Of a stretch of DNA of 64,000 bases, positions 1-64,000 are shown piece by piece. Source of the stretch: an uncultured Pseudodesulfovibrio sp. (GTDB lineage Bacteria > Desulfobacterota > Desulfovibrionia > Desulfovibrionales > Desulfovibrionaceae); contig NZ_OY782498.1 in the NCBI RefSeq assembly GCF_963677845.1, positions 2,921,518 to 2,985,517 on the forward strand, written 5' to 3'. The stretch's first letter is position 1. Every line of letters begins with the position of its first letter. The position numbers were made by a program, and so were the translations under genes. The notes below the pieces were generated by a model. The model worked only from the letters and a program-made list of their open reading frames with translations, had not been told where the DNA came from and did not search any database.

Positions 1-1178
1 TTGCGCACATTTTCAGCGATCCATATGATGCGCCCATCTCGTTTGCGCACCTTGGAGATGAAATTCTTGATTTCATCCTTGCCTTCAAAATTTTTCAAAA
101 ATTCCTTACGCCGACTCGGGTCCACGTACATCTGTGTGCCAATGTCATAAATGGAACTCATGAGATCTTCCGGGGACTTGTACCCAAGAATACGGGCAAG
201 GGCCGGATTGGTATCCTGAAAACGCCCACTGGGGGAGGACTGATAAATCCCCTCAACAGCGTTCTCAAAAATAGCACGATACTTTTTCTCAGCCTTGCGC
301 AAAGCGTCACCGATCACCTTTCTTTCGGCAATCTCGATCTTCAGCTGAGTGTTGGTCCGCATAAGCTCGCTGGTCCGTTCATCAACCTTCTGCTTCAAGG
401 CATCACGTGCATCCTGAAGTTGATGCGTCTTCTGCCGGACACGATCTTCAAGATTACTCACCAACTCGGAAATCTGCCCGGTCATAGCATTCATGGCCTT
501 GGCCAATTGCCCCACTTCATCATTGGATTTGATATCTGGAACATTGGTAAAATCCTTGACCGCAACACGCCCTGCGTACTCAGACAACTCCGTCAACGGT
601 TTGGAAATATTCAAGACAAAAACAAATGCCAACAACACGCTGGCACCGAAAAGGATAAGCATGACAACTTGCTGTTCGAGCACAGCTTCCTGAATATTCT
701 GTCGAATAACCGCCATATCCATACCGATATGTACATAACCTGCTATGCCGGTCAGAATAGGGCTTGTCACATGTAAAAACTCTTCCCCGTCCAGCTGCAC
801 ATTACGAATAATATGCTCCTCCTGATTATGCTGGAAAGATGTTTCGGCAACCATGTGAGACACTGCATCTGGCACGTCGGGAACAAACGTATGTGCGAGA
901 GTTCTTCCCTCTTCGTCAGCAACCAAAACATACGAGACGCCTGCGATAGACTGATACTGATCTATACGGGACTGAACCGACCCAGCATCCTGACTCAATA
1001 TGGTAGAAATATCAGATTCAGCGACACTCCGAGCCAAAGCAAGAGCTTTTGATTCATACTCGCGTGTCATTTCACGTTTGAGCCGATTACTAAATGTCAA
1101 AGAAGTCACAACAGCAATCATGCCGAAGACCACGACCATGAAAATCAGTGGTTTAATAAAAAGTTTAGGAGCCTTCAT
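1..1178 (-). CDS. Membrane sensor protein with Cache-like, HAMP and PAS regions (partial)
   Basis: The 3' end lies outside the window, so the output domain is unknown. Reading from 1178 downward, the protein starts MKAPKLFIKPLIFMVVV, a membrane helix. It then has a periplasmic sensing stretch of about 130 residues, a second helix, a HAMP-like segment with a coiled coil, and a PAS domain beginning near YRAIFENAVEGIYQ. The start ATG overlaps the stop of the upstream binding-protein gene by one base (TAATG), so the two are translationally coupled. The likely job is a histidine kinase or diguanylate cyclase responding to that periplasmic protein. Its PAS domain closely resembles the one in the kinase at 53340-55265. 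The architecture is clear; the final output is not visible. Confidence 0.8.
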   Translation of the reverse strand, partial: MKAPKLFIKPLIFMVVVFGMIAVVTSLTFSNRLKREMTREYESKALALARSVAESDISTILSQDAGSVQSRIDQYQSIAGVSYVLVADEEGRTLAHTFVPDVPDAVSHMVAETSFQHNQEEHIIRNVQLDGEEFLHVTSPILTGIAGYVHIGMDMAVIRQNIQEAVLEQQVVMLILFGASVLLAFVFVLNISKPLTELSEYAGRVAVKDFTNVPDIKSNDEVGQLAKAMNAMTGQISELVSNLEDRVRQKTHQLQDARDALKQKVDERTSELMRTNTQLKIEIAERKVIGDALRKAEKKYRAIFENAVEGIYQSSPSGRFQDTNPALARILGYKSPEDLMSSIYDIGTQMYVDPSRRKEFLKNFEGKDEIKNFISKVRKRDGRIIWIAENVR

Positions 1179-2416
1179 TATCGCCACTGCTCCCAATCTT
1201 CAACGGCCTGAAACAAGCCATCAATCACCGTCGTAAAATACACGGTGTCCAACCCTTGGTGACCATTCCGGCTAAAATCGGCTTTGACACCAATACCAAG
1301 ATCAAAATCTTTTATGGAAGCTAACACTTCTGGAATCCGTGTTTTCAGAGGATTATCCGCCATGCGCGTAACCATCTCACCCAACACAATGCCATTGAGA
1401 AATCCCTCAAAACTTACATAACTGAACTTTCTTGGCGTATAGTCATCATTTTGAGCCACAGGCTCATACTGATAATCTTCCATAATCTTACGATACAGCC
1501 GCACACCCGGCAGACTCTCATCCGTATAACTTGGTACCACCTGAGAATTAATCAAGTTATTTGTGTAATCCCTGTGCACACGATTCCCTTCTGTCACCAA
1601 CATTTCAAGCATCTTGTCACTGTCAGCAAAAGACAACCCTGCGATAGGAGCCTGATACCCTGCGTTTCGTGCATCACGAATAAAGGCCGCCTGAGAAGCG
1701 TAAGTACCCACAACAATTATAGCTTCAGGGTCGGATTCCATCAGTAAGGCAACCTCGGAAGAAAAATCCTGCGAAAAGGAAGCGCCGCGCCGATAAGCAG
1801 CTTCGCCGGAGACAAGCAGACCGTGCCGCTCTAGAGCTCTGTGCACACCATCCCAACCTGTTCGCCCGTAGGCGTCGCTCTGATAAAACACCCCTATACG
1901 CTTCCGTCCGATCGCAACGAGTCTGTCGACCAATCCACGAGTTTCATCAAAATAAGAAGCCCGGAGATTATACACATACTTGCCAAACGGTTCTGCTCGC
2001 AATGGCTGTGCACCGGTAAAGGGGAAAAGTAAAAAAATATTTCTGTCTTCAAACTTTTGAAGCAATGGAAGAATATGTGTTGTGGTCGGTGTTCCTACAT
2101 AAGAAAAAAGCGCGAACACATCATCCTGGTCGATAAAACGAATAGTGTTCTGAAAACAAGGAGCAGGGTTATACCCATCGTTGGCAGGAATAACTTTGAT
2201 GGTCCAACCATTTGCTCCGCCCGAAGCATTAAAATGGTCGATATACGCCATAAAACCACGGTAAAACTCTATGCCGAGTTCACTATTAGCACCGGTAAAG
2301 GCGGCAGACATACCAAACGTCAACTCACGAGGGGCATCCGCTCTGGCTGGGACGCCGGATAAGGCCAGACACGCAAGCAGAAGCAGGGTCGTTGCACAAC
2401 GCAATATGAAACTCAT
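1178..2416 (-). CDS. Periplasmic substrate-binding protein, Leu/Ile/Val-type (PBP1 fold)
   Basis: The protein starts with a signal peptide (MSFILRCATTLLLLACLA, cleavage after PARA). The mature part has the ABC-type branched-chain amino-acid receptor pattern: LTFGMSAAFTG near the N-terminus, a GGANGW stretch, and RIGVFYQSDAYGRTGWDG in the middle. Length (412 aa from this start) fits the family. An earlier in-frame start would add 34 residues and bury the signal peptide, so the ATG at 2416 was chosen, although no clear Shine-Dalgarno sequence precedes either. No permease or ATPase gene is nearby. The next gene is a membrane sensor coupled by a 1-base overlap, so this protein probably presents a ligand to that sensor rather than feeding a transporter. 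The ligand is unknown. Confidence 0.85.
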   Translation of the reverse strand: MSFILRCATTLLLLACLALSGVPARADAPRELTFGMSAAFTGANSELGIEFYRGFMAYIDHFNASGGANGWTIKVIPANDGYNPAPCFQNTIRFIDQDDVFALFSYVGTPTTTHILPLLQKFEDRNIFLLFPFTGAQPLRAEPFGKYVYNLRASYFDETRGLVDRLVAIGRKRIGVFYQSDAYGRTGWDGVHRALERHGLLVSGEAAYRRGASFSQDFSSEVALLMESDPEAIIVVGTYASQAAFIRDARNAGYQAPIAGLSFADSDKMLEMLVTEGNRVHRDYTNNLINSQVVPSYTDESLPGVRLYRKIMEDYQYEPVAQNDDYTPRKFSYVSFEGFLNGIVLGEMVTRMADNPLKTRIPEVLASIKDFDLGIGVKADFSRNGHQGLDTVYFTTVIDGLFQAVEDWEQWR

Positions 2417-2612
2417 TTTTAGCACGGACAATTTATGCCATTCATACAAAAAAAGCGCAACCAATCTACTACTTTTCCTTGGCTGGCACACGGATGAAAT
2501 TTCGTTCAATACCAACACACTCCATACACACCGTCAGAGCCGTGGCATGTATGAATAAAGAACACATTTTACAATGCGTTCAACTATAAAACCGTACTTT
2601 CTAAGTGGGAGA

Positions 2613-3092
2613 TTAAACGGCGTGAACGAACTCACAACTCATGGAACCGTCTTCATCAACAGTCACTAGAGCTAAAGAACCAGACTCTCCTAAAGACCCT
2701 GGATTGAGAAGCTGAACGTTTTCAACCACTGACCAATCTCTGGCATGGGTATGTCCATAACAGACCAAATCATACTCTTCCCCAAAGGCCTGAGCCACGA
2801 CAGCCGGCACTTGGGGACGCGGTCCCCACCCATGGGTGACGCCAACGGTCAATGGTCCCAGTTTGACGGACAACATGGGTTTGAGCATATCAGCCAATTG
2901 TGGGTCCCAGTCGCAATTACCACGCACACAGATGAAATGATCATGTTGCATGAAATAGGCCCAAGTCGCAAAGGAAGTGATGTCGCCGCAATGCACAAGC
3001 ACATCGGCAGGAGCGAGCCACGTAGAATACACTTCATCAAGCCAGGCTGGAACCGAGCTCATGTGGGTATCCGAAATAACGGCAATCTTCAT
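2613..3092 (-). CDS. YfcE/MJ0936-type metallophosphoesterase
   Basis: A 159-residue cytoplasmic phosphodiesterase of the calcineurin-like superfamily. The metal-binding motifs appear in order: SDTH at residues 7-10, GD near 37, RGNCDWD near 60, a His in VGVTHGWG, and GHTHARDW near 117. These coordinate a two-metal centre that hydrolyses phosphodiesters. The gene lies 27 bases after mlaA on the same strand and probably ends the mla transcript. Family members act on cyclic or other small phosphodiesters in vitro. The true substrate cannot be told from the sequence. Confidence 0.85.
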   Translation of the reverse strand: MKIAVISDTHMSSVPAWLDEVYSTWLAPADVLVHCGDITSFATWAYFMQHDHFICVRGNCDWDPQLADMLKPMLSVKLGPLTVGVTHGWGPRPQVPAVVAQAFGEEYDLVCYGHTHARDWSVVENVQLLNPGSLGESGSLALVTVDEDGSMSCEFVHAV

Positions 3093-3119
3093 AGGAGAGG
3101 GGAATGATGTCTGAAAACG

Positions 3120-3944
3120 TTATTCAGCGACTTTCTTTGCGCGGAAGCGAATGTAGGCATCACGAACAGCAGCGTACTTGTCAACCGCACCTTCTGTCAG
3201 GACTTCGTATTCGTTACCCTTCAACTGAAGAGACAGAGTGTTCAGATTATTGTAAACCCGAATCGCTGCGAATTCAATGAAAGTAAACCGGCCATAAGTA
3301 AGGGGATCACAGTATGCGTCTGCCACCCAACCCACTGACTCGCGGATGGAACTGGGACCAATAAACGGCCAGACCAGATAAACACCATGTCCAATACCGG
3401 CCTTGCCCAGCGTCTGACCAAAGCCGTCTGCCGTGGGACGTTCCGGTTCCCAGTTACGAGGTGTGCCGCTAGTCACGTCACCCAAACCAAGAATACCAAA
3501 CGAGGTGTTAGCAATAAATTTGGACGTTTCCATATAGGCCGCGTCAAATTTACCCGTCAAAATATTATTAAGAAAGCGAACAGGAAACAACAGGTTGGTG
3601 AAGAAATTATTCACCCAGGTACGGGGCTTGGCAGGAACCAGCCACGCATACCCTTCCGCTGTTGGACGGAAAAGCCCATGATAAAGCGCATCGTTGATCT
3701 CGAACCAGACTCTATTCCAATAATAAAGGGGATCTGCCACGAGTTTGTGTTCAGCGTAATCGCCGTCAATATCATCAAAATCGTCTTCGTCGCTGATATC
3801 GCCAGCAGAGAACTGAGCAAGCTGGACCTGATCATCAAGGATATCGACGTCAGCCGCAAAAGAAGCCCCCGCAAATCCCAAAAGGAGAGCAGTGACCACC
3901 AGAAGAGTCAGCAGATTTCGACGTATTTCAGGACCTGTTTTCAC
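3120..3944 (-). CDS. mlaA: MlaA/VacJ family outer-membrane lipid asymmetry protein
   Basis: MlaA sits in the outer membrane and removes mislocalised phospholipids from its outer leaflet, passing them to MlaC. The family signature is clear: DPLYYWNRVWFEIND, PKPRTWVNNFFTNLLFPVRF-like segments, and GFGQTLGKAGIGHGVYLVWP. The start overlaps the mlaC stop (ATGA). Oddly, the N-terminal signal sequence (MKTGPEIRRNLLTLLVVTAL, cleavage near ASFA-AD) has no lipobox cysteine, although most MlaA proteins are lipoproteins. An acidic insert (DEDDFDDIDGDYAEH) follows the signal. Function is assigned by family and operon context. Confidence 0.92.
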   Translation of the reverse strand: MKTGPEIRRNLLTLLVVTALLLGFAGASFAADVDILDDQVQLAQFSAGDISDEDDFDDIDGDYAEHKLVADPLYYWNRVWFEINDALYHGLFRPTAEGYAWLVPAKPRTWVNNFFTNLLFPVRFLNNILTGKFDAAYMETSKFIANTSFGILGLGDVTSGTPRNWEPERPTADGFGQTLGKAGIGHGVYLVWPFIGPSSIRESVGWVADAYCDPLTYGRFTFIEFAAIRVYNNLNTLSLQLKGNEYEVLTEGAVDKYAAVRDAYIRFRAKKVAE

Positions 3945-4588
3945 GGCGCAGGCTCTTCCTTATCTTTATCGTCAGGATCATCTGTATCGAGTTTTTCAAC
4001 CCGTTCATTAATCAATTTCAACAAATCCTCTGGCGTTCCTTCTTTGAGTACCGAGGAAAATTGACTCCGATAATTCATCACAAGGCTCACACCTTCTGCG
4101 ACAACATCGTAAATCATCCATTCTCCATGAACGATTTTCAAACGAAATTCAACTACAATCTTTTTGTCTTTGTCAATTATTTCCGTAAAGACCTTTGCCT
4201 TATTACCGGAAACAAGCTCTTTTTTGTAGTCGACCTTCTCTCCATTGTATGCCGGAATACGTTGCAGATAAGACCGCTCCAAAAGGCGAACAAAAGCTTC
4301 AACCAAGTCGGTGCGCATTTCTGGCGTCATCTTGAGCCAAGGCTTACCGACCGCATATTTGGTCACCAAACCAAAATCGATATACTTCTCAGAAGCTTTA
4401 CGCAGACGAGTAATGGCTGCATCGTGTTTACTAGGATCCACCATGTCTGGATCGGACAACATCTTTATCAACGTGTCCGTTCCTTCCTTGACCCGATCCA
4501 TCGGAGTCTGGTCAGCCAAAGCAGCAGAGCCGCTCCCGACAAACAGACAAACCAAAACCAACGGTAACAGTATCTTTTTCAACAACAT
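3941..4588 (-). CDS. mlaC: MlaC periplasmic phospholipid-binding protein
   Basis: MlaC (Ttg2D) shuttles phospholipids across the periplasm between MlaA and the inner-membrane MlaFED complex. The ATG at 4588 is preceded by GAAGGGA at good spacing, so it is preferred over the upstream TTG at 4606. A signal peptide (MLLKKILLPLVLVCLFVG) is followed by the family pattern: a FVRLLERSYLQRI region, and VEFRLKIVHGEWMIYDV near the C-terminus. The last ~20 residues are highly acidic. It lies between mlaD and mlaA with short or overlapping junctions, so it belongs to one transcript. Confidence 0.92.
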   Translation of the reverse strand: MLLKKILLPLVLVCLFVGSGSAALADQTPMDRVKEGTDTLIKMLSDPDMVDPSKHDAAITRLRKASEKYIDFGLVTKYAVGKPWLKMTPEMRTDLVEAFVRLLERSYLQRIPAYNGEKVDYKKELVSGNKAKVFTEIIDKDKKIVVEFRLKIVHGEWMIYDVVAEGVSLVMNYRSQFSSVLKEGTPEDLLKLINERVEKLDTDDPDDKDKEEPAP

Positions 4589-4609
4589 GCAGGTCCCTTC
4601 ACGCAAAAA

Positions 4610-5056
4610 TTATACTTTTCCAAAGGCAAATTTACTGATCAGATCCTCAAGGTCTATAGCAGACTGAGTGTCAAACAAGGTGTCTCCGGGATTCACGGGA
4701 TCACCAAGTCCGCCGGGCACTATCTTTACAAACTTGTCCCCGATAAGACCGCTGGTCTTAATGGCAGCAATAGCGTCATCAGTCAACTTCACCTTCTTGT
4801 CGAGCATCATCGTGATAGCAGCCACGCCTTTTTCCTGATCCAAACCTATCTCACTCACAAATCCGATTTCCACACCGAACATTTGAATGGGGGCGTTCAC
4901 CTTGAGTCCGGAAATATCCGTAAAGTTGGCTTTCACCACATAATATTTATCTGTGAACAACTGCACGTTGCCCAACTTGACGCTCATGTAGACCACGGCG
5001 AGCAAACCCATGACTACAAAAATTCCTACTGCGGTTTCTTTCTTCATTTTCAACAT
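4610..5056 (-). CDS. mlaD: MlaD, MCE-domain protein of lipid transport
   Basis: MlaD is anchored in the inner membrane by one N-terminal helix (ETAVGIFVVMGLLAVVYMSV) and forms a periplasmic hexameric ring that binds lipids. The MCE domain follows from about residue 35, with the typical GLKVNAPIQMFGVEIGFV and TSGLIGDKFVKIVPGG segments. The protein is short (148 aa) and ends soon after the MCE domain, near the minimum size for the family. The start at 5056 has AAAGGG eight bases upstream and overlaps the mlaF stop. It is part of the mlaEFDCA operon. Confidence 0.93.
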   Translation of the reverse strand: MLKMKKETAVGIFVVMGLLAVVYMSVKLGNVQLFTDKYYVVKANFTDISGLKVNAPIQMFGVEIGFVSEIGLDQEKGVAAITMMLDKKVKLTDDAIAAIKTSGLIGDKFVKIVPGGLGDPVNPGDTLFDTQSAIDLEDLISKFAFGKV

Positions 5057-5919
5057 CGGTCACCCTTTCGGATCGTTGTTTTTTCGCCAAGTATCTTATT
5101 ACAATTGAGCTTCATCATGGACGGATCCAGTGGCGGCATTGTCAGTCGGGGAGCAGACCGCTCCTCAGTAGTTCGATCCAGGAAATGTCTCAGATATGGA
5201 TCTTCGGTTTTTTCAAGATCGTCGATCGTCCCTTGATACAAACATTTATGCTCTCCAAGAATCACGACAAAATCAGCCAAGGCCCGCATACTTGAGAGGT
5301 CATGAGTGACCACGACCATGGTCATGTCAAAATGACACATCATCTCAAGTAAAAGCTGATCCAACTCAGCGGACAAAATCGGATCCAGCCCAGATGTTGG
5401 TTCATCACAGAACAAAACTTGTGGGTCCATGACCAGAGCTCGGGCCAACCCAGCCCGTTTGCGCATGCCGCCCGACAGCTCGTTGGGGTACAGTTCCAAC
5501 GCATGACCAAGACCGACCATTTCCAATCGATCCTGCACAATGCGCATTATCTGCGCTTCTCCAAGCTTAGTATGCTCACGAAGCGGCAAAGCTACGTTAT
5601 CCTTAAGTCGAAGCGACCCCAGCATCGCGCCGTCCTGAAACAGGACACCGGTTCTCTGTCTGAGGCAATGCTGCTCTTTTGCTGATATGGCGCTGACATC
5701 ATGTCCGCCCATAAAAATTTTCCCAGCAATGGGGGCTTGAAGTTGCAGAATATGCCTAATAAGTGTGGATTTACCACAGCCCGAACCGCCAACGACCATA
5801 GAAAGTTTCCCGCCCGGAAACTCAATATTCAGATCACTGACCACTGGCCTGCCACCGTACCCGACGGCCAAATCCTCAAGTCGTATGTTTGGTGCGCTAC
5901 TCACGACCACCCCTACCAC
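5050..5919 (-). CDS. mlaF: MlaF ABC transporter ATPase
   Basis: The cytoplasmic ATPase of the phospholipid transporter. Walker A is GGSGCGKST near residue 43, the signature is LSGGMRKRAGLARAL, Walker B is VLFCDEPTSGLDP, and an H-loop His follows in VVVTHDLSSM. The ELSGGM(R/K)KR form is typical of MlaF/Ttg2A. The exact start is uncertain: several GTG codons lie in frame (5919, 5910 and 5904), and the first overlaps the mlaE stop. The C-terminal 35 residues extend past the core domain. Confidence 0.92.
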   Translation of the reverse strand: MVGVVVSSAPNIRLEDLAVGYGGRPVVSDLNIEFPGGKLSMVVGGSGCGKSTLIRHILQLQAPIAGKIFMGGHDVSAISAKEQHCLRQRTGVLFQDGAMLGSLRLKDNVALPLREHTKLGEAQIMRIVQDRLEMVGLGHALELYPNELSGGMRKRAGLARALVMDPQVLFCDEPTSGLDPILSAELDQLLLEMMCHFDMTMVVVTHDLSSMRALADFVVILGEHKCLYQGTIDDLEKTEDPYLRHFLDRTTEERSAPRLTMPPLDPSMMKLNCNKILGEKTTIRKGDRC

Positions 5920-6719
5920 AACAGCGACGTTAACACGTAATCCGCCGCCAACGTTATTACACAGGACTTGACCACGGCATTGGTTGTGGATTGACTCACC
6001 CCTTCCGGCCCTGCGTGACCGGAACGAATATGGGTGTAGTACCCTTCAAAACAACACACGGTACATACAAGCAAACCGAACACGATGGATTTAACAAATC
6101 CACCTTCGATATCCTCCCAACCCAATGCCCCATTGACTCGCGACCAGTAAACACCTGCATTGGCTCCCAGCAATTTGACGCCGGTCAGCCATCCGCCCCA
6201 CAGGGCGATCAGATTAAAAAATGCGGTCAAAATCGGGAAGCTGATCAGGCAGGCAGCCATTTTAGGGGCCACCAGATAACGCATGGGATTGATATCCATA
6301 ATGGTCAGGGCATCAATCTGTTCGGAAATACGCATGACACCGATTTCAGCAGTCATGGCGGAACCGGCCCGACCCGTCAGCATAATCGCCGTGAGGACCG
6401 GGGCCAACTCACGGACCATGGACAAGGCGACTCCTGTCCCAAGGAACCCGTCCGCACCAAACACGGAAAGAGCATAATAGAGCTGCATGCCCATGACCAT
6501 GCCGGTAAAAAGGCCGATCAAAGCAATAACGCTCACGGATTGAACGCCAATAAAATATATCTGACGGACTATCTTGGAGAATTGCCCCCGACCAGCAAAG
6601 ATCAGACGCAACGAATCAAGGAGGAAAAGAAACATCCCCCCGATTTCATCAACAATTTCCCGACACAGTGTACAGGGAAACAAGATAGGTATGGAAAACT
6701 CCCGCGTCTTATCAGCCAT
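5913..6719 (-). CDS. mlaE: MlaE ABC transporter permease
   Basis: The integral membrane subunit of the Mla transporter. The family core is visible: VIALIGLFTGMVMGMQLYYAL, RELAPVLTAIMLTGRAGSAM, the ISEQIDALTIMDINPMRYLV motif, and the GHAGPEGVSQSTTNAVV motif near the C-terminus. Five to six hydrophobic segments are present. It is the first gene of the operon; the ~180 bases upstream should hold the promoter. No mlaB (STAS-domain) gene is present in this cluster, unlike in Escherichia coli. Confidence 0.93.
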   Translation of the reverse strand: MADKTREFSIPILFPCTLCREIVDEIGGMFLFLLDSLRLIFAGRGQFSKIVRQIYFIGVQSVSVIALIGLFTGMVMGMQLYYALSVFGADGFLGTGVALSMVRELAPVLTAIMLTGRAGSAMTAEIGVMRISEQIDALTIMDINPMRYLVAPKMAACLISFPILTAFFNLIALWGGWLTGVKLLGANAGVYWSRVNGALGWEDIEGGFVKSIVFGLLVCTVCCFEGYYTHIRSGHAGPEGVSQSTTNAVVKSCVITLAADYVLTSLLW

Positions 6720-6901
6720 AATTTACTCACATCACTTATGATGTGTCGTGAAAAAACCGTTCATTAAGCAAACAACCCAAGTACTATAAAGAGCAAAGTA
6801 TCAAGTAAGCCATGTACCTAAAATACCATTAAACAGCAAGACTGTAAGAACGTTCTCTTTACAATTCACGACTTTTTCCCGATTTTCCCTACCACAGGTC
6901 T

Positions 6902-7516
6902 CTACTTTTTTCCGTCATTGCCATTTTTGCGGGTCCACCAATCTGGGTCCGGCCCTAAAAACCACCAATCTTTATGGTCTGTCTTGGCAATGGTCTCGGC
7001 CAGCTCTTTTCCCCATTGAGTACGCACCCGCTGCAAGGCTGACTCCAGCCACTGGCCTGCATATTTATTGCCATGGTCAGACTCTTCCTTGAGGTTCATG
7101 ATAAAGTCCAACTGGTCGGCATCCTGTGCCAACTGAGCCTCGAGGGTTGCTGTTTCTTCCAACTCTTCCCAATATCCAAGCATTGCGTCTTCCAGACCAG
7201 TGCCGCCGCAGGCGTGCTTCAGAGCTTCCGTTCGATCCGAGCTGTTATAAATCCGATTCACGTAGTTAAAATCTCCGGTGCGTGCCTCATGTAAGTCATG
7301 AAACAGGCACATATACGTCGTACGAGCCACATCCGCATCAGCCATCAACGCAAGCACGTGCCCAATAACTGCTGTCCGAAAAGAATGTTCAGCCACATTC
7401 TCAGAGCCTGAACCCAAAAACTGATAGCCGGTTCTTGGTGTCTTGCGCAACATGCCGCATTCGTTCAAAAAATCTACTATTCGGGTCAACTTGTCCCGAC
7501 CTGTCATATCAACCAT
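6902..7516 (-). CDS. HD-domain phosphohydrolase, YfbR-like
   Basis: A 204-residue HD-superfamily hydrolase. Metal ligands are visible as H (NVAEHSFRTAVIG), HD (CLFHDLHEARTGD) and a later D (QDADQLDFIMNL). This pattern matches YfbR-type 5'-deoxynucleotidases and related human HDDC2-like proteins, which remove phosphate from deoxynucleoside monophosphates; the substrate here is inferred from family. The ribosome-binding site (GGAGG seven bases before the ATG) is formed by the end of an intergenic repeat (7517-7625). Confidence 0.85.
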   Translation of the reverse strand: MVDMTGRDKLTRIVDFLNECGMLRKTPRTGYQFLGSGSENVAEHSFRTAVIGHVLALMADADVARTTYMCLFHDLHEARTGDFNYVNRIYNSSDRTEALKHACGGTGLEDAMLGYWEELEETATLEAQLAQDADQLDFIMNLKEESDHGNKYAGQWLESALQRVRTQWGKELAETIAKTDHKDWWFLGPDPDWWTRKNGNDGKK

Positions 7517-7625
7517 GAGGATGCCTCCGGCGACTGGGGGAAGAAAAAGGCTCTCCCTCTCTCTTCCCCCAAGCCCTCATCCCATCCCTTCAAAACTCTT
7601 TATTGCTGCTTCGTAGGGATAAAAA
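7517..7625. repeat. Intergenic repeat element, copy A (left half only)
   Basis: Starts with GCCTCCGG next to the start codon of the HD hydrolase gene. It holds a hairpin at 7535-7571 (TGGGGGAAGA / TCTTCCCCCA) and ends with a segment resembling AACTCTTTATTGCTGCTTCG. The same order (GCCTCCGG, C/G-rich hairpin, AACTTTTT, CGCTTCG) recurs at 15152-15257, and a weaker version at 26185-26245. Confidence 0.6.
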
Positions 7626-7653
7626 TGAGAGCGTATTGCCTTAATTATTCTAT

Positions 7654-7851
7654 TTATTTGTCAGGGAAACGTTCGGAGCAAAGTTCTCCAGCCGCCCCCC
7701 AGTTGTCTTTGGGAACTTCTTCGATAATGACCGTCACGGCTTCAATCCGACAATCAAGAATTTTGACAATCTCACGGGTAAAAGTTTCCACGAGTTCGCG
7801 TTTCTTTTCCTTGGGCGTTCCAGCCCATGTCTGCAAAGTCAGTATCGGCAT
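7654..7851 (-). CDS. 4-oxalocrotonate tautomerase-family protein
   Basis: A 65-residue protein with the tautomerase superfamily hallmark: Pro immediately after Met (MPILTLQTWAG), which becomes the N-terminal catalytic base. Family-like spacing follows, with EKKRELVETFTREIVKIL and VTVIIEEVPKDNWG. It follows argJ by nine bases on the same strand and is probably co-transcribed. The natural substrate is unknown; many such small tautomerases have only assayed promiscuous activities. Confidence 0.88.
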   Translation of the reverse strand: MPILTLQTWAGTPKEKKRELVETFTREIVKILDCRIEAVTVIIEEVPKDNWGAAGELCSERFPDK

Positions 7852-7860
7852 TGTCTTCTC

Positions 7861-9042
7861 CTACGAGCGGTAATCCGCGTTGATACTCACGTATTCCTTC
7901 GTCAAATCCGAAGCGAGCAGCATGGAGCTGCCCGGGCCACCACCAATATCTATATGGATAACGATATCCCGCTCGCTCATGATGGGACCGAGCAAGTCGT
8001 CCATATCACCGGGTTCAGGAGTTCCGTTACGGAACACAAGAATTCCACCAATTTTCAGCACGAGATTATTGGCCTTGAAATCCGCACCGGAATAACCGGC
8101 TGCACAAATAATACGGCCCCAATTAGGATCAGAACCGAATAACGCGGTTTTGACCAACGGGGAATTACCCACGGCTCGTGCCACCAGTTCAGCGTCCTCA
8201 TCCGTCTTGGCACCGGACACTTGAATAAAGGCAACCTTGGTGCCTCCTTCTGCATCCATAACGATCTTATAGGCCAAATCTTCCAACACATTCAGCAGAT
8301 GCTTACGCAACAAAATGTAGTCTTCTTCGGATTCGATGGACACCCCGGATGCACCATTAGCAAGAGCCATGACACAATCATTAGTCGACATGTCGCCATC
8401 CACTGTCACTCGATTGATGGACAGGTTTACGCAATCAGCGAGCATGGCCTGCCACGCCTCGGCAGAAATATCTGCATCACAAACGATGAAGGAAAGCATG
8501 GTTGCCATATTGGGGGAAATCATGCCTGCCCCTTTGCACATCCCGAGCAAACGAACTTCGCCGCCCTTCAATTCAAAAGATGCATCGCACAACTTGTGTA
8601 CGGTATCCGTGGTCATGATGGAATGAGCCGTGTCTTCCGGCGTAGCGACACCAAGGTTCTCGCCAAGCGCAGGCATGGCTTTTTCCCATTTAGCCATATC
8701 AAACTGTGCACCGATAACGCCGGTGGATGCAGGAAGCAATTCATCAGCCGGAACATTCAATGCTTTGGATGCCAGATTCAGGGTTTCACGACAATTGGCG
8801 CGTCCCTCGTCACCGGTACAGGCGTTGGCTTGCCCGGAATTAATCAGGAACCCAGACATTTTTCGCCCGTCTGCCAGCATTTCCTGACACTGCAATACAG
8901 GTGCAGCCTTAAATTTATTCGTAGTAAACACGCCTGCGGCCACGGCCGGAGTGTTGCTGACAATAGCTCCAAGATCGAGCTTGCCCGGTTTCTTGAACGA
9001 CGCCGCTGTCGCGGCAAAAGTATATCCAACGGGTATATTCAT
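7861..9042 (-). CDS. argJ: ArgJ, glutamate N-acetyltransferase of arginine biosynthesis
   Basis: ArgJ transfers acetyl from N-acetylornithine to glutamate, closing the acetyl cycle of arginine synthesis; bifunctional forms also use acetyl-CoA. The self-cleavage site is visible: ISPNMATMLSFIVCDA, where the Thr of ATML becomes the nucleophile of the beta chain. Other family landmarks are GVFTTNKFKAAPV near the N-terminus, VTVDGDMSTND, and GSDPNWGRIICAAGYSG. The ATG at 9042 is preceded by GGAGAAAGGA, so it is preferred over the ATG four codons upstream. Length (393 aa) fits. Whether it is mono- or bifunctional is not decided. Confidence 0.95.
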   Translation of the reverse strand: MNIPVGYTFAATAASFKKPGKLDLGAIVSNTPAVAAGVFTTNKFKAAPVLQCQEMLADGRKMSGFLINSGQANACTGDEGRANCRETLNLASKALNVPADELLPASTGVIGAQFDMAKWEKAMPALGENLGVATPEDTAHSIMTTDTVHKLCDASFELKGGEVRLLGMCKGAGMISPNMATMLSFIVCDADISAEAWQAMLADCVNLSINRVTVDGDMSTNDCVMALANGASGVSIESEEDYILLRKHLLNVLEDLAYKIVMDAEGGTKVAFIQVSGAKTDEDAELVARAVGNSPLVKTALFGSDPNWGRIICAAGYSGADFKANNLVLKIGGILVFRNGTPEPGDMDDLLGPIMSERDIVIHIDIGGGPGSSMLLASDLTKEYVSINADYRS

Positions 9043-9156
9043 TCCTTTCTCCATATCAGATTTCTCAGTCAGGTCTCTGCTTTACCTCAGAGTGCGCCGT
9101 GTGAAAAGGGGGAACATGTTGCAGGACTATGACAGAAGGCGTAACACGGCGAGTCA

Positions 9157-9891
9157 ATGGAACCTCTCATCATCGCACTCGTCCTCGCCACCTTCTTTTT
9201 TGCGGCCTTCATGAAAGGTACGGCGGGCCTCGGTTTCGCCACCACCTGTCTAGGGATAATGGCGAGTTATCTCGATTTGCGACTGGCTATTCCGTTGATT
9301 ATCATCCCTTCTTTACTTTCCAACAACATGGTCATGATTGACGCCGGGAATTTCTGGTCCATCTTTCGCCGCTTCTGGGTGCTCTACGCCTCGGCTCTGC
9401 CTGGACTTATCTTCGGATTATGGATCTTGGGCGAAAATGAGACCGATTTACCACGCATCGTACTTGGCACGACCATGTTTCTATATGGTATATGGGGATT
9501 ATGGCGCGGCCATCTCTCGCTGAAACAGACCGGCCCACTTGAAACATGTGTCGGTCTCCTGACCGGCCTGATCAACGGTCTGACCGGCTCGCAAATCATG
9601 CCCATTATGCCCTATCTCATGTCTCTGAACATTACCAAAGATGAATTGGTGCAGGCCATCAACACCTCATTCACCATTGCCAGCCTCGTCATGCTCGCAG
9701 GACTGGGAAAACTAGGCCTGATCTCCACCGAAAACATGGTTCTCTCGGCGGTGGGAGTTATTCCAGTGGGGCTGGGAATCTGGCTCGGCGGCAAGGTTCG
9801 TCGCAAACTACCGGAAGCCATTTTCCGCAAAATAGTACTCGCCTTAATAGGATTACTCGGGCTTGGACTCGTCATACGAAGTGTCTTGTAA
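9157..9891 (+). CDS. TauE/SafE-family membrane permease
   Basis: A 244-residue inner-membrane protein with about seven to eight hydrophobic segments. The family repeats are seen as FFFAAFMKGTAGLGFATTCLG at the N-terminus and GLLTGLINGLTGSQIMPIMP in the second half. TauE/SafE proteins export sulfite, sulfonates or other organic anions. In a sulfate reducer a sulfur-anion role is attractive but unproven. It is divergent from argJ across about 115 bases. A second, longer member of the family is at 46550-47491. Confidence 0.85.
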   Translation: MEPLIIALVLATFFFAAFMKGTAGLGFATTCLGIMASYLDLRLAIPLIIIPSLLSNNMVMIDAGNFWSIFRRFWVLYASALPGLIFGLWILGENETDLPRIVLGTTMFLYGIWGLWRGHLSLKQTGPLETCVGLLTGLINGLTGSQIMPIMPYLMSLNITKDELVQAINTSFTIASLVMLAGLGKLGLISTENMVLSAVGVIPVGLGIWLGGKVRRKLPEAIFRKIVLALIGLLGLGLVIRSVL

Positions 9892-9956
9892 CTCTTGCAA
9901 TCACCAGCCTGACGAGGCATAGCATGAATACGAACCAGCAATTCAAGGAGACATCC

Positions 9957-10436
9957 ATGCGTATATCCATTTTTCGTCTGATTCTGATTACTCTGGCCAT
10001 CGTGATGTTCTCTCTGCCCGCACTGGCTGGCCGAGAAATCGATCTATCCAAAGGCCAAACCGTCTATGTTCCGGTGTATTCCCACATCTATCAGGGCATC
10101 AAAGGCAAGCCGTACAATCTGTCCGCCCTTCTTTCCATCCGCAATGTGGATTACAACGACTCCATCACGGTCACTGCGGTTCAATACTACGATGACAATG
10201 GTAAAATGCTGAAATCATATCTTGAAAAACCGATCACCATTCCGCCCATGGGAACAACTGAGGTTCACATTCCTGAACGCGATACTTCTGGCGGTTCCGG
10301 GGCAAACTTCACGGTGGTGTGGGAAAGCGCCAAGAGTGTCTCTACACCAATCATTCAGGCGGTCATGATCGGCACGGCCTCAACACAGGGCATATCTTTC
10401 GTATGTGACGGCGTCGCTATCGAAGAAAAGGAATAA
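9957..10436 (+). CDS. DUF3124 periplasmic protein
   Basis: A 159-residue exported protein. The ATG at 9957 has AAGGAG at proper spacing. Signal peptide MRISIFRLILITLAIVMFSL with cleavage after ALA. The mature domain shows the DUF3124 pattern (VYVPVYSHIYQG, LSALLSIRNVD, GSGANFTVVWE) and is probably all-beta. No catalytic motif is seen and the function is unknown. It lies 65 bases downstream of the TauE-type gene on the same strand, so the two may be one transcript. The C-terminus converges with the CinA-like gene, leaving only about 27 bases. Confidence 0.8.
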   Translation: MRISIFRLILITLAIVMFSLPALAGREIDLSKGQTVYVPVYSHIYQGIKGKPYNLSALLSIRNVDYNDSITVTAVQYYDDNGKMLKSYLEKPITIPPMGTTEVHIPERDTSGGSGANFTVVWESAKSVSTPIIQAVMIGTASTQGISFVCDGVAIEEKE

Positions 10437-10463
10437 CTCCACATCGCCACGGCCAAAAAAAGA

Positions 10464-10949
10464 CTACTTTGTCACGCCCAATAATCCGTTGACTGCGGTC
10501 ATGACAGCCTGTTCTTTCACCTCTTGACGGGAACCAGAAAAATTATACAGACGGGCACGGGTACCAGACGGCCAAGCCCACGCCATCCAGACGGTGCCAA
10601 CAGGTTTTTCAGGGGTTCCGCCACTCGGTCCGGCAATACCGGAAATCGCCACGGAAACCTGCGCGCCCACGGCCTTGAGCACCCCTTGCGCCATGGCCAA
10701 AACCACGGGTTCGGAAACCGCGCCATGTTCTTCCAAAATTTTCGGCGACACACCAAGCAGGTTGGTCTTGACCTCATTCGAGTAAGCAACCACCGACCCG
10801 GCAAACCACTCCGAACTCCCGGGGGTATCAGTCAGGGTGCTCGCCAACAGGCCTCCGGTACACGATTCGGCTGTAGCGAGGAAGTTGTCTTCCACACTCA
10901 GACATTCACCCAATTCAGCAACAGCTCGAGAAATAAGATTGATATCCAT
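10464..10949 (-). CDS. pncC: CinA C-terminal domain protein, nicotinamide-nucleotide amidase
   Basis: A stand-alone CinA C-terminal (PncC) domain of 161 residues. PncC deamidates nicotinamide mononucleotide to nicotinic acid mononucleotide in pyridine nucleotide salvage. Key motifs are TAESCTGGLLASTLTDTPGSS near residue 26 and ISGIAGPSGGTPEKPVGTVW near 105. A GGAGG sequence precedes the ATG. The N-terminal CinA nucleotidase domain is absent, as in Escherichia coli PncC. It converges with the DUF3124 gene. Confidence 0.92.
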   Translation of the reverse strand: MDINLISRAVAELGECLSVEDNFLATAESCTGGLLASTLTDTPGSSEWFAGSVVAYSNEVKTNLLGVSPKILEEHGAVSEPVVLAMAQGVLKAVGAQVSVAISGIAGPSGGTPEKPVGTVWMAWAWPSGTRARLYNFSGSRQEVKEQAVMTAVNGLLGVTK

Positions 10950-11035
10950 TACGTCCTCCAGACACGGGTTTACAAAATCTCCGAATAGGTTGCAATCTCG
11001 ACCTGTCCGTTTGTATTGTTACTGAAGGAGGATCA

Positions 11036-11458
11036 ATGACTGTCACACCATCCGACTTGGCAAAACTTGCACTTGAACGCCACCGTCTCCCGTGGAACTG
11101 GAGTCTACAGTTCGCGGCACTGGTCCTTTTTTGCCTGACGCTCCTCTTTCACAGCCCACTGTTCCTGACGGCCACGATTATTCTTTGCGCGACCGGATTT
11201 CTCCGTTTAAATATGGATGAACCACCGGACAACTTGTGGTTTCGATTCGTAAAGGCCGGCATCGAATGGGAAAAAGACTGGATCGCCGCCCCATGGAACT
11301 GGGCCAAATGGACCAAGTTCATTTTCATCTTCATCATCTCTGTCGTTTTTCTCTGGGCTCTCTGGGCCCGTGAGGCGGCAACTCTCGGATTGATTCTGGG
11401 GTTTGCGGTTCTGATCAGAGTAGTGATTGAAAATATTAAAAATGGGATTGAGCCGTAA
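11036..11458 (+). CDS. Small membrane protein of unknown function
   Basis: A 140-residue protein with three to four hydrophobic helices: LQFAALVLFCLTLLFHSPLF, FLTATIILCATGFL, FIFIFIISVVFLWALWA and TLGLILGFAVLIRVVIE. The loop between is rich in Trp (EWEKDWIAAPWNWAKW). AAGGAGG lies at ideal spacing before the ATG. No family is recognised. The position is divergent from pncC, with a gene-poor stretch following. Confidence 0.7.
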   Translation: MTVTPSDLAKLALERHRLPWNWSLQFAALVLFCLTLLFHSPLFLTATIILCATGFLRLNMDEPPDNLWFRFVKAGIEWEKDWIAAPWNWAKWTKFIFIFIISVVFLWALWAREAATLGLILGFAVLIRVVIENIKNGIEP

Positions 11459-12436
11459 TTTATTGCAGCGCGTGCTTTTACAGGAAGGATAAGAAGAGGA
11501 AGAAAGAACGTCTTTTTTTTGGTGGGCGTTGCGTGCTTCGCAGTGAAAATGCAAACGGCATTGTTTCAAAGGTTTCGCCTTTACGGCGACCTGCTTTTTT
11601 TGAGGCGAAAAAAAGGAGGCAAAAAACGCCTTTTTCGTTGTACGCCTGATAGCGGACCCAAGAGCCTGTACGCGGCTCCACTGCCCGACAGAATTGTCTG
11701 TGACACAGACTCGATCGGCCTACGTTACGCCGCGCGGGACAGGCTCTAAGGCTCGCTATCAATTGTTCGTCGATGTAAGGGGTTTCTCGGTGTAGGTGGT
11801 TATTTTTGACTTCAGGTTCTTCGATAACCATCGAACAACTTGGAGATAATTAATATTTTAACGCTCTCTTTTCTTCAAAAATTTTCTTTTCTCAACTAAA
11901 CGCAAATTTCATCAGCTCTTCGTTATTCATAAAGGGCCTTGGGGTGCTCCAGCACCCCAACACCGCTCTCCCTCCGAAGACGATTTCTTCCTTCTTCCAT
12001 CCAACCAGACGAAGACCGAACCCAGCCCTTGATTGGCGGCTTAGAAGCTGACCAATCGAAGGAGGCGGCTCTGATAAGTGAATTAGATAATTTATCTTAA
12101 ACTGAGGGATAAAGGGAGAGGCAGGGCTTATGCTTTTAATCGAGTGGAGCCGACTCGATTGGATCAGATTCTTGCCGCAAATCATGGGGGCGGCCAAACT
12201 AGCGCAAGCGACCTTTTTTGCTCCTTTTTTGGGCGCTGCCAAAAAAGGAGGCCCGCCCGGCAGGGCATGGAAAACGTTGGGTGCTTCAGCACCCAACAAT
12301 GGCTCTCGCCAAAGGCGCATCTTCAATTCTTCATCCCAAAAACAAAAAAAATAACCCCAATCCAAACTCACAGATAGACAGAACCCACAGGTATGATTAT
12401 TCTTACTAAAACAAAAGAAACAACCGGAGGGAAAAT
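11459..12436. other. Gene-poor, hairpin-rich intergenic stretch
   Basis: No coding region with a plausible start and codon pattern is seen across ~980 bases. It contains two related low-complexity modules: around 11590-11640 (GGCGAAAAAAAGGAGGC) and 12208-12255 (a CTCCTTTTTT / AAAAAAGGAG hairpin). Two similar short palindromes are GGGGTGCTCCAGCACCCC near 11940 and GGGTGCTTCAGCACCC near 12280. A further segment near 11530 (GCGTGCTTCGCAGTG) resembles the CGCTTCGCG part of the intergenic repeats at 15152 and 26185. Read as decayed repeat material; the gene at 12437 has its own SD (GGAGGG). Confidence 0.6.
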
Positions 12437-12790
12437 ATGAGCGACGACACCAACACCTGCAAGCAATGGCTGAACGAAGTCAACTGGGACATGATCCACG
12501 AAGATGCCGTCACCCTGTATCTTGAATGGGGCAACAACAATTACCGTGATGCTATGCGTTCACCGGTGACCACCAGCGGCGAATATTCCATTTATTTCGC
12601 CATTGACACATGGGAAGCTCCCAAGGTCGTCCTGATGAAGATGGATAACTACGGGTCCACTATCCTGTGTGCCAAGAAGCTGCCGGAAGACCTCGCCAAA
12701 GAACTGCACGAAGAAATCAAGGGCATCAAGGGCATCCTCGAACTGACGCCGTCCATCAAGGAATGGCTCATGAAGGAACTCGAAGCATAA
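12437..12790 (+). CDS. Small acidic protein of unknown function (DVU0772-like)
   Basis: A 117-residue soluble, acidic protein (MSDDTNTCKQWLNEVNW...). It has no signal peptide or membrane segment and contains a predicted mixed fold with two Cys (TCKQW and ILCAKK). CGGAGGG precedes the ATG. The composition and length recall a conserved hypothetical family of Desulfovibrio (DVU0772-like); this resemblance is from memory and unverified. A strong hairpin terminator follows within 40 bases, so it is probably a single-gene transcript. Confidence 0.72.
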   Translation: MSDDTNTCKQWLNEVNWDMIHEDAVTLYLEWGNNNYRDAMRSPVTTSGEYSIYFAIDTWEAPKVVLMKMDNYGSTILCAKKLPEDLAKELHEEIKGIKGILELTPSIKEWLMKELEA

Positions 12791-12821
12791 AGCTCGCCCA
12801 CACTTCATTGAATCAAAAAAA

Positions 12822-12860
12822 GCAACGGCCCAGTGCACTCAGTGCACCGGGCCGCTTTTC
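12822..12860. terminator. Bidirectional terminator between convergent genes
   Basis: CGGCCC-a-GTGCAC and GTGCAC-c-GGGCCG arms around TCA. The hairpin is followed by CTTTT on the plus strand and preceded by an A-run (T-run on the minus strand), serving both the 12437 gene and rnhA. Confidence 0.85.
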
Positions 12861-12879
12861 ATTCTTGATAGATACGGAA

Positions 12880-13365
12880 CTATTCTATGCCTTCATCTTC
12901 CAAAAGGTCACGGCCTGATGCGGCGTTACGCGCCAAATCATCGACACGTTCATTGAACATGTGGCCGGAATGACCCTTGACCCAATTGAAGTTGACGTCC
13001 TGTTTCTCGATAAGCGGCATGAGACGACGCCAAAGATCCTGATTCTTGACCGGCTTCTTGGCGGCGGTTTTCCACCCATTGCGCTGCCAGTTCTTGAGCC
13101 ATCCTTTGGTGATAGCCTGCTGGACATATTTTGAATCAGTCCACAACTCTACCGAGCAGGGACGACTCAATGCGCCCAGACCGACAATAACAGCCAGCAA
13201 TTCCATACGGTTGTTAGTCGTTCTTTTGTAGCCTTGGGCGAATTCTTTGTAGTTATCCGCACCCTCGCCTTTGTATTCGCCATAAATCATGACCGCGCCA
13301 TATCCGCCGGGACCGGGATTGCCCAGACAGGAGCCATCGGTATACATGGTGACTCGCTCATTCAC
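12880..13365 (-). CDS. rnhA: Ribonuclease HI
   Basis: RNase HI cuts the RNA strand of RNA-DNA hybrids. The acidic active site is intact: YTDGSCLGNPGPGGYGAV (first Asp, residue 9), NNRMELLAVIVGL (Glu), ELWTDSKYVQQ (Asp), and a final Asp in FNERVDDLA. The His of GHSGHMFNE is also present. Length of 161 residues is usual. The start overlaps the end of the upstream gene by eight bases, so the two are co-transcribed. Confidence 0.96.
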   Translation of the reverse strand: MNERVTMYTDGSCLGNPGPGGYGAVMIYGEYKGEGADNYKEFAQGYKRTTNNRMELLAVIVGLGALSRPCSVELWTDSKYVQQAITKGWLKNWQRNGWKTAAKKPVKNQDLWRRLMPLIEKQDVNFNWVKGHSGHMFNERVDDLARNAASGRDLLEDEGIE

Positions 13366-13873
13366 TGGCGGTCTCCTCTTTTTTCATTTGTTCGAGTTTC
13401 TTGTAAATTTCCATCAACACTTCCTGAATGGCCATAGGCCAATCCCCTTCCTGAAAAGACGGTAGCAGGAACGTTGTTTTAAGCGATTCGATAAAGTCTT
13501 TGCCGAGCGCCTGTCGCATCATGGGAGGAAACCGCAATTTGACCTCATTAATCGACGGGGCCAAACCCATATACATGGTTTTGCCATCCAGATCAGGCAT
13601 CACAAAATCGCCGCCGTAAATCTGAATCTTGCAATCCATGCCGTATTCTTCGCGTAGAGACCGAGTGAATGACACAATAAATTTCTTTTGTGTCTTGTCC
13701 AAAGTCTTGGTCTCGTCATAAACCGCGCCTTCTTGATTGAGGACGTCCACCACATGCTTGTTGTTCATGTAGAAGGCCCAGATCACGGCTGCAAAAACCA
13801 GCACTAATGCCAAGGACCGAAACACCTTCTCTTTCGGCGACTCGCCGTGCACTCTGGGAATCTTGATTCGCAT
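13358..13873 (-). CDS. Single-helix membrane protein of unknown function
   Basis: A 171-residue protein with a short basic N-terminus, one membrane helix (VFRSLALVLVFAAVIWAFYM) and a soluble periplasmic part. The soluble part contains DKTQKKFIVSFTRSLREEYG and GGDFVMPDLDGKTMYMGLAP. The ATG at 13873 follows GAGAG at suitable spacing; a GTG two codons upstream is less likely. The domain weakly recalls TPM-like periplasmic domains but no family is firmly recognised. It is co-transcribed with rnhA. Confidence 0.7.
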   Translation of the reverse strand: MRIKIPRVHGESPKEKVFRSLALVLVFAAVIWAFYMNNKHVVDVLNQEGAVYDETKTLDKTQKKFIVSFTRSLREEYGMDCKIQIYGGDFVMPDLDGKTMYMGLAPSINEVKLRFPPMMRQALGKDFIESLKTTFLLPSFQEGDWPMAIQEVLMEIYKKLEQMKKEETASE

Positions 13874-13918
13874 ATGCACTCTCTACCGTGAGGTCGCTTT
13901 TCGTGCAAGCCTGACGGC

Positions 13919-15148
13919 TTACCCTTCGCCTCGCAACGCCTGAATCGGATCAAGCCCAGCCGCCTGCCTTGCGGGTTTCAAACCAAAGATCAACCCCACA
14001 GCTTGCGATCCGGCCAAGGCCATAAAAAAGGCCTTCCATGAAAATTGAATGGTCAAAATATCCAGCCGCGAAAGGAATTGGCCCAATCCTAATCCAAGGA
14101 ACAAGCCCAGCACACCCCCAAGCATAGTCAGCGCACAGGCTTCAACCAAAAACTGCCCCATGATCGCCGAATTACGCGCACCCATGGCCTTTTTCAGCCC
14201 AATCTCCTCGGCGCGTTCACTCACTGAAATGGAAAAAAGATTGGCAAGCACAAATCCACCAACAAGCATGGCGATGCCTGCGGTCACACCCAAAAAGATC
14301 GTCAGCCCGCCTTTAAACATAGACAGGAACTGCAAAACTTCATCAGCCGTCAGAATGGAAAAATCGTCGTCATCTTCCGGTGCCAAATGGTGCAAATTCC
14401 GCAGCAAAGAGCGAAGGTTTTCGGTATGCGCCTCCATATAATCCGGCTCATAAAACTTCACTCGCAATGCACGGAAATATTTCCGGTCCATATTATATCG
14501 CTGCACCAAGGTTGCCAGCGGCACGATAATACGGTTGTCGATGTCACCACCTCCGCCTGAGGCGAACCCTCGGTAGGACAGTTTGCCCACCACCTGAAAC
14601 GGAATATCACTGATGTAGATAACCTTGCCGACCGGCGATTCATTGCCAAACAATTCACGCGACGGCTTATCTCCCAGCAAGGCTATTTTCGCGCCCGTGG
14701 CATCATCCTCAGCCGTGATATCGCGGCCCTCGGCCAACGGCCAGTTCCATGCGGACGCATATTTTTCGGTCGTCCCGATAATACGGACATTCTGATAATT
14801 CTTATTGCCGACCTTGACCGTCTGCCCAAACTTGGCGCGCATAGGCACGACCTGATACGCACCCGGCAACGAATCCCGAATCCGCTGCGCATCCTCCCGA
14901 CTCAAGGTCAATGTGCGCATGCCCACAGCCCGCTGCTTGAAATTGCCGCCAAACACCAAGGCCGAGTCCGGCCCGAACATCTCGACAATCTCCACGGCCT
15001 TTCTGTTCGCGCCATCAACCGCCGTCACGATCAATGTCAAACTCGCAATGCCAAATGCGACCCCCAAAATCACGAAAAAAGACCGGAGCTTAAAAGCCCA
15101 CACAGCTTCAAACCCCATACTTATTATTCGTGCTACGAGTCGTATCAT
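13919..15148 (-). CDS. ABC transporter permease, MacB/FtsX type
   Basis: A 409-residue four-helix permease. It has an N-terminal helix (LRSFFVILGVAFGIASLTLI), a MacB-like periplasmic domain of about 200 residues (from GANRKAVEIVEMFGPDSA), then three C-terminal helices with the FtsX motif (ISVSERAEEIGLKKAMGAR). With the ATPase and adaptor upstream it forms a MacAB-like tripartite efflux or secretion system; the substrate (drug, peptide, siderophore or lipid) is unknown. Its ribosome-binding site GGAGG (eight bases before ATG) is part of the intergenic repeat that separates it from the ATPase gene. No outer-membrane TolC gene is in the window. Confidence 0.9.
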   Translation of the reverse strand: MIRLVARIISMGFEAVWAFKLRSFFVILGVAFGIASLTLIVTAVDGANRKAVEIVEMFGPDSALVFGGNFKQRAVGMRTLTLSREDAQRIRDSLPGAYQVVPMRAKFGQTVKVGNKNYQNVRIIGTTEKYASAWNWPLAEGRDITAEDDATGAKIALLGDKPSRELFGNESPVGKVIYISDIPFQVVGKLSYRGFASGGGGDIDNRIIVPLATLVQRYNMDRKYFRALRVKFYEPDYMEAHTENLRSLLRNLHHLAPEDDDDFSILTADEVLQFLSMFKGGLTIFLGVTAGIAMLVGGFVLANLFSISVSERAEEIGLKKAMGARNSAIMGQFLVEACALTMLGGVLGLFLGLGLGQFLSRLDILTIQFSWKAFFMALAGSQAVGLIFGLKPARQAAGLDPIQALRGEG

Positions 15149-15151
15149 TGC

Positions 15152-15257
15152 AAATGCCTCCGGCGGCTGGGGGAAGGGGAGAAAAAACCCTTTGAAAAGG
15201 GTCTTTTCTCCCCTTCCCCTCTTTTTCCTGAACTTTTTATGTCGCTTCGCGAAGTAA
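15152..15257. repeat. Intergenic repeat element, copy B (left half)
   Basis: Begins with GCCTCCGGCGG and contains a very long hairpin at 15170-15219. The arms are GGGGAAGGGGAGAAAA and TTTTCTCCCCTTCCCC, plus an inner ACCCTTT/AAAGGGT. It ends in AACTTTTTATGTCGCTTCG. It supplies the SD of the permease gene on the minus strand and pairs with the right half at 15331-15450. Confidence 0.7.
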
Positions 15258-15330
15258 AGGAGAAATCGAAAGTCTATTCTATTTTACAAATATCAATCAA
15301 AAATTATCCATTTCAGGGAGCCACCACATT

Positions 15331-15450
15331 CACACACCCTCGCCGCAGGCGACCCAAAAAGTTTTGGAGAGTCCAGAGAACCTTTTTCAAAAGGTTCTCT
15401 GGTCCCGCTGAAAGCGACCGCCGGTAGGCCCACCGGAGGCTCCCACTCCT
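15331..15450. repeat. Intergenic repeat element, copy C (right half)
   Basis: Carries GCAGGCGACCCAAAAAGTTT, then GTCCAG-hairpin-CTGGTCCCGC. The hairpin (15373-15402) has perfect 14-base arms (CCAGAGAACCTTTT / AAAAGGTTCTCTGG). It ends with CACCGGAGGC, an inverted match to the GCCTCCGG start of copy B. The right half recurs at 26299-26375 with different hairpin arms. Confidence 0.7.
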
Positions 15451-16159
15451 AAACTCGTACATCCTCGACGATACACCCATCGTGTAACCGGATAACTCGT
15501 CCGGCTTCCTTGGCAACCTCTTCGTCGTGCGTTACCAACACAATGGTCTGTCCGGCTTCATGTACAGAATGAAAAAGCTTCATGATCTCAGACGAAGTGG
15601 CGGAATCCAACTGCCCGGTCGGTTCGTCTGCAAGAATAATCTGCGGCTCGTTAAGCAACGCACGGGCCATAGCCACTCGCTGCTGCTGCCCACCTGAAAG
15701 CCGTGACGGTTTGAAGTCCATTCGATCAGCCAACCCGACCTGCTCCATGAGCACTTCGGCCCGGGCAAGCAACTCGGCACGCGGCTTGCCTGAATACAAT
15801 CCGGGCAGGATAACGTTCTCCAAGGCCGTGGCATAGGGAATAAGATAAAAAGATTGGAACACAAACCCGAGGGATAAATTACGCAGATCTGACTGGGCAT
15901 CGTCATCAAGAGAAGCGGCGTTCCTGCCGAGAAGTCGATAAACGCCGGATGTCGGGCGATCGAGCAACCCGATTATATGCAAAAGCGTTGATTTCCCGGA
16001 GCCGGACGTGCCTTGCAGAGCGATGAACTCGCCGGAATCAACATCGAGCGTTATGGATTTGAGCACCTCAATCCCTGGCTCGGCATCGCCGTTCTTTTTT
16101 TCTCCCTGCGGGAAAAAGGTCTTATTGATAGCGTCAAGACTGATGGCCGAATGGGACAT
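15449..16159 (-). CDS. ABC transporter ATPase, MacB/LolD type
   Basis: A 236-residue ATPase: Walker [10 protein letters not shown], signature [15 protein letters not shown], Walker [13 protein letters not shown], and H-loop VLVTHDEEV. The [10 protein letters not shown] and DEPTG(N/Q)LD forms are typical of the MacB/LolD/DevA group that pairs with FtsX-type permeases. An insert of about 10 residues ([10 protein letters not shown]) lies before the core. It follows the adaptor gene by two bases and precedes the permease, separated from it by a ~300-base repeat element. Confidence 0.93.
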
Positions 16160-16161
16160 GC

Positions 16162-17250
16162 TTAAATCCCCTTTTTGCCGACCTTGGCACCGGGCAGGAC
16201 AAGCTGGGTGGCAACGGTATCGCCTTCGGAAAGCCCGTCGAGCACTTCACTCGTTTTCAAACCGACCAAACCGAGCTTGGGAGAAACTTCAACCGGCTCG
16301 GATTCGGGATTATCCACACGGAAACAGACCTGACGATTCTTAACCCACTTGAGCGCGGTGTTGGGAACCGTCAAAACATCTTTTTTTGTTTCCACTATAA
16401 TTTTACACTGAGTGGTCATTTCCGGGCGCAACCACTTCGACTGCTCAGGGGACACCTTAACGAGCGTGCGATAGTACACGATGTTGTCCCGCACTTCCGG
16501 CTCAGGATAAATACGATCCACAGTTCCTTTGAAAACTTCATTGCGGAACGCGTCCACCGTGTAACGGACAGGCAGACCGTCAGCCACACGCCCAACGTCT
16601 GTTTCATCCACATAAATCCACATTTCCAATTTGGTAGGATCAAGAACAGTAATCAAGTTGGACACGGACAGGCCGGATACGATGGTCTCACCTTCCTGTG
16701 CCGCCACCTGACTGACAACGCCGTCGATAGGCGAATGAATCTTGGTGTAGGAAAGTTGAACTTCAAGAGTCCTGAGCTTGGCACGAGAAGAGGCCACACT
16801 GTGCCGAGCCATCTCTGCATCTTGATAGGCGATATCCAGGGAATCCTGAGCTTCAAGCTTTTGCTTCACCAAAGAACGCTTTCTGGGCAAATTCTTCTGC
16901 ATATATTCGAGTTTGGCCTGTGACAAATTGAGATTGGCACGGGCTTCGGCAATACGGGAACGCAATTCGCGGGAATCAATTTCGGCGATGAGGTCACCTT
17001 TTTTGACAAGATCCCCTACCTTAACGGGAACAGAATCGAGTACACCAGTGGCCTGGGCACCAATCTTGACCTGTGCGCCCACCTGCGCCTTGACGATGCC
17101 GGTGGCTTCGAGAACCTTCGAGACATCGCCTCGCTGTACGGTGGAGGTCCTGATGACCTTGATCTTGCCTTTGGATTGACCTGCGTTGAAATACCAGACG
17201 CCCCCACCGGTCAAAAGGACGGCAATGAGAATGAATATGAGCTTTTTCAT
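16162..17250 (-). CDS. MacA-like periplasmic adaptor (membrane fusion protein)
   Basis: A 362-residue adaptor linking an ABC permease to an outer-membrane channel. It has an N-terminal anchor (KKLIFILIAVLLTGGGVWYF), a split biotinyl-lipoyl domain (KIGAQATGVLDSVPVKVGD and HSPIDGVVSQVAAQEGE), an alpha-hairpin coiled coil between them, and then beta-barrel regions. The ATG at 17250 overlaps the stop of the Cys-cluster gene upstream (ATGA), which settles the start. It forms a MacA-MacB set with the next two genes. Confidence 0.92.
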   Translation of the reverse strand: MKKLIFILIAVLLTGGGVWYFNAGQSKGKIKVIRTSTVQRGDVSKVLEATGIVKAQVGAQVKIGAQATGVLDSVPVKVGDLVKKGDLIAEIDSRELRSRIAEARANLNLSQAKLEYMQKNLPRKRSLVKQKLEAQDSLDIAYQDAEMARHSVASSRAKLRTLEVQLSYTKIHSPIDGVVSQVAAQEGETIVSGLSVSNLITVLDPTKLEMWIYVDETDVGRVADGLPVRYTVDAFRNEVFKGTVDRIYPEPEVRDNIVYYRTLVKVSPEQSKWLRPEMTTQCKIIVETKKDVLTVPNTALKWVKNRQVCFRVDNPESEPVEVSPKLGLVGLKTSEVLDGLSEGDTVATQLVLPGAKVGKKGI

Positions 17251-17732
17251 AATGTCCGCTTGTCTTTTTCCTGTTCTATCTGTTCGTGCAGCACATCGGC
17301 AAACCGAGACTCTCCCCATGACTTACGCCGCATAAAAATATCACGAAACGTCACTTCCTTGAAAGAGTAGCCACAGTCATCGCGCAACTGACCGCCGTGG
17401 TAATATAACGACTTGGTCGGGTAATTACTACATAAAGGAGGACGAGATTCATAATCAGTGCAAATATTGTCGTCGCCAAGCCTTGAGCAATCAAAGACAA
17501 GGATACCGAATTCATCTTTTCTGACAATACGAAAACACTCATGCAACGGATCGGACTGACAGAGTGCACGAAACTGTTTTTCCGTTTTCAAAAACCGTCC
17601 GGCGTCTCTGAGCAAAATACCCCGACAACACCGGCCGCACATTTGGCACTGGCCCACTACTTCGACCTCACGCCTCAAAATAAATGTTCTAAACCTTCGA
17701 AAAAAACCTATCAAATATTTCGCTATCGCCAT
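17247..17732 (-). CDS. YkgJ-family cysteine cluster protein
   Basis: A 161-residue protein with a Cys-rich metal-binding motif, QCQMCGRCCRGILLRD, followed by further Cys in FDCSRLGDDNICTDYESRPPLC. The pattern of CxxCxxCC and CxxY...RPxxC is that of the YkgJ/UPF0153 zinc- or iron-chelating family. The ATG at 17732 is preferred; an upstream TTG in frame would add 15 residues. It is the first gene of the MacAB-like operon and overlaps the adaptor gene by four bases. Function unknown. Confidence 0.85.
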   Translation of the reverse strand: MAIAKYLIGFFRRFRTFILRREVEVVGQCQMCGRCCRGILLRDAGRFLKTEKQFRALCQSDPLHECFRIVRKDEFGILVFDCSRLGDDNICTDYESRPPLCSNYPTKSLYYHGGQLRDDCGYSFKEVTFRDIFMRRKSWGESRFADVLHEQIEQEKDKRTL

Positions 17733-17863
17733 TTGTAAACATCCAGTTCTTTCGTATGGAAAGACTTTCCTCGCCAAAACAGATATATATTCGCCTTAAA
17801 ATACGTCGTTTTTTGCATGACTACCTTGACCTGCCCCCGCAATGTGCCTACTTGTGAAGTATT

Positions 17864-18937
17864 ATGAATTGGGATTGGGAAAAATTACAAAAGCAGCAAC
17901 AGGGGCGCCCTGGCGGAAAACCGCCGAACTTTGATGATTTCCAGGATCAGCTTGATAAATTCAAAAAATTCAAGTTGCCAAGCTGGAAATTCATCATACC
18001 AATTTTTATCGTTCTCTGGATCGCCAGCGGTTTCTATATCGTAGAACCCGATGAAGTGGGCGTGGTAAAACAGTTTGGACAATTTAACCGCATCACAACT
18101 GCGGGTCCGAATTACCACATTCCATTTCCTGTGGAAAGCGTACTGACGCCCAAGGTGACCCAGATCCGACGCATTGAATTTGGTTTCCGCTCCGTGGGCA
18201 CGGCGCGCAGCAACAACTTCCAACAAGGAGTCAGCCGCGAGGTCAAGGAAGAATCCCTGATGCTCACTGGTGACGAGAACATCGTATCCGTACAGTTCAT
18301 TGTTCAGTATATGATCAAGGACGCCGAGGAATATCTGTTCAACGTCAACGACCCCGAAAAAACTCTGGCTCACGCAAGCGAAGCCGCCATGCGTGAAATC
18401 ATCGGTAAAGGCAAAATCGATGATGCCCTGACCACGGGTAAACAGGAAATCCAAGCTGAAACACGCGTATTGATGCAGAACATTCTGGACACGTACCAGA
18501 CCGGCCTGTCCATCGTTGCCGTACAGATGCAGAACGTTCATCCGCCCGCAGAAGTCGTGGACGCTTTTAAAGATGTAGCCAGTGCTCGCGAGGACAAAAG
18601 CCGCTTCATCAACGAAGCCGAAGCTTACCAGCGCGATATTCTGCCTAATGCACGCGGTGAAGCCGCGCACATCGTCAATGCTGCCCAGGCTTACAAGGAA
18701 GCCAAAATTCGCCAGTCCCAAGGTAATGCCGCGAGATTCCTGTCGGTACTGACCGAATACAACAAGGCCAAGGATATCACCCGCAAGCGTTTATACCTTG
18801 AGACCGTGGAATCCGTCCTAGCCAACCCGGAAGTGGAAAAACTGATCATGTCCAACGAGGCACTCAAGCAATCCGTTCCCTACCTGCCCCTGGAGAAGCT
18901 GCCTAAAAAACAGGCCGCTCCCAAGGCAAAGCAATAA
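17864..18937 (+). CDS. hflK: HflK, membrane modulator of FtsH protease
   Basis: HflK and HflC form a large periplasm-facing complex that surrounds and regulates the FtsH protease. HflK has a Gly/Pro-rich cytoplasmic N-terminus (GRPGGKPP), one membrane helix (FIIPIFIVLWIASGFYIV) and an SPFH/band-7 domain (EPDEVGVVKQFG ... MLTGDENIVSVQFIVQYMI). A coiled-coil tail rich in Ala/Glu/Lys follows. Length of 357 aa is slightly short of Escherichia coli HflK. hflC follows after 12 bases. Confidence 0.95.
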   Translation: MNWDWEKLQKQQQGRPGGKPPNFDDFQDQLDKFKKFKLPSWKFIIPIFIVLWIASGFYIVEPDEVGVVKQFGQFNRITTAGPNYHIPFPVESVLTPKVTQIRRIEFGFRSVGTARSNNFQQGVSREVKEESLMLTGDENIVSVQFIVQYMIKDAEEYLFNVNDPEKTLAHASEAAMREIIGKGKIDDALTTGKQEIQAETRVLMQNILDTYQTGLSIVAVQMQNVHPPAEVVDAFKDVASAREDKSRFINEAEAYQRDILPNARGEAAHIVNAAQAYKEAKIRQSQGNAARFLSVLTEYNKAKDITRKRLYLETVESVLANPEVEKLIMSNEALKQSVPYLPLEKLPKKQAAPKAKQ

Positions 18938-18949
18938 GGCAGGTTCACC

Positions 18950-19801
18950 ATGAAAAAAACTACTCTACTCTTTAGTATACTGATTATTGTCGGCGCATTC
19001 GTGGTCACGTCAGCTGCTTTCACAGTTGACCAGACCCAATCCGCCATTGTTATTCAACTCGGTCGCCCGGTTGGCGATCAAGCGCTCGGCCCTGGGCTGC
19101 ACTTCAAGCTACCTGTCATCCAAAATGTGGTCTTCTTTGATGCCCGCATTCTGGACTTTGATGCCAGACCCGAAGAGATCACCACCACGGATAAGAAATA
19201 CATGAACGTGGACTCTTACACCAAGTGGCGCATCGTCGACCCGTTGACCTTCTATACCAAGGTGCGCACCATTCAGGGCGCTCGGGCCAGATTGGACGAC
19301 ATCGTTCGTTCTCAGTTGCGCGTGGCTCTTGGTCGCTACACCCTCATTGAGGTCGTATCGCACAAGCGTCAAGAGATCATGACTGCCGTCACCAAACGGT
19401 CCAAGGAGCTGCTCCTGCCTTACGGCATTGACGTGATTGATGTACGCATTAAACGTACCGACCTTCCTGCGGAAAATGCCCGTTCCATCTTCGGAAGGAT
19501 GAAGGCTGAACGGGAGCGTCAAGCCAAACAATACAGATCGGAAGGTCGAGAGGCATCTGCTAGAATCAAGGCCACTGCCGACAAGGAAAGAACCATCATT
19601 CTGGCTGACGCGAACAAGCAGGCTGAAATTATTCGAGGCAAGGGCGAAGCCCAGGCAACGAAGATTTACGCCGATGCTTTAAGCCAGTCTCCAGACTTTT
19701 ATGAGTTCACCAGAAGCTTGGAAGCGTACCGAAAAGGATTTAATAAAAATTCTCGCTTTATAATGACACCGGAAAGTCCCTTCCTGAAGTACATGCAATA
19801 A
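18950..19801 (+). CDS. hflC: HflC, membrane modulator of FtsH protease
   Basis: A 283-residue partner of HflK. One N-terminal helix (LLFSILIIVGAFVVTSAAF) is followed by the SPFH domain (FTVDQTQSAIVIQLGRPVG, LDDIVRSQLRVALG). The usual C-terminal segment RMKAERERQAKQYRSEGREA is present, then a coiled coil ending FIMTPESPFLKYM. It lies downstream of hflK with a short gap and is followed by a strong terminator, so the pair is one transcript. Confidence 0.95.
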   Translation: MKKTTLLFSILIIVGAFVVTSAAFTVDQTQSAIVIQLGRPVGDQALGPGLHFKLPVIQNVVFFDARILDFDARPEEITTTDKKYMNVDSYTKWRIVDPLTFYTKVRTIQGARARLDDIVRSQLRVALGRYTLIEVVSHKRQEIMTAVTKRSKELLLPYGIDVIDVRIKRTDLPAENARSIFGRMKAERERQAKQYRSEGREASARIKATADKERTIILADANKQAEIIRGKGEAQATKIYADALSQSPDFYEFTRSLEAYRKGFNKNSRFIMTPESPFLKYMQ

Positions 19802-19825
19802 CATACTGTTTTAGTCCGCAATTTT

Positions 19826-19867
19826 GGGGAAATGATCATTCAAAAGTGATCGTTTCCCCTCTTTTTT
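19826..19867 (+). terminator. Rho-independent terminator of hflKC
   Basis: GGGGAAATGATCA and TGATCGTTTCCCC arms (one mismatch) followed by TCTTTTTT. Confidence 0.85.
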
Positions 19868-20081
19868 GGCGCAAAATCACCAAAATTCAAGACTTGACAA
19901 AACCGGGACTTTCTCCCAATCTCTGCACGTATTTTTTGATCAAAACAGCTAACATGCTGATTTAAATAAAAAATATTTTTTTATGTCACCAGTAAGAATA
20001 ATAGCACATTCTATTTCGTTGCGTATTCTAAACTAAACTGGTAGAAAAAACATCACTTAAACGTCATGAGAAGGAGCCTTT

Positions 20082-20804
20082 ATGCCGAAGAAGAAAAGGA
20101 GATGCGATGAGGCGCAGCTCAAATGGTTTGAAGAAGCGCTTGAAAGGATAAAAAAAGCCACTGGAGCTCGCACACAGGTGCAGCTGGCAGAAGTGCTTGA
20201 CGTTCGTCAATCCAGCATCTCTGATGCCAAGCGCCGGTGTTCCATTCCGGCCGACTGGTTCCTCAAACTCTACCGCAGCCATGGGCTTGACCCGGACTGG
20301 TTGTCCGAAGGAGTAGAGCCTGTCTACATCAATGCAGACAAGGCCAAGGTCCCAGCTGACACCCTGCTTCGCGAAGCTCCAACGCCATATGGTCGCATGA
20401 ACTCCAGAGGCCGCGTGGTTCCAGTATCCACCATGGCTGGTGCAGACAAGGAAGCCCCCGAGTGGGAACCGAAGTCCATCGAAGAATTATCCGTACCTGA
20501 GTCTTACTGTCGCCCCAAACTCCTGGTGGTCAAGGTTGACTCGGCCAGTATGGAACCAGTTATTGCGCGCGGTGGCTTTGTCGGCATTGACCGTGATCAA
20601 AAAGAACATCCTGACGGCGACCTGTGCGCGGTCTACTTCCCTCATCAGGGGTTGACCATCCGTCGCGTCTTCCATCAGGGAGATTCCTTCCTGCTCAAAG
20701 CAGATAATGAAAAATATTCCGATCTGACCATTCCGGCTTCCGAAATGAATGATCGCACTGTGGGCCGCGTCATATGGGTCCTTCAGAATCTCGCTCCCAT
20801 GTAA
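20082..20804 (+). CDS. HTH / S24 peptidase-type transcriptional repressor (CI-like)
   Basis: A 240-residue regulator with an N-terminal CI-repressor-type helix-turn-helix (TQVQLAEVLDVRQSSISDAK, residues ~30-55) and a C-terminal LexA/S24 domain. The catalytic dyad appears intact: Ser in DSASMEPVI and Lys in FLLKADNEKY. Such proteins may self-cleave when RecA is activated, or may simply dimerise. No phage genes are nearby, so this looks like a chromosomal regulator rather than prophage remains. AGAAGGAG precedes the ATG, and a terminator follows directly. Target genes unknown. Confidence 0.87.
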   Translation: MPKKKRRCDEAQLKWFEEALERIKKATGARTQVQLAEVLDVRQSSISDAKRRCSIPADWFLKLYRSHGLDPDWLSEGVEPVYINADKAKVPADTLLREAPTPYGRMNSRGRVVPVSTMAGADKEAPEWEPKSIEELSVPESYCRPKLLVVKVDSASMEPVIARGGFVGIDRDQKEHPDGDLCAVYFPHQGLTIRRVFHQGDSFLLKADNEKYSDLTIPASEMNDRTVGRVIWVLQNLAPM

Positions 20805-20825
20805 GCGACGAGAGAATGCACTTCA

Positions 20826-20860
20826 AAGCCGGCCAGGTTCTTCTGGTCGGCTTTTTTTAT
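20826..20860 (+). terminator. Rho-independent terminator after the S24 regulator gene
   Basis: GCCGGCCAG / CTGGTCGGC hairpin followed by TTTTTTTATTTT. Confidence 0.9.
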
Positions 20861-20911
20861 TTTCGTGAAATAATCATGGCTCCACAAATCCATTCATGTA
20901 TACTGTAGGGT

Positions 20912-22219
20912 ATGCAAAGGAATCTTGATAAATCACCTTCCCACTTGGATACTCCCAAAGTCCTATTGGTGGAAGACAGTAAGTTCTTCGCTTCTATTGT
21001 GAGCAGAAGAATTAAAAACGAACTCGGCTTTCAGGTGGACTGGATGGAAACCTATGCCGAAGCCACTGCCGCCATAGATTGTTGCAAAGATTCTTATATT
21101 GTAGCCCTTCTCGACCTCCATTTGCCTGATGCACCCAACGGTGAAATCATCCAGTACGCCACCAAGCAAGGCATACCCGGCATTATCTTTACAGCCGGAA
21201 TAGACAGTAATTTTCGTTCCAATCTGCTCACCTGGAGTGTTGTGGATTATATCCTCAAGGATTCTGAGTCCTGCGTGGACAATCTGATCGACGTCATCCG
21301 CCGTATCCACAAAAACAGTGACATCAAGGTCATGGTTGTGGATGACTCCCTGCCCATGCGCAATGCCATAATCCGATTGCTCGAAACACAACGTTTTCAA
21401 GTGCTCGCGGCGGCCAATGGTGTCGAAGCATTGGAAGTTCTGGCCGAGAATCCAGACATAAAACTCATGGTAACGGATTACGACATGCCGGAAATGGATG
21501 GCTTTGAACTCATAGCGAAAGTACGAAAAAAACATTCCAAAAACGATCTAGCCATCATCGGCATGTCCGCCAGCGGCGATCCCCTGCTCTCTGCAAAACT
21601 TATCAAAAGCGGTGCGAATGACTTTGTTCCCAAACCTTTTCAGGTTGAAGAATTCCATTGCCGCGTTGGGCATTCCATTGAGATGCTCGAGAACATCGCC
21701 CTTATCCAAGATCTTTCCTACAAGGACCCACTCACTCGACTACACAATCGACGCTATTTCTTTGAAAATGCCGACCAATTCGTTGAAAATGCACGGACTC
21801 AGGGGCAGACGATATCAATAGCCATGCTCGACATCGATTTCTTCAAAAAAGTCAACGACACATACGGGCATGACGGCGGCGATATCGTACTGAAAGACAT
21901 ATCAGCATTGATCCGATCTACGTTCTCGGAAAATGCCATTACCTGCCGTTTTGGGGGAGAAGAATTCTGCGTCCTGTTAGCCCATGAAGCAGGGACAAAT
22001 GCCCTTGTCCCATTTGAAGAACTCAGACAATCCATTGAGAACACAGTTATTCAGATAGACACACAGACTACTAAAATCACCATTTCCACAGGCGTCTGCT
22101 CCGAATCCGAAACCGTGGAAGCCATGCTCAAGATCGCAGACAGTCGTTTGTACACAGCCAAAGAAACCGGACGCAACCGAGTTATCGGCAAACCCCCGAC
22201 TTCCAACGTACGCGATTAA
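20912..22219 (+). CDS. Response regulator with two receiver domains and a GGDEF domain
   Basis: A 435-residue PleD-like protein. REC1 (residues ~16-130) has the acidic pair VEDS, a phospho-acceptor Asp in VALLDLHLPD and Lys in YILKDSES. REC2 (~140-255) has VVDDS, Asp in VTDYDMPEMDG and Lys in FVPKPF. The C-terminal GGDEF domain has an intact GGEEF active site (CRFGGEEFCVLL), so it should make c-di-GMP when phosphorylated. Both receiver domains look competent. No kinase gene is adjacent; the histidine kinase at 24784 is the nearest on the same strand. Confidence 0.93.
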   Translation: MQRNLDKSPSHLDTPKVLLVEDSKFFASIVSRRIKNELGFQVDWMETYAEATAAIDCCKDSYIVALLDLHLPDAPNGEIIQYATKQGIPGIIFTAGIDSNFRSNLLTWSVVDYILKDSESCVDNLIDVIRRIHKNSDIKVMVVDDSLPMRNAIIRLLETQRFQVLAAANGVEALEVLAENPDIKLMVTDYDMPEMDGFELIAKVRKKHSKNDLAIIGMSASGDPLLSAKLIKSGANDFVPKPFQVEEFHCRVGHSIEMLENIALIQDLSYKDPLTRLHNRRYFFENADQFVENARTQGQTISIAMLDIDFFKKVNDTYGHDGGDIVLKDISALIRSTFSENAITCRFGGEEFCVLLAHEAGTNALVPFEELRQSIENTVIQIDTQTTKITISTGVCSESETVEAMLKIADSRLYTAKETGRNRVIGKPPTSNVRD

Positions 22220-22277
22220 CGATTCTTTAACAGACATCCACTTGACTCATCGGTTCGGCAACCATACTGTCCAGACC

Positions 22278-23171
22278 ATGAGCTATACCAAAAAGAAAAC
22301 CACCACGAATAAGGCCGCTCCCGTCTCGGCCCCTGTCATTCAGGGCATGAAGGGCGACAGCAAAATATGCTGCATGACCGCTTATGACTATTCATCCGGC
22401 ATGATCGCGGACGCTGCAGGCATGGACCTTGTGCTCGTCGGCGACTCTTTGGCCATGGTCGTCCTTGGGCATGAAGACACTCTGTCAGTGACCGTGGACG
22501 AAATGATTCATCATATCCGGGCCACCAGCCGTGGCGTAAAGCACGCTCTGGTTGTTGGGGACATGCCGTTCATGTCTTACTGCACCGTAGAACGAGCCCT
22601 TGAAACCGGTGGTCGATTCATTGGTGAAGGACATGCCAAAGCCGTAAAGCTCGAAGGTGGAGCAAACGTATGCCCACAAATCAAGGCGCTGACGGATGCA
22701 GGTATTCCAGTCATGGCCCATGTAGGGTTGACCCCGCAACACGTTGCCAAATTCGGTGGATTCAAGGCGCAAGGTAAATCGGCTGACGCCACCCGAACGC
22801 TCATTGAAGATGCACAGGCTGTGGAAGCTGCCGGAGCCTTCTGCGTGGTACTGGAAGCTATCCCTGTGGAAGCCGCCGAACTCATCACCGCAGCCGTTGA
22901 TATCCCGACCATCGGTATCGGCGCAGGCAACGTCACTGACGGCCAGATTCTGGTATATCATGACACCCTCGGCCTCTTTGATCGGTTCACCCCTAAATTC
23001 GTTCGCCGTTTCGCAGAATTGGGTGAAGAATCACGCACCGCCCTTGCTCGCTACTGCGATGATGTCCGCCGAGGCACTTTCCCCGGTGACAAGAACACTT
23101 TCTACATGCCTGAAGACCAACTGTCTCAGGTGCGCAAGATCAAGATCAAAAGTAAGCACAAGAAGAAATAA
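22278..23171 (+). CDS. panB: PanB, ketopantoate hydroxymethyltransferase
   Basis: PanB adds a hydroxymethyl group from methylenetetrahydrofolate to 2-oxoisovalerate, the first committed step of pantothenate/CoA synthesis. Family motifs: MTAYDYSSGMIADAAGMDLV, VGDSLAMVVLGHEDTL, MPFMSY, GIGAGNVTDGQILVYHD. The ATG at 22278 gives a normal N-terminus; an upstream TTG is in frame but less likely. The C-terminus ends in a Lys-rich tail (KIKIKSKHKKK) not needed for catalysis. The stop codon directly abuts the start of the next gene. Confidence 0.96.
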   Translation: MSYTKKKTTTNKAAPVSAPVIQGMKGDSKICCMTAYDYSSGMIADAAGMDLVLVGDSLAMVVLGHEDTLSVTVDEMIHHIRATSRGVKHALVVGDMPFMSYCTVERALETGGRFIGEGHAKAVKLEGGANVCPQIKALTDAGIPVMAHVGLTPQHVAKFGGFKAQGKSADATRTLIEDAQAVEAAGAFCVVLEAIPVEAAELITAAVDIPTIGIGAGNVTDGQILVYHDTLGLFDRFTPKFVRRFAELGEESRTALARYCDDVRRGTFPGDKNTFYMPEDQLSQVRKIKIKSKHKKK

Positions 23172-24143
23172 ATGGAACTCGATCTCTCTTGGCCCGTTCT
23201 CTGGAACGGGCTTTTCTGGCCACTCATACGGTTGACCTTCTTCATCTCCGTAGGCTTACTCGTGGGCAATCTCATTGAGTCCCTCCAATGGACAAGATAT
23301 GCAGCCAAACTCGCGGATCCACTCGCTCGACGGGCAAGACTAGGAGACATCTCCGCAGCCAGTTTTACCATGGCTTTTTTCTCCGGCATCACAGCCAACA
23401 CCATGCTTTCAGAAGCCCATGAAAAAGGAAAAATATCTGATAGGGAACTCATCCTTTCCAACCTTTTCAACTCACTGCCGACTTACTTCCTTCATCTGCC
23501 GACCATCTTCTTTATTGCCGCCCCATTTATTGGCTCAGCTGCTGCCATATATGTGGGATTAACTGCATTTGCCGCCGTCTTGCGCACCATGGCAATTGTC
23601 TACTCCGGCAAATTCCTGCTCCCTCCTATTGATGAAGGATGCCTTCCATGCAGGCTGGACGAGATGGAGAAAAAAAGGGATACCAAATCCGCCCTGCAAA
23701 AAACCTGGGCGAGATTCAAGAAAAGACTGCCTAAAGTCCTGTATCTAACCTGCCCCATTTACACGCTGTTCTTTGTCTTCAAACAAATCGGCATGTTCGC
23801 ATGGCTTCAGGATTTCATGTCGGGAAGCGCTTCATTCTTCACTTTTCTGCCACCGGAAGCTCTCGGTATAGTGGTCTTTCACATGGCTGCCGAATTCACA
23901 GCCGGACTGGCTGCAGCCGGCGCCATGATCTCTGATACCAGCCTGACGCAGACACAAGTCATACTTGCCCTCATGCTCGGTAACGTATTGTCCTCGCCCA
24001 TGAGAGCCTTCCGTCACCAGCTTCCTTACTATGCAGGCATATTCAAGCCACGCATGGCAGTCAAACTCATCCTCTACAATCAGGTGACACGAGGCCTGAC
24101 CATCGCTCTCGTCGGCACGGCTTACGCCCTGTTGATGACATAG
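23172..24143 (+). CDS. Gate-domain (nucleoside-recognition) membrane protein
   Basis: A 323-residue inner-membrane protein with six to eight hydrophobic segments. It contains the Gate domain found in SpmA/SpmB, FeoB and nucleoside transporters (AASFTMAFFSGITANTMLSE; a second half-repeat around EFTAGLAAAGAMISD). A cytoplasmic basic loop (EKKRDTKSALQKTWARFKKR) with two Cys (GCLPCRLDEM) lies mid-protein. It starts immediately after the panB stop, so it is co-transcribed and probably coupled. The transported substrate is unknown. Confidence 0.8.
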   Translation: MELDLSWPVLWNGLFWPLIRLTFFISVGLLVGNLIESLQWTRYAAKLADPLARRARLGDISAASFTMAFFSGITANTMLSEAHEKGKISDRELILSNLFNSLPTYFLHLPTIFFIAAPFIGSAAAIYVGLTAFAAVLRTMAIVYSGKFLLPPIDEGCLPCRLDEMEKKRDTKSALQKTWARFKKRLPKVLYLTCPIYTLFFVFKQIGMFAWLQDFMSGSASFFTFLPPEALGIVVFHMAAEFTAGLAAAGAMISDTSLTQTQVILALMLGNVLSSPMRAFRHQLPYYAGIFKPRMAVKLILYNQVTRGLTIALVGTAYALLMT

Positions 24144-24170
24144 TAATTTTCCTCTTCCACGCCCTTCACA

Positions 24171-24200
24171 ACCCGACAGCTTGACCCTGTCGGGTTTTTC
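24171..24200 (+). terminator. Rho-independent terminator after panB operon
   Basis: ACCCGACAG and CTGTCGGGT arms followed by TTTTTC. Confidence 0.9.
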
Positions 24201-24241
24201 TTTGCCTTATATTCTCAAACACTACCCAATTTAATGCACTG

Positions 24242-24314
24242 TGTGCACAATGTGCAAATGTGCACACCCATTTTGTGCAATTCACATCACTTTGCACAAG
24301 TGTTGCGCATGCAA
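24242..24314. promoter_or_regulatory. Array of TGTGCA-type palindromes, likely enhancer-binding sites
   Basis: Five related sites lie in 73 bases: TGTGCACA (24242-24249), TGTGCACA (24259-24266, preceded by another TGTGCA), TTGTGCAA (24273-24280), TTGCACAA (24292-24299) and TTGCGCATGCAA (24303-24314). They sit about 40-110 bases upstream of a sigma-54 promoter, the usual place for activator (bEBP) binding. The activator is not identified. Confidence 0.65.
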
Positions 24315-24351
24315 CTTTTTTTAACATACTGATTTTTCACGTATAATTGTT

Positions 24352-24368
24352 TTGGCACGACACATGCT
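24352..24368 (+). promoter_or_regulatory. Sigma-54 (RpoN) promoter
   Basis: TTGGCACG-acac-ATGCT, with GG at 24354-24355 and GC at 24366-24367. That is the exact 12-base offset of the -24/-12 consensus (TTGGCACG-N4-TTGCW), with one mismatch. Predicted transcription start near 24379. Confidence 0.8.
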
Positions 24369-24378
24369 TTAAGAGATC

Positions 24379-24686
24379 CCATGATTGATGCAATCACTGT
24401 CACTCTCATCATCCTGACTGTCGCGTTGTTGCGGCGGTCCCTCCTCACCGACCCGGACGCCGACGCGGGCGTCCGGGAAGAGGAAGGAGACAAATACGGC
24501 ATAAAGGCTCTTGTCCCGGTTCCTGTCAAGGCGAAAAGCCCCCATCCCGCCAGACGGATACGAACCAGATAGTAGGCCATTAAGCATATACCATACCTCC
24601 TTGAAACTCTGTTTCAAACCTCAGCCCTCCTCAAAAAAAAGACCTCTAACCCCCCGGAAAGGGCCGCGAAAGCGGCCCTTTCTCGT
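24379..24686 (+). ncRNA. Candidate sigma-54-dependent small RNA (or small-protein mRNA)
   Basis: The transcript predicted from the sigma-54 promoter is about 300 nt and ends at a strong terminator. It holds a 10-bp hairpin at 24452-24477 (CCCGGACGCC/GGCGTCCGGG) and a 7-bp hairpin at 24601-24617 (TTGAAAC/GTTTCAA). Three anti-Shine-Dalgarno motifs occur (CCCTCCTC near 24440, ACCTCCTT near 24597, CCCTCCTC near 24626). Such C/U-rich single-stranded motifs are typical of RNAs that block ribosome-binding sites. An ATG at 24381 opens a 63-codon frame with a hydrophobic start (MIDAITVTLIILTVALL), but there is no room for a ribosome-binding site, so coding is less likely. Confidence 0.5.
24658..24686 (+). 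terminator. Rho-independent terminator of the small transcript
   Basis: AAAGGGCCGC-gaaa-GCGGCCCTTT hairpin followed by CTCGTT; the U-run is short but the stem is strong. Confidence 0.75.
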
Positions 24687-24783
24687 TACATGATATTGTT
24701 AATCTAAGCTCACCTTGTCATGAAGGCATCAGGCAGGTATGGTGAAATCAGTATTCACTTTCCTCTCGCCGCAAGGAGTGAGC

Positions 24784-26184
24784 ATGACCGATCCTGACTG
24801 GATACAGCCAGATGTGGAGCCCGACTTCAGCGATCAGGATGATACTGAACGCATAGAATATATGGTGAAACGTATTGAAGCAAAACTTCATGACTACGAA
24901 GTTTACGATTTCCCCATGCATCAGGTGCGCGCCCTGAACATCTTTTTCGACCTTTCTCAAGAAGTCCGACGGCGAGAAATGTTCTATGCAATTTGCATGG
25001 CAATTCCACGCATTCTGCTCGGACTTGAGTCGAACATATATATCCTTGAGGACGAAGACACCTTTGTTTTAGCGGGGTGCTCAACTGGACGATGTGGCAA
25101 AACGACTACCAGGACATGGGATCATGAATTTTCCGACAGCCCCGTGCTTTCTGGCGAACATTTCTTCATTCCCATCCTGAGCAACCCTGAATACAACGAC
25201 ATGCTTCCCTTTGTACCGCCACACAACATGCTGGGAGTCTTTGAAGTGCACCCTTGTGGTTCACTCCCGAAGCACAAACGTCTTTTTCTGGAAAAATTCA
25301 TCAACAGAATCGGATTCCAGCTTCATCACCGAATCATTCGCGCCCGAAACCGTGAACATATCAGCTTCATCAAATCACTTGTTCAGGACATCGGGCACAA
25401 TGTCATCGTACCCAACATGTACTTCAAACTCTATTTCAACAGGCTCAAACGCCAGATTGAACAGCTCCATCTCACGACGTCTGACATACTCACCCTCATG
25501 GCAGAATGTGGCACGCAGAAATGCGCGGCAGACGGCAATCGACTTGCACGAATCACAGCGGGTATTGAAGCTCAATATCAGGAAATTTACAGCCACTACG
25601 AAACAACATCCATGTTCCTTGAAACACTGCTTCGCCGGCGACATTTTGAAGAAGGCCGTTATGTATTGGACAAACGTGAAGTGAACCTCTCTCAAACCGT
25701 CATGACTCCATTGATTGAACGATTCCGGCAACGATTCGAAGAACGCGGCATTGAAATCAACTATTCCCTCGGCGGAGCGCCTGATCAAATTATCAGGCTG
25801 ATAATGGACCGGGGACTTATCTCACAAGTTTTTGACAATCTTTTTTCCAATGCCCTCAAATACACAGAAACTGCAACGCTTCAAGATGGACGAAGAGGAA
25901 AGTTCATTTCCTATGGCTGGCAGATTCTCAAAGGTTACTTCGCACCCGACATGCCTGGAATTCGCATGTGGGTATCTTCTACCGGCAGCCCATTGGAACT
26001 CAAAGATTCCATGGAAGTCTTCAAGCCCGGATTCCGTGCCGACAACGTGGCCCACAAAAGCGGAACAGGCCGCGGTCTATATTTTGTGCGTCAGGTTGTA
26101 GAGCTTCACGGAGGTCAGGTCGGATATTCACACACCGACAGCAGTAACGAATTCTATTTCATCTTGCCTTTTGAGCAGGCATAA
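24784..26184 (+). CDS. Sensor histidine kinase, soluble, with atypical ATPase domain
   Basis: A 466-residue cytoplasmic kinase; the ATG at 24784 has AAGGAG at proper spacing. The N-terminal ~190 residues look GAF-like (sensor). The dimerisation/phospho-acceptor region has His in VQDIGHNVIVPNMYF. The ATPase domain has an N-box (FDNLFSNALKYTE) and G2-box (KSGTGRGLYFVRQVVELHGG). The first G-box, normally DxGxG, reads VSSTGSPLELKD, so the usual adenine-contacting Asp is missing. Orphan kinase; no regulator is adjacent. It is preceded by a sigma-54-controlled small transcript and may be functionally linked. Confidence 0.87.
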   Translation: MTDPDWIQPDVEPDFSDQDDTERIEYMVKRIEAKLHDYEVYDFPMHQVRALNIFFDLSQEVRRREMFYAICMAIPRILLGLESNIYILEDEDTFVLAGCSTGRCGKTTTRTWDHEFSDSPVLSGEHFFIPILSNPEYNDMLPFVPPHNMLGVFEVHPCGSLPKHKRLFLEKFINRIGFQLHHRIIRARNREHISFIKSLVQDIGHNVIVPNMYFKLYFNRLKRQIEQLHLTTSDILTLMAECGTQKCAADGNRLARITAGIEAQYQEIYSHYETTSMFLETLLRRRHFEEGRYVLDKREVNLSQTVMTPLIERFRQRFEERGIEINYSLGGAPDQIIRLIMDRGLISQVFDNLFSNALKYTETATLQDGRRGKFISYGWQILKGYFAPDMPGIRMWVSSTGSPLELKDSMEVFKPGFRADNVAHKSGTGRGLYFVRQVVELHGGQVGYSHTDSSNEFYFILPFEQA

Positions 26185-26245
26185 GGAGCCTCCAGACCCC
26201 CATCCTATTCTTTCCCTAAACTTTTTGACGCCGCTTCGCGGTGAT
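26185..26245. repeat. Intergenic repeat element, copy D left half
   Basis: Begins GGAGCCTCCAGACCCCC at the stop codon of the histidine kinase gene and ends CTAAACTTTTTGACGCCGCTTCG. It matches the left half at 15152 in order and end motif but is more diverged. Confidence 0.55.
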
Positions 26246-26254
26246 ATTAAACGC

Positions 26255-26295
26255 AATCAACCCGTTGATATAGAACGTATATCAACGGGTTGATT
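26255..26295. repeat. Perfect 17-bp inverted repeat between convergent genes
   Basis: Arms AATCAACCCGTTGATAT (26255-26271) and ATATCAACGGGTTGATT (26279-26295) around a 7-base loop. It sits between the left and right halves of repeat copy D and between the ends of two convergent genes, so it may also terminate transcription. Confidence 0.8.
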
Positions 26296-26298
26296 TAT

Positions 26299-26375
26299 GT
26301 CCCCTTTGCCGAAGGCGACCCAAAAAATATTGAAGAGTCCAGGACAGCGTCCTGATCCCGCCAAAAGCGTCTTAC
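26299..26375. repeat. Intergenic repeat element, copy D right half
   Basis: GCCGAAGGCGACCCAAAAAA, then GTCCAG-GACagcGTC-CTGATCCCGC. The flanks match copy C, but the hairpin arms are different and still complementary. It reaches the 3' end of the AI-2E-type permease gene. Confidence 0.6.
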
Positions 26376-27469
26376 TCTCGCTTTGCGAGCATTCGACGAT
26401 AATAGGACAGACACAGGCAGGTCATGGGGAGTGCGATAAGCAGGCCAAGGAATCCAAGGAGCTTGCCCCAAATGGACAGAGACAGCAGAATAAGCCAAGG
26501 GGACAAGCCGAGGCTCTCTCCCTGAATTTTAGGGACAAGAAAGCCATCCTGAATGACCTGAACAACGGTCATAACAACCACAACAAGTCCTATCCCCACC
26601 CAGACGGACTCCCCGGCCTCAAGGGAATCGAGAGCCGCCAGAAAAATTGCAGGGACCGCTCCGGCTGCACCGAGGTATGGAGCAATGTTCAACAGGCCGA
26701 TAAGCATACCAAGCACAAGACCAAGCGGCAAACCGATGAGCATAAAACCTAAAGACATGAGCACGCCTACGATAAGACAGACCGTTATCTGCCCGCGAAA
26801 GTACAGCCCCATGGTCTTTTCGAATTCACCAAGAAAACCTGTGACGCCTTCGCGATATTTCCTCGGCAGATAATTCTGCCAGGACTCCTTGATCTTGCCA
26901 AAATCGGCTAACAAAAAAATCAGATAAAGCAAAATGACAAACAGCCCAATGAGGCCTGCGACAGCATTGAGCGCTCCTACGGCCACACCCTTGATACCGG
27001 GGACTACTGTTTGTAATGCGCTCTTGGCGACCTTTGTGGCTCCTGCGGACGAGAACAGATCTTTCACTTCGGGGGACTGGACGGTGTCGCGCACCCAGTT
27101 CCAAATGTCCGGGGGGAGATAACTCGCGACCTTTTCGGAAAATTCGGAGTCAGAAACCAATTGTGACAAGACCGTTCCCATATGTGAGAACTCACCAATC
27201 ATCATGGGAACAACCAACACAAAAATACCAACGGTGACGCCGACCAAGGTAAGCATGGTCAACAAAACGGCTACACCGCGATTCTTCACGTATTTTTCAA
27301 AGAAACAGGCAAGGGGATTCAGCAGATAGGCCATAAGGAGGGCGGCCACGAACGGTACGAGGGCACTGGAGAGAAATCCAAGCAACCAGACCAAACCGAT
27401 AAAGAAACCGACCCCAAGGACCATGCGGACAACGCTGTCCAAAGTATAGGGCTTATCCGAATCAAACAT
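26372..27469 (-). CDS. AI-2E family (PerM-like) membrane transporter
   Basis: A 365-residue inner-membrane protein with about seven helices. The N-terminal helix pair (VLGVGFFIGLVWLLGFL and ALVPFVAALLMAYLLNPLA) contains the family's PFxxALLxAYLLNPL motif. A large amphipathic loop follows (residues ~75-160), then GLPLGLVLGMLIGLLNIAPYLG, with the conserved NxxPYxG motif. Family members export AI-2 or act in Na+/H+ antiport; the substrate here is unknown. It is converging with the histidine kinase gene. Confidence 0.9.
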   Translation of the reverse strand: MFDSDKPYTLDSVVRMVLGVGFFIGLVWLLGFLSSALVPFVAALLMAYLLNPLACFFEKYVKNRGVAVLLTMLTLVGVTVGIFVLVVPMMIGEFSHMGTVLSQLVSDSEFSEKVASYLPPDIWNWVRDTVQSPEVKDLFSSAGATKVAKSALQTVVPGIKGVAVGALNAVAGLIGLFVILLYLIFLLADFGKIKESWQNYLPRKYREGVTGFLGEFEKTMGLYFRGQITVCLIVGVLMSLGFMLIGLPLGLVLGMLIGLLNIAPYLGAAGAVPAIFLAALDSLEAGESVWVGIGLVVVVMTVVQVIQDGFLVPKIQGESLGLSPWLILLSLSIWGKLLGFLGLLIALPMTCLCLSYYRRMLAKRE

Positions 27470-27555
27470 GCGGGCGCCTCCTGAAAACGTTGGAAGTATT
27501 ACCGTTCCTTACCAGTCACACACGCTTTGTTCAACGCCCATGGCGTAAAAAGGAG

Positions 27556-28770
27556 CTATCCTTTGAGGACTTCGCGATCCCGCACACCGATAAGATACAA
27601 AATAGTGTCCAACCCAAGGGTAGATATTGACTGACGCGCCCCTTTCTTGACCTTCGGCTTGGCGTGGAAAGCGATACCGAGACCGGCCAGATTGAGCATG
27701 GGCAAGTCGTTGGCCCCGTCACCAACGGCAATGACTTGTTGCAGGGAAATACCCTCAAGGTCAGCGATAGATTGCAACAGCTCTGCTTTCTTGTTCGCAT
27801 CCACGATGTCGCCAACAGCCTTGCCGGTCAGCTTGCCGTCCTTGATTTCAAGTTCATTGGCGTAGACATAGTCGATACCGAAACGTTCCTGAAGAATATC
27901 GCCAAAATAGGTAAATCCACCGGACAGAATGGCAATCTTGTAGCCCACATTTTTCAGGTTGGTAATGAGCTTTTCCGCACCTTCGGTCATGGGCAACCGC
28001 GCCGCGACCTTCTGCAACACGGATTCATCCAGACCTTCAAGCAGAGACAGCCTTTGTTTGAGGCTTTGCTTGAAATCCAGTTCGCCACGCATGGCGGATT
28101 CCGTTATAGCCGCGACTTGTTCGCCCACACCGGCCTCTTTGGCCAACTCATCGATGACCTCGGCCTGAATAAGCGTGGAGTCCATGTCAAAACACACCAA
28201 TCGACGATTACGCCGGAAGATGTTGTCTTCCTGAAAGGCGATGTCCACCATAAGCTCTGAAGAAATTTCAAGAAAACGAGAACGAATGGTCCCGATGTCA
28301 TGCGGTGTTCCTCGTACGGTAAACTCAACACACCCGCGAGAACATTCATAATCATTACAATCGAGCGGGACCCGCCCGGAGAGTCGATGGATGGTGTCGA
28401 TATTCAAACCGGACTCGTGGACAACCTGCGTGATGGCCACAATCTGCTCTGCAGAGACAGACCGAGCGAGCAAGGTGATAATGTGCCGCGCCTTGTCAGC
28501 TTCGCTCACCCAGCCGGAATAATCACCTTCGGACTGAGGGTGCAGCTTCATTGTCACGCCTAATTCATGAGCTTTGAACAACAAATCCTTGAGCACTGGC
28601 TGAGAATTGGCAGGGAGCCGAATCAAAATACCGAGCGTCAGGAAATTATGAATGACGACCTGACCAATATCAAGAACATCAACGTCGTAGCCAGCCAGCA
28701 CTTCAGACAACTCGGAAGTCAGGCCGGGGCGGTCACTACCAGTCACATGAATCAAAATGATTTTTTCCAT
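27556..28770 (-). CDS. serB: SerB phosphoserine phosphatase with N-terminal ACT domains
   Basis: The last step of serine synthesis: hydrolysis of phosphoserine. The HAD-type C-terminal domain has the catalytic CFDMDSTLIQAE, a Ser/Lys motif, and GDGANDLPMLNLAGLGIAF. The N-terminal half (~180 residues) carries two ACT-like units (IILIHVTGSDRPGLTSELSE and IVAITQVVHESGLNIDTIH), which in relatives bind serine for feedback control. The start is at 28770, six bases after GAGG; the ATG directly before it (28773) is too close to the SD. Longer in-frame upstream sequence is probably not translated. Confidence 0.95.
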   Translation of the reverse strand: MEKIILIHVTGSDRPGLTSELSEVLAGYDVDVLDIGQVVIHNFLTLGILIRLPANSQPVLKDLLFKAHELGVTMKLHPQSEGDYSGWVSEADKARHIITLLARSVSAEQIVAITQVVHESGLNIDTIHRLSGRVPLDCNDYECSRGCVEFTVRGTPHDIGTIRSRFLEISSELMVDIAFQEDNIFRRNRRLVCFDMDSTLIQAEVIDELAKEAGVGEQVAAITESAMRGELDFKQSLKQRLSLLEGLDESVLQKVAARLPMTEGAEKLITNLKNVGYKIAILSGGFTYFGDILQERFGIDYVYANELEIKDGKLTGKAVGDIVDANKKAELLQSIADLEGISLQQVIAVGDGANDLPMLNLAGLGIAFHAKPKVKKGARQSISTLGLDTILYLIGVRDREVLKG

Positions 28771-28889
28771 CATAAACCTCGCACCGCGGACCTTGTCATA
28801 AAACGCTTTTACAGTAAATGACTCGAACAACGGGAAAATCAGACAGAGCTTGAAATGCCCAATTAAAACTCGCACCACCATGAACGTTC

Positions 28890-28930
28890 ATAAAAAAAAC
28901 AGCGAACCCTGCTTAAAAGCAGAGCTCGCC
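28890..28930 (-). terminator. Terminator of the bactofilin operon
   Basis: On the minus strand GGCGAgctCTGCTT / AAGCAGggtTCGC is followed by TTTTTTTT. It ends the transcript of the two genes at 28986-29627. Confidence 0.8.
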
Positions 28931-28985
28931 ATTAAAACGACATAGTCAAAGTGCCAAAAACAATCAGCACAAGCATCCAACGATG

Positions 28986-29141
28986 CTATTTCTTTGCTTT
29001 TTCCTTGACTTCGCGCACGATAGCCAAGCCAGAAGCCAGAGAACGAATATGACGCTGAGCGACCACCTCCACTTCTCTTTTCTTCTCTGCGGAAAAAGCC
29101 ACGGATTCCTCACCGTTGTAGTCTATTACCAATTCATACAT
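28986..29141 (-). CDS. 51-residue conserved-looking small protein
   Basis: MYELVIDYNGEESVAFSAEK continues with a Lys/Arg/Glu-rich helix and ends VREVKEKAKK. GGAG lies seven bases before the ATG, and the gene starts 12 bases after the bactofilin stop, with a good terminator beyond it. This indicates a real second gene of the operon. No family is recognised; the charged helical tail suggests a small protein-binding or nucleic-acid-binding partner. Confidence 0.75.
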   Translation of the reverse strand: MYELVIDYNGEESVAFSAEKKREVEVVAQRHIRSLASGLAIVREVKEKAKK

Positions 29142-29153
29142 TTACTTGCTCCA

Positions 29154-29627
29154 TTATGCTTTGGGATCATCCGAGCCGGTCTTGTCGACAGCGGACTCAG
29201 ACTCGGACTCAACATCTCTGGACGAGTTGCCACCGAAGTCCCCGGCCACGACCTTGGGCTTGGAAGTTGTTGCAGAATCCGTACTCATAACAATCGAACC
29301 TTCGAGTACGGCACCTTTCTCCACGACCAGAACGGGGGTGGACAAACTGCCGTTAAGCACTGACGTCTTTTCCAGCACGGTACGCTCTCGCACGATCACA
29401 TCACCTGTAATCTGTCCGCAGGATGTCAGTTGGCCGACTCGTACAACACCATTCACAGAAGCCTTCCGGCCAAGGACCAAATCGCCATCTGTGGAAATTT
29501 CGCCTTCAAAACGACCGTCAATACGAACCGTTCCCACGAAATCGAGTTTGCCCCTGTATTCGGTTCCTACGCCAAGAAAGGCGTTCAATTCGGAATGGCT
29601 TTTCTTATCACTTGAAAAAAGACCCAT
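29154..29627 (-). CDS. Bactofilin cytoskeletal protein
   Basis: Bactofilins polymerise without nucleotide into filaments that place cell-wall enzymes or other complexes. The ATG at 29627 has GGAG eight bases upstream and gives the usual N-terminus (MGLFSSDKKSHSELNAFLG). The beta-helical core shows repeated G-[VL]-x-G spacing: YRGKLDFVGTVRIDGRFEGE, GQLTSCGQITGDVIVRER. The C-terminal ~45 residues are acidic and disordered (DVESESESAVDKTGSDD). Co-transcribed with the 51-residue gene downstream. Confidence 0.93.
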   Translation of the reverse strand: MGLFSSDKKSHSELNAFLGVGTEYRGKLDFVGTVRIDGRFEGEISTDGDLVLGRKASVNGVVRVGQLTSCGQITGDVIVRERTVLEKTSVLNGSLSTPVLVVEKGAVLEGSIVMSTDSATTSKPKVVAGDFGGNSSRDVESESESAVDKTGSDDPKA

Positions 29628-29821
29628 AATTAAAACTCCGTATACGAAAGCTGACGTCATGCGTCGCCTTCGGTAGCCTTGAAAACAGCTGAGCAGACAC
29701 TTCCTATACCCTCGCCTCTCACCAAATGCCACTTTTTTTTCACAGTCACGACGTCACAGGACAGCAGCCCTTCTTTTTTCCCTCGCTTGACGCGTTAGCC
29801 ACCCTCCACTAAAACGAAGAT

Positions 29822-30493
29822 ATGAAACGTAGCGAAATAAATGCACTGATTACTGATGCCAAAGCATTCTTCGACTCCTTCCAGTTCATGTTGCCGCCGT
29901 GGGCCTTCTGGGGGCCAACCGACTGGAAAGGAAAAGGGGAAAGCGATGTTGTCAGAAATCAGCTCGGTTGGGACTTGACGGATTATGGCGCAGGCGACTT
30001 TGAAAAACGCGGACTGATTCTGTTCACCATCCGCAACGGAAATCTTGCGACCGGGCATCCCAAAAAGTACGCGGAAAAGATCATGATCGTTCGCGAGAAT
30101 CAAATTTGTCCCATGCATTTCCACTGGTCCAAAACCGAAGATATTATCAACCGGGGCGGCGGGAATCTTGTCATTGAACTGTATGGTTCCACTCCAAAGG
30201 AAGAACTGGCCTCAGAACCTCTGACCGTTTCTGTTGACGGTTTTAATAAACTCGTGGAACCGGGGGGAACTGTCATCCTCGCTCCAGGAGAATCCATATT
30301 TTTGGAGCAAGGCATGTATCACCGTTTCTACGGAGAAACGGGTAAAGGCAACGTTCTTGTCGGTGAAGTTTCATCCGTCAACGACGACAATACCGACAAT
30401 CGTTTCCACCAAACTCAAGCCCGTTTCCCTGAAATCGAAGAAGATGAGCCGCCCGTACATCTTCTTTGCACAGATTACCCCGAGTATATTTAA
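29822..30493 (+). CDS. D-lyxose isomerase-like cupin sugar isomerase
   Basis: A 223-residue cupin of the D-lyxose ketol-isomerase family, interconverting D-lyxose/D-xylulose and often D-mannose/D-fructose. The metal-binding set is visible: His-x-His in CPMHFHWSKTED followed by Glu, and a late His in EQGMYHRFYGE. Surrounding family motifs include DFEKRGLILFTIRNG and YAEKIMIVRENQ. It stands alone between divergent and convergent neighbours; no sugar transport genes are near. Substrate preference is inferred. Confidence 0.85.
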   Translation: MKRSEINALITDAKAFFDSFQFMLPPWAFWGPTDWKGKGESDVVRNQLGWDLTDYGAGDFEKRGLILFTIRNGNLATGHPKKYAEKIMIVRENQICPMHFHWSKTEDIINRGGGNLVIELYGSTPKEELASEPLTVSVDGFNKLVEPGGTVILAPGESIFLEQGMYHRFYGETGKGNVLVGEVSSVNDDNTDNRFHQTQARFPEIEEDEPPVHLLCTDYPEYI

Positions 30494-30535
30494 AAAAGGC
30501 CGCCTGAGACATCAGGCGGCCTTTTCTCATTCTAT
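30492..30535. terminator. Bidirectional terminator
   Basis: GGCCGCCTGA-gaca-TCAGGCGGCC with a T-run on each strand, between convergent genes. Confidence 0.9.
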
Positions 30536-31192
30536 GACCTTACCATCAGCCATGGCCACAACTCTGTCCGCCATGGCTGCATATTCGCTGTCATGCGTCA
30601 CCATGACGATGGACAGCCCTTCATCTTTCAAATCGACGAGTAATTTCATGATTGATTCACCCGTCCCTTTATCCAGATTCCCAGTGGGTTCATCCGCAAA
30701 AAGCATTGATGATTCCTTCACGAGAGCGCGAGCAATGGCTACTCGTTGCTGTTCGCCGCCGGAAAGGTGTCCTGGCAATTTGGCCCCCTTACCAGCCAGT
30801 CCCACACGTTCGAGGCATTGGTCCGCGCGCAGGCGGGCCTCTTTGGAAACCGGCGTGACCCCTTTCATATAAGGAAGCAGAACATTCTCCAGCGCAGAAA
30901 GATACGGGAGCAAATAATGGAACTGAAAAACAACGGCAAAGTCCTTCTGTCGCAATTCATTCAGACGCGACGCGGTCATGGAAGTCACGTTCTCGCCTTT
31001 GTATAGAATCTCACCAGAATCCGGGAGCAGGAGCGTTGACAGGATATTGAGAAAAGTCGTCTTACCGGAACCAGAACGACCTACGATAGAGACAAATTCG
31101 CCGGGTTCCACCGACAGATCGGCACCAGCCAACGCATACGTATCCAGACCCTCGCTATGGAATGTCTTGGTAATATTTTTTGCTTCAAGCAT
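30527..31192 (-). CDS. ABC ATPase (LolD-like) of DUF2318-linked transporter
   Basis: A 221-residue ATPase with Walker A GRSGSGKTT, signature LSGGEQQRVAIARAL, Walker B MLFADEPTGNLD and H-loop MVTHDSEYA. The start at 31192 is preferred (GGAG upstream; the TTG at 31201 is too close to it). It follows the permease gene by 12 bases. The gene order DUF2318 - permease - ATPase resembles the Campylobacter p19 (cj1658-1663) ferric-uptake region, so a role in metal handling is inferred. Confidence 0.9.
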   Translation of the reverse strand: MLEAKNITKTFHSEGLDTYALAGADLSVEPGEFVSIVGRSGSGKTTFLNILSTLLLPDSGEILYKGENVTSMTASRLNELRQKDFAVVFQFHYLLPYLSALENVLLPYMKGVTPVSKEARLRADQCLERVGLAGKGAKLPGHLSGGEQQRVAIARALVKESSMLFADEPTGNLDKGTGESIMKLLVDLKDEGLSIVMVTHDSEYAAMADRVVAMADGKVIE

Positions 31193-31204
31193 ATTCAGCA
31201 ACTC

Positions 31205-32368
31205 CTACAAGGCGATAAGCGCTTCAGACGGTTCGACAGTCGAGGCTTTCCATGCCGGGAACAAGGCAGACAAAACCGAAACGGACACAATCAGCAGACC
31301 GGTCAAAGCCATGTGTCCAACATTAAAGACGGGAGACGCCCCCTGCGCCATATCGAGCATGCTCAAAATCTTGAGACTCAACACATACCCACCGATATAG
31401 CCCATGATACCTGCAGCAAAACCGATAAGCATGGCTTCAAAACAGAATATGGAAAAAATGGATGCACGCCCGAATCCCAAAGACCGCATCAGGCCAATTT
31501 CCTTGATTCGCTCGTTGACAGAAGAGAGCATGGTCACGCCAACCATACAGCAGGCAATAAACAGAATAATCAGACTGACGGTCAAAATCAGTTGCTTGAC
31601 GAAATTGACCGAATACATGCGCTGTTTGACGATGGATTGTAATGCCTGAATGTCCGTGCCGGGAAGTGCGGCCTGAATCTGTTCCACAATGTCTTCAATA
31701 GGACATCCCGCGCATAGGGCAGCAACTTCCACAAAATTCACACGATCTATCTTTCCAAAATGAGTTTGAGCAAAGCTCATGGACGCGAACACCACGGAAT
31801 CGTCGTCGCTACCCGTGGGCATAAGAACGCCGGAAACCGTGACCGGAATTTCATTCAACGTCAGACTCGACCCCGGCGACACGCCAAGGGAAGAAGCGGC
31901 TTTCGCTCCGACAACGACACCGCTATCCGTCGCAGGGAACTCGCCATTCACAGCCCAGTAACCCTTGAGCACTTTTTCCTTGTCCCAACGCACGCCCACG
32001 ACTCCCACAACTGTATCACCAACCGAGGCCATGGAAACGAGCTTTGGCGCAACCACAGCAATCCGCTCCTTAAGCTCGATGGTCCCGACCATATTCACCA
32101 CTTCGGATTCGCTCAGGTCATTGGCACCCAGGACCATGTCACCCATGGAAAAGCCGCCGTAACTGACGGTCAGCTTCTCACTTTTAGGCATAATCAGAAT
32201 ATTGGCCCCATACGCAGTGAGTTTCTTTTCCAGGGACTCACCCACAACGCTGGATACGGAATTCAACGATACGATGGATGTCACCCCAAGGGTAAACACG
32301 ACCAGCAGGAGCAGTGTTTTGACCCACTTCCGCCGAGTATTCCTGAACGGTATTGTCAAAATGTTCAT
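31205..32368 (-). CDS. FtsX-type ABC permease of DUF2318-linked module
   Basis: A 387-residue four-helix permease. It has an N-terminal helix (WVKTLLLLVVFTLGVTSIVS), a MacB-like extracytoplasmic domain, and C-terminal helices with the FtsX motif SSVNERIKEIGLMRSLGFGR. Two Cys occur in the periplasmic domain (ALCAGCPIED), a possible metal-binding or disulfide site. It is directly adjacent to the DUF2318 gene (start one base after its stop codon) and to the ATPase gene. Inferred substrate: a metal or its carrier. Confidence 0.88.
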   Translation of the reverse strand: MNILTIPFRNTRRKWVKTLLLLVVFTLGVTSIVSLNSVSSVVGESLEKKLTAYGANILIMPKSEKLTVSYGGFSMGDMVLGANDLSESEVVNMVGTIELKERIAVVAPKLVSMASVGDTVVGVVGVRWDKEKVLKGYWAVNGEFPATDSGVVVGAKAASSLGVSPGSSLTLNEIPVTVSGVLMPTGSDDDSVVFASMSFAQTHFGKIDRVNFVEVAALCAGCPIEDIVEQIQAALPGTDIQALQSIVKQRMYSVNFVKQLILTVSLIILFIACCMVGVTMLSSVNERIKEIGLMRSLGFGRASIFSIFCFEAMLIGFAAGIMGYIGGYVLSLKILSMLDMAQGASPVFNVGHMALTGLLIVSVSVLSALFPAWKASTVEPSEALIAL

Positions 32369-32818
32369 CTAGAAATACCCGCTTCCAGCCGCAATATCAC
32401 TCGCCTGAATGGTAACATTGTCTGCATCATAGGTACGATTCAAAGGCGAAGGGTTGCACCCACCCTGAACTTCGTTGATACGCGAGGAATGAAAACGCAT
32501 CCCGCAATTGTTGCAGACCATGAACTCGCCATCCTGCGAATACCCTTTCTTTTCAAGGTAACAGACATCACAAGCGTCAAAAGCCGCACGAATCACTCCG
32601 TCCGAACTCTTGAGCAAAAAAAACTTTACCTCTTCTCCTTGATCAAACGAAAAATAATGGGCTTCACCATCGGAAACATCAGCGACTGGAATGGTGACAA
32701 CACCATTCTCAGCATCCACACTCTTATATTTACCAAATCCGAAAAACGCCTCGCTTTCCACGGCCCAAGCCAAAGCAAACAACATCACCAATACGGCTAT
32801 ATATCTTACTATTTTCAA
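32369..32818 (-). CDS. DUF2318 exported Cys-rich protein
   Basis: A 149-residue exported protein. The start is a TTG preceded by GGAGG five bases upstream, better than any ATG. Signal peptide KIVRYIAVLVMLFALAWAVE. The DUF2318 core is clear: FDACDVCYLEKKGY, FMVCNNCGMRF, and EVQGGCNPSPL, giving five conserved Cys likely to bind a metal or Fe-S centre. Members of this family are found beside iron-permease FTR1 and P19 proteins; neither gene is present here. It is first in a three-gene operon. Confidence 0.9.
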   Translation of the reverse strand: MKIVRYIAVLVMLFALAWAVESEAFFGFGKYKSVDAENGVVTIPVADVSDGEAHYFSFDQGEEVKFFLLKSSDGVIRAAFDACDVCYLEKKGYSQDGEFMVCNNCGMRFHSSRINEVQGGCNPSPLNRTYDADNVTIQASDIAAGSGYF

Positions 32819-32929
32819 AGAATCCTCCTTGCCTACATCCTATTTCAGACTTCATCGGTATGAAATCATTAGACACCTTTTTGCTCACACCAACAAAACA
32901 GGAATATTGCATCAAATATACCAATAAAT

Positions 32930-32958
32930 AATATAAGTATTCTCTACCAGTTGTCCAA
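32930..32958 (-). promoter_or_regulatory. Possible sigma-70 promoter of the DUF2318 operon
   Basis: TTGGAC-N17-TATATT on the minus strand, about 110 bases upstream of the TTG start. The -35 is weak. The rest of the 32819-33147 gap holds the terminator at 33052-33084 and nothing else recognisable. Confidence 0.35.
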
Positions 32959-33051
32959 TTTGTCGTTTCCAAAACCGTGCAAAAGGTGACTACAGCTGCA
33001 CAAAGCGTGTGCAATATGACGCACATTTCACCCTATAACCCACTCTTATTT

Positions 33052-33084
33052 TCATAAAAAAAGAGCCGCCAAAAGGCGGCTCTT
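33052..33084 (-). terminator. Terminator of the FmdE-molybdopterin fusion gene
   Basis: AAGAGCCGCC-aaaa-GGCGGCTCTT, followed by eight T on the minus strand. Confidence 0.9.
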
Positions 33085-33147
33085 CACTCTTTTCCAAATC
33101 AAAACAATTGGAAGTTACCCCGAGGAACAACTCCTAAAAAATGATGT

Positions 33148-34773
33148 CTATTTACCGAACGGACATTTGGGGAATGAACAGGTCTTGCAACCCATGCAGA
33201 AACCACCTTCTCCAAGCCGGGCAAGATCTTTTCTTGTAATAGTTTGCCCTGACAGAACTCGCGGCAGCAGGATATCAAAGGCCGTAGTCTGATAAAACAG
33301 AGCGCAAGCGGGGACACCCAAGATAGAAGCATTCCGCAACTTGCCAACCAGCGACATGGTACCGGGCAGGACGGGAACGCCGTAGAGGTCGTCTTTCAAG
33401 CCCGCATCAACGAGGCCCGCGCGAGTAACATCATCCGGATCTACAGACATGCCTGCAGTGGTTATGATGAGATTACACCCGGCGTCCAGCATCTCCGTTG
33501 CAGCCTTGGTGATAGCCTCTCGCTCATCAGGTGCGATGGCTGTTTTAACCACTTCGCAACCGAGCTTAATGACCTTGGAAGAAATGATCGGAATGAACTT
33601 GTCTTCAATCAGTCCCTGAAAAACTTCAGTGCCAGTCACCAAAATACCAACCTTTGCGGCCTTGAGAGAATGAATCTCAAGGACAGGACCTTCACCCAAA
33701 GCAGTCAGAGCGCGGCTGAACCTGTCTCGAGCAATATACAGCGGTATTGCACGAGTGCCGCCCACGCCCTTGCCTTTGGGCATAACCGATCCATCATGAC
33801 GGGTGGCAAGCATGACGTCAGGAGAGAGATTGAAACGGGAAAGCGCGTCCAGATCGATGGACAACATACCGGGTTCTTCGGCAAAGAAATTGATTTTTCC
33901 TTCTTCCGGGTTCGCATCATAGGTAATACCCTTACCAGCCATACGCTTGGCAAAAGCCTTGACCGCATCATTCTCATGAACCCATTCGTCACCAGGCAGG
34001 TTCTCTTCAAGATAGACGTTGTATTTGCCAATACGTTGCAGACGACAGACATCACCGATATCCAGAGTTTCTCCGGCTTTCATGATCGGCCCCTTGGACT
34101 CTCCGGGTACAATGCCGGTCATATCATGAGCTGCCTTCTTGCCTACAGCTTCTTCCACAGGAACAGCATGCAGGTCAGGCGCTTCATCGATACACGTGGC
34201 ATTCCCCATAGTCTCGTACGGGGCCTCGCCCTGACAGCCACGACAGATGGAGCCATCCGAACCGGGGTAGGCTTCACCGCAGACCGGACAGACGTCAATG
34301 GTCGACATATGACCATGACCAATATACTTCTTGGCGATAGTGATGGGCTGGATGGAACAAATGGTGTCACCAGCCTGCTCGATTTCAGAGAAAAGCTTGT
34401 CCGTGTCTTGTTCGGCCTTGGGCTTTTCCTTCATGAACCAGCCACGAATCTCCGGCCATTTGTCGAGCTTTTTCTGATCGACGGCAACACGAAAGCCTTC
34501 GCCGGTAAACTTGTCATACAATGACACGGCATACCGACCGAGCAACGTAATTTTCATCCAGTTGTTACCAGTGCTGCATGGTGTCTGCATCTGTACAGCG
34601 TCAGGCAAACATTTACCGGTTTCGACCATGGCTTCATACAATATTCCTTCAGGGATACGCGCTTTGGCCGCTTCGACCATGTACCCACCGATAAGCAAAC
34701 CCGGAGCCGGGTAACCGTGAAATTGTTTCGCCTTTTTCTTGAACTCTGCAAAGGTGTATTCACCAATATTCAT
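33148..34773 (-). CDS. FmdE-like / molybdopterin-binding (MoeA/MoaB-like) fusion protein
   Basis: A 541-residue fusion. Residues ~1-150 form an FmdE domain (FHGYPAPGLLIGGYMVEAAK, CLPDAVQMQTPCSTGNNWMK). Then a zinc ribbon follows (VCPVCGEAYPGSDGSICRGC), similar to the subunit E of formylmethanofuran dehydrogenase. The second half is a molybdopterin-binding domain (GILVTGTEVFQGLIEDKF, CNLIITTAGMSVDPDDVTR). A short Cys cluster ends the protein (FCMGCKTCSFPKCPFG), probably holding an Fe-S or Zn centre. The likely role is cofactor (Mo/W) insertion or sensing. The 5' leader is highly structured (34829-34908). Confidence 0.85.
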   Translation of the reverse strand: MNIGEYTFAEFKKKAKQFHGYPAPGLLIGGYMVEAAKARIPEGILYEAMVETGKCLPDAVQMQTPCSTGNNWMKITLLGRYAVSLYDKFTGEGFRVAVDQKKLDKWPEIRGWFMKEKPKAEQDTDKLFSEIEQAGDTICSIQPITIAKKYIGHGHMSTIDVCPVCGEAYPGSDGSICRGCQGEAPYETMGNATCIDEAPDLHAVPVEEAVGKKAAHDMTGIVPGESKGPIMKAGETLDIGDVCRLQRIGKYNVYLEENLPGDEWVHENDAVKAFAKRMAGKGITYDANPEEGKINFFAEEPGMLSIDLDALSRFNLSPDVMLATRHDGSVMPKGKGVGGTRAIPLYIARDRFSRALTALGEGPVLEIHSLKAAKVGILVTGTEVFQGLIEDKFIPIISSKVIKLGCEVVKTAIAPDEREAITKAATEMLDAGCNLIITTAGMSVDPDDVTRAGLVDAGLKDDLYGVPVLPGTMSLVGKLRNASILGVPACALFYQTTAFDILLPRVLSGQTITRKDLARLGEGGFCMGCKTCSFPKCPFGK

Positions 34774-34828
34774 ATATTCCTCGATTGTCTTTCAGACCCT
34801 ATGAAAGCAAAAAAATAGAACACGCCAT

Positions 34829-34908
34829 GTCCTCTGCACCGTTTCCGGGCGAAAGGACTATGCCATTATGATGGGATTGAGGCAATCCTCAGGGTGCGAT
34901 CGGTCGCA
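34829..34908 (-). promoter_or_regulatory. Structured mRNA leader of the FmdE-molybdopterin gene
   Basis: Three hairpins in a row on the minus strand: TGCGA-ccga-TCGCA (34895-34908), GGATTG-cct-CAATCC (34874-34888), and a longer stem at 34829-34858 capped by GAAA (GTCCT...CCG-GAAA-CGG...AGGAC). They lie 56-135 bases before the start codon. Could be a cofactor-responsive riboswitch or an attenuator; not matched to a known class by eye. Confidence 0.4.
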
Positions 34909-34995
34909 GAGCGGCTTCATCCAATATGATAAAGGACTCTATCTTCGTGCTTATGCTTAGAAAGTCGTTCCTTCTCGTACTTATAAACAACAAAG

Positions 34996-35023
34996 GAAGC
35001 CCGCTTTCAAATAAGCGGGCTTC
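34996..35023 (-). terminator. Terminator after the small lipoprotein gene
   Basis: GAAGCCCGCTT and AAGCGGGCTTC arms around a 6-base loop, with a weak T-rich tail on the minus strand. Confidence 0.7.
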
Positions 35024-35027
35024 TTTC

Positions 35028-35279
35028 TTAACGACGCCTTGCAGGACGGGTTGAGGGCCTATCCGGACGCGAAGGCAATGGTTTTGGCTTCACAGCTGGC
35101 GGCCGCTCAGGTTTATAATTCGGCGGAGGCCTGTGATGATGATACCTGTAGTCATCATCATAATGTCTCCAACTGGTCCCATAGGAATAACTCATGCCAT
35201 ACCCCACCGTGCAGGCTGACAGTGCGACCATAGAAAAGCACAATATCACGGCAATCAAAAGGAATTTGAACGCGTGCAT
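35028..35279 (-). CDS. Small His/Pro/Arg-rich lipoprotein
   Basis: An 83-residue protein. AGGAGG lies six bases before the ATG at 35279. Signal peptide ending in a lipobox (FSMVALSAC). The mature part has Tyr/His-rich (YDDDYRYHHHRPPP) then Pro/Arg/Lys-rich segments (ERPPAVKPKPLPSRPDRP). It is probably a lipid-anchored, disordered surface or peptidoglycan-contacting protein; the His run might bind metal. The start is adjacent to the end of the VOC lipoprotein gene, so co-transcribed. Confidence 0.75.
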   Translation of the reverse strand: MHAFKFLLIAVILCFSMVALSACTVGYGMSYSYGTSWRHYDDDYRYHHHRPPPNYKPERPPAVKPKPLPSRPDRPSTRPARRR

Positions 35280-35280
35280 A

Positions 35281-36147
35281 TCAATCCTCCTCTGGCTCCA
35301 TTTCCTGAATACCGAGGATTGCACCTGTCGGGTCCGAAAAAAGAGCCACCCGTCCAGACTTCACATCCATCTGTGGTGCAATCAAAATACGTCCGCCATT
35401 GGCCTGAATTAACTTCACTGTAGCTTGAATATCGACAACAGCCACATAAGGAACCCATTGAGGATCAACGTTTTCCCACGGGATAGAGACCACACCTGCC
35501 CGAGGCCGGTCATCCGTCAACAAAAGTTTATATTGCACCTTGTCATGCACCGCGACATCTTCAGCCGTATATCCCCCAAGGCGTGTATAAAACGCGACGG
35601 CTTGATCCACGTCATGCGTCCACAGTTCACTCCCCATCCAACCGTTGGCTTGAGGCTTGCTATCTGGCGGATCGCCAACAGGCGAATGAAGCAAGGCTAC
35701 AGGGGCCTTCTGAGGGTCGATAACAACGGCGATGCGTCCTCTGTTCGGCATCTCCTTGGGAAGGGTATATCCGGTCGCTCCCGCGCTTAAGGCAGCGTCA
35801 TACGCATGATCAGTATCTGCTACCGACATGTAAGAAAACCATTGAGAATCACCCGGCGTCGAATCTCGCCCTATCATATTCCCGACAAACTGCCCTTGGT
35901 GCATGATGTTTTTCACTCGCGCATTGCCTTCATTGGCCCTTTCAAAGTCCCAATCAAAGACACGATCATAAAAATTCTGCGCAGTAGTCATGTCCGTGGT
36001 AAACAAATCAAACCACACAAACTTCCCGTTCAGTTGCAACTTTGCGGCATCCATAGTGACTGGCGGGACAATAATCTTGGTTGAACACCCGGCCAATCCG
36101 AGAAACAGAAGCAAAGAAAGTGATGCGCAACGCATAAAATTGTTCAT
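35281..36147 (-). CDS. Two-domain VOC (glyoxalase-like) lipoprotein
   Basis: A 288-residue protein with a lipoprotein signal (LSLLLFLGLAGCS) and two vicinal-oxygen-chelate domains. The first starts at GKFVWFDLFTTDMTTAQNFY and the second at GWMGSELWTHDVDQAVAFY. VOC tandem proteins include glyoxalases and bleomycin-resistance or CFP-30B-type proteins. Here the usual metal ligands are partly replaced, so catalysis is uncertain. Export as a lipoprotein is unusual for this family. It precedes the small lipoprotein gene. Confidence 0.85.
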   Translation of the reverse strand: MNNFMRCASLSLLLFLGLAGCSTKIIVPPVTMDAAKLQLNGKFVWFDLFTTDMTTAQNFYDRVFDWDFERANEGNARVKNIMHQGQFVGNMIGRDSTPGDSQWFSYMSVADTDHAYDAALSAGATGYTLPKEMPNRGRIAVVIDPQKAPVALLHSPVGDPPDSKPQANGWMGSELWTHDVDQAVAFYTRLGGYTAEDVAVHDKVQYKLLLTDDRPRAGVVSIPWENVDPQWVPYVAVVDIQATVKLIQANGGRILIAPQMDVKSGRVALFSDPTGAILGIQEMEPEED

Positions 36148-36243
36148 GCGGCTATCCTATGTGTAAAAGGTTCTTACTTACAGCCTGTTGCGGCGTGTTT
36201 TTGGGTGTAACACACCCATCGGATAAAAGTGAACCCCACAACC

Positions 36244-36279
36244 CCTAAGCGCCATTCCAAATTTGGAATGGCGCTTAGG
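36244..36279. repeat. Perfect 36-bp palindrome
   Basis: CCTAAGCGCCATTCCAAA followed directly by its exact reverse complement, with no loop. It lies 31 bases beyond the stop of the methyltransferase gene. There is no T-run on either strand, so terminator function is uncertain. The core CCAAATTTGG also forms the centre of the dsr terminator at 37403-37432. Confidence 0.8.
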
Positions 36280-36310
36280 AGCTTCATGTAAAATCTTGCT
36301 GGACAAAACA

Positions 36311-37261
36311 TTAATCGCCAGCGCTCCCCTTCCTGTTCAATTCCTCACGCAATTTTTTTGCTTTTTCCATTACCTTTTCAAAACTGCTTGGAACAATAGG
36401 ATGCGCAATGAGCGGGGGGACCATACCAAGAGGATTAGGCGTATTCAGCCGATATGATTCTAGATACCCGCCGCTAGGTGTCGGATCATAATCTTCTGGT
36501 TCGCGTTCCTTTTGCAATGTAACAATCAGCGAAGGTGCTAAAAACAGCGGATATGTTTGCCGAATATCATATGGCAACGCTATGTCGATTGGTGGGACAT
36601 CCAACCCCAACTCCGGCGGCGGCAAACGCAAAACACGAAGATCTTTCCGCGCCTCCAAATGACTCAAGTCCACTTGCTGAGGGATATTTGGGAAGTATTC
36701 GCTTGCCTGAAATCCGGCGACAAAAGCAACATCAATGAAACTCTTCAATGTATACCAACGGATATGGGTATAATCCCACGTACCGCCGGAGACATACGGG
36801 AAGTCACCGGTAAGGATGTTATAAAGACAACTCCAGCTCTGTACATTTGGAATTTCAAGAACGACTTTGCCGCCAACGGCTAGGTATTTATTAAATTTCT
36901 TAAGTACATACCATGGGTCATAGGTGTGTTCCAGCGACATGGGCGCCAAAATGAAATTGAAATATTGTTCAAATTCAGATTCAAGCCAGGAATCTTTGTC
37001 ATTCAGATCAATCAACCAGGTTTTCTCAAGCAATCCATCGGCATTCTTAATCCAATTGGGATTGACTTCAATACCATACATCTCACGACAAGCATTGTCT
37101 CGTTCAAGGCCAAGCAACAACGAAGCATCCCCGAATCCATATTCCAGTATTCGTGATGAACCTTCCGGAATCTGTATAGCTATCGGGTGACGATAACTTC
37201 CTGCTTTCAACCGTGTTTCGATAATACGATTTTTCCGTTCTTCAATGCTCATATTCTGCAT
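36311..37261 (-). CDS. Class I SAM-dependent methyltransferase
   Basis: A 316-residue methyltransferase. The SAM-binding motif I is RILEYGFGDASLLLGLER, followed by an acidic residue (YGIEVNPNW) and motif IV-like FNFILAPMSLEHTYDPWYV. The post-motif (LAVGGKVVLEIPNVQSW) is typical of methyltransferase type 12/23 proteins. The C-terminal ~120 residues are specific and end with a charged helix. These enzymes often modify polysaccharides or lipids; the target is unknown. It is framed by two palindromes sharing a core. Confidence 0.8.
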   Translation of the reverse strand: MQNMSIEERKNRIIETRLKAGSYRHPIAIQIPEGSSRILEYGFGDASLLLGLERDNACREMYGIEVNPNWIKNADGLLEKTWLIDLNDKDSWLESEFEQYFNFILAPMSLEHTYDPWYVLKKFNKYLAVGGKVVLEIPNVQSWSCLYNILTGDFPYVSGGTWDYTHIRWYTLKSFIDVAFVAGFQASEYFPNIPQQVDLSHLEARKDLRVLRLPPPELGLDVPPIDIALPYDIRQTYPLFLAPSLIVTLQKEREPEDYDPTPSGGYLESYRLNTPNPLGMVPPLIAHPIVPSSFEKVMEKAKKLREELNRKGSAGD

Positions 37262-37395
37262 AGTTTGCTCATTTCATAGATTGATTAAACCGTTTTCAGT
37301 CGCATTCTTCCTTAAGCCAAACACCCGTCTTGTTGTACGACAACCGATCACGCCGTTCGAACGTATTCAAAAAAACGACACGCCGTGCACTAGCT

Positions 37396-37432
37396 GCAAA
37401 AAAAGGGCCGCTCCAAATTTGGAGCGACCCTT
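37396..37432 (-). terminator. Rho-independent terminator of the dsrMKJOP operon
   Basis: On the minus strand AAGGGTCGCTCCAAA and TTTGGAGCGGCCCTT arms (one mismatch), followed by TTTTT. Located 60-100 bases beyond the dsrP stop. Confidence 0.85.
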
Positions 37433-37494
37433 GTTCGAGCCTTTGAACCTAACGAGGTGACGTTACGTGGCTAGGCTTTCTAGCAGTTACCAAT

Positions 37495-38742
37495 TTACGC
37501 CTCGGCAGGGGTTTCTTCTACTTCTGCCTCAGCAGGGGCGCAATCACATGCGTCCTCTGTAGAGCAACCGCAAGGCAGGGCCTGGGAATGACCCATTTCT
37601 TCTTTCACTTCCGTGGCGACCTTAAAGAGAATGGTCACGATGAGTGCACCAATGGCATAAATCATCATGGAAACCAGAAGCTCTTTACCAGTAGGCCAGT
37701 ACGGAGTGATGGTGCCAAACGGAGTTGGGTTGAAACCACCGATCAGCAAGCCAAGTCCCTTGTCAAGCCAGGTAGCGATCACGAGGATGACGAGAGTCCA
37801 AGGCAGAAGCTTCATGTTATTACGGAACTTCGGCGTCACCAACAGGGTGATGGAGATGGCTGCAAAGCCAATGAAGGTCCACATGAGGCCGACCAGTTCA
37901 TGATGACCGTGGGCACCTGCAAACAGGTAAACCAACGGATGCATGTGGCCGGGCATATTGGAATAGAAGGCGGTGAAGACTTCAAGGGCAAAGAAGAACA
38001 TGTTCACGCACATGGCGTAGGCAATGATCTTGACCAAAGTCTTCAAAGCGTTCTTGGGCATCTTGAAGGTGGTTACCCTCTCGGTGACCAGCATTACGAG
38101 CGTCAGGATCGCAGGACCGGCACAGAACGCGGATGCAAGGAAGCGGGCAGCCAGAATGGCGGTAAGCCAGTAGTGGCGACCAGGCAGGCCCTGATACAGG
38201 AACGCAGTCACGGTATGGATCGAGAAAGCCCAGATGATGGATATGTAGATGAACGGCTTGAGCCACTTCGGGTGCGACAGATTCGCACGGTCGGCAGTCA
38301 GGCAAGTCCAGCCCACGAACAGGTTCAGGAACAGATAGCCATTAATGACCATCGCATCCCAGAACAGTACAGAGTTCGGAGAGGGGTGAAGGAACATGTT
38401 CATCATGCGGCTCGGCTGACCGATGTCGACAACGACGAACAGAAGGCACATTATACAGGCCGCGATCGCCATGAACTCACCGAAGATGACCATGTGCTTA
38501 TTGGCCTTGTAGCCATGAAAGTAGTTTGGCAGCACGATCATAACACCGGAAGCGGCCAAACCAACGAGATAGGTGAGCTGGGAGATGTAAAATCCCCAGG
38601 ACACATCACGACTCATGCCAGTGGTTTTCAAACCGACCATCAGCTGATTGAGATATGCCAAGGCACCGATTCCAATCAGCACCAGGAGGAACGCAACCCA
38701 GGCATAGTATCTTTTGGAGCCTTTGAGAGCTAATTCAAGCAT
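37495..38742 (-). CDS. dsrP: DsrP, NrfD-type membrane subunit of the Dsr complex
   Basis: A 415-residue integral membrane protein of the NrfD/PsrC family with about ten helices; it exchanges electrons with the menaquinone pool. The N-terminus ALKGSKRYYAWVAFLLVLIG and the segment GLPGRHYWLTAILAARFLAS are family-like. The last gene of dsrMKJOP, ten bases after dsrO. Unusually, the cytoplasmic C-terminus carries four closely spaced Cys (PCGCSTEDACDCAP) in an acidic Ala/Glu-rich tail, which is not part of the NrfD fold. Confidence 0.96.
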   Translation of the reverse strand: MLELALKGSKRYYAWVAFLLVLIGIGALAYLNQLMVGLKTTGMSRDVSWGFYISQLTYLVGLAASGVMIVLPNYFHGYKANKHMVIFGEFMAIAACIMCLLFVVVDIGQPSRMMNMFLHPSPNSVLFWDAMVINGYLFLNLFVGWTCLTADRANLSHPKWLKPFIYISIIWAFSIHTVTAFLYQGLPGRHYWLTAILAARFLASAFCAGPAILTLVMLVTERVTTFKMPKNALKTLVKIIAYAMCVNMFFFALEVFTAFYSNMPGHMHPLVYLFAGAHGHHELVGLMWTFIGFAAISITLLVTPKFRNNMKLLPWTLVILVIATWLDKGLGLLIGGFNPTPFGTITPYWPTGKELLVSMMIYAIGALIVTILFKVATEVKEEMGHSQALPCGCSTEDACDCAPAEAEVEETPAEA

Positions 38743-38751
38743 GTAGTCCCC

Positions 38752-39522
38752 CTATATGATGTAGTAAACACTGGGCTCGGTGCCGACAGTGGGTTTACGA
38801 CGGATGGTGAACCGCTCGCGAAGGACCTTGCGAACATCGGAATCGGGATCATTGAGATCACCGAAAATGATGGCGCCCTCGGAGGCTTCCACGCAGGCGG
38901 GCTGCTTGCCCACGGCCAGACGTTCGACGCAGAAGTTGCACTTCTCGACGACGCCGCGCATGCGGGTGGGGAACTCAGGGTTCAACTTTGCCAAATCGAG
39001 GTTTTCACGGGGTTCGCCCCAGTTGAATGAACGGGAGCCAAAGGGGCATGCTGCCATACAATACCGACAGCCGATGCAGCGGTGGTAATCCATGGCGACA
39101 ATGCCGTCAGGGCGCCTGAAGGTTGCCTTGGTCGGGCAGACACGCACACAAGATGGCTCTTCACAGTGGTTGCACAGCAACGGAAACGCGCGGTGGTGAA
39201 TTTCTTCAGCCAGATGCGGATTTTCCTGTTCCGGGAAAGTGTGGGCATATGTATCAGACCACAGCCATTTCACTTCCTGTTTGTTCGCAATGCTTGGAAC
39301 GTTGTGAATAGAGTGACAGATTTCCGCCAGCTTGGCGATATCTTCCTCAGTGTGCAACTTGGTGGTGTCGATGACCATGCCCCAATGTTTGGCATGGACG
39401 GCATCGGCATTGACCTTGACCGGAGAATGTCCACCGCCGGAGGCCATGGCCTTGGGAGCCACTGCCAGCCCAGCCGCGGCAATACCGGCAAGCTTGATGA
39501 ATGTTCTTCTGTTTTTATTCAT
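38752..39522 (-). CDS. dsrO: DsrO, periplasmic ferredoxin-like Fe-S subunit
   Basis: A 256-residue protein with a twin-arginine signal (NKNRRTFIKLAGIAAAG), so it folds before export. Cys clusters for [4Fe-4S] centres are CNHCEEPSCVRVCP, CIGCRYCMAACPFGS and CNFCVERLAVGKQPAC, plus the usual second-domain arrangement. It passes electrons between DsrJ and DsrP. Start at 39522 overlaps the dsrJ stop (TAATG). Confidence 0.96.
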   Translation of the reverse strand: MNKNRRTFIKLAGIAAAGLAVAPKAMASGGGHSPVKVNADAVHAKHWGMVIDTTKLHTEEDIAKLAEICHSIHNVPSIANKQEVKWLWSDTYAHTFPEQENPHLAEEIHHRAFPLLCNHCEEPSCVRVCPTKATFRRPDGIVAMDYHRCIGCRYCMAACPFGSRSFNWGEPRENLDLAKLNPEFPTRMRGVVEKCNFCVERLAVGKQPACVEASEGAIIFGDLNDPDSDVRKVLRERFTIRRKPTVGTEPSVYYII

Positions 39523-39911
39523 TATTTCAAACCCTCCGGCTGAATGTGACAATCCCAGCAGTAGGGAGAGACACCAGCATCAGTATGACACTTGTCGCAG
39601 AATTCGGCCTTGTTCGTATGGCACTTCATGCAAGTGTTCTGCAGAGAGATAGTAAACTCTTTGCCCTTGTGGTTCGTATAGATCCGCTTGCCGTCACGCA
39701 GGGCCCAGTCGCGCCAGTCATTAAGAAGCTGCATGTGCTTTTCGCGCATGAACTCCTTGGACTCGATGCATTCCTTTTCGCCTGCGGGGAGTTTGAGCTC
39801 AGGCTGCTTGTACTCCTTGGTCACGACTTTGCCGATCGCAAACGGAGCGCAAAGCAAACCAAAGAAGATGAGCAGGCCGACGATGATGGGGAAACCATTC
39901 TGCATTTTCAT
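39522..39911 (-). CDS. dsrJ: DsrJ, triheme cytochrome c
   Basis: A 129-residue periplasmic cytochrome c anchored by an uncleaved N-terminal helix (FPIIVGLLIFFGLLCAPFAI). Three c-type haem sites are present near the C-terminus: CMKCH, CDKCH and CWDCH. An extra Cys (GEKECIESKEF) may be the unusual axial Cys ligand known from DsrJ studies. The start abuts the dsrK stop. Confidence 0.96.
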   Translation of the reverse strand: MKMQNGFPIIVGLLIFFGLLCAPFAIGKVVTKEYKQPELKLPAGEKECIESKEFMREKHMQLLNDWRDWALRDGKRIYTNHKGKEFTISLQNTCMKCHTNKAEFCDKCHTDAGVSPYCWDCHIQPEGLK

Positions 39912-41582
39912 TTATGCATCCTCCATGTTCGGGGGAGTCCAATCGTCTTCTTCGTCCTCAAATCCGGGCAGGTACTCCTGACGGAGATCCATCTTGCGTT
40001 CGGACTCGCCTTCCATGACCAATGCGTTGGCGACCAGTTCGTGAACACCGGCGATAGTCACACCGGGTGCCCAGTAGTCAGCCAGCGGGATCAGGGTAGC
40101 ACGGTCAATAGCACAGATGCAGGCCATGGTGTTGACGCCATGTTTTTCCTGCACATATCTGAGAGCGTTACCGCGAGGCAGGCCACCGCGCAGGCGGATT
40201 TCCATGATCTCATCGGTGTTCAGACCGGAACCGCCAGCGCAGCAGAAAGTCTGCTCACGAGTGGTGCCGACCGGCATCTCGAAGTAGTTATTGACCACGT
40301 GTTTGATAACGTAGCGAGGTTCTTCCAAAAGGCCCATTCCCCGTGCGGGGTTGCAGGAATCATGGAAGGTAACACGCAGGTGATCGTTACGGCTGGGATC
40401 AAGTTTCAGCTTGTTGTGCTTCATCAAGTCAGCCGTGAATTCTGTAATGTGCAGCATTTTGGTGGCAGCAGAAGTCTCAAACACCGTGCCGGTGATCGGT
40501 GACTTCGGAGTGGTCATGCCAGCATGCTGGGTGTCACCGGTCATGGTATCCATGTACTGGTGAACAACACGCCACATATGGCCACATTCGCCGCCAAGAA
40601 TCCACTTACAACCGAGGCGTTCAGCTTCGGCGTACATCTTGGCGTTAAGTTTCTTCATGGATTCGTTATTGGTAAACGAACCGAAGTTACCGCCCTCGGA
40701 TGCATAGGTGGACATGGTGTAATCGAGACCGATTTCATCAAACAGCATCAGATAACCCATGAAGGTATAGATACCGGGGTCAGCGAACACGTCGCCGGAC
40801 GGGGTGATGAACAGAATCTCGTGGCCCTTTTCGTTCAGCGGGGCCTTGACGCGCTTACCGGTAACCTCTTCGATATCGTCAACCATGAAGTCCACGATGT
40901 CTTTGAAAGCATGAGGCTGAATACCAAGGTGGTTACCTGTGATATTACAGTTGGAAACCGGCTCCATGATCCAGTTGATGTTCAAACCAACCAAATGCAT
41001 CAATTCGCGGGCCATCATAGTCATTTCCGCAGTATCAATGCCGTAAGGGCAGTAAAGGGAACAACGACGACACTGGGTGCACTGATAAAAGTAGATGAAC
41101 CATTCTTTCAGGACATCTTCTTCCATAACGCGAGATCCGGTGAGCTTGCTCAGGATCTTACCTGCCACGGTGAATTCACCACGGTAAACGGAGCGCATCA
41201 GCTCGGCACGAAGAACAGGCATGTTCTTGGGATCACCGGAACCGATAAAGAAGTGACATTTGTCAGCACAGGCACCGCAACGCACACAGATGTCCATGAA
41301 CACCTGAAGGGTACGGAACTTTTTCAGCCTTTCGCGGAAACCCTTGACCACAATTTCCTTCCAGTTGGGAGGCAATTTCCAGTCAGCTTCACCCGGATTC
41401 CATTCGCGGGCCGGACCCCAGAGACCGGGAAGCTTGGATTCCATATATTCCATCTTCTCGGGCTTGGCGGGGTAACACCAGTGACCCGGTGAAAAATCCA
41501 CCGGGGTTTCCATCCAGCCAGTAGCCGGAGGATTGTAATCTATGCTCTTGAAGAGCTCATCTGCTTTTGGGATGTCGGACAT
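39912..41582 (-). CDS. dsrK: DsrK, HdrD-like Fe-S catalytic subunit
   Basis: A 556-residue cytoplasmic subunit related to heterodisulfide reductase HdrD; it probably acts on the DsrC trisulfide. Two [4Fe-4S] motifs are visible (CVRCGACADKCHFF and CTQCRRCSLYCPYG), plus the CCG-domain Cys (HDSCNPARGMG and FCCAGGSGLN) that bind the special catalytic cluster. The ATG at 41582 has GGAG upstream and gives the normal length; longer in-frame sequence overlaps dsrM and is not coding in this frame. Confidence 0.97.
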   Translation of the reverse strand: MSDIPKADELFKSIDYNPPATGWMETPVDFSPGHWCYPAKPEKMEYMESKLPGLWGPAREWNPGEADWKLPPNWKEIVVKGFRERLKKFRTLQVFMDICVRCGACADKCHFFIGSGDPKNMPVLRAELMRSVYRGEFTVAGKILSKLTGSRVMEEDVLKEWFIYFYQCTQCRRCSLYCPYGIDTAEMTMMARELMHLVGLNINWIMEPVSNCNITGNHLGIQPHAFKDIVDFMVDDIEEVTGKRVKAPLNEKGHEILFITPSGDVFADPGIYTFMGYLMLFDEIGLDYTMSTYASEGGNFGSFTNNESMKKLNAKMYAEAERLGCKWILGGECGHMWRVVHQYMDTMTGDTQHAGMTTPKSPITGTVFETSAATKMLHITEFTADLMKHNKLKLDPSRNDHLRVTFHDSCNPARGMGLLEEPRYVIKHVVNNYFEMPVGTTREQTFCCAGGSGLNTDEIMEIRLRGGLPRGNALRYVQEKHGVNTMACICAIDRATLIPLADYWAPGVTIAGVHELVANALVMEGESERKMDLRQEYLPGFEDEEDDWTPPNMEDA

Positions 41583-41634
41583 ATCTTTTATCTCCTCAGA
41601 TAAAGAAGTATCACCTAACTGTGAACCCGGGGGC

Positions 41635-42675
41635 CTAAGCCTCTTCCTCGGGGGCCTTGCCATTCTCGGGATTATCGAGAGGCAGACCAGCCTCGGCCAT
41701 GGGGACACCGAATTGCTTCTCGTAGTCCGCGTAGGCATGGGCCTTGATGTTAGGATCATTCCAGGGGTTCACATGATGCTTGGCACGCGTATCGTTCGGC
41801 AGGTTCCGTGTCGGAGACAGGAAAACACCGGGAAAGTGCATAAGCTTGCTGAACGGAAAGTACGCCATGAGGCAACTGACCAGGAAGACGTGAATGAAGA
41901 AGGAAACACCGATGGCATCGGGAACAACGTAATTAAACGTCATCAGCCCCATGGTCAGTTCCTTGATCGCGATAACGTCGACCTTGGCGTAGTACCGCAT
42001 GTAGATGCCCGACAGGGCGACAGCCAGGATCAGGAACAACGGAAAGAAATCCGATGCATACGAAATGTAGTTGATCCGAGCGTTAATCAATCTGCGACCC
42101 AAGAGCAGAAGCACACCAGCCAGCAGACCGAGGTCGGTCAGGTACATGGTCGGAGCACCGATCTGCAAAAGACCGTCCACGAAATCAAGACCATTCACGA
42201 AGAACGGAACCGGCTCGAGGAACAGGCGAAGGTGTCGCAGGGCTACAATGAAAAAGGAATAGTGGAAAGTGATGGCAAAGAGCCACAGCCACTTACTGGA
42301 TTTGTAAGCAACAATGGGATGATCCTTTCCTTGGTGCAGGGACACGGCAGTGTTCCTGAACAGAGACCGGAACGCGAAGACTTCAAGCACCATACGGAAG
42401 AAAGTCTGAGCGCCGGTCTGGGGACAGTCCAGCTTGTTCTGCGGGAACAGCTTGGGGTCAAACGACTTGAACTGACCACCGGTTGTGGGGATGCGAAACG
42501 GCACGGCCGAACGACCCCAGATTATGACTTTATAAATAAAGCCGACGACAAAGATGATGAAAGCCGTTGTCGGGATGCAGACACCGAAGAAAGTCCTCAG
42601 ATGTGCCGCATCAACCCCGAACAGCGGGATCAACACCAGGAGAAAGACGAACAGAAGTGAGTAAAGAGCATTCAT
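41635..42675 (-). CDS. dsrM: DsrM, cytochrome b-type membrane subunit
   Basis: A 346-residue membrane protein related to NarI/HdrE, with about six helices and His residues that bind haem b (for example WLFAITFHYSFFIVALRHLR and MRYYAKVD). It connects the quinone pool to DsrK. It is the first gene of the dsrMKJOP operon. The ~200 bases upstream (42676-42871) contain no evident gene. Confidence 0.96.
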   Translation of the reverse strand: MNALYSLLFVFLLVLIPLFGVDAAHLRTFFGVCIPTTAFIIFVVGFIYKVIIWGRSAVPFRIPTTGGQFKSFDPKLFPQNKLDCPQTGAQTFFRMVLEVFAFRSLFRNTAVSLHQGKDHPIVAYKSSKWLWLFAITFHYSFFIVALRHLRLFLEPVPFFVNGLDFVDGLLQIGAPTMYLTDLGLLAGVLLLLGRRLINARINYISYASDFFPLFLILAVALSGIYMRYYAKVDVIAIKELTMGLMTFNYVVPDAIGVSFFIHVFLVSCLMAYFPFSKLMHFPGVFLSPTRNLPNDTRAKHHVNPWNDPNIKAHAYADYEKQFGVPMAEAGLPLDNPENGKAPEEEA

Positions 42676-42871
42676 CTACCGTCACCTCGCTTGAAGGTTG
42701 GACCTACCGGCTTTACCGGAGGCCTGCCACTTTCGGTACACGCTCTCAAGGAATCGTCGATGCCTGAACGGCGACGCATGCGAAAAACAAATCCACGGAA
42801 GACCGCAAATCCACCCCCTTGCACACCTCGTCCCGGTCCTCACACCGCGACAAAACCCCTCGAACGGATCC

Positions 42872-43399
42872 TTAATCGACCGATGTTTCGGTCGTAACGT
42901 CCACAATCATTCCGGCCTTTCTGAGCAAGCTGCTCTGAGCGCGTTTCACCTCGTCAACGCGGAACCGGAATACCTCTTCGCGACTTTTTGTATAGATGTC
43001 AAAGGACATCATGACCAAATTGTCTATTTTAGCCTCAAACCTCAACAGGTTATCAAGCGTCCCGTCTTTTTTCATTTCCTTGAAGAACTCGTCGCGAAGA
43101 AGTTTCTTCAGTAAAAAAACGAAACTGAGAGCCTGCGAGGGGGTAAAATCCTGTACAGCCCGAATACGTATGAGCTTATCCAGACTTTTGGCAATCACCT
43201 CGGCATCTTGCCAGTCAATCAGTTGATCGAACAGTTCCCCGGTTGCCTCGATGATGGCAGCCCCCACGGGGTTTTGAAATCGATCTTTTTGTTTTGTCCA
43301 AACTTTCTGTGTTTCGGTCGGATATGTCTTAAGGACCAGTTCCGCCCACTTTGTCGCCAATTCGGCCTTTCGTTCGGCCAGTACGGATTCGAATGTCAT
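42872..43399 (-). CDS. RsbRD N-terminal-domain protein
   Basis: A 175-residue helical protein matching the RsbRD N-terminal domain (TFESVLAERKAELATKWAEL, DFTPSQALSFVFLLKKLLRD). Globin-like sensory modules of this type precede kinase or STAS domains in stress regulators; here it stands alone. The ATG at 43399 is preferred (the ATG at 43420 lacks an SD). The same strand as dsrM, about 200 bases upstream, suggests a regulatory or assembly role for the Dsr complex, by context only. Confidence 0.8.
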   Translation of the reverse strand: MTFESVLAERKAELATKWAELVLKTYPTETQKVWTKQKDRFQNPVGAAIIEATGELFDQLIDWQDAEVIAKSLDKLIRIRAVQDFTPSQALSFVFLLKKLLRDEFFKEMKKDGTLDNLLRFEAKIDNLVMMSFDIYTKSREEVFRFRVDEVKRAQSSLLRKAGMIVDVTTETSVD

Positions 43400-43623
43400 T
43401 ATATACTCGCAATAACTCATAAAACATCAATTCTTGACTGCCCGATCAAAGCGGGGAAGTCTCAGTTTCACAAGCGTGCATTGAAAAATTGTGAAAAACA
43501 TCACGTAAAACTCAGAAACATATTCCAAACCCCTTGGAAAACGTCAAGGCTTTTCCAAGGAAAAACTGCCTAATGAGAAGGGGTATCAGGACGTAATAAC
43601 GCCTGAATTCACACGAAAGAATC

Positions 43624-46179
43624 TCAACCTCGCTCCACCCTGTTTCTTCCCATACGCTTAGCCTTGTACAAGGCTTCATCCGCACGGTTGAGAACTTCTT
43701 CAATGGTCCTGTCGGATGTCCGAACCACAGTCGTCCCAATAGAGACTGTGAATGTGACAACGGATTCCCCAACCCGAGCCTCCAAACCTGCATAGACTTC
43801 ACGAAGCCGTTCTGCGGCCTCAAGCCCTTCCTGCAGACCTGTTTCGGGGAGGACTACTGCAAATTCCTCACCACCAAGCCGACCAAAAATATCAGTCTCC
43901 CGCAGTGTCGTCGTGGACGCGGCAGCCAGCATTCTGAGAATTAAGTCACCGGCCTGATGGCCGTGGGTATCATTGATGGACTTGAAATAGTCAATATCAA
44001 GCATGAGCACGGCCAACGGATTCTTGTACCGTTTGGCACGGACCAATTCCTTGGACGCAAGAACAAAAAAATTGTGCCGGTTATTCACACCGGTCAAACC
44101 ATCGGTCGTAGCCAGCCGCTTCATTTTCTGCTCAAGACGAATCCGCTGTGTCACATCATGAATAACAGAATAAAGTCGCTGCTTTCCCTGCACCATGATC
44201 GGCCCTGAATACACCTCCACATCACGAATGTCACCATTAACTAAAATATGTTTCATGATGAAATAGGAACGGCCTTCCTGTCTGGAAAGTTGCATTTCCC
44301 TAAAAATTTCATCTTGCGTCAACGCATTGATACTTCCCATCGTCATGTTACGCATGTCGTCAACGGAATATCCATAAAAATCACTGGCAGCCGGATTGGC
44401 ATCTATAATCTGTTCTGTTCTTGGATCTACCAAAAGCATGATGGCATGGTTATTCTCAAAAAAAGCACGATACTGCTTCTCTCGCTCTTTAAGAATCCCT
44501 TCCGCTTCAATACGATCGGTAATGTCGCGAAATGTCCCTTCCATGGCCACAGCGTTGCCCGACTCGTTTCTGATCAAATGTGTATTCGCTTCGACAACGA
44601 TGGAAGACCCATCCTTACGCCGCGCCTGTACCTGAACGCCTCGAATGGCTCCCTTCTCAACCAGTTGCCTTCGCAAATGCATCCGCTCATCCTTGATTGA
44701 ATACAAGGAGTCGATACTTTTCCCGAGAAGGTCACTTTCTTCGTAACCGAGCAGGCGACACGTCGCAGGGTTGACCATTTGAACGTCACCAGCCAAATCA
44801 GTGACCATGTACCCTTCTTCAATGGATTCGAAAATCCGACGAAACTTTTCCTCACTCTCCTGCAACACCTGCTCCGCTTTTTTCCGGGCGGAAATATCTC
44901 GAATGACATTAACAATCCCTAAAGCAAGGCCATCATCGCCAAGTATAAGGGACACAGAATGATCAGCAGGAAAAATCGTACCATCACTTCGCCTCAATGC
45001 CATTTCGAATTGGGCTTTTTCTCCTCTGTCGAAAGCCGCCTGGGATTTGACAAGAAACTCTGCGTAATGAGGCCTATCCACATGGAGCTCCAACAGTGAC
45101 ACCCCACTCAACTTTTCATTGGTCATTCCAAACAAAATTTCAGCGGCTGGATTGGCATCAAGAACACTCCAATCAGGTGTCAAAATAAGTACTGTCTCAC
45201 CCAAGGCGACAAAAGTATTGCGAAGCCACAATTCCTTTTCGGAAAGGGCCTCTTCCATAGCCCGTTTCTCCGTAACATCCACCCCAGAACTCAGGACTCC
45301 GATGACATTACCGCCCTCGTTGGTCAGTACTCTATTTTGCCAATGCACCAAACGATGACGACCGTCCTTGGCAACAATGTAGTTGGTGTATTCATCATCA
45401 ATTTCCGTCTGCCCGGAAAAAATCATGTAAAAATAATCACGCACCTCGTCCCGCTGCTCGACAGGCACCATCAAATCAATCCAATTCTGCCCGAGCAATT
45501 CATTTTCCGCGTATCCGAGATGCTCACTTCCGGTCCGATTAACCATGGTAATCGCCCCGGAAGCATCCTGCGCCAAGATGATCGATCCGACCACATCAAG
45601 ATAATGAGCGACCCGGTTTCGTTCTCGACTCAACTGTTTTTCAGTCTCCACTCGAAAAGAAATATCTTCCAAAGTCAGAATGTAACCAGAAAATCCGGCA
45701 ACCACTTCCGAAAATTTGGAGACCGAAACGCTAAAATATTTTTCTCCATAGGGAGCAGGAGCGACAACATCCATCCGGCAGGAACTTCCCCCCCCCCCTC
45801 CACCGGGAAGAAATTCCTGAAGACAAACGGCAAGCCAAGGGGCAACATCTACAACGGTCATCGAGACACCGGTTGCCAAAAAATCATCACCAAGACTCAA
45901 CGTATTTATCGCAGCCTTGTTAGCGGCACTGATTTCAAATGAATCACTGAGAATAAGGGCAGGGGTATCAAGGCTCTGAAAAAGCCGCAGCACATCTTCT
46001 TTTCTCTGTTCCTGATCAGAATGAACAGGAGAAGGCATCGTTCCAACTATCCCTGAAAAAAAATCGGGCCACTCTTCAGCAATGGCATCCGGAGTGCTCC
46101 CATGTTTCTTAACATAGGCGAGAATGCACTCTTTGAGCCACTCTTCGTTCTCTGCAATATATGTTTTCAAACGATCCAT
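43624..46179 (-). CDS. Multi-PAS diguanylate cyclase
   Basis: An 851-residue soluble sensor. It has a helical N-terminus (~1-60), about five PAS domains (roughly 65-180, 190-305, 315-430, 435-555, 560-680) and a C-terminal GGDEF domain with intact GRLGGEEFAVVLPE, so it should synthesise c-di-GMP. No membrane segment. The first PAS contains a run of Gly (LPGGGGGGSSCRMD) encoded by an 11-base G/C tract at 45788-45798, a site where slippage could switch the protein off. It is not linked to a partner gene. Confidence 0.92.
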   Translation of the reverse strand: MDRLKTYIAENEEWLKECILAYVKKHGSTPDAIAEEWPDFFSGIVGTMPSPVHSDQEQRKEDVLRLFQSLDTPALILSDSFEISAANKAAINTLSLGDDFLATGVSMTVVDVAPWLAVCLQEFLPGGGGGGSSCRMDVVAPAPYGEKYFSVSVSKFSEVVAGFSGYILTLEDISFRVETEKQLSRERNRVAHYLDVVGSIILAQDASGAITMVNRTGSEHLGYAENELLGQNWIDLMVPVEQRDEVRDYFYMIFSGQTEIDDEYTNYIVAKDGRHRLVHWQNRVLTNEGGNVIGVLSSGVDVTEKRAMEEALSEKELWLRNTFVALGETVLILTPDWSVLDANPAAEILFGMTNEKLSGVSLLELHVDRPHYAEFLVKSQAAFDRGEKAQFEMALRRSDGTIFPADHSVSLILGDDGLALGIVNVIRDISARKKAEQVLQESEEKFRRIFESIEEGYMVTDLAGDVQMVNPATCRLLGYEESDLLGKSIDSLYSIKDERMHLRRQLVEKGAIRGVQVQARRKDGSSIVVEANTHLIRNESGNAVAMEGTFRDITDRIEAEGILKEREKQYRAFFENNHAIMLLVDPRTEQIIDANPAASDFYGYSVDDMRNMTMGSINALTQDEIFREMQLSRQEGRSYFIMKHILVNGDIRDVEVYSGPIMVQGKQRLYSVIHDVTQRIRLEQKMKRLATTDGLTGVNNRHNFFVLASKELVRAKRYKNPLAVLMLDIDYFKSINDTHGHQAGDLILRMLAAASTTTLRETDIFGRLGGEEFAVVLPETGLQEGLEAAERLREVYAGLEARVGESVVTFTVSIGTTVVRTSDRTIEEVLNRADEALYKAKRMGRNRVERG
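45788..45798. repeat. 11-base homopolymer tract inside the multi-PAS cyclase gene
   Basis: Eleven C in a row on the plus strand (G on the coding strand). A one-base change would shift the frame about 130 codons into the gene. Confidence 0.9.
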
Positions 46180-46549
46180 TCTGATCCTGGATGAAATTTG
46201 AAGGCCACGGGGTTATGGGAAAGCATAACAAAAACAAACGCGCGCGGGTAGACAAATCCTTTTTTTCTCATCGCCCCCTCCCTCACGACAAGCAAACGCA
46301 TATACCTCTCATCTGGGCATATGTCGATTCCAAGGATCATATAACCAGCACGGCACAGAGCCAAAAGAGCAAAAATAAATTCGACAGTATATTAAAAGTC
46401 ACCCGGCCCAAAAAGACTTTTGACCTGCAACAAAATCAAATCACCACCAGAGGTGGATTATTCCTATTCAAACAATTTTACCGAATAGGTCTTAATTACT
46501 TCGTACGTTTGGATTAGGCCTCATGCAGGTGATCTCCTCAGTCCTTTTT
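46180..46549. other. Intergenic region without recognised genes
   Basis: A 370-base gap upstream of the multi-PAS cyclase gene and downstream of the TauE-type gene. AT-rich, no convincing coding frame, hairpin terminator or sigma-54 site; the cyclase promoter presumably lies here. Confidence 0.5.
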
Positions 46550-47491
46550 TTAAAAGAAAAAACCAATAATATACTTTGCTGCGGTTATAAAAATTACGCC
46601 GCAAAGTATCCACTTGATAACAGTCGCCGGAAAAAATTTCTGACAACGTGCGCCCCAATACATGCCAAGCATACCCCCAAGGCCAAACAGAATACCGAGC
46701 CACCAATCAGGCGCAATTGTTTGTGTCGGATAATAAGATGCTATGAACTGATAAAACACGACACCGGCTACAGAGGTAACAAAAGTGCCCATGAGAGCAG
46801 CTCCGGCCACGGTGTATACCGGCAACCCAAAAATGGTAACAAAAAAAGGAGCTATAATAGACCCGCCACCAATGCCGTAAATACCACCGACAACACCAAC
46901 CACGAGCGAAAGGAACAAAATTCCCATTGTGGAAAAATCATAGGTTTCACCGTAAAATTCGTAGGCGATACGCGTCATGGAAAACTTGAGTACACGGACA
47001 GCCGGGAGCTTTACCCCTTCGGCCTTTTTACTTCGGTATTCACAAACCAGTTGCTGAAATCGTTCTTCCGCAAGCTTCTTGCCACCCCCTGCGTCCTTCT
47101 TGATCAAAGAAACAAGCATTTTATAACCAATCCAAAACATCACTGCCGCAGCAAAAAGTTTAAAATTGCTCGGGTCAGGTAAATATTTAACGCGAATAAT
47201 GGCTCCAACCAACACGCCGGGTAACGTGCCGATAATAACCACCCCGGTCAACGGCCAAACCATACGACCTTCTCGAAAATACCTGATAACTCCGGAAGGG
47301 ATAGCAACGATATTGAATAGTTGGTTGGTAGAACTGACTGATGGCGAGGTAAATCCGAGAAAAGAGACCTGAAACGGCAGCAGCATAAATGCGCCGGAGA
47401 CACCGCCCATGGAAGTAAAGAATGAGACAACAAACGCAACAAGCGGAGGCACCAAAGGGTTCACGTCAACCCCGGAAACAGGGAAAAACAT
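46550..47491 (-). CDS. TauE/SafE-family permease, long form
   Basis: A 313-residue membrane protein with about eight helices. Family repeats: VAFVVSFFTSMGGVSGAFML at the N-terminus and VVGVVGGIYGIGGGSIIAPF mid-protein. GGAGAG precedes the ATG at 47491 at good spacing, which settles the start over upstream in-frame codons. A cytoplasmic loop (GGGKKLAEERFQQLVCEYRS) separates the halves. Sulfite or sulfonate export is plausible in a sulfate reducer but is inferred only from family. Confidence 0.88.
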   Translation of the reverse strand: MFFPVSGVDVNPLVPPLVAFVVSFFTSMGGVSGAFMLLPFQVSFLGFTSPSVSSTNQLFNIVAIPSGVIRYFREGRMVWPLTGVVIIGTLPGVLVGAIIRVKYLPDPSNFKLFAAAVMFWIGYKMLVSLIKKDAGGGKKLAEERFQQLVCEYRSKKAEGVKLPAVRVLKFSMTRIAYEFYGETYDFSTMGILFLSLVVGVVGGIYGIGGGSIIAPFFVTIFGLPVYTVAGAALMGTFVTSVAGVVFYQFIASYYPTQTIAPDWWLGILFGLGGMLGMYWGARCQKFFPATVIKWILCGVIFITAAKYIIGFFF

Positions 47492-47720
47492 AACACTCTC
47501 CAAAAGAATAAGTCTGTCATTAATCTGAACCAATAGACAACAAAAATGAATCAACCATGTCCACAGGCTTTATCTATCACGCCTTCGGCCTGTAAAACCA
47601 TGACTACATTCGTCAGAATTTTGGGGCAGACCATACTCTTCTATCAATTCGAGCAAAAGACAAACTTACGCGTTACCATCATTGCAATTTCCCAAATATC
47701 CTCTGGCCGAATGAGCTCAT

Positions 47721-47744
47721 AAAAAAGCCCGCTTACGCGGGCCT
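47721..47744 (-). terminator. Terminator after the trmI gene
   Basis: GCCCGC-ttac-GCGGGC followed by TTTTTT on the minus strand, directly after the stop codon. Confidence 0.85.
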
Positions 47745-47747
47745 TGT

Positions 47748-48599
47748 CTATTTTTCTTCAACACTGTTTTCAACTTCGTCAGACGGTACTGTCGGAGCTT
47801 CTTCAGCTTCAGGCTCCGGTCGGGGAGCAGCTTTGGGTGGTTCCATATATCGAGCAAACACCAAGAATCCGGTGTGCGCCACCATGCGATCATCAGGCCT
47901 GAGCCTGTCAGGCACGGGCTTCCAATGCCGAATCAGAATTTCCAAAACTTCTTGGTCGGCAAAAGGACCATCTTCCAATCCACGAAGCAATTCCGACACC
48001 TGATTGACTGTAGGCAACAAGAAGCCGCACATAGCTCCCGGAATCACAGCTTCTGGGATGGAAGAAAGATATTCCCACGGCGTCCGTACATCCAAAAACA
48101 ACGCGTCTGCGCCCGAATGTTTGAAGCCATCCTCGATATTCTGATTAACCTGCTCAACACGATCAGCCAGTCCAACACGCTCCAGATTCTTCCCGGCCAA
48201 TTTGAAAAAGTCAGCGCGACGTTCATATGTGATAACCTTACCGGTATCACCTACAAACCAAGCCAAAGCGGTCGTCAAGCCACCCGAACCAGTACCGGAT
48301 TCGATAACGGTAGAACCGGGACCGATCCCCAGTTTCATCATCAGGTACCCAATTTCCTTGGGGTACATAATCTGAGTCTGACGTTTCACACCCTTGATAA
48401 GGTCATGCAGAGTCGGCTTGAGCACCAGATAGGGTCTGCCGAGATGGGTCTTTACATACTGGCCGAAACCGGCCTCGGCTACTTCGTCCATAAGCAACTT
48501 GCCATCATGGGTATGTACTTCTCCACCAGCTTCAAGCTTGCGAAGGTACCGTTTGCCCTTGTGGCTGATGAGCAAAATGAGTTGTCCGGATTCGATCAT
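47748..48599 (-). CDS. trmI: tRNA (adenine-N1)-methyltransferase TrmI
   Basis: A 283-residue enzyme that makes m1A (usually position 58) in tRNAs. SAM motif VIESGTGSGGLTTALAWFVG near residue 108, then ITYERRADFFKLAGKNLERV and the catalytic-region LFLDVRTPWEY. The N-terminal beta domain (MIESGQLILLISHKGKRYL) is typical of TrmI. A C-terminal acidic/Pro-rich tail (~30 residues) extends past the fold. AGGAGG precedes the ATG. Confidence 0.93.
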   Translation of the reverse strand: MIESGQLILLISHKGKRYLRKLEAGGEVHTHDGKLLMDEVAEAGFGQYVKTHLGRPYLVLKPTLHDLIKGVKRQTQIMYPKEIGYLMMKLGIGPGSTVIESGTGSGGLTTALAWFVGDTGKVITYERRADFFKLAGKNLERVGLADRVEQVNQNIEDGFKHSGADALFLDVRTPWEYLSSIPEAVIPGAMCGFLLPTVNQVSELLRGLEDGPFADQEVLEILIRHWKPVPDRLRPDDRMVAHTGFLVFARYMEPPKAAPRPEPEAEEAPTVPSDEVENSVEEK

Positions 48600-48672
48600 T
48601 GATTCGGCCTCCTAAAAAATATTGGCTTTGAGGTACGGTCAGGTTGAAGGGAAGTCAAGGAAAACGGGGTAA

Positions 48673-50526
48673 TCAACTGCAAGGCAATGTAACGGAAATG
48701 GTCGTTCGATCTTCTTCATCCGATGTTTCCATATAAATCTCGCCACCGACAGTTTTGACCACAAGACTAACAGAATACGTCCCGAGTCCGGTCCCGGTGT
48801 TCTTACCTGATGTGGCATATTTATCAAAGAAAGTCTCACGGATATCCGCTGGGACTACCCCGGCATTACTCATAATCATCTGCATCGCACCCATCTCACA
48901 CTTGCCTATTTCAAGAATGACCGTCTCACCAGAAGGGGATGCTTCAATGGCATTCTTTAACAAATTGGCAAGCATTGATTCATACAAAATATCCTGCCCC
49001 AGAACCACCAAGCTTGCTTTTTTCAAGTCCGAACCGTCGTCAAGCCGAACATCAACGGTCACACTCAACCCTCCAGCCATATCCTCCAATTCATTCAAGA
49101 CATTCTTGACCACGTCAACAAAATCCACATGGGATGGAGTATACGCGTATGATCCAGCCTCCATTTTGTAGATCATCATACTCATGCCAACCATACGTAA
49201 AACTTTTCGTCCCTGCTGTTCGATAGTTTCCAAAATATCCCGAATTTCTCCCTGAACGCCATCCTCATCCATGAGCAGGACTTTACACGCACTAATCACA
49301 CCAATAATAGGTGCTTTGAGGTCATGAGCAACAATTCGGTCCACATCTTCCTTGAGATGCTCCAACCGTTTTTGTTCTGAGATATCCACAAAGGCTTCCA
49401 GCAAACACACCGTATTATCCAATGTTACACGAGAAACGGATTTGAGAACATGCAGACTGTCCCCACTTTTCGTCCGTATTACCCGCTCGCCGCTGGCAAC
49501 AGCTTCTCCCTCATCAAGGGCAGGACAAAGTCCTTTGTCCTGCTGGCAAAAGAATTCACAACACCGGTGATTGACAAGGCTCTCCCGATTATATCCTGTC
49601 ATGGTCAGCATCGCAGCGTTGACATCAACAACTTCCCGCGTCTTTTCGTCAAGAAGAGTCAAACCGATGGGCATTGTGTCCATAATCGCCTTCATCCGCC
49701 GTTCACTGCTGGCAAGAAGATCTTCGGCAGCCCTGCGCTCGGTAATGTCTTCGGCAAAACAATAGAAATAATAGTTTACGCCATCCCGATCTTCCACTGT
49801 CGTAAAATCCATTCGCGCCAGAATAATAATCCCATCCTTGCGCTGTAAACGGGCTTCATAATTCAGGACAACACTTTCAGCACGAAGCGCGGCAAGCATC
49901 TCTTCTGCTTCTGTACGGTAGGGCCACATCATAAACGGATCACCAAATTCTCTGACCAGATCAGACAACTCTTCGAACGATTCATAACCCAACATCTTGG
50001 CAAAAGCCGTGTTCCATTCTACAAGATTTCCCCCGATAATCCCGTGAACAATGGGAACGGGAGCTTTTTCATACAACATCATCCTTCGCTCTTCAGCGAT
50101 GAGCAATCCTGCTTCAGCCGCCCGGCGCTTGCGTGTTTCGCGCTCCAATGCACGCGTCAATTCAACATGTTCATGCCCGAGGGCATCCTTATCTTTTTCC
50201 AAACAATCATGAATTGTTTCCATTGTTTGAAGAGTTGGAAGCCATAACCACAGGCCCACAGCCACCAAAACATACCCACCAAGATATCCGACTATTTTTT
50301 CAAGAAAAGCCTGAACCGGCGTATCCCCACCAATCACAGTCCAATTCAAACTTTCAAAATTATCCGTGATGTCCATAAAAGAGCCAAACAGGACGAGCAA
50401 AAAACCAATCTTAATAAAAAGATACCCGCGACGACCATGTTCGACATCCTTGTCAGCACGAATAAAAAACACCAAAATACCCGCAAGGACAATGGTTCGC
50501 AATGATTCGAGAACAACATCAAACAT
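48673..50526 (-). CDS. Membrane-anchored PAS sensor histidine kinase
   Basis: A 617-residue kinase. N-terminal helices (LESLRTIVLAGILVFFIRA, GYLFIKIGFLLVLFGSF, GYLGGYVLVAVGLWLWLPT), a coiled coil, and two PAS domains (IVHGIIGGNLVEWNTAFAKM; IMDTMPIGLTLLDEK). The phospho-acceptor His is in VAHDLKAPIIGVI. The ATPase domain has LANLLKNAIEASP and NTGTGLGTYSVSLVVK. The middle PAS contains FFCQQDKGLCPALD, a Cys-bearing insertion. The ATG at 50526 gives the normal start. No response regulator gene is adjacent. Confidence 0.9.
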   Translation of the reverse strand: MFDVVLESLRTIVLAGILVFFIRADKDVEHGRRGYLFIKIGFLLVLFGSFMDITDNFESLNWTVIGGDTPVQAFLEKIVGYLGGYVLVAVGLWLWLPTLQTMETIHDCLEKDKDALGHEHVELTRALERETRKRRAAEAGLLIAEERRMMLYEKAPVPIVHGIIGGNLVEWNTAFAKMLGYESFEELSDLVREFGDPFMMWPYRTEAEEMLAALRAESVVLNYEARLQRKDGIIILARMDFTTVEDRDGVNYYFYCFAEDITERRAAEDLLASSERRMKAIMDTMPIGLTLLDEKTREVVDVNAAMLTMTGYNRESLVNHRCCEFFCQQDKGLCPALDEGEAVASGERVIRTKSGDSLHVLKSVSRVTLDNTVCLLEAFVDISEQKRLEHLKEDVDRIVAHDLKAPIIGVISACKVLLMDEDGVQGEIRDILETIEQQGRKVLRMVGMSMMIYKMEAGSYAYTPSHVDFVDVVKNVLNELEDMAGGLSVTVDVRLDDGSDLKKASLVVLGQDILYESMLANLLKNAIEASPSGETVILEIGKCEMGAMQMIMSNAGVVPADIRETFFDKYATSGKNTGTGLGTYSVSLVVKTVGGEIYMETSDEEDRTTISVTLPCS

Positions 50527-50733
50527 AATGGAGACCTCCAGAGAATCACAGCCAACCCTACACATAAGATCGCGTTTAATCCAATTATTTACTCAGCGTT
50601 AGTCCATCTTCTCCTTGCATAAACAGGACATGAATTGTAGCACCACATAGACCATCCCCTTGACAGTCGCCTCTCAGTTCTTAATAAACTCCCATAGATT
50701 TTGATTTCTACACTTCAAGGGATACGATATATC

Positions 50734-51699
50734 ATGGCATACAAATACGTCTTCGGACCGGTCATGAGTGGACGACTGGGCCGCTCTCTCGGACTCGACT
50801 TGCTTGGAAACAAAATATGCTCCATGGACTGTGTCTACTGTGAAGTGGGAGCCACCAGAAACCTGACCATTGAACGAAAACCATATGTCCCCGCTGCCGC
50901 CATTCTTAAAGAGTTGGCCGCATGGAAAGACGAAGGGTTAGCCTCGCCGGACATGGTGACTCTGGGGGGATTGGGAGAACCGATTCTGAACTCCGAGATG
51001 GCTGACGTTATCATTGGGGCTCGAAAAATTTTCCCGGATACGGACATTGCAGTATTGACCAACGCCAGCCTCATAGGCAACCCGGAAGTACGTCGGGAAC
51101 TCGCTTTGGCCGATGTTGTCCTCCCCAGTCTGGACTCTCTGATTGAAGACGAATTCACCAAAGTGAATCGTCCTTGTAAAGGATTTTCGCCTTCCGGCAT
51201 CGCCGAAGGGCTGCTTGAATTCAAAAAAGAATTCAAGGGAAAGATATTTTTGGAAATTTTGCTTGCCGAAGGAATTAACGATACCGACGAGAACCTTGGC
51301 AGGTTAAAGGATTTTTGCAAACGACTTGCTCCCGACCGGGTGGACGTGGTCACGCTGACCCGTCCTGGAACGGTCAAGGGAGTCCGCCCCGTGGACGGGG
51401 AGGTCCTAAGTCGTTGGCGCATGGCGCTTGAGAGTGGAAAAGTCAGCGTACACACGCAACCGGTGACCGACAGGAAAGCGATGAGCACGGAGCATGTAAC
51501 AGACTTCGTCAGCGCATCCCTGACCCGCAGGCCACAGACCCTCTCACAACTGGCACAGGCCCTTAACGCAGACCCTAAACAGGTCAATGCGGCCGTGGAA
51601 GCCCTTTTGAAAAAGGGCGAAATCACCCCCCGGGATGACCGGGGTGAAACATATTACCACGGCACAAGGCATGTCCTTGAAGACACAAAGGCACCATGA
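50734..51699 (+). CDS. Radical SAM protein (COG0731-type) with C-terminal winged helix
   Basis: A 321-residue Fe-S protein. The radical-SAM cluster motif is KICSMDCVYCEVG (CxxxCxxC), near the N-terminus, followed by a SAM-binding GGLGEP motif (VTLGGLGEPILNSEM). The last ~70 residues form a helix-turn-helix-like domain (TLSQLAQALNADPKQVNAAV). This group is related to wyosine-type and other small radical SAM enzymes; the reaction is not known. It lies 33 bases upstream of the RNase E/G gene, so probably one transcript. Confidence 0.85.
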   Translation: MAYKYVFGPVMSGRLGRSLGLDLLGNKICSMDCVYCEVGATRNLTIERKPYVPAAAILKELAAWKDEGLASPDMVTLGGLGEPILNSEMADVIIGARKIFPDTDIAVLTNASLIGNPEVRRELALADVVLPSLDSLIEDEFTKVNRPCKGFSPSGIAEGLLEFKKEFKGKIFLEILLAEGINDTDENLGRLKDFCKRLAPDRVDVVTLTRPGTVKGVRPVDGEVLSRWRMALESGKVSVHTQPVTDRKAMSTEHVTDFVSASLTRRPQTLSQLAQALNADPKQVNAAVEALLKKGEITPRDDRGETYYHGTRHVLEDTKAP

Positions 51700-51732
51700 G
51701 ACAAACCACACATTTCTCGTTATGAGGTTATC

Positions 51733-53202
51733 ATGCCCAACAAAAAGAAACGACAGAAGATGTTCATATCTGTCCTCCCCGGAGAACAGGTTGAAGTAGT
51801 CATTGCCGAAGAAGGCAAAGTCAACGAATACTATGTGGAGATGGTGCACCAGGCAAAGACCAAGGGCAACATCTACAAAGGCTACATTCACAACATAGAC
51901 AACGGACTTCAGGCCGCGTTCATCAACTACGGTGCCGAACGCAATGGTTTTCTCCAGATCGACGAAGTCCATCCCGAATACTACACGGGCAACTTCACCC
52001 AGAAGAAAGGCGCGCGCTATCCGCTCATGCAGAAAGTGCTCAAGGCCGGACAGGAAGTGCTTGTTCAGGTGGTCAAAGAACCTACTGGCAAAAAAGGGGC
52101 TTTTCTCACATCCTATCTTTCCTTACCCGGACGTAGCTTCGTCTACACTGTGGGGCGCTCCCAAATGGGTGTTTCCCGCAAAATCGAAAATGAAAAAGAA
52201 CGGGCGCGCCTGAAAAAAGCCCTTGAATCCTTTGAAACCACCGAAGGTGTGGGACTCATCGCCCGAACAGCCGCCGTGGGACAATCCAAGGCAGCACTTG
52301 AACGAGACTTCAAATATTTGAATAGACTCTGGACGGATATCCGCTCCAATGCTCAAAAAGAAAAAGCTCCGGTCATTGTCTACAAGGAATTGGGACTGGC
52401 CGCCCGCGCCGTACGCGACTACCTGACTTCTGATGTCACCGAGGTCTGGGTTGACGACAAGGAAACCTACGACCAAATCAGCAAATTCGTAAAACTCGCC
52501 TTCCCGCGTAAAAACAATCTGGTTCGTCTGCATGACGAAAACGATCTTTCCCTGCTGGAACGATTCAACCTCGTAAAACAGGTGGAAGAAATTTATTCCC
52601 GCGAAGCATCTATGCCGTCCGGTGGACGTCTTGTTTTCGACGCCACAGAGGCCTTGACTGCCGTGGACATCAACTCCGGAAAAATCGGTGGGGAGCGAAA
52701 CTTTCAAAAAATGGCCCTCAAGACGAATGTCGAGGCCGCCAAGGAAATCGCCCGCCAGCTCAGACTGCGCGACATCGGTGGTCAGGTGGTTATCGACTTC
52801 ATCGAGATGAAAAACCCCAAAGACTGTCGCGAAGTGGAAAAAGTCATGCGTGCCGAACTCAAAAATGATCGCGCCCGCACCGACGTCAGCCGCATTTCCT
52901 CTTTCGGACTCATGGAGCTGGTTCGCCAACGCCTCGGGTCCTCGGCCATTGCCATTTCCACTGAAGCATGTCCCTGCTGTAAAGGCACCGGCATACGACG
53001 CAATATGGAGTGGCAGGCCCTTCAGGCCCTCAAGGAAATCCATCGGGATATTCGTAAACCCGGCATGGAGCGGGTCGAGCACGACTGCGAAGAAGAACTT
53101 GCCATCTACCTGCTCAACACCAAACGCGGCATCCTGACCGACCTGGAAAACAGATACGGTAAAGAAATCCATATTGACCTTGAATATGAATACGACGATT
53201 AA
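51733..53202 (+). CDS. rng: Ribonuclease E/G family endoribonuclease
   Basis: A 489-residue RNase G-size enzyme, without the long C-terminal scaffold of RNase E. It has an S1 domain near the N-terminus (NIYKGYIHNIDNGLQAAFIN), a 5'-sensor region (GVGLIARTAAVGQS), and the catalytic Asp region (TEALTAVDINSGKIGGERNF ... GGQVVIDFIEMK). The Zn-link is CPCCKGTGI. It processes rRNA and degrades mRNA. A strong bidirectional terminator follows. Confidence 0.93.
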   Translation: MPNKKKRQKMFISVLPGEQVEVVIAEEGKVNEYYVEMVHQAKTKGNIYKGYIHNIDNGLQAAFINYGAERNGFLQIDEVHPEYYTGNFTQKKGARYPLMQKVLKAGQEVLVQVVKEPTGKKGAFLTSYLSLPGRSFVYTVGRSQMGVSRKIENEKERARLKKALESFETTEGVGLIARTAAVGQSKAALERDFKYLNRLWTDIRSNAQKEKAPVIVYKELGLAARAVRDYLTSDVTEVWVDDKETYDQISKFVKLAFPRKNNLVRLHDENDLSLLERFNLVKQVEEIYSREASMPSGGRLVFDATEALTAVDINSGKIGGERNFQKMALKTNVEAAKEIARQLRLRDIGGQVVIDFIEMKNPKDCREVEKVMRAELKNDRARTDVSRISSFGLMELVRQRLGSSAIAISTEACPCCKGTGIRRNMEWQALQALKEIHRDIRKPGMERVEHDCEEELAIYLLNTKRGILTDLENRYGKEIHIDLEYEYDD

Positions 53203-53222
53203 AATTCCTTTTCACCAATCAT

Positions 53223-53262
53223 AAAAAAGCGGCCCGAAGCACATGCTTCGGGCCGCCTTTTT
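53223..53262. terminator. Bidirectional terminator
   Basis: GCGGCCCGAAGC-acat-GCTTCGGGCCGC with T-runs on both strands, between convergent genes. Confidence 0.92.
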
Positions 53263-53339
53263 ATTCTTCATCAGCAAGAACTTATTCCACCTCCCTGCGC
53301 CTGTAAAAGGACAAGGAGACCATTCTCACGAATTAAAAG

Positions 53340-55265
53340 CTATTGCACTGCGGGGATGGTAAAGATAAAGGAGGACCCAACTCCGACCTCGGACTCGACC
53401 CATATACGACCACCATAATGTTCGACGATCTCTCGGCAGATGGTTAAACCAAGCCCCGTTCCTTGAGGCTTGTTGACCATGGTGTCTGAACGCGTCTGGT
53501 GAAACTTTTCAAATATCTGGGCCTGATCTTCAGCGTGAATACCTGTTCCGGTATCAACCACTTCCACTCGAATCTGACCAAAACGAGGAAGGGCTCGCAA
53601 GGTAACTGTGCCTTGTTCCGTAAATTTCGCGGCATTATTCAGAAGGTTGATAAGTATCTGTTGAATACGATCCGGGTCCGCAACAACTGCTGGCAAATCA
53701 GCTTCAATCTCAGTAACGAGATTCAGGGTCGTCTGGGTAAACATCCCGCTGACAGAATTGGCTGCCACGTCGATAACCTCATTCATGTCCAACCGCTCAT
53801 CACGCCAGCCCATGGAGCCGGACTCAATTTTGTTGAGGTCGAGTACGTCATTGATAAGTCGAGTCAGGCGTTCACCTTCATGACTGATAATATTAAGATT
53901 ACTCTGGATACGCTCACCCTTTCTGACCAATCTCCCTTCTTTGACAAGCGGCATGAAATTCTTTGAGAATTCTTTATTCAGCAACTTGGCAAACCCAAGT
54001 ATGGACGTCAAAGGGGTCCGCAATTCATGGGACACCGACGACAGGAAAGAAGACTTCATCTCATCCAATTCCCGCAACCGTTGGTTGGCTTCTTCCAGTT
54101 CGCTGGCCTTGTTCACCAGATCTTCGGTACGGTCACGGACCAATTGTTCCAAATGCCGATTAAGATCTGCCAAATCCTGCTCGGCCTGTTTACGATCAGA
54201 AATATCTTCAAGAATACCATCGATAAAAACAAATGTGCCAAATTCATCATAAATAGCACGAGCGTTGAGAGACCCCCACATGGTCTTTCCGTCACGACGA
54301 TAATATTCTGCTTCAAACCGCTTGACCTCGCCGTCGGTCCGCACCTTGTCAAAAAAATCCTGCATGTGCTCCGAATTCACCATGATCCGAGAGCTAAGAC
54401 TCCGCACATTGGAGAGGAATTCATCAAGGGAGTCATAACCGAAAAGACGAGCCATGGCAGGGTTTGCCCTGCGCAATACTCCATCTGGGGTGGCCTGGAA
54501 AATACCTTCCACGGCATTTTCAAAGATGCTGCGATATTTTTCCTCAGCCTCCTGCAAAGTCTTGTTCATGGCTTGCAGTTTGTTCTCACGGCCTTCGATC
54601 TCAATGGACATACGCCGAAATCGCTTGGCAATCTCCAAAAGTTCTGCATGGTAGACTTCACCGAAATCATATGAAAAATCCCCCTTGGCGACACGGGCAA
54701 TACCGGACTGAAGAACCATGAGGGGCTTGTTCAAAAATACGCGCAAAAGCAGGCCTGTGATGGCAAGGATGACAGAGATGGACACGACGATAATGATAAT
54801 GGAAACAAGCATCTGTTCATCAAGACGCTTTTTGTCACGTGCCAGCGTAAAATCTATCTCGGCCCGGCCAATGGTTCTCCCTTCGAACACAATGGACCGG
54901 ACCTTGCTAAAATCCGCTTGAAAACCAGAGAATTTTTCATGCGCAAATACGACCTCATTACGAGAACCGTAAATACGAATACCCTGTACCATGTCGTCGT
55001 GTGTATACACCGACCCAATAAGTCGGGCGTTATCGTAATCAAGGTTCCAGATGGGAACGGCCAAGATTTCGGCCACGCTGGTGATGGTATCTTCACCTTT
55101 TTCTTCGGCAGTGGTCCACATTTCCTGGGACTGTTGCCAATAAATATAACTTCCCATAGCCGTAGCTATGATCATGACGATAACCACAAGACTGAAGGTC
55201 AAGTCGCGCGAGATCGACCGACTTGTCATAAGGGGCTTGGTTTTTTTGGATTTATATACGTTCAT
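53340..55265 (-). CDS. Membrane sensor histidine kinase with HAMP and PAS domains
   Basis: A 641-residue kinase. It has two membrane helices (DLTFSLVVIVMIIATAMGSYI and VSIIIIVVSISVILAITGLL) flanking a periplasmic sensor, HAMP (~180-235), and PAS (YRSIFENAVEGIFQATPDG). The phospho-acceptor His lies in SSVSHELRTPLTSILGF, and the ATPase domain has LINLLNNAAKF, VDTGTGI and GTGLGLTICREIVEHYGG. All catalytic boxes are intact. The binding-protein gene lies 95 bases upstream on the same strand. Its PAS region closely resembles that of the sensor at 1-1178. No response regulator gene is adjacent. Confidence 0.92.
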   Translation of the reverse strand: MNVYKSKKTKPLMTSRSISRDLTFSLVVIVMIIATAMGSYIYWQQSQEMWTTAEEKGEDTITSVAEILAVPIWNLDYDNARLIGSVYTHDDMVQGIRIYGSRNEVVFAHEKFSGFQADFSKVRSIVFEGRTIGRAEIDFTLARDKKRLDEQMLVSIIIIVVSISVILAITGLLLRVFLNKPLMVLQSGIARVAKGDFSYDFGEVYHAELLEIAKRFRRMSIEIEGRENKLQAMNKTLQEAEEKYRSIFENAVEGIFQATPDGVLRRANPAMARLFGYDSLDEFLSNVRSLSSRIMVNSEHMQDFFDKVRTDGEVKRFEAEYYRRDGKTMWGSLNARAIYDEFGTFVFIDGILEDISDRKQAEQDLADLNRHLEQLVRDRTEDLVNKASELEEANQRLRELDEMKSSFLSSVSHELRTPLTSILGFAKLLNKEFSKNFMPLVKEGRLVRKGERIQSNLNIISHEGERLTRLINDVLDLNKIESGSMGWRDERLDMNEVIDVAANSVSGMFTQTTLNLVTEIEADLPAVVADPDRIQQILINLLNNAAKFTEQGTVTLRALPRFGQIRVEVVDTGTGIHAEDQAQIFEKFHQTRSDTMVNKPQGTGLGLTICREIVEHYGGRIWVESEVGVGSSFIFTIPAVQ

Positions 55266-55360
55266 GAGTATTATTGAGGGTGAGCATATTCTCGGGCATC
55301 CCCTAGGACTCTACCATCAGCTATTACTCTTACATAAGTCGGGACAACCTGTCATCCGTG

Positions 55361-56095
55361 TTATAATAAATACTTGGCCCGAATACGAGCAACCGTGCCA
55401 TTCTCCATAAGTCGCTGAAGGGCTCTTTTAATTTCCTTAACCAAGCTCAAGGGAGCCTTTCGGGAAACGTACACCGTGACTGGAGCCTGTGAAACAACCA
55501 ATGGCTTCGCAAAAACCACCTGCGGCAATTTGTTCTCATTCATCGTATATATAAGTCCCAACCGAGGACCGAGGACCGCATCGACACGCCCCCCCATCAA
55601 CATTTTGAGGCATTGTAAATACGTTTTGGCAGGACAGGGGATTACTCCATTTTCCTTGGAGATACGAGCATCATACCGGGCACCTCGAATGGAGGCGACC
55701 TTTTTACCCACAAGATCTTCCAAAGAGAAGTACTCTTTACCAGCCATGCTGATAACTATCGACTCTTCATGAAACAACAGGCCCATATTTATACCTACAG
55801 CTTCGGCTTCTGGCGAAGCGAGCAGAATAAACATATCAGCCCGACCCATTTTCATCTCTTCAAACCCGCGATGCAGACGGCCTTCAATATTTTTCGCGAC
55901 CAGCCCGGCCTCTTCTGCTATTGCGTTCCCGATGTCACCGCAAAGGCCTATGGTTTTGCCTTCGTCCTGATACCAGTATGGCGGCAAATCAAACGTCACA
56001 ATGCGCAAATCCTTCGCCTGCGCAACGGAAATGAGCAAAAATGAAGCGCTAAAAAAGAAATAAAGAAAACTTTTTTTCAACAGAGGATTTTCCAC
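55361..56095 (-). CDS. Periplasmic amino-acid-type substrate-binding protein (family 3)
   Basis: A 244-residue solute receptor. The GTG start at 56095 is chosen because AAAGGG lies six bases upstream and the resulting N-terminus is a clean signal peptide (VENPLLKKSFLYFFFS). The mature protein has DLRIVTFDLPPYWYQDEGK and the bacterial SBP-3 pattern (MKMGRADMFILLASPEAEAVG, VASIRGARYDARI). It lacks a partner permease and lies directly upstream of a sensor kinase, so it may deliver ligand to that kinase. Confidence 0.87.
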   Translation of the reverse strand: MENPLLKKSFLYFFFSASFLLISVAQAKDLRIVTFDLPPYWYQDEGKTIGLCGDIGNAIAEEAGLVAKNIEGRLHRGFEEMKMGRADMFILLASPEAEAVGINMGLLFHEESIVISMAGKEYFSLEDLVGKKVASIRGARYDARISKENGVIPCPAKTYLQCLKMLMGGRVDAVLGPRLGLIYTMNENKLPQVVFAKPLVVSQAPVTVYVSRKAPLSLVKEIKRALQRLMENGTVARIRAKYLL

Positions 56096-56208
56096 ATCAA
56101 ACCCTTTTTTGTTGGCAGTATCACATAACAAGCATTTCCTCTGTTATAAAGAAATGCAAATCGATCTTGCCATCTCTCCCCCCCTCAATTAGTTACGAGC
56201 CAATCGAC

Positions 56209-57648
56209 ATGCTCAAAAAACTATACGCCATATGCCTGTTGGTCATGCTTGCGCTGCTTTTGACGCCGAGCCAAGGCCGTTGCCACCCTCACGTATTCGT
56301 GGACACCTCACTCACATTTCTCATAGACGACTCGGGACTCACCGGTGTCCGTGAACATTGGCTTTTTGACGATATCTTTACCCAAGCGATTCTCAGTGAT
56401 CTCGGTCTTGATGCAGACAGCCTGCCAACGACTCTCGGCCAAGCAAAAATCCGTGACGGAGCCTTTGCCTACCTCGTTAACTTCGGTTATTTCACACTCA
56501 TCGAATCCGAGGGGAAACGCATCCCCGTTACCAAAACCAAGGAATTCCGTGCTTCGTTGGAAAACGGTCGTCTGGTATACGACTTTCTTGTCCCTCTGGA
56601 CCTGCCCTTTGAACACATCAAGAATTTTCGCATGGCCGTGTTCGACGAAGAATATTATTCGGATGTCGTGCTGGTCAAAGACAACATTTCTTTCGAGATA
56701 GACGGCATGGCTCAGGTCAGCCACACCTTCAGACCGGCAAAAGACCATACATACTGGAAATTCATCGTTCCAGAAGCCGTTCACCTGTCAATCTCCAGCT
56801 CTCCGTCAACCGCACCGGCACCTGAAGCCGCTCCACTTGAAGAAATCGAAGGCCCCGGTCCCATCGAGCGGTTGATGACATTCGTTCGCTCCACGCAAAA
56901 ACAACTGACGCAACGCCTTAACGGGTTCGGTATGCAGCTCAAGGATAATCCATTCGGGCCTGCCCTATGGATGTTCCTCGGCCTTTCATTCCTCTACGGC
57001 ATTGTCCACGCCGTTGGTCCCGGCCATGGAAAAGCCGTTGTCTGTTCTTATTTTTTGAGCAACCCGGGGTCCTTGATGAACGGTGCTCTCATGGGAAATG
57101 CCATTACTTTTGTCCATATGGGTTCCGCAGCCGTAGCCGTCGGTGCGGCCTATCTGATCTTTTCCTCTGGCATGGGAGGCTTCGCTGCTGCCAGTCGTGC
57201 CCTGCAACCAGCCAGCTATGCACTCCTTGCGCTCATGGGACTTTTCCTGCTGGTCAAGGCCATTCGTGACATCCTCAAGGGTGGAATGCTCGCGGACCCA
57301 TCATGTGGTCACAGTCACGACGAGCCAGAGGGCGGAGATCTCAAATCCATTCTGTCTGTCTCTTTCATCACCGGCCTCGTGCCATGCCCGGGCGCAGCCG
57401 TAATTCTTGCCTTTGCCATCGGGTTAAATATTTTCTGGATAGGCATGCTCGCTTTGATCTGCATGGCGGCCGGCATGGGGTTGACCACCACTTTATTCGC
57501 TTGGGTCGCTGTAACAGCCCGATCTGCCACTCTCAAATTTTCCGGCAAAAACAGAAAAGTTTTCAACCTGCTTTACGCGGGCTTATCCATTTGCGGGGCC
57601 GGTGCGATCGCCTTATTCGGTTCAGCCCTCTTTTTCGGCAGTCTATAG
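56209..57648 (+). CDS. DUF1007-NicO fusion, nickel/cobalt efflux or uptake protein
   Basis: A 479-residue fusion. Residues 1-200: a signal/anchor followed by a DUF1007 domain (CHPHVFVDTSLTFLIDDSG), a periplasmic beta domain with metal-binding His. A Pro/Ala linker (SSPSTAPAPEAAPLEE) follows, then the NicO/RcnA-type membrane domain with GIVHAVGPGHGKAVVCSYFL, another metal motif (CGHSHDEPEGGD) and a final TGLVPCPGAAVILAFAIGL. These proteins export or import Ni/Co. It is divergent from the SBP gene at 55361-56095. Confidence 0.9.
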   Translation: MLKKLYAICLLVMLALLLTPSQGRCHPHVFVDTSLTFLIDDSGLTGVREHWLFDDIFTQAILSDLGLDADSLPTTLGQAKIRDGAFAYLVNFGYFTLIESEGKRIPVTKTKEFRASLENGRLVYDFLVPLDLPFEHIKNFRMAVFDEEYYSDVVLVKDNISFEIDGMAQVSHTFRPAKDHTYWKFIVPEAVHLSISSSPSTAPAPEAAPLEEIEGPGPIERLMTFVRSTQKQLTQRLNGFGMQLKDNPFGPALWMFLGLSFLYGIVHAVGPGHGKAVVCSYFLSNPGSLMNGALMGNAITFVHMGSAAVAVGAAYLIFSSGMGGFAAASRALQPASYALLALMGLFLLVKAIRDILKGGMLADPSCGHSHDEPEGGDLKSILSVSFITGLVPCPGAAVILAFAIGLNIFWIGMLALICMAAGMGLTTTLFAWVAVTARSATLKFSGKNRKVFNLLYAGLSICGAGAIALFGSALFFGSL

Positions 57649-57726
57649 CAACAACATCTTCTCCACTCCCTGCGCCCAAACAGAAAAACTTTTTTGCGTC
57701 CTTCTTTCCAAATTTACAAAAAATTA

Positions 57727-57754
57727 TTGACAACATTTTTCACTTTTAGATAAA
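57727..57754 (+). promoter_or_regulatory. Sigma-70-type promoter of the Lrp-type gene
   Basis: A perfect TTGACA at 57727-57732 followed by 16-17 bases and an AT-rich GATAAA/ATAAAA -10 region; the ATG at 57778 lies about 23 bases farther. Confidence 0.45.
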
Positions 57755-57777
57755 AACACCTTACCAAGTTTTCGAAA

Positions 57778-58284
57778 ATGAAAATATCCGACAAAATAGA
57801 TATGAAAAGCACTCTCGACACACAAGACAAGAAACTGGTGGCTGCGCTGACCCATGACGGACAACTGTCACCAGGGAAAATAGGTCAAGGAATGGGCGTC
57901 ACAGCGCCGACGGTGCGATCTCGCATGAAAAACCTGATTACGGCTGGAGCACTCAAAGTGGCCGGCCTGATAAACCCCATGGAAGCCAAAGGGTTGACCG
58001 TGGCTATGGTGGGTATCACGCTGCACAGTCATGAGCAGCTTGGAGAAAAACTGGAGCAAATCGGCTCCCTGCCGCGTGTCAACTGGTGTGCAGTGGTCAC
58101 TGGTCGTTACGACATCATTGTCGAAATCATCTGCACAGATGAAATGAGCGACCTCTACGACTTTCTCGATCAGGACCTGTCAAAGGTCGGCGGCGTCAAT
58201 TCCAGCGAATCCTTTGTCGTCATGAAATCCAAGCGCAAGTGGCTGCTACTGCCCGACGCTGTTGTCGACAGATTCAATAAATAA
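57778..58284 (+). CDS. Lrp/AsnC-family transcriptional regulator
   Basis: A 168-residue regulator with an N-terminal helix-turn-helix ([20 protein letters not shown]) and a C-terminal RAM ligand-binding domain ([20 protein letters not shown]). It lies 52 bases before the alanine dehydrogenase gene on the same strand, so alanine or a related amino acid is the probable effector and ald the probable target, by analogy with AlaR/Lrp systems. Confidence 0.9.
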
Positions 58285-58336
58285 CCCTTTCTGCCGGGTA
58301 CGGCAGGACCGTTTTTTCAAAGGAGAGAGAGAAAAA

Positions 58337-59446
58337 ATGATTATCGGTATCCCCAAGGAAATCAAAACACTTGAGAATCGCGTTTCCATGACCCCCGGAG
58401 CCGTGGAGTCCCTGATTCGTCACGGTAACAAGGTGCTTGTCGAAGCTGGAGCCGGTCTCGGCAGTGGCCTGACCGACGCTGAATACGAGGCCGCAGGTGC
58501 TACCATGGTTTCCGCCGAGGAAGCATGGGGCGCGGAAATGGTCATCAAGGTCAAGGAACCATTGGATTCTGAATTCAAGTATCTCCGCGAAGGCCTGATC
58601 CTGTTCACCTACCTGCATCTGGCTGCGGCCGAGTCCCTGACTCACGCCCTGCTGAAATCCGGCACCATCGGCATCGCTTATGAAACTGTGGAGTCTCCGG
58701 ACCACACCCTGCCGCTGCTCACCCCCATGTCCGAAGTGGCTGGCCGTATGGCTACACAGGTCGGCGCACACTACCTTGAAAAGACTCAGGGCGGCGAAGG
58801 GATTCTGCTCGGCGGCGTCCCCGGTGTGTATCCGGCAGAAGTCATGGTCATCGGTGGCGGCGTGGTCGGCACTAACGCGGCCCGTATTGCCATGGGCATG
58901 GGCGCTCGCGTGACCATTCTCGACCTCTCCCATCAGCGTCTCCAGTATCTGGACGAAGTCTTCCAGGGTCGCATCACCACCATGATGTCTACCGAGCCGA
59001 ATATCCGTCAGATGATCACCAAGGCCGACCTTGTTGTCGGTGCTGTACTCATTCCCGGCGCAAAAGCTCCGAACCTTATCACCCGCGACATGCTTCCCCT
59101 CATGAAAAAGGGTTCCGTCATCGTTGACGTGGCCGTTGATCAGGGTGGTTGCGTCGAGACCATCAAAGCCACCACACACGATGACCCCACCTACATCGTG
59201 GACGGCGTAGTTCACTACGGCGTAGCAAATATGCCCGGCGCAGTCCCCCGCACCTCCACCTTCGCACTGGTCAATCAGACCACGCCGTACGCCCTGCGTC
59301 TGGCCGCAAAGGGTGTCGATGCCCTCAAGAACGATCCGGGTCTGGCCCTCGGCCTGAACACCTATAAGGGCAAGCTGACCTGTCCCGCAGTCGGCGAAGC
59401 CTTTGGTATGGAGTCCCAGACTCCTGAAGAAGCGCTCGGTATATAG
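58337..59446 (+). CDS. ald: Alanine dehydrogenase
   Basis: A 369-residue enzyme that interconverts L-alanine and pyruvate plus ammonia using NAD. The N-terminus [20 protein letters not shown], catalytic-region segments ([25 protein letters not shown]), the Rossmann motif [20 protein letters not shown] and the C-terminal [12 protein letters not shown] are all present. The ATG at 58337 follows AAGGAGAGAGAG. A terminator follows directly. Confidence 0.97.
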
Positions 59447-59474
59447 CTCAAATCAAAGATTGATTTATTCCAAA

Positions 59475-59510
59475 GAGGCCTCGGTCAAGTGACCGGGGCC
59501 TCGTTTTTTG
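59475..59510 (+). terminator. Rho-independent terminator of ald
   Basis: GAGGCCTCGGTC-aagt-GACCGGGGCCTC hairpin followed by GTTTTTT. Confidence 0.9.
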
Positions 59511-59555
59511 CAGTTTGCAACAGGCTCGGATATGGTCCACTGACAAGGAGCACGC

Positions 59556-59903
59556 ATGCAAAAAGACATTCTCTTCACTCTGCCCGCCAGTTTTATGAAC
59601 GGTATGGACGGCCCGTTGTTCTGACCGGAATGCGCGATCCTGGAAGGATTGCTCGGCTACTTTCCCCAGTTGCGGGAAGACCTTGATATCAGACCTATCG
59701 AATTCCAACGTCCCAGAGCCGCAATCATCACATTTCTCGGCAAAGAACATCAGGGGTGCCCCTGCCTGATTCTGGCCGATCCGACCAAAGCGGAAGGGTT
59801 GCCTGTCCAACAATACGAACAGTACTCCTTTCTCGACGATCACAAGGCCATCATAGAATATCTGGCCCGCAACCACGGCATCAGCCGTCCGTCGCACGAC
59901 TGA
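59556..59903 (+). CDS. Probable selenoprotein, DUF3088-like, UxxC redox motif
   Basis: One 116-codon frame interrupted only by TGA at 59622-59624 (codon 23). Upstream: MQKDILFTLPASFMNGMDGP. Downstream, the same frame continues PECAILEGLLGYFPQL ... RPIEFQRPRAAIITFLGKEH ... CPCLILADPTKAEG and ends at TGA 59901. The pattern matches the DUF3088 family, in which the TGA position is the first Cys of a CxxC motif (F-x-C-x-x-C-A-x-x-E-G); here it reads F-U-P-E-C-A-I-L-E-G. AAGGAG lies five bases before the ATG. A SECIS-like hairpin begins 9 bases after the TGA. Selenocysteine insertion fits best. A disrupted pseudogene is the alternative, but no other damage is seen. Not in an operon; converges with the transglycosylase gene. 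Confidence 0.75.
59625..59655 (+). promoter_or_regulatory. SECIS-like hairpin downstream of TGA
   Basis: GCGATCC (59634-59640) pairs with GGATTGC (59646-59652), seven pairs with one G-T wobble, around the loop TGGAA. The loop begins 17 bases after the TGA and its second base is G, as in the bacterial SECIS consensus (loop 16-37 nt downstream with a G in the first two positions). Confidence 0.6.
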
Positions 59904-59937
59904 CAAAAGTCATCACACGTGGCGAAGGTCAAACGGC

Positions 59938-61050
59938 TTATTTGCTCACGGAAAGTTTTTGTCCCGGCCTGATGGTAGATTTTGTCGACAACTTATTCAG
60001 CTTGCAAAGCTGCCAAAGGCTCATTTGATGTTTCCGGGCTATGGCCGTCAAGGAATCCCCCCGCTTGACCACATAGGTCTTGGGCTTGAGGGTTTTCCGG
60101 TACTTGGCGATAAGAGGATGATACCGCTTGGCAAAATCTCCTGCCGCTCCTTGCGGCAAATAGAGAATATGATCGCCTCTTGGGATGGTATCGGACAGTA
60201 ATTGCGGGTTCAAATCTCGAATATTTTTATAATATGTCTTAGCAGCCTTGGCTACGAGAGTAACCGGAGTCGCATATTTGGCCTTGAGCTTGATACGATC
60301 AAACTGTTTTGGCGAATAATAATCACCGGGTCGCAAATCAAATCCATAGCGGGCTGGATCGGACAAAATGAGCTTGGCAGCAATGGCGCGAGGAATATAC
60401 CGTTGTGTCTCACGGGGCAGATGAAGCCGGTAATAATCCTTAACCTCCTGCTTCTCGATCCGCTTTTTCAATCCCTGCTCGCCCATATTGTACCCGGCAC
60501 ACCCGAGTGTCCATGAGCCAAACATGTCATGCAACTCGTTCATATACCGAACGGCAGCTTTGGTGGCCGAATAGAAATTACGCCGCTCATCTATGGAGTA
60601 GTTCACGACAAGTCCATAGTTACGCGCTGTGGACGGAATAAACTGCCAGATACCACGTGCCCCTTTATTTGAACCGGCATGAGGTTTAAGCGCACTTTCG
60701 ATCACCGCGATATACTTGAGATCGTCGGGCATATTCGCCCCCTTGAGCACCACCTCAATATGCGGGAAATACCGTCCTGTCCGCTTGAGCCAAAGGATGA
60801 CCTGCGCACGATCCCAGAGCATGAGCAACAGTTCTTTTTCCAGTCGCTCTCGCACCTCAGGCAAATGAACAGGAACGTATTCACCACAAAATTCAAGCGG
60901 CCCACGGATACGAATGGCCGATTCCAATGAGGGGAAAGCAGCGACTTTCATGGGTTCGGTAAGGGCTGGCGACTGAGCAAACCCTGACGCCGTCCAAAGA
61001 AACAGCAAAAAAACCGCCAAAAGCGGAATACGACCATGCCTTATGGGCAC
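59938..61050 (-). CDS. Lytic murein transglycosylase with LysM (MltD-like)
   Basis: A 370-residue exported enzyme that cleaves peptidoglycan glycan strands. GTG start (61050) with GGAG eight bases upstream. Signal peptide MPIRHGRIPLLAVFLLFLW. The SLT domain contains the catalytic Glu in YIAVIESALKPHAGSNKGA, then GIWQFIPSTARNYGL and AGYNMGEQGLK. One clear C-terminal LysM (KTYVVKRGDSLTAIARKHQM) anchors it to the wall; an earlier LysM-like stretch lies near 60200. It follows the PhoH-like gene, separated by a hairpin. Confidence 0.93.
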   Translation of the reverse strand: MPIRHGRIPLLAVFLLFLWTASGFAQSPALTEPMKVAAFPSLESAIRIRGPLEFCGEYVPVHLPEVRERLEKELLLMLWDRAQVILWLKRTGRYFPHIEVVLKGANMPDDLKYIAVIESALKPHAGSNKGARGIWQFIPSTARNYGLVVNYSIDERRNFYSATKAAVRYMNELHDMFGSWTLGCAGYNMGEQGLKKRIEKQEVKDYYRLHLPRETQRYIPRAIAAKLILSDPARYGFDLRPGDYYSPKQFDRIKLKAKYATPVTLVAKAAKTYYKNIRDLNPQLLSDTIPRGDHILYLPQGAAGDFAKRYHPLIAKYRKTLKPKTYVVKRGDSLTAIARKHQMSLWQLCKLNKLSTKSTIRPGQKLSVSK

Positions 61051-61068
61051 AATAAAAACTCCATGACA

Positions 61069-61097
61069 CCCGCGCCGGGCAATAAACCCGGCGCGGG
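61069..61097. terminator. Hairpin between PhoH-like and transglycosylase genes
   Basis: CCCGCGCCGGG-caataaa-CCCGGCGCGGG, perfect 11-bp arms. No T-run directly follows on the minus strand, so it may be a partial terminator or an mRNA-stabilising hairpin. Confidence 0.55.
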
Positions 61098-61105
61098 ATG
61101 GTATA

Positions 61106-62296
61106 TTACAGTTTTGATTTCAATACGATGTCCGTAATGGGACCGCGTGAACGGTCACCCTTGAGGACCATATGAGCATAATTCTTATACCCTTTGAGCT
61201 TGCGTACTGTCCAGTTAAGTCCGTTATTCGACTCATTGAGATATGGATTATCCACCTGTCTGGTATCACCAAGACAGATGCATTTGACTCCATCGCCCAT
61301 ACGGGTGAGCAAGGCCCGGGTTTCGCCACGAGACAGATTCTGCATCTCGTCCACAATAACTACCGCGTTCTCAATGTTCATACCCCGTAAAAAAGCAACA
61401 GGCTGGACCTCAAATTTTTTGGGATTAAACTTTAACGAATCCCCGGCAGGATCTTGGAATATCCGATTAGCCGGTCTAATATCATGCAACTTGATCAATA
61501 AATCCTGCACATATTTGACATATGGCAGCATTTTTTCTTCGATATCACCCGGCAGGTAGCCCATCTTGGCTCCGATCTCCACGACCGGCTTGACCAAATA
61601 AATCTTACGGTAAGGATTATCCTTACGCTCCAACATAAGATATAGGGCAGCCGCCAGCGACAGGAAGGTTTTGCCGTATCCCGCTTCGGATTGAATAGAC
61701 ACAAGATCAATCCCCTCCTGAAGCATCAGCTCCAAAGCAAGATTCTGATAAATCGAACGGGGTTTCACGCCCCATATTTCATGGGAATATCCAATCTCCT
61801 TGGGGCCTTCAGGCCCATAGAAAACCGGAGTACCGTTTTCCCATTTGAAACAGTTGCGAACAGGGTCTTCTTCTTCGCTCACAAAGCCCGTGTATTTTTG
61901 TGATTCAGACCGAAACGGATCGGAATCGCGATATTCCTCGCTGGGAATACCATAGCACTTGGCCTTAATCTGAAGGATACGGTCATTGGTGATGAGCGTG
62001 GCATCTTGCGGCCCCACATGCAGAATCTCCTTGAGGATACGATCATCCATCACGGGATCAGTGAGCGTGTCTGCAAAATCAGGGGGGAAAATGTTGACGT
62101 CATCGTCGTGGAGGATGGCGCGCACTGCTTGGGACACGATATGCCCAATGCGCGGGTCTTTCTTGAGTCCGTCCAGTTCAGCAAGGACGGTGTACGGAAT
62201 GTATATCTGGTTTTCCACCCCATTTCTCAGGGCGGTGATGCATTTGGGGTTTTCAATAAGGACGTTGGTATCGAGGACAAACTGCTTCTGGGCCAT
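61106..62296 (-). CDS. PIN-PhoH fusion ATPase (YlaK/PhoH2-like)
   Basis: A 396-residue fusion. Residues ~1-135 form a PIN nuclease domain with acidic residues (FVLDTNVLIENP, VLAELDGLKKD, DATLITNDRIL). Residues ~190-396 are PhoH: Walker A SEAGYGKTFLS (the usual first Gly of the P-loop is replaced by Ser), Walker B AVVIVDEMQNLS, and a VKCICLGDTRQVDNP sensor region. Such PIN-PhoH proteins act as RNA-unwinding ribonucleases. Followed by the transglycosylase gene. Confidence 0.93.
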   Translation of the reverse strand: MAQKQFVLDTNVLIENPKCITALRNGVENQIYIPYTVLAELDGLKKDPRIGHIVSQAVRAILHDDDVNIFPPDFADTLTDPVMDDRILKEILHVGPQDATLITNDRILQIKAKCYGIPSEEYRDSDPFRSESQKYTGFVSEEEDPVRNCFKWENGTPVFYGPEGPKEIGYSHEIWGVKPRSIYQNLALELMLQEGIDLVSIQSEAGYGKTFLSLAAALYLMLERKDNPYRKIYLVKPVVEIGAKMGYLPGDIEEKMLPYVKYVQDLLIKLHDIRPANRIFQDPAGDSLKFNPKKFEVQPVAFLRGMNIENAVVIVDEMQNLSRGETRALLTRMGDGVKCICLGDTRQVDNPYLNESNNGLNWTVRKLKGYKNYAHMVLKGDRSRGPITDIVLKSKL

Positions 62297-62544
62297 AATC
62301 CCCCGTCCGTGGGTTTGAAAGTTGATTCCAGGGCTTCACCATGCCTTGTACCCGAGGCCGGGAATCAGCGAATCAATTTCATCTGCACCTCCATTCTTTT
62401 TCACATTCGATACTGACCATGACGATTTTTTAAGAAAAAGTCTAGACGCAAATTGCCTCATACTAAAAGGGAAAGCATGACGGAAACGTGACGATCCGAT
62501 GATATCAAGATCATTCAACAAGCAGCCAAAAAAAATCAAACGTA

Positions 62545-64000
62545 TCAATGATTCAATAAAGGAACGATCATCCCGGAAGAATCCCGGTTTTTCAAGACAC
62601 GCATGAAGGCAACTTCCTGCCCCTGCTGCATGGCAATATTCAATCCCAGACGCAATTCTTCGAGGCCGGAATCCAAACGGTAGGAAGCAAGGTTCGCCAA
62701 CCCTATTTCAAGAGCAAGGCGCCAATCATCACGCTTGAACAAAGTCAGAATGGAAAGAAACCCCACACGCGACTGCTCCAGTCCGGGCAATGGCCGAAGC
62801 ATGGAATCCAAAAGTCGAAGGGTGGGCAAATCATTCGGCTCATCCTCCAAAATGGTCAGCAGACATTCTGCCGCTGATCCCGGCAAATGTCGGGCCATAT
62901 CAAAAGAAAATCCCTGTCGGGCCACACACCCACGCCGGGCTAAGTCCTTTGCCCACAAGGTCAATAATTCTTTGGGTGATTCAGGAGGAGCCAACTCAAT
63001 ACCTTTGGCCTCCAGATACCGGTACCAAAACGCCTTGGCCGCATCAAAATTATTCAACTTCAATGCTGCCAATGATGCCGTCTGATTCAACTTCGAGACA
63101 TCTCCAGGAGCAGGATTCGTCAATAAAGTCATCACATTTTGCTCAAGGACGGGGTCAACGCCCGCCATGGTCTGAACTCGAAGCGCCATGCTCACCACTT
63201 CCGCATCCTGTGACACGGAGGCAAGACGGGACAGCAAATCTGCATGAGCGATATCCACCAGTCCGGCCTCGGCCAATGCACACGCTGTAAGCGCGGTCCA
63301 CTTGTCGGCCTCACGACCCGCAACCCTATTTCGTCCTGCATCCGCAGCGAATTCGAGAATACGCGCCGCCCGATGATCTGGAAGATGTTCCGCCTTGATC
63401 CGTGCATGGGCAGCCCGCCCCATGGCCCCGGCAAGGCGTGGGTTGGCCTGATACATGGACAGTTTTTCGCCCAACTCAACGACATGTGAATAGGTATCCA
63501 TCTCCCGGCCCGGCTCGAAAAGCTCTGCCTGCTCCTCGATATCCTGACCAAGAACCAGACAGCCGCAGGACGCACCTTCAAACAACCGGAAATTGACTTC
63601 ACCGAAAATGGATTCGTTGGGGATAACACGGCTAGCTCGATATAAAGTCATCATATCGGGAAAAGCCAGCCCCTCCCGGAGAGTCAGGGGACTCCCAACA
63701 GTCTTGTCCCGCAAAAATCCAACCATCCACTTCCGAGTCGGACGCTGATCAGTCACTCGCCCCACAAAAGTCAGGCCATGCTCACGTTCGTTCCAATGGA
63801 TAAACGGCTCTTGATGGCCGTACCACGGCAACCAGCGTATATCCGGCGCACCGCTTTGGCCAAGCTTATCGATCCACGCTTTCTGCGTCGAGCACACCAC
63901 ATCGAACAACCGAGCGTAAACGCTGTGCCAATGCGCATTCAAATGAGGGTCGATGCACCAGAGCATGACAGGAGCATCCACTTGATCCAAACCAATAAGA
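62545..64000 (-). CDS. Glycosyltransferase (CgeB-like, family 1 C-terminal domain), partial
   Basis: The open frame reaches the window edge, so the true N-terminus is outside. Visible residues include FDVVCSTQKAWIDKLGQSGA, RVIPNESIFGEVNFRLFEGA and SCGCLVLGQDIEEQAELFEP, the pattern of the glycosyltransferase family 1 domain of CgeB/SpsB-like proteins. The C-terminal ~250 residues form helical repeats (TPR-like) with no recognised motif. The likely role is surface glycan or flagellar glycosylation; the sugar is unknown. The ~250-base gap downstream (62297-62544) contains nothing recognised. Confidence 0.8.
   Translation of the reverse strand, partial: LIGLDQVDAPVMLWCIDPHLNAHWHSVYARLFDVVCSTQKAWIDKLGQSGAPDIRWLPWYGHQEPFIHWNEREHGLTFVGRVTDQRPTRKWMVGFLRDKTVGSPLTLREGLAFPDMMTLYRASRVIPNESIFGEVNFRLFEGASCGCLVLGQDIEEQAELFEPGREMDTYSHVVELGEKLSMYQANPRLAGAMGRAAHARIKAEHLPDHRAARILEFAADAGRNRVAGREADKWTALTACALAEAGLVDIAHADLLSRLASVSQDAEVVSMALRVQTMAGVDPVLEQNVMTLLTNPAPGDVSKLNQTASLAALKLNNFDAAKAFWYRYLEAKGIELAPPESPKELLTLWAKDLARRGCVARQGFSFDMARHLPGSAAECLLTILEDEPNDLPTLRLLDSMLRPLPGLEQSRVGFLSILTLFKRDDWRLALEIGLANLASYRLDSGLEELRLGLNIAMQQGQEVAFMRVLKNRDSSGMIVPLLNH

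Follow-up and report, generated by a model that had tools for sequence, protein, structure and literature searches.

How is a gene read whose frame is crossed by a UGA at codon 23? The question is raised by a locus in the window, the whole 64-kb stretch of Pseudodesulfovibrio DNA analyzed here, in which a single frame runs from the ATG at 59556 to the stop at 59901–59903 (Table 1). A reading made from the sequence alone had proposed that this frame encodes a DUF3088 selenoprotein, in which the in-frame TGA takes the place of the first Cys of a CxxC motif and is followed, 9 bases downstream, by a 7-bp hairpin with a TGGAA loop. The frame was borne out by the sequence and its translation, which has the UGA as its sole internal stop. 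When the UGA is read as Cys, the read-through product matches PF11287 (DUF3088) with an E-value of 1.8e-31 and 108.8 bits, against a gathering cut-off of 26.4, and covers positions 1–111 of the 112 in the profile. The gene is probably transcribed alone because a terminator-like hairpin (59475–59502) lies upstream of it. The promoter scan found no promoter close to the gene, and an Rfam scan of the 64-kb window returned zero matches. An antisense ORF of 152 codons (59448–59906, minus strand) spans the whole DUF3088 gene, with no evidence that it is itself a gene.

Table 1. Features of the DUF3088 gene and coordinates of the second locus.
Feature	Position	Strand	Basis or remark
Terminator-like hairpin in the interval between the alanine dehydrogenase and DUF3088 genes	59475..59502	+	12-pair stem and T tract; putative function
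AAGGAG, RBS-like hexamer, 5 nt upstream of the ATG	59545..59550	+	Read from the sequence; putative function
DUF3088 gene, predicted selenocysteine at codon 23	59556..59903	+	115 codons and TGA stop; frame and PF11287 match
In-frame UGA, predicted Sec codon (U of U-P-E-C)	59622..59624	+	Homologue comparison
Cys codon 26 of U-P-E-C, possible resolving Cys	59631..59633	+	Sequence
SECIS-like hairpin	59634..59652	+	Stem 59634–59640 / 59646–59652, loop 59641–59645 (UGGAA); putative role
Second DUF3088 locus	L050:4135-6905, L053:4224-6940, L054:4480-7244, L055:5693-7176		UGA in L050, Cys in the other three

A DUF3088 homologue is present in 11 of the 36 genomes of the window's genus. At the position of codon 23, seven of these homologues carry TGA (G000, G204, G203, G104, G211, G210 and G171) and four carry TGC or TGT (G201, G192, G128 and G116), and none has a second internal stop within the matched stretch. 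The two states therefore alternate within the genus, and the aligned wider family has Cys. In a 121-row alignment made of 5 UGA rows (with U written as Cys) and 116 of the 120 database matches listed from a total of 853, four truncated proteins having been dropped, the column aligned with the UGA is invariant, in agreement with the proposed placement of the UGA at the first Cys of CxxC. Recoding thus affects the very residue that is conserved throughout the aligned family. The window protein shares with DUF3088 a full-length family match, the location of its UGA at the invariant Cys and P69, which is likewise invariant in the 121 rows (database rows among the matches listed); it differs in that all 116 aligned full-length database proteins among the matches listed have Cys at the UGA position. 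A C-P motif occurs in 82 of 90 full-length homologues among the matches listed (120 of 278); 14 of these 82 have Ser, Asn or Thr in place of the second Cys.

The hairpin was found where the sequence-only reading had placed it, with the stem arms GCGATCC (59634–59640) and GGATTGC (59646–59652) forming 7 bp around the loop TGGAA (59641–59645). The stem begins 9 nt and the 5-nt loop 16 nt from the UGA; if the U59641–A59645 pairing is counted, the stem has 8 bp and a GGA triloop lies at 17 nt. Published bSECIS limits call for a hairpin 16–37 nt after the UGA, a G among the first two loop positions and a dG of −7.5 or lower (PMC13188914). We applied these limits with our own script, and the window hairpin passed them (−9.1 kcal/mol, 17 nt, loop GGA). 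In all, six of the seven UGA copies passed, versus none of the four Cys copies. As a control, 12 of 192 Cys codons in the 43 long ORFs of the window also passed, and the hairpin by itself is thus weak evidence.

Its conservation was examined in six distinct UGA rows, G203 being omitted because it is identical to G204 in the hairpin stretch. In these rows, 95.2% of the stem cells are paired and three of the seven pairs have changed on both sides, and sliding the stem partners lowered pairing to 26–45%. Of 500 shuffles, 8 did as well as the UGA rows for pairing percentage, 5 for covariation score and 26 for the number of two-sided pairs, but 378 did so for the number of additional pair types. 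Among the four Cys rows, pairing of stem cells is 57.1%, which is not above shuffles. Because the hairpin stretch is coding, stability was compared, for each gene, with 5000 synonymous versions of the 10 codons that follow the UGA. The hairpin surpassed almost all of these versions in the six intact UGA genes (P 0.0014–0.0064), less clearly so in G171 (P 0.07), and the four Cys genes displayed no excess stability (P 0.22–0.61). Folding of the region together with 67 nt of context gave a stability no higher than that of shuffles (z −0.07), so that the case rests on the local hairpin and its conservation, not on overall stability. The conservation of the hairpin, on which the sequence-only reading had made its proposal depend, thus holds with paired changes in six of the seven UGA copies and fails in G171, where the hairpin is broken. 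The G171 copy (L022:1501-1812) keeps its UGA and also has an N-terminal frameshift, which could reflect decay or misassembly; P0133, which resembles a fragment of this copy, is labelled MULTISPECIES in the database.

The UGA at the relatives' conserved Cys and the hairpin in six of seven UGA versus none of four Cys copies make it likely that the protein is made with selenocysteine (Sec). From these comparisons, we consider it very probable that the UGA is decoded as Sec and that the resulting 115-residue predicted DUF3088 protein would work as a small U-P-E-C thiol/selenol oxidoreductase. The selenoprotein proposal is thus supported by the Cys/UGA exchange, the hairpin and the sel genes described below. 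None of the three outcomes that the sequence-only reading had named as refuting it (sel genes absent, random stops or indels at the site, an unconserved hairpin) was obtained, with G171 as the exception for the hairpin. SelB and Sec-tRNA would bind the hairpin, and Sec would be inserted at codon 23. The selenolate, predicted to lie immediately N-terminal to the first long helix in a fold of the thioredoxin type, could attack a disulfide or another electrophile, and C26 or a second thiol may resolve the intermediate.

The DUF3088 genes of the genus lie at two known loci. The order AsnC-type regulator, alanine dehydrogenase, DUF3088, SLT/LysM gene and PhoH gene is found in G000, G204, G203, G104 and G211 (UGA) and in G201 (Cys), and G171 (UGA) has only the upstream side of this order in common. 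Elsewhere in the window, a PF00497 solute-binding-protein-like gene (55361–56131, minus strand) sits between histidine kinase and NicO-type genes; it had no match at E 1e-8 in the stretches compared from G204 and G203, and its counterparts in G104, G211, G171 and G201 are divergent (30–60% identity). The second DUF3088 locus occurs in G210 (UGA) and in G192, G128 and G116 (Cys). A rhodanese/YceI two-domain gene is near DUF3088 in all four of these genomes (the domains were scanned in G210, G128 and G116, and the G192 gene was assigned by its 63–66% identity to them). A gene for a radical SAM/SPASM putative metalloenzyme maturase adjoins DUF3088 in G210, G192 and G128; the G192 copy (L053) scores 578.9 bits with TIGR04311, against a cut-off of 400, and the G128 and G210 copies are 66–67% identical. 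Such neighbors would suit a selenoprotein that uses Sec for a task other than disulfide chemistry, e.g., the handling of metals or of sulfur/selenium together with partners of the radical SAM and rhodanese kinds. We judge this unlikely, given that G116 (L055) has the rhodanese/YceI gene and no radical SAM gene beside DUF3088. The neighbors at the window locus, alanine dehydrogenase and an SLT/LysM transglycosylase-type gene, differ from both, and the partnership is therefore not general.

The machinery for Sec insertion is present. In the window's genome, selA, selB, selD and tRNA-Sec (selC) each matched above the curated cut-off, and selB and tRNA-Sec did so in all 11 genomes with a DUF3088 gene, including the four with Cys copies. 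The genome's own selD (L040:1528-1590) has an in-frame TGA followed by the hairpin CTCCAGG-GGA-CCTGGAG, with a GGA triloop as in the DUF3088 gene. These genes argue for Sec and against non-Sec decoding of the UGA, for instance near-cognate readthrough that inserts Trp or Cys, which is conceivable inasmuch as the inserted amino acid is predicted from sequence comparison. TGA also terminates 9 of the 43 long ORFs of the window, on which ground simple UGA reassignment was rejected, and we hold decoding by such a route to be highly unlikely.

The sequence-only reading had expected the gene to be commonly misannotated, and the public entries of close relatives do start past the UGA. A profile search with the truncated form gave 278 matches, and 116 of the 120 listed were placed on the query (the other four, P0025, P0027, P0040 and P0045, are all 114–116 aa). 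Among those placed, 26 have at most 100 aa, and all but one of the 26 start at positions 28–57, past the UGA. These 25 include the window's own protein (P0003), and further examples of short entries are DUF3088 family proteins of 88 aa in P. nedwellii and 87 aa in Desulfovibrio sp. Fe33; contig ends may account for some of the short entries. Because the entries of close relatives start just past the predicted active-site residue, an annotation error is exposed. Two short metagenomic DUF3088 proteins that are 34–41% identical to that of the window, P0185 and P0217, also start just past the UGA position, and are possibly Sec forms beyond the genus or mere fragments.

Truncated entries of close relatives would also be expected if the UGA were a true stop in a pseudogene or a sequencing error, and one of the seven UGA copies, G171, is visibly broken. 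However, UGA is found at the same codon in seven genomes of the genus and at two different loci, in alignment with a Cys that is invariant among the matches listed. In addition, pairwise pN/pS for the six of the 11 genus genes that align gaplessly was below 1 wherever computable, on both sides of the UGA (14 of 15 pairs 5′ and 15 of 15 pairs 3′), and we regard a pseudogene or error as extremely improbable. Two products without Sec would be a leader of 22 residues that stops at the UGA and a shortened DUF3088 protein initiated further along, like the database fragments of ~84–89 aa that start past the UGA. We find this scarcely credible, since such a fragment would be without the initial strands of the predicted fold and without its invariant Cys/Sec position, the codons 5′ of the UGA continue the family alignment at low pN/pS, and the hairpin is missing from the Cys copies.

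With the UGA taken as a Sec codon, the history of the site can be followed on a 28-row tree, in which one starred clade unites six UGA rows with four Cys rows and leaves out G210. The Sec/Cys label requires four changes on this tree, or three once the hairpin-coding columns are removed; in both versions, starred branches impose two of the changes. Both versions also reject a grouping of the UGA (Sec) rows in a single clade (AU p 0.0009). Judging from the tree, Sec and Cys have been exchanged at least twice, and one gain with reversions to Cys fits equally well as separate gains.

DUF3088 is rare in the relatives of this bacterium. In samples that overlap, it occurs in 6 of the 199 family genomes and in 10 of the 247 from the order, all within the window's genus, and in 2 of 395 of the phylum, one of which is the window's own. 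In the class of G469, 6 of 257 genomes have DUF3088, and internal stops occur in none of the six. A scan of genome contigs with the single sequence turned up zero relatives, and an alignment-based scan found four distant loci.

The DUF3088 protein is predicted to adopt a thioredoxin-like fold of the GST-N/glutaredoxin type. Bacterial Sec glutaredoxins and thioredoxins (UxxC) are already catalogued (Table 1 of PMC13188914) and have the UxxC motif and a small thioredoxin-type fold (predicted for DUF3088) in common with it. However, they belong to a separate family, as PF00462 and PF00085 were unmatched by 13 DUF3088 members at E 10. Two of the 13 weakly matched Thioredoxin_9 (best E 0.0019). GST-like Sec proteins are also catalogued (PMC13188914). 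The Sargasso Sea GST-like selenoprotein (PF13409 / COG0625) shares the GST-N type fold predicted for DUF3088, but PF13409 was unmatched in the 13 members, a comparison by family profile; for both PF00462 and PF13409, the absence of matches at E 10 or below is to be read with HMMER filters that drop most very weak matches. The DUF3088 protein, at 115 aa, has no space for a GST C-terminal domain. The N-terminal domains of dehydroascorbate reductase and CLIC1 are 10–15% identical to it, and these proteins are eukaryotic and longer (211–236 residues). A PDB sequence search gave weak matches only, the best being a zinc-finger protein (E 0.021), and the sole match in a GSH-S_ATP scan of the genome belongs to the RimK family. 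We tentatively suggest that DUF3088 might constitute a new family of selenoenzymes, stand-alone selenol oxidoreductases of the GST-N type that use a non-glutathione thiol. Their catalytic residue would then have changed between Sec and Cys two or more times in one genus and at two loci, which would offer a natural matched Sec/Cys set.

A 2026 review catalogues 119 prokaryotic selenoprotein families or subfamilies (PMC13188914). DUF3088 is missing from Table 1 of this catalogue and from the new-family table of the deep-Sep paper (PMC12013277). In open full text, excluding subscription papers, preprints and supplements, selenocysteine does not appear in the main text of the literature naming DUF3088, and a search for PF11287 gave no literature match. 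Among the NCBIfam models (June 2026), none matches the DUF3088 protein (best E 0.18, unrelated). The view that DUF3088 had not been reported as a selenoprotein family thus agrees with the tables, open texts and models searched, none of which names it as one. If the Sec reading is true, one more family, of predicted thiol-redox enzymes, would be added to the prokaryotic selenoprotein catalogue. It would also strongly hint at a catalytic role for the conserved Cys in DUF3088, a domain of unknown function, and the genus would provide, at one and the same locus, orthologues with Sec and with Cys as a test set for what Sec buys an enzyme.
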